This document shows, one piece after another, positions 1-24,987 of a stretch of 24,987 nucleotides of DNA. The stretch is from a virus: positions 1-24,987 of IMG/VR virus record IMGVR_UViG_3300044641_006763, one strand, 5' to 3'. Under the pieces are notes generated by a model. That model did not search any database. It saw only the letters and a program-made list of their open reading frames with translations, and was not told the origin of the DNA. The position numbers were made by a program, and so were the translations under genes. How positions within the stretch are numbered: position 1 is the stretch's first letter; every line of letters starts with the position of its first letter.

Positions 1-77
1 CAGAGTCCGGTTTATTGCGTTTGTCTTGAAAACAAATGAGGGTAATACCTCCACTGGTTCGAATCCAGTCGCTTCCG
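1..77 (+). tRNA. tRNA-Ser(UGA), 5' end outside the window
   Basis: The window opens inside a tRNA. The anticodon stem TTTGT/ACAAA (20-24 with 32-36) encloses the loop CTTGAAA, giving anticodon TGA at 27-29, which reads UCA serine codons. A long variable arm (about 37-52) is typical of class II tRNA-Ser. The T arm ACTGG-TTCGAAT-CCAGT (53-69) is followed by the 3' acceptor strand CGCTTCC (70-76) and discriminator G77. No CCA is encoded. The 5' acceptor strand and part of the D arm lie upstream of the window. Confidence 0.88.
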
Positions 78-135
78 TTACAAATATTACAAAATTTTAG
101 ATTTTTTTAATTTATATTTTTGTATCCACACATAG

Positions 136-163
136 TTGACATTTGCAAAATACTTACTAACAT
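136..163 (+). promoter_or_regulatory. Candidate sigma70-type promoter TTGACA-N16-TAACAT
   Basis: A perfect -35 TTGACA (136-141) is followed after 16 bp by TAACAT (158-163), which matches four of six -10 positions. It lies directly upstream of the 50-aa gene that starts at 192. The -10 falls inside a perfect 10-bp inverted repeat at 150-176. Confidence 0.45.
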
Positions 164-176
164 AACTAGTAAGTAT
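150..176. repeat. Perfect 10-bp inverted repeat overlapping a promoter
   Basis: ATACTTACTA (150-159) and TAGTAAGTAT (167-176) are exact reverse complements separated by 7 nt. The repeat covers the candidate -10 and lies 15 nt before the ATG at 192. It could be an operator or, if transcribed, a leader hairpin. No U-tract follows, so it is not a standard terminator. Confidence 0.7.
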
Positions 177-191
177 CAAATTAAATTCCCA

Positions 192-344
192 ATGGATGAT
201 CACACTTACCAAAATTGGGTGAAAATTAAAGCAACCTTTGAAAACTCTGGTAATACTGATAATATGTTTTACCGAAGAGCGTGTGAAATAGTCAAAACCA
301 AAAAAGATCCTCTCGCAAAGTATCTTGGAGATAAGGATGACTAG
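192..344 (+). CDS. Small cyanophage-type protein of unknown function (50 aa)
   Basis: This 50-residue, charged, soluble protein begins MDDHTYQNW and contains NTDNMFYRRAC and a Lys-rich tail ending GDKDD. I place the start at ATG 192. An in-frame TTG at 120 would give 74 aa, but the extra N-terminus lies across the candidate promoter and the inverted repeat and looks like untranslated leader. I recognise it only as resembling short conserved proteins in cyanomyovirus genomes, and no function can be given. There is no clear Shine-Dalgarno sequence. Its stop overlaps the start of the next 28-aa reading frame (ATGACTAG, 337-344), which suggests translational coupling. Confidence 0.65.
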   Translation: MDDHTYQNWVKIKATFENSGNTDNMFYRRACEIVKTKKDPLAKYLGDKDD

Positions 345-423
345 AACAATTATATCTGCTGCTATCATTTTTGGATTAATTTCACTTTTTATTCAGTGGG
401 GTCTCACACACGCATATGGATAA
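337..423 (+). CDS. Putative 28-aa single-pass membrane peptide
   Basis: ATG 337 overlaps the previous stop and opens a 28-codon frame ending at TAA 421-423. After an MTRT head comes a continuous hydrophobic stretch (about residues 5-22, IISAAIIFGLISLF) and then a short polar tail, as in a single transmembrane helix. The start overlap and the membrane profile support it as a gene. The short length keeps this tentative. Function is unknown; another 28-aa membrane peptide occurs in the hli region at 23929-24015. Confidence 0.5.
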   Translation: MTRTIISAAIIFGLISLFIQWGLTHAYG

Positions 424-437
424 GCAAATATATAGTT

Positions 438-466
438 TTGCTATGACATGCTTGTATGAATATAAG
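438..466 (+). promoter_or_regulatory. Weak promoter candidate TTGCTA-N17-TATAAG
   Basis: TTGCTA (438-443, four of six) and TATAAG (461-466, five of six) are 17 bp apart. Transcription would begin near 473, inside the GGAGG at 471-475. The promoter would therefore suit the downstream tRNA better than the small gene at 484. It is a weak call. Confidence 0.25.
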
Positions 467-483
467 AATTGGAGGCGGGGGAT

Positions 484-600
484 ATGATTTTTCATATTGT
501 GGAGACACTTGCGAATAGTCCAGTTTGGTTGGGTCTTTGTGGAGGGGGCTTGATTATTCCACCAATCATTGGTATAATGCTCGTATACCGAACTAAATAA
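484..600 (+). CDS. Putative 38-aa membrane peptide with strong RBS
   Basis: ATG 484 is preceded by a strong Shine-Dalgarno GGAGG (471-475) with 8-nt spacing, one of the best ribosome-binding sites in the window. The 38-residue product has a hydrophobic core of about 20 residues (roughly 14-35, including GLIIPPIIGIMLVY) and ends YRTK, which suggests one membrane helix with a basic cytoplasmic tail. Function is unknown. It stops at 600, only 8 nt before tRNA-Pro, so the two are probably co-transcribed and separated by tRNA processing. Confidence 0.55.
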   Translation: MIFHIVETLANSPVWLGLCGGGLIIPPIIGIMLVYRTK

Positions 601-608
601 CGGTGTAA

Positions 609-680
609 CGGGGTGTAAGTCAGAGGTAGACGGCTTGCTTTGGGAGCAAGAAGACGCACGTTCGATCCGTGTCACCCCGA
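609..680 (+). tRNA. tRNA-Pro(UGG)
   Basis: A complete 72-nt cloverleaf. The acceptor stem CGGGGTG (609-615) pairs perfectly with CACCCCG (673-679), and the discriminator is A680. The C1-G72 first pair is the usual bacterial tRNA-Pro identity feature. Anticodon stem CTTGC/GCAAG (634-638 with 646-650) carries loop TTTGGGA with anticodon TGG (641-643) and G37. The T arm is GCACG-TTCGATC-CGTGT. No CCA is encoded. The D stem has one A-G mismatch at its base. Confidence 0.93.
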
Positions 681-682
681 TT

Positions 683-700
683 GCCAGTTTCTTCACTGGC
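683..700 (+). terminator. Hairpin just 3' of tRNA-Pro
   Basis: GCCAGT (683-688) and ACTGGC (695-700) form a perfect 6-bp stem around a TTCTTC loop, 3 nt after the tRNA. There is no U-run, so it may be a weak terminator or a processing/stability hairpin that separates the tRNA transcript from the promoter starting at 705. Confidence 0.4.
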
Positions 701-704
701 ACAC

Positions 705-733
705 TTGACACAAAGTCTCAAACACCCTATAAT
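705..733 (+). promoter_or_regulatory. Perfect-consensus sigma70 promoter
   Basis: TTGACA (705-710) and TATAAT (728-733) are separated by exactly 17 bp, a full consensus match. It should be read by unmodified host RNA polymerase with its major sigma factor, so it is expected to act early in infection. It drives the small genes starting at 756. Confidence 0.88.
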
Positions 734-755
734 ACATAGGTCAACATTTAAAACA

Positions 756-971
756 ATGTCTCTGATTCAAAAATTCAAAAAAGATGTTAGCACTCTTCGT
801 CTTGCTGCTAACGGGGAAATCTACCTTGATGTAAAGAGTCCGAAACTTTATAAAAAGGTTCGCCGCTACTATGAAAATGTAGGGGTTGTATTTTCGGGTG
901 ACCCCCTTGATGACTACGAAATGCTTATGGAGTACGTCGCTCAAGATCTTGAAACCGTAGAGGTTGCATGA
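756..971 (+). CDS. Hypothetical cyanophage protein (71 aa)
   Basis: This 71-aa soluble protein starts at ATG 756, about 15 nt downstream of the expected start of transcription from the perfect promoter. An in-frame upstream start at 669 would lie inside tRNA-Pro and is rejected. The N-terminal part is basic (MSLIQKFKKDVSTLRLAA) and the middle has KSPKLYKKVRRYYENVGV. The C-terminal third is strongly acidic (DPLDDYEMLMEYV, ending DLETVEVA). I do not recognise a family. Its stop overlaps the next start by four bases (ATGA, 968-971), so the two genes are coupled. Confidence 0.7.
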   Translation: MSLIQKFKKDVSTLRLAANGEIYLDVKSPKLYKKVRRYYENVGVVFSGDPLDDYEMLMEYVAQDLETVEVA

Positions 972-1210
972 AAACTAAAGTTCTTCTGGAACGTGAAGGA
1001 TACCGTTTTATTGAAGCGGGTATCCTTGAAATAAACGGCAAACTTGATTATCGTCTACAAAAGCAAAATTTTTATACCAAACGCTGGAATGACATTTATC
1101 TTTTTGATAATCAAATGCAGTGTTTAACTGCCATGGAAGATCATCAATATTGTCGTTGGTTAGATCCAGATCGAGTTCCTTGTTATGTAAGAGATACTGA
1201 TGATGATTAA
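968..1210 (+). CDS. Hypothetical cyanophage protein (80 aa)
   Basis: An 80-aa soluble protein translationally coupled to the gene before it through ATGA. It contains many aromatic and charged residues (KRWNDIYLFDNQM, YCRWLDPDRVPCYV) and an acidic end (RDTDDD). It has no membrane segment and no motif I can assign. It is probably transcribed from the promoter at 705. Downstream lies the first copy of the ATGACTTAAAACT element, which separates it from the next gene. Confidence 0.65.
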   Translation: MKTKVLLEREGYRFIEAGILEINGKLDYRLQKQNFYTKRWNDIYLFDNQMQCLTAMEDHQYCRWLDPDRVPCYVRDTDDD

Positions 1211-1220
1211 TAGTCTCGGT

Positions 1221-1266
1221 ATGACTTAAAACTAGCCCTGGTCGGTGATAAAATGCCCCCCTTATG
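1221..1266 (+). repeat. Intergenic element copy 1 (ATGACTTAAAACT ... TTATG)
   Basis: The 46-nt element begins ATGACTTAAAACT, contains CTGGTCGG, and ends in a C-rich stretch followed by CTTATG, where ATG 1264 is the start of the next gene. A diverged copy of nearly the same length lies at 1492-1536. In both copies the 5' end reads as a gene end (Met-Thr-stop) and the 3' end as a gene start. Confidence 0.6.
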
Positions 1267-1500
1267 TCTAAAGCAAGTATCCTAAGATACGTCGGGAACT
1301 TTCTCCTTTTACTTGGTTATCAAATCATGTTGTGGGGAGATTTTAAAAATGGTTTGATGATAAAATTTATTGGAGGACTACTCGGTATTCCTTTTGCTAT
1401 CAAACTCAAACTCTGGGATGTGCTATTTTTGATAGCATTCTTTGGTATTACTGAGGTATCAAAGTTAACCCAACTTTTATTGAGTCCTGGAATGACTTAA
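1264..1500 (+). CDS. Small membrane protein, two transmembrane helices (78 aa)
   Basis: A 78-aa hydrophobic protein. A first helix lies near residues 9-24 (YVGNFLLLLGYQIMLW). After a glycine-rich segment (FIGGLLGIPFAI) a second helix lies near residues 51-64 (WDVLFLIAFFGITEV). It ends in LLLSPGMT. Function is unknown and no family is recognised. The start is ATG 1264, at the end of repeat copy 1. The stop lies inside repeat copy 2, so the gene is a cassette bounded by the two repeats. Confidence 0.68.
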   Translation: MSKASILRYVGNFLLLLGYQIMLWGDFKNGLMIKFIGGLLGIPFAIKLKLWDVLFLIAFFGITEVSKLTQLLLSPGMT

Positions 1501-1536
1501 AACTTATACTGGTGGAGTCAAGTATGACCTCTTATG
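1492..1536 (+). repeat. Intergenic element copy 2, followed by an aborted reading frame
   Basis: The 45-nt copy starts with the same 13 bases, ATGACTTAAAACT, shares CTGGT, and ends with CTCTTATG. Its terminal ATG (1534) opens a frame that stops after six codons (MSLRHL). No gene follows, unlike copy 1. The sugar cassette begins about 150 nt further on. Confidence 0.6.
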
Positions 1537-1563
1537 AGTTTACGGCATCTCTAAAATGACGTT

Positions 1564-1622
1564 GGTGCGGATGGAGATTACTCCCGCCTGGTTTCTTGCC
1601 TCCAGTCAAAGGGCAAGTGGCG
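1564..1622 (+). ncRNA. Structured leader RNA candidate, possibly wcaG-type, with pseudoknot potential
   Basis: Helices visible by eye are as follows. GGAG/CTCC (1573-1576 with 1581-1584) is extended by GCG/CGC (1567-1569 with 1585-1587). CTTGCC/GGCAAG (1595-1600 with 1612-1617) is a second hairpin. CTGG at 1588-1591 is complementary to CCAG (1602-1605) in the loop of that hairpin, which would form an H-type pseudoknot. The stretch is more GC-rich than its surroundings and ends before a terminator. From published knowledge, the wcaG RNA motif occurs in cyanophages upstream of exopolysaccharide genes and light-induced genes. The match to that family is inferred from context and fold, not from a consensus alignment. 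Confidence 0.45.
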
Positions 1623-1636
1623 AGCCTGAGTTACAG

Positions 1637-1665
1637 AAGGTGGGTTGCATAAACCCACCTTTTTT
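1637..1665 (+). terminator. Strong rho-independent terminator
   Basis: AAGGTGGGTT (1637-1646) pairs perfectly over 10 bp with AACCCACCTT (1652-1661) around a GCATA loop and runs into a T tract to 1665. It closes the small-gene region and would stop or attenuate transcription entering the sugar cassette. Confidence 0.88.
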
Positions 1666-1673
1666 AGTATAAT
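1645..1673 (+). promoter_or_regulatory. Candidate promoter nested in the terminator
   Basis: TATAAT (1668-1673) is a perfect -10. Exactly 17 bp upstream is TTGCAT (1645-1650), a weak -35 lying in the terminator loop. TATAAAAA (about 1674-1681) also resembles the T4-type late element TATAAATA. Either could start the sugar operon at 1692. Confidence 0.45.
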
Positions 1674-1691
1674 TATAAAAAACGGATTAAT

Positions 1692-2198
1692 ATGAAAATC
1701 GGATTTAACTGCAGCTCGTTTGATTTATTTCATGCTGGGCATGTCACTATGCTCAAAATGGAAAAGGAGATGTGTGATTACTTAAAAGTAGCACTTCAAG
1801 TTGATCCTACAATCGATCGACCTGGTATTAAGAATAAACCAACGCAATCTGTATATGAGCGATATGTTCAATTGCAAGCTTGTAAATATGTCGATGAAAT
1901 TCTTGTGTATGAAACAGAAGAAGATCTTCTCAACTTAATTCAAACGCAAACAATTCATGTCAGATTTTTGAGTGAAGAATATAAAGATAAAGACTTTACT
2001 GGAAAACAATATTGCATTGATAATGGCATAGAACTTTTTTTTCATTTAAGAAAACATAAATATTCTTCAACAGAAATCAGAAATAGAGTTTATCAGTTAG
2101 AAAAACTAAAAAGAACTGAAAGACTAGAAGAGAGTGTGCTTGAGCAGTACTCTCCAGAACTTCTGGAAAAATATTCGGTTAAAACTGATCAATTATGA
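1692..2198 (+). CDS. Cytidylyltransferase-like protein (TagD/RfaE-type nucleotidyltransferase)
   Basis: A 168-aa nucleotidyltransferase of the HxGH superfamily, which transfers CMP or AMP from CTP or ATP to a phosphorylated small molecule. The N-terminal strand plus FDLFHAGH (residues 10-17) holds the catalytic HxGH. YERYVQLQACKYVDEI (55-70) matches the TagD-like core, and SSTEIR (125-130) stands where the family has its ISSTxIR nucleotide-binding motif. A charged tail of about 30 residues follows. The family includes glycerol-3-phosphate cytidylyltransferase and the RfaE C-terminal domain; the real substrate is unknown. It is the first gene of the sugar cassette and overlaps the next by ATGA. 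A hexose-1-phosphate thymidylyltransferase (RmlA type) is not present, so this protein should not be read as its replacement without testing. Confidence 0.82.
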   Translation: MKIGFNCSSFDLFHAGHVTMLKMEKEMCDYLKVALQVDPTIDRPGIKNKPTQSVYERYVQLQACKYVDEILVYETEEDLLNLIQTQTIHVRFLSEEYKDKDFTGKQYCIDNGIELFFHLRKHKYSSTEIRNRVYQLEKLKRTERLEESVLEQYSPELLEKYSVKTDQL

Positions 2199-3127
2199 CA
2201 ATATTAGTTACTGGCGGCGCAGGATTTATTGGAAGCAATCTTTTACATCATTTAGTTAATGTTATAGATGATGAAATTATTTGTATTGACAATTTGACTT
2301 ACGCATCTGATTGGCACAATATTCCAGATTCAGTCAAACTTTATACGACAGATATTGTTGATGAGCATAACTGCGAATATATTTTTAAAAAATATAAACC
2401 AAAAACAATCTTTCATTTAGCAGCAGAAAGTCATGTAGATAATTCAATTAAAGATTGTTCTAAATTTATTCATACTAATATTATTGGAACCGTCAATTTA
2501 CTTAAACTTTCTTTAAAGTATGAAATTGATCGTTTCATGCATATTTCAACTGATGAAGTTTATGGAACCATAGATGAAGATTCGTTTACAGAAAAATCAA
2601 ACTATGATCCTCGCAATCCTTACTCCGCATCAAAAGCTTCAAGTGATCATTTTGTGAAAGCATTTCATAATACTTATGGATTGCCTGTGATTATTACCAA
2701 CTGTTCAAATAACTACGGACCTAGACAATATAAAGAGAAATTAATTCCACAGACAATTTTAAATTTGCTCGATGGTAAAAAAGTTCCCATCTATGGTGAT
2801 GGAAAGCAAATCCGCGATTGGTTGTATGTGCAAGATCATTGTGAAGCACTTTTTGAGGTATGGAGTCGTGGGAGAATTGGGCAGAAATATAATATTGGTG
2901 GAGAATGTGAAGTAAAAAATATTGATTTGGTTAGAATGATTCTTGATTATTTGAATATGAGTGAAAATATGATAGAATATGTTAAAGATCGTCCAGGACA
3001 TGATCGAAGGTACTCAACGAGTATTACTAAAATTCGACATGAAATTAAATGGAATCCACGTTTCAATCTTGAAGAAGGTTTAGAAAAGACTATTAAATGG
3101 TATGAATGCAATCGGAACAACTCTTAA
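2195..3127 (+). CDS. rfbB: dTDP-glucose 4,6-dehydratase-like SDR
   Basis: A 310-aa extended short-chain dehydrogenase. GGAGFIG (residues 7-13) binds NAD. HLAAESHVD (74-82), STDEVYG (118-124), YSASK (143-147) and NNYGPRQ (172-178) are the standard RmlB motifs, and Thr119, Asp120 and Glu121 form the TDE dehydratase triad beside Tyr143 and Lys147. The reaction would convert dTDP-glucose to dTDP-4-keto-6-deoxyglucose, the branch point for rhamnose and other deoxysugars. At 310 residues it is somewhat shorter than typical RmlB (about 340-360). It overlaps the upstream gene by 4 bases and the 3,5-epimerase gene by 26. CDP-glucose 4,6-dehydratase is a related alternative; the E1-like 3-dehydrase later in the cassette would need a CDP-linked product. 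Confidence 0.88.
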   Translation: MTILVTGGAGFIGSNLLHHLVNVIDDEIICIDNLTYASDWHNIPDSVKLYTTDIVDEHNCEYIFKKYKPKTIFHLAAESHVDNSIKDCSKFIHTNIIGTVNLLKLSLKYEIDRFMHISTDEVYGTIDEDSFTEKSNYDPRNPYSASKASSDHFVKAFHNTYGLPVIITNCSNNYGPRQYKEKLIPQTILNLLDGKKVPIYGDGKQIRDWLYVQDHCEALFEVWSRGRIGQKYNIGGECEVKNIDLVRMILDYLNMSENMIEYVKDRPGHDRRYSTSITKIRHEIKWNPRFNLEEGLEKTIKWYECNRNNS

Positions 3128-3641
3128 AGATGTTTACATCATCACAAACAAAAAGTTTGAAGATGATAGGGGGTTTTTCATTGAAGTTTTCAATGATAAA
3201 AAGTTTGAAGCAATTACTGGTGTAAAAAATTTTGTTCAAGACAATCATTCACAGTCTGTTAAAGGTGTTTTAAGGGGACTTCATTATCAAGTTGAAAATC
3301 CTCAGGGTAAATTGGTTCGTTGTACTTCAGGAATTGTTTTGGATGTAGTAGTAGATCTTCGAGTATATTCTCCTACTTTTGGAAAACATACTAAAATTTT
3401 ACTTGATTCTAATGATAAGCAAGTATGGGTTCCTGCTGGGTTTGCACATGGGTTTTATGTTATTTCTGATGAAGCTGAAGTGACATATAAAATTACTGAT
3501 TATTATTATCCTGAGCATGAGAGAACTCTTTTGTGGAATGACTCTGTTCTTGATATTGATTGGGGTGTGGTGGGAGATCCAATACTCTCTCCAAAAGATA
3601 AACTTGGAAAAACGTTTATTAATTGTGAAAAATATGAATGA
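3102..3641 (+). CDS. rfbC: dTDP-4-dehydrorhamnose 3,5-epimerase-like protein
   Basis: A 179-aa RmlC cupin. DDRGFFIEVF (21-30), the QDNHSQS segment (46-52), RGLHYQ (58-63, catalytic His61), WVPAGFAHGF (109-118) and TYKITDYYYP (128-137, with candidate catalytic Tyr129 and Tyr134) follow the family order, and LSPKDK (162-167) supplies the likely partner Asp166. The length is close to the normal 180-185. It acts on the product of the preceding dehydratase, inverting C3 and C5 to give the L-series 4-keto sugar. The start at 3102 lies inside the end of the upstream gene; no later in-frame Met precedes the conserved core. Confidence 0.92.
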   Translation: MNAIGTTLKDVYIITNKKFEDDRGFFIEVFNDKKFEAITGVKNFVQDNHSQSVKGVLRGLHYQVENPQGKLVRCTSGIVLDVVVDLRVYSPTFGKHTKILLDSNDKQVWVPAGFAHGFYVISDEAEVTYKITDYYYPEHERTLLWNDSVLDIDWGVVGDPILSPKDKLGKTFINCEKYE

Positions 3642-4455
3642 TCAGATTTCTGTTTATGGTGCTACTGGTTTTATTGGTGGCACCTTTTGTAATATGTTCC
3701 CCGATGAAGTTGTTAAAATTTCTAGAGAGCAAAGAAAACCAAAATCAAAAAATATTCTTTATTTGATAAGTACAATTTCAAATTATAATGTATTTGATGA
3801 CTTGCATTTGGATGTGAATACTAATCTAACAATTTTGTTAGATGTGCTTCAATATTGTAAAGATAATGATATTGTCTTTAATTATGTTAGTACTGGTTTT
3901 GTCTATGGATCGGACATCTTATACGCAAAGGAAGATGATCCATGTGATCCGAAAGGATTTTATTCGATTACAAAAAGAACGGCCGAACAACTTTTAATTT
4001 CATTTTGCAAAACTTTTGATGTAAATTATCGTATTTTAAGAATTGCAAATGTATATGGACATGATAAAACAATATCTTCTAAAAAGAATGTTTTGGGATT
4101 TTTAGTTAGTTTAATGAAAGAAAATAAACCAATTACTCTTTATGATGATGGTATGCAACTGAGAGATTATATGCATGTAACAGATGTCTGTAGAGCAATT
4201 AAAATGGTAATGGATGGGGGAGAGGTAAATCAAATTTACAATATTGCAAGTGGAACTGCCTTACCTTTTAGAAGAATTATAGAAATGGTGAAAGAAATTC
4301 TTAACAGTAAAAGTGAATTACTTTCAGTTAAAACGCCAAAATTTAATCAAATTGCACAGGCAAAAAACTTTGCTTTGAATGCTGATAAACTTAAATCTTT
4401 AGGATTTGAACCTCAGGTCTCTTTAGAAAGAGGCTTGCAATCTGTTTGTTTATGA
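3634..4455 (+). CDS. NAD(P)-dependent extended SDR (sugar epimerase/reductase)
   Basis: A 273-aa extended SDR. GATGFIGG (9-16) binds the cofactor, STGFVYG (86-92) supplies the catalytic Ser/Thr, YSITK (110-114) the Tyr-Lys pair, and RIANVYG the substrate loop. I chose ATG 3634, which overlaps the epimerase stop by 8 bases; a longer frame exists upstream but lies wholly inside the epimerase gene. In the position directly after RmlB-like and RmlC-like genes this would be a natural 4-ketoreductase (RmlD role) or a dTDP-sugar reductase of another stereochemistry. The sequence shows the fold and active site but not the substrate. Confidence 0.78.
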   Translation: MNDQISVYGATGFIGGTFCNMFPDEVVKISREQRKPKSKNILYLISTISNYNVFDDLHLDVNTNLTILLDVLQYCKDNDIVFNYVSTGFVYGSDILYAKEDDPCDPKGFYSITKRTAEQLLISFCKTFDVNYRILRIANVYGHDKTISSKKNVLGFLVSLMKENKPITLYDDGMQLRDYMHVTDVCRAIKMVMDGGEVNQIYNIASGTALPFRRIIEMVKEILNSKSELLSVKTPKFNQIAQAKNFALNADKLKSLGFEPQVSLERGLQSVCL

Positions 4456-4490
4456 TGTAAAATATATACTAGGAGTAAATTTAATTTTCT

Positions 4491-5552
4491 ATGAGTGAAT
4501 ATAAAAAAACAGCACTTGTTCTTGGTGCTGGTGGATTTATTGGAAGTCACATGGTAAAGAGATTACGTTCCGAAGGTTATTGGGTTCGTGGTGTAGATCT
4601 TAAGTATCCAGAGTTTTCTAAACACGAAGCAAACGAGTTTATTCTTGGGGATCTTCGTGATGTGGATTTTGTTCGTCGCGTCCTTGAGTATAAAGGACCT
4701 TATAATAATTTTTATAATTCTGTTCCATATCGTTATATTCAATCATTTGATGAGATCTATCAGTTTGCTGCTGATATGGGTGGTGCAGGATTTGTGTTTA
4801 CTGGTGAAAATGATGCAGATATTATGCACAACTCTGTAACCGTTAATCTAAACGTGCTTGAAATGCAACGTAAGATGAATGAGGATAGGGGGGCGAACGC
4901 TACTAAAATCTTCTACTCTGGATCGGCGTGTATGTATCCAGAGCACAATCAACTAGATCCAGATAATCCTGACTGCCGCGAAGAATCCGCATACCCAGCA
5001 AATCCAGACTCTGAGTATGGATGGGAGAAACTCTTCTCAGAACGTCTTTATTTCGCCTATAATCGCAATTACGACATTCCTGTTAGGATTGCTCGCTATC
5101 ATAATATTTTTGGACCTGAGGGAACGTGGGAAGGTGGGAGAGAGAAAGCACCTGCAGCAATCTGTCGTAAGGTGGCATACCTCCCAGAAGAAGGTGGAAC
5201 AATTGAAGTATGGGGTGATGGAAAACAAACTCGTTCCTTCCTATACATTGATGAATGCATTGAAGCAACCAGAAGATTGATGGAATCTGATTTCATTGGA
5301 CCTGTGAATATTGGTTCAGAAGAAATGGTAACTATTAATCAACTTGTAGATATTGCTGCTAAAGTTGCTGGTAAAGACGTGCAAAAAATGCACAAGTTGG
5401 ATGCACCTCTTGGAGTTCGTGGACGCAACTCTAACAATGATCTTATTAGGGGGAAACTTGGATGGGACTATTCACAATCTCTTGAGGAAGGAATCCGTAA
5501 AACTTATCGGTGGATTGAATCTCAAATTAAAGTATTTTATCATCCTGTTTGA
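4491..5552 (+). CDS. GDP-mannose 3,5-epimerase-like enzyme
   Basis: A 353-aa extended SDR closely resembling plant GDP-D-mannose 3',5'-epimerase. Matches include GAGGFIGSH (12-20), AADMGG (93-98), a YSGSACMYPE block (142-151) with the epimerase Cys147, YGWEK (176-180), the KAPAAICRK segment, WGDGKQTRSF, GPVNIGSEEMV and the family-specific GVRGRNSNN near the end. Cys147, Tyr176 and Lys180 correspond to the catalytic Cys, Tyr and Lys of the plant enzyme. An insertion near residues 68-84 (YNNFYNSVPYRY) is not in the plant form as I remember it. The product would be GDP-L-galactose or GDP-L-gulose. A 35-nt gap precedes the gene, with AGGAG about 15 nt before the ATG, an unusually long spacing. 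Confidence 0.88.
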   Translation: MSEYKKTALVLGAGGFIGSHMVKRLRSEGYWVRGVDLKYPEFSKHEANEFILGDLRDVDFVRRVLEYKGPYNNFYNSVPYRYIQSFDEIYQFAADMGGAGFVFTGENDADIMHNSVTVNLNVLEMQRKMNEDRGANATKIFYSGSACMYPEHNQLDPDNPDCREESAYPANPDSEYGWEKLFSERLYFAYNRNYDIPVRIARYHNIFGPEGTWEGGREKAPAAICRKVAYLPEEGGTIEVWGDGKQTRSFLYIDECIEATRRLMESDFIGPVNIGSEEMVTINQLVDIAAKVAGKDVQKMHKLDAPLGVRGRNSNNDLIRGKLGWDYSQSLEEGIRKTYRWIESQIKVFYHPV

Positions 5553-5554
5553 TT

Positions 5555-6406
5555 ATGAAAGTAACTATTTTGGGTTCCGGTGGGCAAATCGGAAATTATC
5601 TAACAGAATATCTTCGTAAAAAAGGACATGAAGTTACTGAATTTGATATTATAAATGGGGATGAACAGGATCTTACAAAGATCCCAAATACTAAACTTAT
5701 GCATGATATTCGTCTTGCAGACTTTGTATTCTTTCTTGCGTTCGATGTTGGTGGGTCAAGGTATCTGAAAAAGTATCAACATACTTATGATTTTATCAAC
5801 AATAATACTAGAATTATGGCAAATGTTTTTCAGTATCTTGCTGAATACCGTAAACCATTTGTATTTGCTTCTTCTCAAATGAGTAATATGAGTTACTCCC
5901 CATATGGTGTTTTAAAAAGAGTTGGTGAACTTTATACTCAAACTCTTGGCGGATTAACTGTTAAATTTTGGAATGTTTATGGTGTAGAAAAAGATAAAGA
6001 AAAGTCTCATGTAATTACTGACTTTATCCGTAAAGGTTTTGAGGAAGGTGAGTTTGAAATGCTTACTGACGGTACAGAGGAGAGGCAGTTTCTTTATGCC
6101 GAAGATTGCTGTGAAGGTTTAGAAACGATCATGGATTGTTATAAAGATTTTAAACCCACAGATCCTCTTCATATTACGTCTTTCCACAATGACTCAATTA
6201 AACGTGTTGCCGATATTATTCTTGGACAGTTTAATTTGATTGGAAAATATGACGTAAAGATTAGGCCAGGAGTTGCAAAAGATAGTGTCCAAATGGATAA
6301 AAGAAACGAAGCTGACAATTATATTTTAGGTTGGTGGATGCCCCAAACAACTTTGGATAAGGGTATTTCAAAAGTTTTTAATGAAATTAAGAAGGAGTAT
6401 GTCTAA
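5555..6406 (+). CDS. NAD-dependent epimerase/dehydratase (SDR)
   Basis: A 283-aa extended SDR. GSGGQIG (7-13) is a GxxGxxG nucleotide-binding loop, FVFASSQMSN (103-112) holds the catalytic serines, YGVLK (117-121) the Tyr/Lys pair, and KFWNVYG a substrate-loop motif. The C-terminal half has ERQFLYAEDCCEG, as in many sugar-nucleotide epimerases. I take ATG 5555; an in-frame TTG two codons earlier is less likely. It begins 2 nt after the GDP-mannose 3,5-epimerase gene, so it may act on the same GDP-sugar pool. The next gene starts in a TAATG overlap. The substrate is not shown by the sequence. Confidence 0.8.
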   Translation: MKVTILGSGGQIGNYLTEYLRKKGHEVTEFDIINGDEQDLTKIPNTKLMHDIRLADFVFFLAFDVGGSRYLKKYQHTYDFINNNTRIMANVFQYLAEYRKPFVFASSQMSNMSYSPYGVLKRVGELYTQTLGGLTVKFWNVYGVEKDKEKSHVITDFIRKGFEEGEFEMLTDGTEERQFLYAEDCCEGLETIMDCYKDFKPTDPLHITSFHNDSIKRVADIILGQFNLIGKYDVKIRPGVAKDSVQMDKRNEADNYILGWWMPQTTLDKGISKVFNEIKKEYV

Positions 6407-6987
6407 TGCCAATGTTAACTGTTGAAAAATTGAATAAAGTTGTTGAAAAATTTGATATTGATGCGGATGAATATCCCATTTGTATTGAAACTGGAACCTA
6501 TATGGGCGATACTGTTCGTAATATGCAACCATATTTTAAACAGTTTCATACCATTGAAATTTCAATGGATCTTTATAATCATTTTCTTGCTACTCACCCC
6601 TCGTATGAAAATGTTAAAATTCATTATGGAGATAGCACAAATGTAATTCCAGAACTACTCGAAAAGTTTGATAAGACTGAAAAGTGTGTATTCTGGTTGG
6701 ATGGACATTTTTCTAGTGGATGTACATCTAAAGGAGAAAAGGATGTTCCTCTTCTGGAAGAATGTAAAGCAATTGACAATCTCTATAAACCAGATGCTGG
6801 TTTGATCTTAGTTGATGATCTGAGGCTTTTTGGTACAACTCATGCTGAAGATTGGGAAGATATTACAATTGAAAGTGTTCTCGATTGTTTTACTAATTTT
6901 GATGTTCATCAATGGGCATTAGATTCTTTGGAGGAAGATTGTCTTTGTCTTTATATTACAAGAAAAGAGGTTGAATTTGCTCAATGA
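6406..6987 (+). CDS. SAM-dependent methyltransferase-like protein
   Basis: A 193-aa protein with a class I methyltransferase-like order. An early glycine motif CIETGTYMGDT (26-36) is followed by the strand FHTIEIS (47-53), then HYGDST (73-78), where the acidic residue after the third strand would contact the nucleoside. WLDGHFSSG (97-105) comes next, then LILVDDLRLFG. The WLDGH block resembles small sugar or antibiotic methyltransferases in which Asp and His bind a metal. No membrane segment is present. It starts in TAATG with the previous gene and overlaps the next by ATGA. A role in O-methylating the glycan is inferred from the neighbours. Confidence 0.65.
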   Translation: MPMLTVEKLNKVVEKFDIDADEYPICIETGTYMGDTVRNMQPYFKQFHTIEISMDLYNHFLATHPSYENVKIHYGDSTNVIPELLEKFDKTEKCVFWLDGHFSSGCTSKGEKDVPLLEECKAIDNLYKPDAGLILVDDLRLFGTTHAEDWEDITIESVLDCFTNFDVHQWALDSLEEDCLCLYITRKEVEFAQ

Positions 6988-7814
6988 CGTATTCAGTTTC
7001 TCATTGGTCTGGGAGGGTTGGTAACAATATTCAACAGACGGCAAATGCCATTATGTTGTCAGAAGCGACAAAAAATACCTTTGTTCAGTCTTTAGATCAT
7101 GAAATTCTAGACAAATTTACCATTAAGTTTGGAGATAATCAAGATTCTGGATCTGGTAGGTTTTATACTTGGGAACCGATTGTAAATTGTGGAAATAAAA
7201 CTCTTGATGGTGGTAATGAGATTGGTGTGAGTAAAGATCATGTTTATTCAAACATGAGAAGAATCTGCAGAGATTTTATTTATCCACATCTTAAAGTTTC
7301 TGAATTGGAACCGCTTGATGATGATACTCTTGTTATTCATATACGTGGTGGCGATATTATTGCTCATGAATACCCTGCAGATAATCCTCACAATTACGTA
7401 CAAAATCCTTTATCTTATTATCTTGCTTTGATTGAGGATTTTGGAAATGTTATTGTTGTTGCAGAACCAGAAAACAATAATCCAGTTGTTCCTGAACTAA
7501 GGAAAATTGATAGGTTAAAATTTCAATCTCTTTCTATCGCTGAAGACTATGCAACTCTTCTAGCAGCAAAAAACTTGGCAACGGGTGGAGTAGGGACATT
7601 TGCAATTTCAGCAGCTTTATGCTCAAAAAATATTAAAAATCTTTTTGTGTCCAATGTTTACTTGACAGAACATTTAAATTGTTCTATGCTATATGATACG
7701 GATATTACAGTTTATGAGATAGAACTTGAAGGATATATTCCCGTATATCCTTGTAGTTGGAAAAATGACTCTGAACAAAGAAAGTTAATGTTAGAATATC
7801 AATTACCCGAATGA
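6984..7814 (+). CDS. Fucosyltransferase-like glycosyltransferase (GT11-like)
   Basis: A 276-aa soluble protein with the hallmarks of the GDP-fucose-dependent superfamily. The N-terminal SGRVGNNIQQ (9-18) corresponds to GxxGNQxxQ, and HIRGGD (119-124) to the HxRRGD nucleotide-binding motif. A segment ATGGVGTFAISAALCS (about 195-210) corresponds to the conserved ANSTFSWW region but lacks the tryptophans, so the protein is a divergent member. It could also belong to one of the other O-fucosyltransferase-related families. The context, directly after GDP-sugar enzymes, suits a GDP-fucose or GDP-L-galactose donor. It overlaps both neighbours by ATGA. Confidence 0.65.
   Translation: MTYSVSHWSGRVGNNIQQTANAIMLSEATKNTFVQSLDHEILDKFTIKFGDNQDSGSGRFYTWEPIVNCGNKTLDGGNEIGVSKDHVYSNMRRICRDFIYPHLKVSELEPLDDDTLVIHIRGGDIIAHEYPADNPHNYVQNPLSYYLALIEDFGNVIVVAEPENNNPVVPELRKIDRLKFQSLSIAEDYATLLAAKNLATGGVGTFAISAALCSKNIKNLFVSNVYLTEHLNCSMLYDTDITVYEIELEGYIPVYPCSWKNDSEQRKLMLEYQLPE
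7662..7690 (+). promoter_or_regulatory. Possible internal promoter TTGACA-N17-TATGCT
   Basis: Inside the GT11-like gene, TTGACA (662-667 of the 7-kb block, i.e. 7662-7667) is a perfect -35, with TATGCT (7685-7690) 17 bp downstream. The spacer is nearly palindromic, with GAACA and TGTTC at its ends. It could give extra transcription of the SDR gene at 7811, but it may also be chance in AT-rich coding sequence. Confidence 0.25.
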
Positions 7815-8803
7815 AAATATTTGTAACTGGATGCGCTGGACTTCTAGGCGCAAATTATACAAGACATCTAATTAAAAACAATCATCAAGTTATTGGAATT
7901 GATGATTTGTCTGGCGGATACAAAGCATTTGTCCTAAAAGAAGAAAATTTTACTTTTATAAAACTTAATCTTGAAAGGAGAAAAAAAGTTGTACAACTTT
8001 TTGAAGAGCATAAACCTGATGTTTTAGTACACTTTGCTGCTTATGCTGCAGAGGGATTATCTCCGTTTATTCGCAATTACAATTATCGCAATAACTTAGT
8101 TTGTTCTGCAAACTTAATTAACGAGTGCATTGCCCATGATACAAAAGTAATCTTCACTTCAAGTATGGCTGTATATGGTGAGCAGGAACCTCCCTTTACT
8201 GAAGATAAAAAACCACAACCAATCGATCCATATGGGATTGCAAAGTATGCAGTTGAGTGCGACTTGAAGTTAGCTCATGAGCAATTCGGACTTCGTTATA
8301 ATATTGTCCGTCCCCATAATGTCTTGGGAATCTATCAAAATATTTGGGACAAATATCGCAATGTGATTGGTATTTTTATTCGTAAAGCATTAAATGGTGA
8401 ACCAATTCTTGTTTATGGTGATGGTGAGCAAACTAGGGCATTTTCAGATGTAAAGTATTACATGGAACCGTTTGATAAACTGTTAACGGATTTTGATGGT
8501 GAAACATTTAATATTGGCGCTGACAAATATTTTTCATTGAATGAAGTTGCAGAAACTGTTCAATCCATTGCTAAAAAATATGGATATGAAGTTCCGATTG
8601 AACATGGTGAACCAAGACACGAAGTTAAACACGCTTATTGTGATCACACAAAAGCTAAAACTGTGTTAGAATTTAAGGACGAAACTAATCTTTATGATTT
8701 GATCGAAAGTGTATTTGTTTGGGCCATGTCTCAACCAAATAGAAAAGTTAAAAAAATGGACTACGAAGTTACAAAAGACATTTACGATTATTGGAAAAAC
8801 TAA
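7811..8803 (+). CDS. UDP-glucose 4-epimerase-like SDR
   Basis: A 330-aa extended SDR. GCAGLLG (7-13) is the NAD loop with a Cys in the second position, IGIDDLSGGY (28-37) is GalE-like, HFAAYAAEGLS (74-84) follows, SSMAVYG (117-123) gives the catalytic Ser, YGIAK (141-145) the Tyr/Lys pair, and YGDGEQTRAF lies in the C-terminal half. The length fits GalE-type UDP-hexose 4-epimerases (about 330-340). It may supply galactose or an N-acetyl or uronic counterpart; the 6-dehydrogenase at 20566 would be a natural partner. It begins in ATGA with the preceding gene and ends in TAATG with the next. Confidence 0.82.
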   Translation: MKIFVTGCAGLLGANYTRHLIKNNHQVIGIDDLSGGYKAFVLKEENFTFIKLNLERRKKVVQLFEEHKPDVLVHFAAYAAEGLSPFIRNYNYRNNLVCSANLINECIAHDTKVIFTSSMAVYGEQEPPFTEDKKPQPIDPYGIAKYAVECDLKLAHEQFGLRYNIVRPHNVLGIYQNIWDKYRNVIGIFIRKALNGEPILVYGDGEQTRAFSDVKYYMEPFDKLLTDFDGETFNIGADKYFSLNEVAETVQSIAKKYGYEVPIEHGEPRHEVKHAYCDHTKAKTVLEFKDETNLYDLIESVFVWAMSQPNRKVKKMDYEVTKDIYDYWKN

Positions 8804-9507
8804 TGGTAAACCCTGAATATGTAAATCCGAATACTTATTTTAAGGAAAATAATAATCTCCTTAGAGTTAATTTTAATACTGCAGATAGCATAGAACAAAA
8901 TTATTCCCAATCTCTTCAAGACATTTTTACTTTGAGTGTTTTGGATGGGAAGAGAAATGGAACTTATCTTGAGATTGGTGGTGCGGATGGTATTGGAATT
9001 AATAATACTTATCTTTTAGAGTCTCAATATGATTGGACTGGACTTGCTTTTGAATGGTTGGAACCTGGATGGCAAAGTTATGTTTCCAAAAGAAAGAATC
9101 CCTGTTTGATGGAGGATGCTACAAAAGCAGATTATGCTAAACTTTTTGTAGATTATAATTTTCCAAATCAAATTGATTTTCTTCAAGTTGATATCGAACC
9201 AGCACAACAAACTTTAGATTCATTAAAAGCTATTCCTCACGACAAATATAGGTTTTCTGTAATTTGCTTTGAAACAGCAATTTATCTTGGACAAGATCCG
9301 CATGTTCAGCAAGAGCAAATAGATCTGTTGGATTCTCTTGGATATGTAATGGTTGCCAAAAATGTTTCAAATGTTGGAAATGATCCATTTGAAGATTGGT
9401 GGGTTGATCCTAATGCTGTGGATATGGGTAGACTTTCTCCTTATTTTGATGGTGGATTTACTGATGCTAGAGAAAAGCGTTGTCTAGAAGTTATTTACAG
9501 GGGTTGA
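8803..9507 (+). CDS. FkbM-family methyltransferase
   Basis: A 234-aa SAM-dependent methyltransferase of the FkbM type. SQSLQDIFTLSVL (35-47) leads into motif I, YLEIGGADGIGINNT (55-69), followed by GLAFEWLEPG (80-89), which holds the acidic residue for the adenosine ribose. FLQVDIEPA (126-134) is the FkbM LKVDIEG motif with two changes. I use ATG 8803, formed in a TAATG junction with the SDR, rather than an upstream in-frame TTG. Family members O-methylate sugars or polyketides, so methylation of a glycan hydroxyl is the likely job here. Confidence 0.8.
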   Translation: MVNPEYVNPNTYFKENNNLLRVNFNTADSIEQNYSQSLQDIFTLSVLDGKRNGTYLEIGGADGIGINNTYLLESQYDWTGLAFEWLEPGWQSYVSKRKNPCLMEDATKADYAKLFVDYNFPNQIDFLQVDIEPAQQTLDSLKAIPHDKYRFSVICFETAIYLGQDPHVQQEQIDLLDSLGYVMVAKNVSNVGNDPFEDWWVDPNAVDMGRLSPYFDGGFTDAREKRCLEVIYRG

Positions 9508-9508
9508 T

Positions 9509-10366
9509 ATGAGAGTATTTGATTCTTTCATTTTCTTTAATGAGTTGGATTTGTTGGAACTTCGACTGAATATTTTGAATGATGTTGTGGATTATTTTGT
9601 CCTTACAGAATCTCCATTTACTGTAAGCGGAAATGAAAAACCATTGTACTATCAAGAGAATAAAGATAGGTTTGGTAAATTTAATGATAAAATAATTCAT
9701 AATATTACAGAGGAAATTCCTAATGATTTTAGTAACTACTTGGTAAAGAAACCATTTCATACGGATTACAGTACAACTGATGAAAGTGGAACGAGATATA
9801 TTGACTTACCTATCCGATTTCAAAGAGCTGTATACAATCGTGAATGTAGTGCATATGGACTTTTAAAGGCGGGTGCAAATGATGAAGACATTGTAATGAC
9901 AAGTGATGCGGATGAGATTATTAATCCATATGTGATAGAGGATTTTTATTGGTTTGATCCTGCTCATAATTATGTTTCCTTGCAAAGAGCTTTCTACTTT
10001 AAGTTAAATTATTTGTATGAAGAGAACTGGAAAGGTACAAGACTCTGCACTTTTAAACACCTTAAGACGACTACTGTAGATCGACTTCGCACTAATTGGA
10101 GAGAGGCATATCAAATCGAAGATGCAGGTTGGCATTTTAGTTTTCTTGGAGATGCTGATAATGTTCGTTTAAAACTTGCTTCTTATGAACATACTGAAAA
10201 CAATATCTCATCCAATATTGATAATATGGAGCAAAGAATAGAGCAAGGTTTGGATCCTATTGGGCGTTCAAATCGCTTACATGTGGTTCCCATTGATAAT
10301 TCTTATCCCGAATATATTCTCAATAATCAAGGAAAATATTCTCAATTAATCAAGACATGGAATTGA
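9509..10366 (+). CDS. Glycosyltransferase family 17 protein
   Basis: A 285-aa protein with a full GT17 pattern. The N-terminal DSFIFFNELDLLELRLNIL (5-23), YFVLTES (29-35) and KPLYY (44-48) are followed by the acidic DADE (133-136) of the GT-A metal site, a Trp/Tyr-rich middle (FYFKLNYLYEENWKG), and GWHFSFLG (207-214). GT17 was defined by eukaryotic beta-1,4-mannosyl-glycoprotein N-acetylglucosaminyltransferase (MGAT3), and many bacterial and phage relatives of unknown acceptor exist. No signal peptide or membrane helix is visible, so it is cytoplasmic. It starts 1 nt after the previous stop, behind an AGGGG ribosome-binding site, and overlaps the next gene by 10 bases. Confidence 0.88.
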   Translation: MRVFDSFIFFNELDLLELRLNILNDVVDYFVLTESPFTVSGNEKPLYYQENKDRFGKFNDKIIHNITEEIPNDFSNYLVKKPFHTDYSTTDESGTRYIDLPIRFQRAVYNRECSAYGLLKAGANDEDIVMTSDADEIINPYVIEDFYWFDPAHNYVSLQRAFYFKLNYLYEENWKGTRLCTFKHLKTTTVDRLRTNWREAYQIEDAGWHFSFLGDADNVRLKLASYEHTENNISSNIDNMEQRIEQGLDPIGRSNRLHVVPIDNSYPEYILNNQGKYSQLIKTWN

Positions 10367-11289
10367 TAGAAGGGGTATCTCTCTCCAATCTTTGCGATTA
10401 TTCTTTTGGGGATCAGTCTGGGCAGTGGGGAAATATCTATACGTCTTTTATGAAAGAAGCAAATCTTACAAATGTTGAGTTTGTTTCCAAGTTATTTGAA
10501 GTAAAGAAAAGTCGTGATTATATGACTTTGTTTATTGATAATATTCGTTTATATAAAAGACATATTGTGGAAGTGAGTGAATCTGATCGTCCTTATGTAG
10601 ATTCACTTCACGAAAAAAATGATTTACTTGATTTGTGTAAAAATTTTCCACAAATGAAGTTTATCATTTTTACGAATTTGGAAGACACTCCAATTGATGA
10701 TTATATTTTTGATGCTATTCCTGAGAATGTTTTGTGTATCTCTGCAGTGAATGCCATTTCTCATGGTGGTAAAGTAGTTCCAGCCCCTTATGGAGTTCAA
10801 CGAAGAATGTCTGCACAAGACAGTAGGATTGAAAATATCATAGAATATATGAGATTTCCAAGTCCATCTAAATTTAATTTACTTTATGTAAGTCATAATG
10901 AAAGTTCTCATTCAGATAGGGTGGGAATTAAGTCTTTGTTTCTGGATAAAGAATGGGCAATTGTAGATAATCAAAGAGTAGAGTATAAAGATTTTCTTTC
11001 AAATCTAAGAAGATGTAAATTTATGCTTTGTCCAAGAGGATGTGCCATTGATTGTCATCGTAATTGGGAAGTTCTTTATATGAGGAGGGTTCCCGTAATG
11101 AAATATCATCCATATTTGGAAACTTTGTTTAAAGACTATCCTGTTCTTTTTGTTGATGATTATTCAGAGATTTCTAAAGAGTTGTTAATTGATAATGATA
11201 ACCTTTATCAGCAAGCACAATTAATGGATCATGAAGAGTTGATTTTATCAAACTTTTATAGTAGAATTGTATCCAATAGTTTAATTTAA
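10357..11289 (+). CDS. Exostosin-like (GT47-type) glycosyltransferase
   Basis: A 310-aa soluble protein whose C-terminal part carries the exostosin signature: KFMLCPRG (221-228), then DCHRNWEVLYMRRVPV (232-247). It corresponds to the conserved CPRGxGxDxxRxWEAxxxGxIPV that binds the nucleotide sugar in GT47 and related GT-B enzymes. The N-terminal half (GDQSGQWGNIYTSF, 18-31) is not recognisable. The family transfers sugars such as xylose, glucuronate or galactose in eukaryotes and is found as single-domain proteins in bacterial and phage surface-sugar clusters. It overlaps the GT17 gene by 10 bases and is followed after 3 nt by a methyltransferase. Confidence 0.75.
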   Translation: MELIEGVSLSNLCDYSFGDQSGQWGNIYTSFMKEANLTNVEFVSKLFEVKKSRDYMTLFIDNIRLYKRHIVEVSESDRPYVDSLHEKNDLLDLCKNFPQMKFIIFTNLEDTPIDDYIFDAIPENVLCISAVNAISHGGKVVPAPYGVQRRMSAQDSRIENIIEYMRFPSPSKFNLLYVSHNESSHSDRVGIKSLFLDKEWAIVDNQRVEYKDFLSNLRRCKFMLCPRGCAIDCHRNWEVLYMRRVPVMKYHPYLETLFKDYPVLFVDDYSEISKELLIDNDNLYQQAQLMDHEELILSNFYSRIVSNSLI

Positions 11290-11292
11290 ATT

Positions 11293-12042
11293 ATGCCTTT
11301 TTCACCTTTTAACTCTATTGAAATTGAATTCTTTAATAGAATCAAGGAAGATATTTCTGTTGTATTTGATATTGGGTTGCGAGACGATATTGATTATCTA
11401 AAAAATTCTTTTGATAAGTCTAGAGAATTTCATATGTTTGAACCAGATCCAAACTTTGTTTTAAGTTGTTATAAGCAACTTGAAGAACTTGAGGCTCCTG
11501 ATGATATTGAAAATGAAATCTATTTTAATACCTTTGGTTTGGGTGAACAGGAGGGGGAACTAGCATATTATCCAAATACACAATCTTTTGTTTTTAGAAC
11601 AGTTCATACAACTTCTCAAGATGTGGGAATGGTATTTCCTATCAAAACATTGGATGGATACTGTAAAGAAAAAGAAATTGAAAATATTGACTTTTTAAAA
11701 GTAGATATTGAAGGAATGGAGATTGATTGCTTTAATGGTGGGAGGGAGATCTTAAATAATGGTACGAAAGTAATTCAATTTGAATTTGCTTCTACGATGT
11801 TGGACAGAAAAATTTCTCCGGAAGATTATGTTGGATGGTTTGATAAGAACATTTTTGATCTCTATCTTTTAAAGGTATCTCCAGAACATCCTTATTATTC
11901 TCAAAATGATAAACTTTTAACACCATTGGATGAAAACTTATATCGAATTATTAGACAGCACATGGTGGAAGCAAGTGGGTGTAATCTAGTTGCCGTGAGA
12001 AAAGAATATTCTGAAAAAATTCTTTCACTTTCAAATACTTAA
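11293..12042 (+). CDS. FkbM-family methyltransferase
   Basis: A 249-aa SAM-dependent methyltransferase. VVFDIGLRDD (23-32) is motif I, degenerate because the usual second and third glycines are replaced. FHMFEPDP (46-53) is the acidic strand-2 motif, FGLGEQEGEL (81-90) the loop found in FkbM proteins, and FLKVDIEGME (134-143) the family signature. The rest of the fold is intact, but the unusual motif I means SAM binding should be tested. It is flanked by an exostosin-like and a DUF3431 protein, so methylation of the growing glycan is likely. Confidence 0.82.
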   Translation: MPFSPFNSIEIEFFNRIKEDISVVFDIGLRDDIDYLKNSFDKSREFHMFEPDPNFVLSCYKQLEELEAPDDIENEIYFNTFGLGEQEGELAYYPNTQSFVFRTVHTTSQDVGMVFPIKTLDGYCKEKEIENIDFLKVDIEGMEIDCFNGGREILNNGTKVIQFEFASTMLDRKISPEDYVGWFDKNIFDLYLLKVSPEHPYYSQNDKLLTPLDENLYRIIRQHMVEASGCNLVAVRKEYSEKILSLSNT

Positions 12043-12044
12043 AC

Positions 12045-12791
12045 ATGACAAATAGAAAACTTGTAGTATCAAATTATTGCACTGATCTAGACTGGTTGAA
12101 AATTACATATGAGTATGGCATTTCACCCCAAAATACTGTAATCTATTCTAGAACTCCTGATGAGTATGGGGAAAATTTTTCTTACTTGGGAGAATATATT
12201 AAGAGTCCAAACGTTGGTGAAAACATTTACGATATATTTCGATTTATAATAGAAAACTATGAAAATCTTCCTGATATGAGTATTTTCATTAAAGGTAACT
12301 TATTCTCTAGAAAAAAAGATCAAACTCATAATCATCCTAAACCTGGAGAAAAATATGAGATTGATGAGTTTTATTACACGACAAGAGAAAAATTTATAGA
12401 ATCTTTGCAAACTGATCAATTTTTACCGATTGACAGATATCATCCAACATCTTTAGTTGGTGAAGATGAAACTTTTACTCAACCAGTACAATATGCTAAT
12501 TTCTATTATAATAATGATGTTGAAACTAGATATTTTGGGGATTTTCATGAAATCTCTGATGCTTTTTTTATCAACCCACCAAAAAGAAATGTAATTAAGT
12601 TTGCTCCAGGTGGAAATTATGCAGTGCCAAAAGAAAATATTTTAAAGTATAGTAAAAGTTTTTATCAAAAACTTAAAGATATTGTATCATATATTCCTAA
12701 TCCACCTCATGTTAGGACTTCTGGAGAATCTTATTTGTGTGAAAGATTTTTGTATTTTATTTGGACTGAAGATTTAATTGAGAGAGTATGA
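12045..12791 (+). CDS. DUF3431-like protein (glycosyltransferase-associated)
   Basis: A 248-aa soluble protein. NVGENIYDIFRFIIENYENL (56-75) followed by PDMSIFIKGN matches the DUF3431 pattern of an asparagine-glycine-glutamate start, a helix, and a strand ending in a short polar turn. APGGNYAVPKENIL (187-200) and SFYQKL (205-210) match the second conserved block. DUF3431 proteins sit in fungal and bacterial glycan clusters and are thought to be glycosyltransferases, but I know of no biochemical proof. It lacks an obvious DxD. It begins 2 nt after the previous stop and overlaps the next gene by ATGA. Confidence 0.65.
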   Translation: MTNRKLVVSNYCTDLDWLKITYEYGISPQNTVIYSRTPDEYGENFSYLGEYIKSPNVGENIYDIFRFIIENYENLPDMSIFIKGNLFSRKKDQTHNHPKPGEKYEIDEFYYTTREKFIESLQTDQFLPIDRYHPTSLVGEDETFTQPVQYANFYYNNDVETRYFGDFHEISDAFFINPPKRNVIKFAPGGNYAVPKENILKYSKSFYQKLKDIVSYIPNPPHVRTSGESYLCERFLYFIWTEDLIERV

Positions 12792-13591
12792 TTACTTTAA
12801 CTACAATTTTGTATGAAGGAAATTTTAGATTTCATCTAAAGGAGAATCTTTGGTTTCGCAATTTTAAGAGTAAGTATATTACTAAAAAAAGATTGTTAAT
12901 TAATAATCTAAATTCTACTCAAGAATTTGAAGATATTTTAAATGATCTTTACGATCCAAATGAAGTGGAATTAATCTATGTTAGTGATTATGCAGATAAA
13001 GTAATTGACATTTTTAATTTGAATATGAAAGAAGGAGATCTTGGATATAATTATACTGTTCCTTATTTTGTAAACATTCATACTTGCACCACACCATATT
13101 TCTTTAATGTCAGTTCAGATTGCTGTGTAGATATTTGCGTTAAGGATAGTTTTTTTGAAAAGTCAATTCGTCTTTTGGAAAAGGACAATGGATACATTGT
13201 TACAAGTTTACCTACAGAAAAAGATTGGAGCACTCATGGATATCCATCTTTTACTCAATGGGAATCTGAACAAATACATGGCAAAAGAATAACCTGTCAA
13301 GGAGAGTGGGAGCAAGTTAATATTCCTGGATTTAGTCCACAGCAAGATCTTGAAGATTTTTGGTGTAGTGCAACTTTTTGGGATGGTGTTTTTTTGGGAC
13401 ACGTTGAAAAATTAAAATCAATTAATTATTCCGAATGTTTCGGGATAAATCATATTCAGGCGGTTGCTCCATATGGCGGTAGAGGTGCTTTTGAAAATAG
13501 GATTGCAGATTATCTGATGTATAATAATGTTTATCGTGCAATGTTAAAAAGTAAAACTCAGTATGCTATGCATACAAATTCGGCACCTTGA
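12788..13591 (+). CDS. Unrecognised protein in the glycan cassette, possibly a glycosyltransferase
   Basis: A 267-aa soluble protein that I cannot place in a named family. It starts MITLTTILYEGNFRF, a beta strand followed by a loop as in many GT-A folds. In the middle are two cysteine- and aromatic-rich segments (NIHTCTTPYFFNVSSDCC, then VDICVKD), and the C-terminal half has WCSATFWDGVFLGH and APYGGRGAFENR. The general order resembles GT2-like proteins in which a central acidic pair binds metal, but no clear DxD is seen apart from isolated VDIC. It overlaps the DUF3431 gene by ATGA. A 47-nt gap, one of the few in the cassette, follows it. Confidence 0.55.
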   Translation: MITLTTILYEGNFRFHLKENLWFRNFKSKYITKKRLLINNLNSTQEFEDILNDLYDPNEVELIYVSDYADKVIDIFNLNMKEGDLGYNYTVPYFVNIHTCTTPYFFNVSSDCCVDICVKDSFFEKSIRLLEKDNGYIVTSLPTEKDWSTHGYPSFTQWESEQIHGKRITCQGEWEQVNIPGFSPQQDLEDFWCSATFWDGVFLGHVEKLKSINYSECFGINHIQAVAPYGGRGAFENRIADYLMYNNVYRAMLKSKTQYAMHTNSAP

Positions 13592-13616
13592 CTGAGATTA
13601 AAAAATGTGTTATGTT
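13588..13616 (+). promoter_or_regulatory. Candidate internal promoter before the E1-like gene
   Basis: TTGACT (13588-13593, five of six) overlaps the upstream stop codon. TATGTT (13611-13616, four of six) follows after 17 bp. It lies in a rare intergenic gap of the cassette and would restart transcription at the 3-dehydrase gene. Confidence 0.45.
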
Positions 13617-13638
13617 AGTAGTAAATTAAAGAACAAGT

Positions 13639-14937
13639 ATGTATCAATTAATTGAAAAATTTCTAGAGTCCTCCAAAGAAATAGAAGATAATATTTTTCC
13701 TTTTATTGCGAATAAAAAAAACTTCAATCCAGAAACAGATTCTGTTTATTACTCTGGACCGTATTGGGATGATGGGGAAATTATCGAAATTATTCATTCG
13801 GTTACAATGGGGAAGTGGCTTTCTTCTGGTGAAAAGGTTCATAAATTTGAGCGCGAATTCTCAAAGAAATTTAATTTTAAACATTCTGTAATGGTGAACT
13901 CTGGGAGTTCTGCTAACCTTGTAATGTTTGCTGCACTTAAAAAACACTTTGGTTGGAAAGACGGTGATGAAATTATTGTTTGTGCCTGTGGATTTGCCAC
14001 TACCATTGCCCCAATAGTTCAAAACGGACTTAAACCAGTTTTTGTGGATATTAATTGGGATGATCTTAATTGGGATTTGGAGCAGATTGAAAGGAAAATT
14101 ACAAGTCGAACAGTGGCAGCTATTTCTTCGCCTGTTCTTGGCAATCCATACGATATTGGAAAATTTGTAGATCTTTGCAGAAGAAAGAGTATTGCTGTTA
14201 TTGCGGATAATTGCGATAGTCTTGGTAGTAAGTGGAATGGAAATTATCTAACTGATTATGCAGTTGCTGCATCCTGTTCTTTTTATCCAGCACACCATCT
14301 CTGCACTATTGAGGGTGGTATGGTTTCCTCCAATGAAAAGGAAATTGTTGATCTTGCTCGCAGTTTTGCTTGGTGGGGGCGTGATTGTTATTGTGTGGGC
14401 GCACAGAATCTTTTGTCTTGTGGAACCTGTGGTAAACGTTTTGATCGTTGGTTGAAAGATTATGATGGAATAGTGGACCATAAGTATATCTTTTCTAATA
14501 TGGGATATAACCTCAAACCTCTAGATCTTCAAGGTGGGGTTGGATCTGTTCAACTGACAAAGTTTGAAGAAATTCACAAGTTCCGTAGAAAAAACAAAGA
14601 AGTAATTCAATCTATTCTTGAAAAGATTCCTGGTGTTCGAGTTGTAAATGAACTTCCTCAAGCAGAGACAAGTTGGTTTGGAGTTCCTACTGTTTGTGAA
14701 GATAAGAACCTTAAAGAGACATTAGTTTCTTACTTGGAAAAAAACAAAATTCAAACTCGCAATTATTTTGCAGGCAATATTCTTCTTCATCCAGGATACT
14801 CTCATCTTGACGATGCGTCAAAATATCCAAAGGCAAATCAAGTTTTGGATAAAGTATTTTTCTTGGGTTGTTCTCCAACAATTAGTGGACCGATGATCAA
14901 CTACATTGATCAAGTAGTTACTAACTTTATTAAGTAG
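13639..14937 (+). CDS. rfbH: CDP-4-keto-6-deoxyglucose 3-dehydrase-like enzyme (E1/RfbH family, DegT/DnrJ fold)
   Basis: A 432-aa PLP/PMP-fold protein of the DegT/DnrJ/EryC1 family. The internal aldimine lysine of aminotransferases is replaced by histidine in SFYPAHH (214-220), with His220 as in the Yersinia E1 and Salmonella RfbH dehydrases. Cys192, Cys250, Cys252 and Cys264 keep the order of the [2Fe-2S] ligands of E1 (C-X57-C-X1-C then C); the last spacing is 11 rather than 7. TCGKRF (263-268) and DHKYIFSNMGYNLK also match the RfbH pattern. The enzyme would remove the C3 hydroxyl of a CDP-4-keto-6-deoxy sugar, giving 3,6-dideoxy sugars such as paratose or tyvelose after reduction. An E3-type ferredoxin reductase is not in the window. 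GDP-linked ColD is a less likely alternative because it lacks these cysteines. Confidence 0.85.
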   Translation: MYQLIEKFLESSKEIEDNIFPFIANKKNFNPETDSVYYSGPYWDDGEIIEIIHSVTMGKWLSSGEKVHKFEREFSKKFNFKHSVMVNSGSSANLVMFAALKKHFGWKDGDEIIVCACGFATTIAPIVQNGLKPVFVDINWDDLNWDLEQIERKITSRTVAAISSPVLGNPYDIGKFVDLCRRKSIAVIADNCDSLGSKWNGNYLTDYAVAASCSFYPAHHLCTIEGGMVSSNEKEIVDLARSFAWWGRDCYCVGAQNLLSCGTCGKRFDRWLKDYDGIVDHKYIFSNMGYNLKPLDLQGGVGSVQLTKFEEIHKFRRKNKEVIQSILEKIPGVRVVNELPQAETSWFGVPTVCEDKNLKETLVSYLEKNKIQTRNYFAGNILLHPGYSHLDDASKYPKANQVLDKVFFLGCSPTISGPMINYIDQVVTNFIK

Positions 14938-14938
14938 T

Positions 14939-15874
14939 ATGGTTATTACTGAGTTTTATCACGGTCAGGGGTTTGGGAATCAATTATTTGCTTATATTGT
15001 GACAAGAATGATCGCACATAAGCGGGGTTTTGATTATGGATTTGCTGGATTAGAAAATTTTGGGGATAGAAGATTTAATGATAAGGGCGTTTATTTTATG
15101 GATCTTGATCTGGGGAAAGAGGTTGTTGGGGGATATAGTCCTCCAGGTGGACCTCCAGATTCATTGCCAAATGGTGTTATAAACTATTACAGAGAATATC
15201 GTCATGGACTTCATACTGATCCATATCTACAAACTGATATTCGTTTGACAGATAAAAATCTTTTTAAAATTTCAGACAATACAAAAATTGATGGAAGTTT
15301 TCAATCAGAAGAATACTTTTATGATGAGATTGATCTAGTAAAAAAATGGTTAAAAATAAAACCAGAATACGATCATTATGATACTAATGGTGAAAATATT
15401 TGTATTGTAAATTTTCGCGGTAGTGATATGATTGGTAATGCTGGATGTTGGTTGCCGAGATCTTATTATGATCACGCCATTAAAGCAATGATTGATTATA
15501 ACCCAAACATGGAGTTTGCGATTGTGACAGAGGATGTGAAAACTGCAAATACAATATTGCCAGAGTATCCTGCTTATCATGAAAGTGTTGCTTGGGATTA
15601 TATTGCAATTAAAAATGCTAGACATGTTATTTGTGGGGCATCTACATTCGCATGTTGGCCTTTGTGGACAAGTGATACTTTAGAATATTGTATTGCCCCC
15701 AAATACTGGTTTGATCATAATCGCTCTCAGGGATGGTGGTCACTAGGGTCGAGCATATATAGTTACGTATCCAAATACATGGATAGGGAAGGAAATCTTT
15801 TTACACCTGATGAGTGTAAAAATGAATGGGAAAACTATAAAACAACTTCAAATATTTACAAAGGTGATTTATGA
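14939..15874 (+). CDS. Divergent GT11-like fucosyltransferase
   Basis: A 311-aa soluble protein starting VITEFYHGQGFGNQLFAYIV. GQGFGNQLF (9-17) is the GxGNQxF motif of the GDP-fucose superfamily. The second motif reads NFRGSD (158-163) where GT11 enzymes have HxRRGD, so the His is Asn and the second Arg is Gly. Near 235-250 GASTFACWPLWTS stands for NSTFSWWGAWL. DGSFQSEEYF (118-127) matches the QSEKYF block of the other GT11 proteins here. Changes at the donor-binding motif mean activity or donor choice may differ. The gene starts 1 nt after the 3-dehydrase stop and overlaps the next by ATGA. Confidence 0.68.
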   Translation: MVITEFYHGQGFGNQLFAYIVTRMIAHKRGFDYGFAGLENFGDRRFNDKGVYFMDLDLGKEVVGGYSPPGGPPDSLPNGVINYYREYRHGLHTDPYLQTDIRLTDKNLFKISDNTKIDGSFQSEEYFYDEIDLVKKWLKIKPEYDHYDTNGENICIVNFRGSDMIGNAGCWLPRSYYDHAIKAMIDYNPNMEFAIVTEDVKTANTILPEYPAYHESVAWDYIAIKNARHVICGASTFACWPLWTSDTLEYCIAPKYWFDHNRSQGWWSLGSSIYSYVSKYMDREGNLFTPDECKNEWENYKTTSNIYKGDL

Positions 15875-16548
15875 TTCATTTACCTAATGTGACATTATTT
15901 TGTTTATCGTCTAATAATATTCCTGGCGCCTTATTTGCTTTACAGCATAGTATGAAAGGAATTAAATTTGGAAAAGTAAAACTTATTACGCATGAAAATC
16001 CTGGAAATCTTCCTGAGGGAATAGAATTTTCAAAAGCACTTTATGAAATCAAATCTATTCATGATTATAACTATTATTGCATTTATAATCTATCTCAACA
16101 TATCGACACTGATTATTGTCTTCTAGTTCAACCTGATGGATTTGTAATCAATCCTGAAAAATGGGATGATGATTGGTTTAATTATGATTATATTGGTGCT
16201 CCTTGGATGATTGCTTCGGACGCATATTTAGATCCTTGGGGTAAAGCACATCGAGTTGGTAATGGTGGATTTTCTTTCCGCAGTAAAAAACTTCTTGATG
16301 TTCCTAAAAGGGCTTATGTTCATTTTGATGTGAATTGGGGAGACTTTTATAAGCATATGGATGTTGGGTTTACTTCAGAAGATGGGATTATTTGTGTACA
16401 CAATCGTCACATTTATGAAGCACTTGGATGTAAAATTGCTCCCATCGAAGTTGCTGCTAGATTCTCCCACGAAAAACCTCTTCCCGAAACAGAAGGAATC
16501 TCTCCATTTGGATTCCATTATCATCTTCCTCCTGGTACTAAACTATGA
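15871..16548 (+). CDS. DUF5672 glycosyltransferase-like protein
   Basis: A 225-aa soluble protein. LLVQPDGFVINP (84-95) is the central acidic motif, YDYIGAPW (105-112) and RVGNGGFSFRS (128-138) are the signature blocks of DUF5672, and HEK near the C-terminus (about 205) is also typical. DUF5672 proteins have a GT-A-like fold and occur in bacterial LPS and eukaryotic glycan clusters; donor and acceptor are unknown to me. The length is within the family range. The gene is coupled on both sides by ATGA overlaps between two GT11 genes. Confidence 0.8.
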   Translation: MIHLPNVTLFCLSSNNIPGALFALQHSMKGIKFGKVKLITHENPGNLPEGIEFSKALYEIKSIHDYNYYCIYNLSQHIDTDYCLLVQPDGFVINPEKWDDDWFNYDYIGAPWMIASDAYLDPWGKAHRVGNGGFSFRSKKLLDVPKRAYVHFDVNWGDFYKHMDVGFTSEDGIICVHNRHIYEALGCKIAPIEVAARFSHEKPLPETEGISPFGFHYHLPPGTKL

Positions 16549-17348
16549 TCGGACATAATCACTTAGGTAGAAACGGACGTTTTGGTAATCAAATGTTCCA
16601 ATATGCAGCAACAAAAGGAATTGCTGTAAATCGTGGATATGACTGGTGCATTCCACCAGGTCCTGTATCTGATGAAGAGTTTACTGATGAAGAGAATCAG
16701 CATAAACTCTTTATGGCGTTTAAACTTCCTTCCGTTAAAGAAGTAAATCTTTTCCCAGCTCCTTATCGGGAAGAGGTAAGTTTTACTTTTGATCAGGATC
16801 TATTTGATAATTGTGAAGATAATATCAATCTTTATGGTTATTTTCAATCTGAAAAATATTTCAAACATATTGAACAAAAAATTCGTGAAGACTTTACTTG
16901 GCGTGATGATGTGTGGAATATGTGTAAAGAAATATTTGATAGCATTGTTCCCGAAAGGAAAGCAATTTCTCTTCATGTTCGCAGAACAGATCATCTTATT
17001 AAACCAACTTACCATCCCGTTCTTCCTCTGAGTTATTATGATGAGGCACTATCTAAGTTTGATAAAGATTTTCCTGTTCTTGTATTTTCTGATGATCCAG
17101 AATGGTGTAATGAACAAGAATTTTTCAGTGATGATCGATTTCTTGTTTCTGAAGGTGGAGACAATATCACTGATATGTGCATGATGAGTATGTGTGAATA
17201 TCAGATTATTGCCAACTCTACTTTTTCTTGGTGGGGTGCTTGGTTGTCAGAATCTGAGAATGTCATTGCTCCAAAACTATGGTTTGGTCCTGATGGGCAA
17301 GATCCAAAAGACATTTATGTTGAACGTTGGGAATACTTGGATGTTTGA
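16545..17348 (+). CDS. GT11 alpha-1,2-fucosyltransferase-like protein
   Basis: A 267-aa GT11 protein. GRFGNQMF (11-18) is the conserved first motif, YFQSEKYF (99-106) the middle block, HVRRTD (144-149) the nucleotide-binding motif (Gly to Thr compared with HVRRGD), and ANSTFSWWGAWL the C-terminal motif. It has no membrane anchor, as in bacterial GT11 enzymes. It transfers fucose, or another GDP-L-sugar, through an alpha-1,2 linkage. It resembles the GT11 protein at 18897 along its whole length, including the WCIPP segment, so the two probably arose by duplication. It overlaps the next gene by 8 bases. Confidence 0.88.
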   Translation: MIGHNHLGRNGRFGNQMFQYAATKGIAVNRGYDWCIPPGPVSDEEFTDEENQHKLFMAFKLPSVKEVNLFPAPYREEVSFTFDQDLFDNCEDNINLYGYFQSEKYFKHIEQKIREDFTWRDDVWNMCKEIFDSIVPERKAISLHVRRTDHLIKPTYHPVLPLSYYDEALSKFDKDFPVLVFSDDPEWCNEQEFFSDDRFLVSEGGDNITDMCMMSMCEYQIIANSTFSWWGAWLSESENVIAPKLWFGPDGQDPKDIYVERWEYLDV

Positions 17349-18105
17349 AATTTCTGTATGTATTCCAACTTATGAATTTAAGGGGCAAGGTGTAAAATAT
17401 CTGTCTGAAATTTTTGACGGACTTAAAAAACAAACATTTCAAGATTTTGAAATAGTCATTTCAGATCATAGTGAAGACACTAAAATTTATGATTTTTGTA
17501 AAAAAAGTAGTAAAGAATTTTCTATAACTTATATAAAAAATCCAAATGATAGGGGATATCAAGCTTCAAATATTAACTGTCTAATTGAAAATGCTGAAGG
17601 TAAGATCATCAAATTGATTATGCAAGATGATCTTTTTGTTGATGATATGTCGCTTGAAAAAATTAAAAATTCTTTTGATGAAAGCGGATGTAAATGGTTA
17701 TTTCATGGATTTACTCATACAACTGATGGAATAGAAACTCATCGTGATTGTATCCCAGAATGGGCAGATATGCTACTTCAAGGAAATAATTTATTGGGAA
17801 GTCCTTCATGCATTGCGTTTTTAAATGAATCTAAAATGTATTTTGATGGTAAATTAAAACTATTAGTTGATACTGAATTCTATCACCGAATGAGAATGGA
17901 ACATGGGTTACCTTACATTATTCCAGATATATTAATTGCAAATCGTGAACATGAAGCAAGGACAAGTGTAAGTGGAATTGATTATGATTTAGTTCTTCAC
18001 GGAAATGATGGACGTAGGTGGTTAGTAAATAGTCAAGAACTCAATTATTTGCAAGAAAAACATATAGATTTTTATAAGTTAGGGAAATATCCAGATGAGA
18101 CATGA
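17341..18105 (+). CDS. Family 2 glycosyltransferase (GT-A)
   Basis: A 254-aa protein with a classical GT2 start: ISVCIPTYEFKGQGVKYL (4-21), LKKQTFQDFEIVISDHSED (28-46), where SDHSED is the nucleotide-binding acidic loop, and MQDD (94-97) as the DxD-like metal site. I chose ATG 17341, the only Met directly before the conserved strand; the longer frame upstream lies inside the GT11 gene. CIAFLNESKMYFDGKLKLLVDTEFYHRM (about 165-195) resembles the acceptor region of GT2 enzymes with a terminal catalytic acid. No transmembrane segments are present. It overlaps the GT11 gene by 8 bases and the next gene by 11. Confidence 0.85.
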   Translation: MFEISVCIPTYEFKGQGVKYLSEIFDGLKKQTFQDFEIVISDHSEDTKIYDFCKKSSKEFSITYIKNPNDRGYQASNINCLIENAEGKIIKLIMQDDLFVDDMSLEKIKNSFDESGCKWLFHGFTHTTDGIETHRDCIPEWADMLLQGNNLLGSPSCIAFLNESKMYFDGKLKLLVDTEFYHRMRMEHGLPYIIPDILIANREHEARTSVSGIDYDLVLHGNDGRRWLVNSQELNYLQEKHIDFYKLGKYPDET

Positions 18106-18910
18106 TTTGACAAATGCAACTTTCATCATTCCTGTCAGAATTGAGACTGATGATAGACTGAGAAATGTTATTACTACAACTGCTTTTCTTTTAGAAAATT
18201 TTGATACAAATATTATCATTAAGGAAGTTGATAAAGAATCTAATGTTGTTAAACATGCTATTCCTATTTTAAAAGAAATTGTTGATGTTGAAGTAAATAT
18301 TAAACATATTTTTGAAAAAAGTGAAAATTCTTCTTTTCATCGACAAAAAATTTTAAATGAAATGTTAGTGGAAACTAATACTGATGTGATTATTAATTAT
18401 GACTGTGATGTAATTCTTCCAATTAATTCATATATTACATCTTACAACCAAATTTTGAATAAAAAATATGATATAATTTATCCATATGGGCAAGGAAATT
18501 ATCAAAAACAGGTTAATGTAGATGATGAGATAGTTTCTGAATTTTTAGAGACTGGAGATTATTCTGTGCTTGATAAAAAATCAAACATCCATACTTCCGA
18601 CTTTGGGTGGGCTCAATTTTTTAATCGCCAAGTTTACATTGATGGATTCATGGAAAATGAAAATTTTGTTGCATATGCTCCAGAAGATAAAGAAAGATTT
18701 TACAGATTTTCAACATTAGGGTATAATATAGGAAGAATACAAAATTTTGTATATCATTTAGAACATGCAAGAAGTGAAAATTCCTGGACACATAATCCAT
18801 ATATGGAATCTAATAATTATGAATGGATGAAACTTTCTAAAATGAATAAAGAAGAATTAATTGAGTACTATTCAAATCAAAAGTATCTGAAAAAATATGT
18901 TAGCATTTAA
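18095..18910 (+). CDS. GT2/GT7C-like glycosyltransferase
   Basis: A 271-aa soluble protein. ATFIIPVRIET (8-18) forms the first strand, YDCDVILP (102-109) has the DxD metal site, and GWAQFFNRQVY (171-181) with the acidic APEDKERFYRF (195-205) corresponds to the galactosyltransferase C-terminal block (Glyco_transf_7C), where GWGxED is usual. This arrangement is seen in chondroitin-polymerase-like and galactosyltransferase proteins of bacteria. It overlaps the previous gene by 11 bases and the GT11 gene by 14, the second largest overlap after that of the 3,5-epimerase. Confidence 0.75.
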   Translation: MRHDLTNATFIIPVRIETDDRLRNVITTTAFLLENFDTNIIIKEVDKESNVVKHAIPILKEIVDVEVNIKHIFEKSENSSFHRQKILNEMLVETNTDVIINYDCDVILPINSYITSYNQILNKKYDIIYPYGQGNYQKQVNVDDEIVSEFLETGDYSVLDKKSNIHTSDFGWAQFFNRQVYIDGFMENENFVAYAPEDKERFYRFSTLGYNIGRIQNFVYHLEHARSENSWTHNPYMESNNYEWMKLSKMNKEELIEYYSNQKYLKKYVSI

Positions 18911-19751
18911 TCAAATTGGGAATTTGGGAAGACTTGGAAACCAGATGTTTGAGTATGCTGCCGTTCGTGGAATTGCATCTAGACATGGATATGAATGGTG
19001 TATCCCACCTTTTAATAGAACAGGTATTGAAAATTACAGTCTACATAACTGTTTTAAGTTAGAATCTGTCGCAGAAGAGAACTTAAATTTTATTGAACAC
19101 TTTCAGTATGTTGGAGAAAGATTCTTTCATTTTGATGAGGATCTGTTTGAGCAGTGTCCTGATAATGTAAGTCTTCATGGATTTTTTCAATCTGAAAAAT
19201 ACTTTAGACATATTTTAGATGAGATTCGTAAGGACTTTACATTTCATGATGAGTATTTGCAACCTTGTAGAGAAATGATAGACTCTGTAGGGGGGGATCC
19301 AATCATGCTTCACGTTCGTAGAGGTGATCCTAATCTTACAGATCCTCGTGGTTTTAAGTGGAGCTATACACAATGTTCTGAAATGCATCCAGTTCAAACT
19401 ATTGAGTATTATGAAAAAGCACTTTCGGAATTTGATGACGATCAACCAGTCATTGTTTTTTCGGATTCTCCTGAATGGGTAAAAGAGCAAGAATTTTTTT
19501 CTGGAGATCGCTTCTTAATTTCGGAACCACAGGAAAAGTATGCTGATGGATCATATACTCCATATGCTGATCTATGCTTGATGTCTCTCTGTTCTCATGC
19601 TATTATTGCTAATAGTTCTATGAGTTGGTGGGGTGCTTGGTTAATTAATAACCCTATTAAAAAAGTAATCGCACCTAAAAATTGGTTTGGACCTGCTTAT
19701 GCAGACAAAGATACTAAAGATCTCTATGTTGAAAATTGGATTGTGCTATGA
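18897..19751 (+). CDS. GT11 alpha-1,2-fucosyltransferase-like protein
   Basis: A 284-aa GT11 protein with all motifs: GRLGNQMFEY (11-20), WCIPP (34-38), FFQSEKYF (96-103), the intact HVRRGD (139-144), and ANSSMSWWGAWL near residue 242. It is the most canonical of the four GT11-like proteins in this window. An insertion after HVRRGD (about residues 145-165, DPRGFKWSYTQCSEM) is absent in the relative at 16545. The donor is expected to be GDP-fucose; no GDP-mannose 4,6-dehydratase is visible in the window, so the host would have to supply it. It overlaps the previous gene by 14 bases and the NAD synthetase gene by ATGA. Confidence 0.9.
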   Translation: MLAFNQIGNLGRLGNQMFEYAAVRGIASRHGYEWCIPPFNRTGIENYSLHNCFKLESVAEENLNFIEHFQYVGERFFHFDEDLFEQCPDNVSLHGFFQSEKYFRHILDEIRKDFTFHDEYLQPCREMIDSVGGDPIMLHVRRGDPNLTDPRGFKWSYTQCSEMHPVQTIEYYEKALSEFDDDQPVIVFSDSPEWVKEQEFFSGDRFLISEPQEKYADGSYTPYADLCLMSLCSHAIIANSSMSWWGAWLINNPIKKVIAPKNWFGPAYADKDTKDLYVENWIVL

Positions 19752-20569
19752 ATCGTATTACTGATTACTCTGAATTAAAAACAAAAATTGTTAGTTGGAT
19801 CAAAGATTACGCTACTGTTAATAGTATTGATTCTCTTGTTGTAGGAATTTCTGGAGGAATTGATTCTTCCGTTGTTTCTACTCTCTGTGCTGAGACAGGA
19901 CTTCCTACGTATGTTCTTTCTATGCCTTTGAATTCAATCAGCTCTCAATCAAATTTGTCTGATGCTCATAGAAAGTTTCTCTCTAAAAATTATGAGAACG
20001 TTGTTCCTATGCGGATCGATCTCTCATCTGTTTATGAGCAGTTTGTAAAGAGCACTAAGTTTTGGTTGGGTGATGAATTTGCACAATCCAAACACTCTCT
20101 AGCTAATACAAAGTCACGTATCCGCATGGTAACATTGTATCAAGTTGCTGGTGATGTTGGCGGCATCGTTGTTGGTACTGGTAATAAAGTTGAAGATTAT
20201 GGCGTAGGATTTTATACTAAATATGGTGACGGGGGAGTTGATATTGCTCCTATTGCAGATCTTTATAAAACTGAAGTATGGGAACTTGGAAGGCATCTTG
20301 GTGTAGATCAACGTATTATTGATGCACAACCGACAGATGGACTATGGGAAGATGGAAGAACTGATGCAGATCAAATTGGAACATCTTACGAAATGCTTGA
20401 GTGGGTGATGGAATCTCAAATGTTTGAAAATGAAAAAGATTCAACATCTTTAAACATGTGGGAAGATAAAGAATTTACTGAAGAACAAAAGATCGCAATT
20501 CGACAATATCAAAAATTTAATACCCAAAATAAACATAAAATGTTGTCCATTCCTACGTTTAAACTATGA
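19748..20569 (+). CDS. nadE: NAD+ synthetase-like ATP pyrophosphatase
   Basis: A 273-aa N-type ATP pyrophosphatase. SGGIDS (35-40) is the P-loop; GTGNKVEDYGVGF (143-155) with TKYGDGGVDI (157-166) and PIADLYKTEVW (168-178) are the NadE signature for nicotinate adenine dinucleotide binding, and PTDGLW (195-200) with DADQIG (206-211) stands where NadE has the PTAxL and DE-LG motifs. No glutaminase (nitrilase) domain is fused, so it would use ammonia. It would adenylate NaAD and amidate it to NAD+. I chose ATG 19748, in ATGA overlap with the GT11 gene. It stands next to a NAD-dependent dehydrogenase. A role in amidating a sugar acid is possible but the NadE motifs favour NAD synthesis. Confidence 0.88.
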   Translation: MNRITDYSELKTKIVSWIKDYATVNSIDSLVVGISGGIDSSVVSTLCAETGLPTYVLSMPLNSISSQSNLSDAHRKFLSKNYENVVPMRIDLSSVYEQFVKSTKFWLGDEFAQSKHSLANTKSRIRMVTLYQVAGDVGGIVVGTGNKVEDYGVGFYTKYGDGGVDIAPIADLYKTEVWELGRHLGVDQRIIDAQPTDGLWEDGRTDADQIGTSYEMLEWVMESQMFENEKDSTSLNMWEDKEFTEEQKIAIRQYQKFNTQNKHKMLSIPTFKL

Positions 20570-21675
20570 AAATTGGAGTTATTGGATCAGGTAGATTGGG
20601 TATTTGCTTTGCCCTTCTTCTTGAAAAGGCAGGATATGAAGTTTTAGTTTCTGATATTAGAGAAGAATACATTGAAGCACTTCAAAATAAAGAAATTTTT
20701 ACTTCTGAACCAGAAGTTATTGACTTACTTAAAGAATCAAAAAATCTTTTTGCAACAACAAGCAATGAAAAAGTTATAAAGGAGTGTGATATTATTTACA
20801 CGCTTGTAGCGACTCCTTCACTGCCGACAGGAGATTATGATGTGTCTGCTGTTTGGCAAGTTGTTGATGATATTATTAATTCTGGAGTTAAAAACAAATC
20901 TTTTGTTGTTGGGTGTACTACTAATCCAGATGACTGTACTCAGTTTCAGAAAAAATTAAATGACTGTGGATGGGATGTTTTTTATAATCCAGAATTTATT
21001 GCTCAAGGATCTATTATTAAAGATCTGAGAAATGCTGATATGGTTCTAATTGGAGGTTCAAATATAAAGGTTTATGAACAACTATGTGAACTTTATACTA
21101 AAATTCAAGTTCAACCACCAAAACTCAGTTTTATGTCTACGACTTCTGCAGAACTTGTAAAATTAGCAGTTAATTGTTTTTTAACTGCTAAAATTAGTTA
21201 TGCTAATATGGTTGGTGAAGTAATGACATTGAGTGGTCTTGAAAGTGAAATTGAAACAGTTTTAAACGCAATTGGAGATGATACTAGAATTGGCAAAAAA
21301 TATTTAAATTATGGATATGGATTCGGTGGTCCATGTCTGCCCAGAGATAATCGTTCTTTTGCAGCATATGCAAAAAAATTAGGATTGCAATATAATTTGG
21401 GTAAAGTGACTGATGATTTTAATAATGAACATTCTCTCTTTTTAAAGAATTATTTTATTAAAAAAAATATTAATAATTTGCCATTTTGCTTTCATTATGT
21501 TACCTATAAAGAAACGACAGATATTCTTACCGAAAGTCAACAGTATCGTCTATGCTTAGATCTTTTGAATGAAGGATATAAAGTTTATGTTGTTGATAGT
21601 TTAGTCAAATCTCAATGTGATGAAAGAATTATTTGGGGAGTTCCTTGCGAAGAAGTTTTTTGGGTTGATTTATGA
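20566..21675 (+). CDS. UDP-glucose/GDP-mannose 6-dehydrogenase-family protein
   Basis: A 369-aa NAD-dependent four-electron dehydrogenase. GSGRLG (7-12) is the Rossmann loop, VATPSLP (81-87) lines the cofactor, NPEFIAQGS (141-149) is the substrate motif, and GYGFGGPCLPRD (250-261) holds the catalytic Cys257. Lys199 (within ELVKLAVNCF) corresponds to the conserved catalytic Lys of Ugd. The length is short compared with usual 390-440; the C-terminal substrate-binding domain looks reduced. It oxidises a hexose nucleotide to a uronic acid, for example UDP-glucuronate. It overlaps the NAD synthetase gene by ATGA and the GT25 gene by ATGA, so cofactor, sugar acid and transfer steps are transcribed together. 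Confidence 0.87.
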   Translation: MKIGVIGSGRLGICFALLLEKAGYEVLVSDIREEYIEALQNKEIFTSEPEVIDLLKESKNLFATTSNEKVIKECDIIYTLVATPSLPTGDYDVSAVWQVVDDIINSGVKNKSFVVGCTTNPDDCTQFQKKLNDCGWDVFYNPEFIAQGSIIKDLRNADMVLIGGSNIKVYEQLCELYTKIQVQPPKLSFMSTTSAELVKLAVNCFLTAKISYANMVGEVMTLSGLESEIETVLNAIGDDTRIGKKYLNYGYGFGGPCLPRDNRSFAAYAKKLGLQYNLGKVTDDFNNEHSLFLKNYFIKKNINNLPFCFHYVTYKETTDILTESQQYRLCLDLLNEGYKVYVVDSLVKSQCDERIIWGVPCEEVFWVDL

Positions 21676-22478
21676 ATCAAATTTTAGATAAAAACAAATC
21701 TGCATATAAGTTAAAAAATATTGGACCAATATATTACTTAAATCTTGATGGGCAACCTGAAAGAAAAGAATATATGGAAGATCAATTTAAATATTGGCAA
21801 GTTGAGAATTATACTCGTATCTCAGCATATGATGGGAGAGATGATGATCTTGGTGATATTATTTTTGGACGTTATCCAGAAATGATGACATCTGGAGAAA
21901 TTGGATGTATTACTTCTCATCTAAAGGCAATTAATTATTGGTTGGAAACATCTGATAGTCCTTATGCAATTATCATGGAAGATGATTGTAATTTGGATTT
22001 GGTTAAATATTGGAACTTTACATGGCAAGACTTTTATGCAAATATCCCTTATGATTGGGATGTTGTTCAAATTGCAATCATTTGTACTGGTGATATTCAC
22101 GTTAAATTGCACAGAAGATTTGTAAATGATTTTTCTACCGCGTGTTATTTAATTACTAGGCATCATGCCCAAAAATTAATTAAATTTCATGTTCGTGGAA
22201 ATAAGTATAAACTTGATAATGGTGTAAAACCAAGACCTGTTGCCGATGATTTGATTTATAACTCCGGTAATACTTATTCAATACCTTTACTTCTTTATAA
22301 GACAGAATTGGGATCTTCCATTCACCCTGAGCATGTTGATATTTTTCATGTTGCAAACTATAAAGCAATAATGCAATACTGGCAAAATAATGGATTTGAA
22401 ATTAGTATTCATGATCACATGAATTACGATCCATATCTAGGAAGAATTACAGAAAATTCACAAATTCATAAAACATAA
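21672..22478 (+). CDS. Glycosyltransferase family 25 protein
   Basis: A 268-aa soluble protein. YYLNLDGQPERKEYM (21-35) is the GT25 N-terminal motif (YxINLDxRxxR), EIGCITSHLKAI (76-87) is the G-x-x-G-C-x-x-S-H motif, and IMEDDCNL (101-108) holds the acidic metal/nucleotide site. FSTACYLITRHHAQKLI (about 154-170) matches the GTxAYxxS block. GT25 includes LPS galactosyltransferases such as LgtB and LpsA and collagen galactosyltransferases. It lacks a membrane anchor, as usual for the family. It is coupled by ATGA to the dehydrogenase and followed after 1 nt by the C-methyltransferase. Confidence 0.87.
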   Translation: MNQILDKNKSAYKLKNIGPIYYLNLDGQPERKEYMEDQFKYWQVENYTRISAYDGRDDDLGDIIFGRYPEMMTSGEIGCITSHLKAINYWLETSDSPYAIIMEDDCNLDLVKYWNFTWQDFYANIPYDWDVVQIAIICTGDIHVKLHRRFVNDFSTACYLITRHHAQKLIKFHVRGNKYKLDNGVKPRPVADDLIYNSGNTYSIPLLLYKTELGSSIHPEHVDIFHVANYKAIMQYWQNNGFEISIHDHMNYDPYLGRITENSQIHKT

Positions 22479-22479
22479 T

Positions 22480-23628
22480 ATGGAAAAACCATTGTTAGAC
22501 TTAGGTTTTCAACCTTTAGTAAATAATTTATTTTCAACAAAAGAGCAGTCTTTGAATGCTAAAAAGTATTCTATGTCTGCAACAATTGATGGTAATATGA
22601 CTGTTAAATTAGATACGGCAATTCCATCTGAAGAACTTTACAAAACGTATTTGTATCATTCTGCTGTTAATAAACCATATATTTACCATTGCCAGCGAAT
22701 GTGGCATAGTATCAAACATCTGAAACATGATGTTATTATAGACGTTGGTGGTAATGATGGATCATTATTGAAATCTTTTCGGTCTCAAACAAAAGATCCT
22801 TTGACCCTGATTAATGTTGATGCTTCTTCTTCTTTTCGAGAAGAAAATATTGAATCTGGAATTGATTATGTTAATGATTACTTTAATGAAGATTTAGATT
22901 TGCCAACGGCAGATATTATTACTTCGACAAATGTTTTTCAACACACTTCTGATGTTGAAAAATTTCTTTCTGCAATTAAAAAGCATTTGGGTGGAGTTTG
23001 GATTCTTGAATTTCCATATACTCTCAGAACATTTGAAACTTTACAATTTGATCAATTTTATCATGAGCATTATTATTATTGGTTAGTTACTCCATTAGTA
23101 AAACTATTTGATAAATACGATCTTCGCATTATTAATATTGAAGAACAAGAAATTCATGGAGGAACACTTCGTTTGTGGATTGCAAAAAAATCAGACTCAA
23201 ATCCCACTGGGGTAGAAAAAGAATTTCTTAAAAAAGAAAAAGAATTTGATTTTTTTGCATCTTCCAAAAAAATGTATGAAAAGATTGAAAGGGATAGAAA
23301 TTGGATATTAAATTTAGAGGGAAAAACTGCTTTTTTTGGCGCAGCAGCAAAGGGTTGTGTATATTTAAATGCATTAAATATTGATTCAAATATCCTTATT
23401 GATTCATATATTATTGATGACACTAAAAATAAACAGGGAATGTTTATGCCCGGAACTGGATTTGAAATTTTAAATAGAGAAATATTATATAAACATCAAC
23501 CAGATAATCTTATTATTCTTGCACATAATTTTAAAGATTATATTATTAAATCTTTGCGACCATATTATAAAGGAAAAATTATAACCATGCTCCCAACATT
23601 ACAAATTGATATGGGGGAAAATTATTAA
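22480..23628 (+). CDS. Sugar C-methyltransferase (NovU/TylC3-like) lacking its N-terminal zinc cysteines
   Basis: A 382-aa SAM-dependent methyltransferase. IIDVGGNDGSLL (86-97) is motif I, FQHTSDVEKFL (153-163) the strand-4 helix, FYHEHYYYW (193-201) the catalytic HEHxxY of C-3 and C-5 methyltransferases acting on dTDP-4-keto sugars, IHGGTLR (225-231) follows, and FGAAAKG (286-292) opens the C-terminal Methyltransf_14 domain. Family members normally start with a zinc-binding Methyltransf_13 segment (CxxC then LDLGxQPLxN); here the protein begins at MEKPLLDLGFQPLVNN, so the first cysteine pair is missing while the GxQP part remains. It is the last gene of the cassette. Confidence 0.85.
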   Translation: MEKPLLDLGFQPLVNNLFSTKEQSLNAKKYSMSATIDGNMTVKLDTAIPSEELYKTYLYHSAVNKPYIYHCQRMWHSIKHLKHDVIIDVGGNDGSLLKSFRSQTKDPLTLINVDASSSFREENIESGIDYVNDYFNEDLDLPTADIITSTNVFQHTSDVEKFLSAIKKHLGGVWILEFPYTLRTFETLQFDQFYHEHYYYWLVTPLVKLFDKYDLRIINIEEQEIHGGTLRLWIAKKSDSNPTGVEKEFLKKEKEFDFFASSKKMYEKIERDRNWILNLEGKTAFFGAAAKGCVYLNALNIDSNILIDSYIIDDTKNKQGMFMPGTGFEILNREILYKHQPDNLIILAHNFKDYIIKSLRPYYKGKIITMLPTLQIDMGENY

Positions 23629-23669
23629 TTGTATCAATGAGTAATAATTTCAGTTGTGTTATGAATTTT

Positions 23670-23697
23670 AAATAAAGGACTTGACGCCCTTTTATTT
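23670..23697 (+). terminator. Weak AT-rich hairpin ending the sugar cassette
   Basis: AAATAAAGG (23670-23678) pairs with CCTTTTATTT (23688-23697) with one bulged T around a 9-nt loop, and a T-rich run follows. Only two GC pairs make it weak. It overlaps the -35 of the hli promoter, so it may be a terminator or just the promoter's flanks. Confidence 0.35.
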
Positions 23698-23709
23698 TTC
23701 CTATATAAT
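23681..23709 (+). promoter_or_regulatory. Strong sigma70-type promoter of the hli operon
   Basis: TTGACG (23681-23686, five of six) and TATAAT (23704-23709, perfect) are spaced by 17 bp. Transcription would start near 23716, giving a short leader before the hli start at 23735. Confidence 0.82.
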
Positions 23710-23734
23710 TCTGTTGTAAATCGTTACAAAACGA

Positions 23735-23929
23735 ATGACTGTAACAACTAATGAATATGGGCAACAAAATATGTTTGCCAAAGAACCCGTAATGTATTAT
23801 GAGAATTACGGAATGCTGACTCCCAATCAAGTTAAGGAGCGTACTAATGGACGCTGGGCAATGGTCGGTTTTGTTGCTGGTGTTATTTCTTATTCTATCA
23901 CTGGCAACTTCTTCTTCGGGATCTTCTGA
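23735..23929 (+). CDS. hli: High-light-inducible protein (Hli/HLIP)
   Basis: A 64-aa HLIP, a one-helix relative of chlorophyll a/b-binding proteins. After a polar head of 34 residues, ERTNGRWAMVGF (35-46) holds the Chl-binding Glu35 with Asn38 and Arg40, and the single membrane helix continues to about residue 56, ending ITGNFFFGIF, as is typical of cyanophage HLIPs. It acts in the thylakoid membrane, binding chlorophyll and carotenoid and protecting photosystem II during infection. It has its own promoter. Its stop overlaps the next frame by one base (TGATG). Confidence 0.95.
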   Translation: MTVTTNEYGQQNMFAKEPVMYYENYGMLTPNQVKERTNGRWAMVGFVAGVISYSITGNFFFGIF

Positions 23930-24015
23930 TGACTGAAATCATCTTCACAATTACAGGAGTTGCATTTTTGGTTCTCCTGAGTTATGCTGTAGAGAAGGTC
24001 TGCGAAACTTACTGA
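23929..24015 (+). CDS. Putative 28-aa single-pass membrane peptide in the hli operon
   Basis: ATG 23929 overlaps the hli stop (TGATG), and the frame closes at TGA 24013-24015, which itself overlaps the next start. After MTEIIFT comes a hydrophobic helix (about residues 4-21, including ITGVAFLVLLSYAV) and a short tail VEKVCETY. The double overlap with two real genes supports translation. It is the size of small photosystem or cytochrome b6f subunits, but I do not recognise it as PsbN, PetG, PetL or PetN. Function is unknown; a thylakoid location is inferred from its neighbours. Confidence 0.55.
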   Translation: MTEIIFTITGVAFLVLLSYAVEKVCETY

Positions 24016-24287
24016 TGAGTGCTGGAATGCTTGGACAATTTGCGATTGCTCTTGAGAAACTTGGATGGGACGCCGATGATGAACTAGAAGTCAATATTGG
24101 TGGTGTGGCAGTTACGGGAACTGCCACTAACCCTAACGCTAATCCAAAATGGGCAAAACCATACGGAACTGTAACTTACCAGAATGATGCATTTATTGTT
24201 ATCAAAAATAAAACCAGAAATCCTGTGGTTTCATGCCAATCTAATCCTGAACTTAAACAACATCACTCTTATCAAGGAGAAAACTAA
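24015..24287 (+). CDS. Hypothetical cyanophage protein between two hli genes (90 aa)
   Basis: A 90-aa soluble protein starting MSAGMLGQFAIALEKLGWDAD. A short amphipathic helix is followed by LEVNIGGVAVTGTATNPNANPKW and GTVTYQNDAFIVIKNKTRNPV, both of which look like beta strands with polar turns, a small beta-rich domain. No membrane helix or cofactor motif is seen. It starts in TGATG with the 28-aa frame and ends in TAATG with the second hli gene. The tight link with hli and psbA suggests a part in protecting or altering photosynthesis during infection. Confidence 0.68.
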   Translation: MSAGMLGQFAIALEKLGWDADDELEVNIGGVAVTGTATNPNANPKWAKPYGTVTYQNDAFIVIKNKTRNPVVSCQSNPELKQHHSYQGEN

Positions 24288-24406
24288 TGGACAAAATTTT
24301 CACTGAAACTGCTGAGCGTTGGAACGGAAGACTTGCGATGCTTGGATTCGTAATTGCAGTTGGTACTTACTTCACCACTGGGCAAGTAATTCCTGGTCTT
24401 TTCTGA
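24287..24406 (+). CDS. hli: Short high-light-inducible protein (second hli)
   Basis: A 39-aa HLIP too short for normal gene finders. ETAERWNGRLAMLGF (7-21) is the full chlorophyll-binding helix start with Glu10, Asn13 and Arg15, continuing into VIAVGTYFTTGQVIPGLF. Unlike the first hli it has almost no N-terminal extension. It starts in a TAATG overlap with the 90-aa gene and has GGAG (24277-24280) as a ribosome-binding site. It is the last gene of the operon, with a strong terminator following after about 25 nt. Confidence 0.93.
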   Translation: MDKIFTETAERWNGRLAMLGFVIAVGTYFTTGQVIPGLF

Positions 24407-24430
24407 AGACACTAACAATTTATAATACTT

Positions 24431-24465
24431 AACTCTACCTCTAAATAAGGGGTAGAGTTTTTTTT
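24431..24465 (+). terminator. Strong rho-independent terminator after hli
   Basis: AACTCTACC (24431-24439) pairs with GGTAGAGTT (24451-24459) over 9 bp, with one further T-G wobble, and runs into a stretch of seven or more T. It ends the hli operon and insulates the genes that follow. Confidence 0.88.
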
Positions 24466-24468
24466 ATT

Positions 24469-24633
24469 ATGCCAAGAGGACAACTGACTAAAGATATTAT
24501 TAAATGTGAAGTTCTTAAGTTAAAAAAGGATTTGGATAATGAATGGATGAATAAGACTGGATATGATCCAAAGTGGTTAGCGCATCAATATCTGAATAAG
24601 GTTCTGGACAAAATTGAGGAATATTCCAGATAA
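24469..24633 (+). CDS. Small conserved-looking cyanophage protein (54 aa)
   Basis: A 54-aa soluble protein with start ATG 24469 just inside the terminator's T-run end. It is highly charged and helical: MPRGQLTKDIIKCEVLKLKK, then LDNEWMNKTGYDPKW and LAHQYLNKVLDKIEEYSR. Its composition and the GYDPKW motif resemble a short protein found next to psbA in many cyanomyoviruses, but no function is known to me. It might be translated from readthrough of the terminator, since no separate promoter is clear apart from an AT-rich TTATAATA near 24419-24427. Confidence 0.65.
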   Translation: MPRGQLTKDIIKCEVLKLKKDLDNEWMNKTGYDPKWLAHQYLNKVLDKIEEYSR

Positions 24634-24646
24634 GCATTCATACCTA

Positions 24647-24675
24647 TTGACAGGGATCCCTGACAGTGCTATGAT
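24647..24675 (+). promoter_or_regulatory. psbA promoter (TTGACA-N17-TATGAT) with overlapping late-type element
   Basis: TTGACA (24647-24652, perfect) and TATGAT (24670-24675, five of six) are spaced by 17 bp. GATAAATA (24673-24680) overlaps the -10 and matches seven of eight bases of the T4-type late promoter TATAAATA. A 12-bp palindrome CAGGGATCCCTG (24651-24662) lies within the promoter. This would allow both early host-sigma and late phage-sigma transcription of psbA. Confidence 0.82.
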
Positions 24676-24682
24676 AAATACA

Positions 24683-24816
24683 ACAACAAGTTAAGGAATG
24701 TAACAAAACCTTAACGTTGTCCTCTGCCTAACCGAGACCTATGGGGAGGTTAAACACAGTCTCTCATACCCACGATGGAGGGTGTCGTGGGGAATACTTG
24801 TACCGTTCAGTTCCCC
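24683..24816 (+). ncRNA. Structured psbA leader RNA, PhotoRC-type candidate
   Basis: The leader of about 165 nt folds into clear helices. ACAAC..GTTAAGG pairs with CCTTAAC..GTTGT (683-696 with 709-720 of the 24-kb block, two bulged A). GAGAC pairs with GTCTC (24734-24738 with 24759-24763). CCCACGA pairs with TCGTGGG (24769-24775 with 24785-24791). GGGGAA (24789-24794) can pair with TTCCCC (24811-24816), which competes with the helix before it. PhotoRC RNAs are known upstream of psbA in cyanobacteria and cyanophages; membership here is inferred from position. Confidence 0.55.
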
Positions 24817-24845
24817 CTGGACACATACTTACCCTTTAACGAAAA

Positions 24846-24987
24846 ATGACTGCTACAATCGCTACACGTCGCCCAACTACTTCGGCGTGGAACTCATTCT
24901 GTGAATGGATTACTTCAACGAACAACCGCCTTTATGTTGGTTGGTTCGGAACTCTGATGATTCCAACGTTGCTTGCTGCAACTATTT
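24846..24987 (+). CDS. psbA: Photosystem II D1 protein, 5' part (runs off the window)
   Basis: The first 47 codons read [21 protein letters not shown], then [21 protein letters not shown], an unmistakable D1 start with the STNNRxYVGWFGxLMIPTLL block that begins the first transmembrane helix. D1 is the light-damaged core of photosystem II. The phage copy keeps photosynthesis running while host D1 declines during infection. The start is ATG 24846 after a structured leader. The remainder of the gene, including the QB site and manganese ligands, lies beyond the edge, so intactness cannot be judged. Confidence 0.97.

Follow-up and report, generated by a model that had tools for sequence, protein, structure and literature searches.

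Known 3-dehydrases and the cyanophage window

The closest described relatives of the enzyme considered here are the CDP-6-deoxy-L-threo-D-glycero-4-hexulose-3-dehydrases E1, AscC, and RfbH, with which it shares the fold, a histidine in place of lysine, and the order of the four cysteine ligands. SpnQ of the spinosyn pathway is, by its published description, likewise an Fe-S 3-dehydrase that acts on a dTDP sugar and accepts electrons from ferredoxin/FNR in place of the E3 reductase (PMC8987622), although its substrate is a 2,6-dideoxy sugar destined for an antibiotic. ColD resembles these enzymes in its fold, its catalytic histidine, and its deoxygenation at C3, but it has neither an Fe-S cluster nor a CxC...C motif, and its cycle is hydrolytic and glutamate-driven. 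In the yersiniose and erwiniose pathways, 3,6-dideoxy-4-keto-glucose, as made by E1/E3, receives a carbon branch from YerE or ErwE, the latter with a preference for hydroxylated 2-oxo acids, for example 4-hydroxy-2-oxobutanoate (PMC12247030). Genes of the rfbH/ascC type have already been listed among viral metabolic genes (PMC10653327), and the enzyme is therefore partly known; what is new here is a separate, probably dTDP-linked clade that lacks E3. It has been called not known whether the LPS-like clusters of cyanophages are functional or "stuffer DNA" (PMC3037559).

The stretch of DNA analysed here (the window) is a complete linear IMG/VR fragment of 24,987 nt from a T4-like marine cyanophage, whose nearest isolates are Synechococcus phages. 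One long plus-strand sugar/glycan cassette runs from a wcaG RNA to an Hli gene, and the right end holds this Hli gene, a PhotoRC-II RNA (24712-24805), and, behind it, the start of psbA. The features used below are as follows.

1534-1631, + strand: wcaG RNA, a cis-regulatory candidate (RF01761, 94 bits; PMC2864571), just ahead of the sugar block
1692-2198, + strand: cytidylyltransferase-like gene (PF01467), first of the sugar block, of neither RfbF nor RmlA type
2195-3127, + strand: dTDP-glucose 4,6-dehydratase of RmlB type (TIGR01181, 418.7 bits, cut-off 365), the likely substrate maker
3102-3641, + strand: RmlC/AscE-like 3,5- or 5-epimerase (phrog_8784, 4e-63)
3634-4455, + strand: extended SDR, probable 4-ketoreductase partner, whose homologues adjoin E1 elsewhere
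13588-13616, + strand: possible promoter of the E1 gene's own (TTGACT-17-TATGTT, a consensus match only), in the 47-nt upstream gap
13639-14937, + strand: predicted E1-type [2Fe-2S]/PMP sugar 3-dehydrase (His219; candidate ligands C192, C250, C252, and C264)
23735-24287, + strand: Hli gene (23735-23929), 85 nt, and a phrog_475 protein gene (24015-24287); relatives carry a ferredoxin gene between the two

An E1-type enzyme with a conserved cysteine motif

The ORF occupies exactly positions 13639-14937 on the plus strand, starts with ATG, and encodes 432 amino acids that match DegT_DnrJ_EryC1 in Pfam. Its top NCBIfam model is RfbH (2e-107), but with 359.6 bits it misses the cut-off of 423 of the RfbH equivalog NF011936, so that it belongs to the E1 type without being filed as RfbH sensu stricto. 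The nearest PDB sequences are those of Yersinia E1 (3bcx) and its H220K mutant (3bb8), both with E=1e-63. The AlphaFold model (pLDDT 90.6) adopts the DegT/aspartate-aminotransferase fold of the E1/RfbH 3-dehydrases; its top three Foldseek matches are E1 structures (TM 0.85-0.86), followed by ColD, and its weakest region is the Fe-S loop (pLDDT 56-68 around residues 251-280). Judged by these sequence and fold searches, the ORF encodes a sugar 3-dehydrase of the E1/AscC/RfbH type, for which the cluster and the reaction are predicted, and the earlier note's proposal that the phage encodes an E1-family 3-dehydrase of the histidine and Fe-S type is upheld.

In the alignment to Yersinia E1, the four cysteines of the ORF fall on the E1 cluster ligands: Cys192 aligns with the second cysteine of DCCD, and Cys250, Cys252, and Cys264 with the three cysteines of RDCYC...TC. 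The positions that had been read from the phage sequence, their E1 order, and the X11 spacing compared to X7 in E1 are all correct. The replacement of the PLP lysine had been placed one residue too far, at His220; the residue is His219, which His220 adjoins. Both the H220K site of 3bb8 and the H188 site of ColD (N or K in 3b8x and 2r0t) align with this first histidine of "AHH".

The four cysteines and the histidine pair are invariant in 86/86 phage E1-like proteins, which comprise the best 80 of the 522 loci found in a scan of viral contigs plus isolates; one of the six scan seeds spanned the CxC, and members with a variant GRGCYC were still recovered. The cysteines and His219 are also invariant in a 36-sequence alignment with identities down to 34%, most of which came from a genome scan with seeds outside the cysteine region. 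Such invariance in both sets puts the motif far beyond chance. Another cysteine, Cys261, varies among the 86 phage members (it is N in the S-B43 group), which backs the choice of four ligands made in the earlier note.

The same residues bear on whether an electron donor is needed at all. A ColD-like hydrolytic 3-dehydratase or a glutamate-dependent aminotransferase, in which the cysteines would be leftovers, could have the same fold, given that ColD is the next-best structural match, and SpnQ without its reductase can transaminate (PMC8987622). However, the ColD-type relatives keep Cys192 and have lost the CxC...C that is invariant in the phage enzyme's clade and present in the ORF, and the lysine is replaced by histidine in all members, which makes either activity very improbable. 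It could also be argued that the gene is a functionless passenger or "stuffer" DNA, as suggested for cyanophage LPS clusters (PMC3037559), since sugar genes vary greatly among cyanophages. Against this, the E1-like gene has a dN/dS of 0.03-0.04 relative to close relatives and is under strong purifying selection, the catalytic residues are intact in 86 phage copies, and the partner genes are conserved, so that a gene without function is scarcely credible here.

The X11 clade

The longer loop is real, as the earlier note had it, but it is not a novelty of phages; it is a clade feature that bacterial members have as well. The X11 proteins form one clade with support 100/100, sister to the classical X7-loop RfbH, to which the phage protein is about 33% identical. 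The clade spans hundreds of marine virus loci, Prochlorococcus, and a few bacteria. Its bacterial members (L088-L096) come from Nitrosomonadaceae, an actinobacterium, two Prochlorococcus single cells, Bacteriovoracaceae, Polyangiaceae, Nitrospirota, and others, and their genes lie mostly on contigs with ordinary bacterial genes. Among 61 sampled genomes of the host family, only the centre genome of the sample carries an X11 gene. The X11 clade is thus a large, previously unseparated branch of the E1 family that is common in cyanophages.

Gene neighbours and the nucleotide sugar

In contrast to the classical enzymes, the X11 proteins have neighbours of the dTDP type, with no CDP genes and no E3. 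RfbF or RfbG was found near X11 genes at 0/95 loci, where RmlB occurs in 36, RmlA in 4, and the partner SDR in 67 (directly adjacent in 41). At 31 classical X7-10 loci, by comparison, RfbF occurs in 22, RfbG in 18, and an adjacent partner SDR in none; the references for this neighbour search were taken from both groups themselves, which favours the contrast. The pair of RfbF and RfbG that marks a CDP-3,6-dideoxyhexose pathway is likewise absent near the ORF. The curated models agree with this division: the dTDP equivalog cut-off is passed by the 4,6-dehydratases of the window, L043, L081, L092, and L094, the RmlA proteins of L020, L084, L092, and L094 score above the curated cut-off, and the classical loci pass the curated CDP models. 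On the RmlB-type protein of the window, the CDP model TIGR02622 scores only 103.

Because CDP-glucose genes are absent from the 95 X11 loci and dTDP-type RmlB and RmlA lie nearby, dTDP-4-keto-6-deoxyglucose appears to be a likelier substrate than the CDP form that the earlier note had named, which is probably wrong. RmlA occurs in 44/61 host-family genomes, and most hosts should therefore be able to provide dTDP-glucose. The same enzyme might still use CDP-4-keto-6-deoxyglucose supplied by the host, as for classical AscC/RfbH. This has the precedent of the family, and CDP-glucose 4,6-dehydratase occurs in 22/61 host-family genomes and in 2/9 bacterial X11 genomes (in one of them about 20 kb off on the same contig), which makes a host CDP substrate possible. 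Nevertheless, the neighbourhoods without RfbF/RfbG and with dTDP genes close by, together with two Prochlorococcus genomes that carry an X11 gene and no RfbF/RfbG scoring above cut-off, render CDP supply from the host unlikely.

Homologues of the 3634-4455 SDR stand directly beside E1 at 34 phage loci and at L088 and L090-L094, and this partner has only general SDR matches in the PDB. The SDR and the epimerase are also present in phage blocks without E1. An ascarylose-like five-gene pathway (CTP transferase, RmlB, RmlC, SDR, and E1) is suggestive in L026 and was set aside, most of its block being found E1-free as well. A block of CTP-transferase, RmlC, SDR, and GDP-mannose-epimerase-like genes (1692-5552 in the window; L191-L217) recurs in phages without RmlB and E1, which indicates an independent role for it. 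The methyltransferase at 22480-23628 contains a PF08484 C-methyltransferase C-terminal domain, of a family known for C-methylating dTDP-4-keto sugars, and further points to dTDP-sugar chemistry within this cassette. Upstream of the E1 gene, the TTGAC and TATnnT positions of the possible promoter are kept in the four nearest relatives and not in L013; promoter-like sites in the region number 27 against 21.5 expected.

Independent support for 3-deoxygenation chemistry comes from carboligases that use the E1/E3 product. A YerE/ErwE/JanthE-like ThDP enzyme (best PDB match JanthE 8rph, 2e-108) occurs at 24 X11 loci, at 22 of them directly downstream of E1, which recalls the yersiniose and erwiniose pathways. 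The phage loci differ from these in that they often add a gene for a PanB-type ketopantoate hydroxymethyltransferase next after the ThDP enzyme, as in L028 (11287-13840) and about 20 more viral loci, and in that the nucleotide is probably dTDP. The PanB-type enzyme could supply a hydroxylated 2-oxo acid donor, and such loci possibly encode a phage route to 3,6-dideoxy sugars whose side branch is hydroxylated. Carboligase and PanB-type genes are absent from the window. For the gene upstream in YerE-type loci (L028 9120-9971), searches of Pfam, NCBIfam, and the PDB gave no match.

Electron donor

The earlier note had reported no E3-like gene in the window. None was found, but this says little alone, as the window is the whole 25-kb fragment record. 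More widely, E3-type reductases (PF00175) were found in 0/52 phage records, including the complete S-B43 and RN05-S genomes, by a search that was positive in 10/14 control genomes, and no E3 with Fer2, FAD, and NAD domains was found encoded with E1. An E3-type motif was not found within 8 kb of classical RfbH loci either, and a missing E3 in a single window is therefore not unusual. Since the X11 branch has no reductase of its own, electrons must be borrowed, most plausibly from ferredoxin, which is our best guess for the donor and for which SpnQ provides the precedent.

Plant-type ferredoxins of about 100 aa are encoded in 16/53 phage records and by 5/5 isolates carrying the X11 gene, and in two contigs the ferredoxin gene lies 1.2 kb from E1. 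Host photosynthetic ferredoxin, which the earlier note had put forward, is reasonable as to ferredoxin, but with all five E1-carrying isolates encoding one, it need not be the host's. In the window, no ferredoxin gene lies between Hli and the phrog_475 gene (23929-24015), where L013, L017, L045, L063, and L168 have it; with a gap of 85 nt, the window phage lacks one there and may carry one outside the fragment. A higher frequency with E1 (13/46 E1-bearing IMG/VR records compared to 0/17 SDR-block records) is not claimed as enrichment, the contigs differing in length and relatedness and one SDR-block record (G050) also having E1. Ferredoxin is common in phages anyway, being found in 44/153 cyanophages (PMC10452541).

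Light coupling of the deoxysugar step is a plausible conjecture. FNR can reduce ferredoxin in the dark too. On a tentative and rather doubtful extension, the X11 clade would be a distinct dTDP-specific, ferredoxin-driven family, and the 3,6-dideoxy or YerE-branched surface sugar of cyanophages would depend on light through host or phage photosynthetic ferredoxin.

Proposed route

We put the probability at about 70% that an E1-type PMP/[2Fe-2S] 3-dehydrase acts on a dTDP sugar, is fed by ferredoxin, and leads to a 3,6-dideoxyhexose on a glycan. This route builds on the observed enzyme family, motif, conservation, gene neighbourhoods, and absence of E3. Host dTDP-glucose would be converted to dTDP-4-keto-6-deoxyglucose by the phage RmlB-like enzyme (2195-3127). 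The E1-like enzyme would form a Schiff base between PMP and this substrate, His219 would take the C4' proton, and the 3-OH would leave. Electrons passing singly through the putative four-cysteine cluster, two in all, would then reduce the intermediate to the 3,6-dideoxy-4-keto sugar. With no dedicated E3, they would come from a soluble plant-type ferredoxin, probably of the host in the window phage, judging by the fragment, and of the phage in many relatives. The 3,6-dideoxyhexose may be finished by the SDR (3634-4455), perhaps together with the RmlC-like epimerase, and glycosyltransferases of the cassette would attach it to a surface glycan. The cluster, reaction, dTDP substrate, ferredoxin donor, and glycan target are the predicted parts.

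With such a route, part of the LPS-like gene clusters of cyanophages would have a chemical function open to testing, and cyanophage ferredoxin would have a proposed client enzyme beyond photosynthesis and bilin synthesis. Within the E1/RfbH family, a dTDP-linked branch would also stand apart from a CDP-linked one.

Two minor observations were made alongside. A gene for NAD synthetase (19736-20569) lies within the glycan cassette, and its homologues occur in 16/86 E1 loci. An archaeal relative (L118, 7935-9314) has an enlarged and rearranged cysteine loop (CIMPACNPLHCGDRGC), possibly holding a different cluster.
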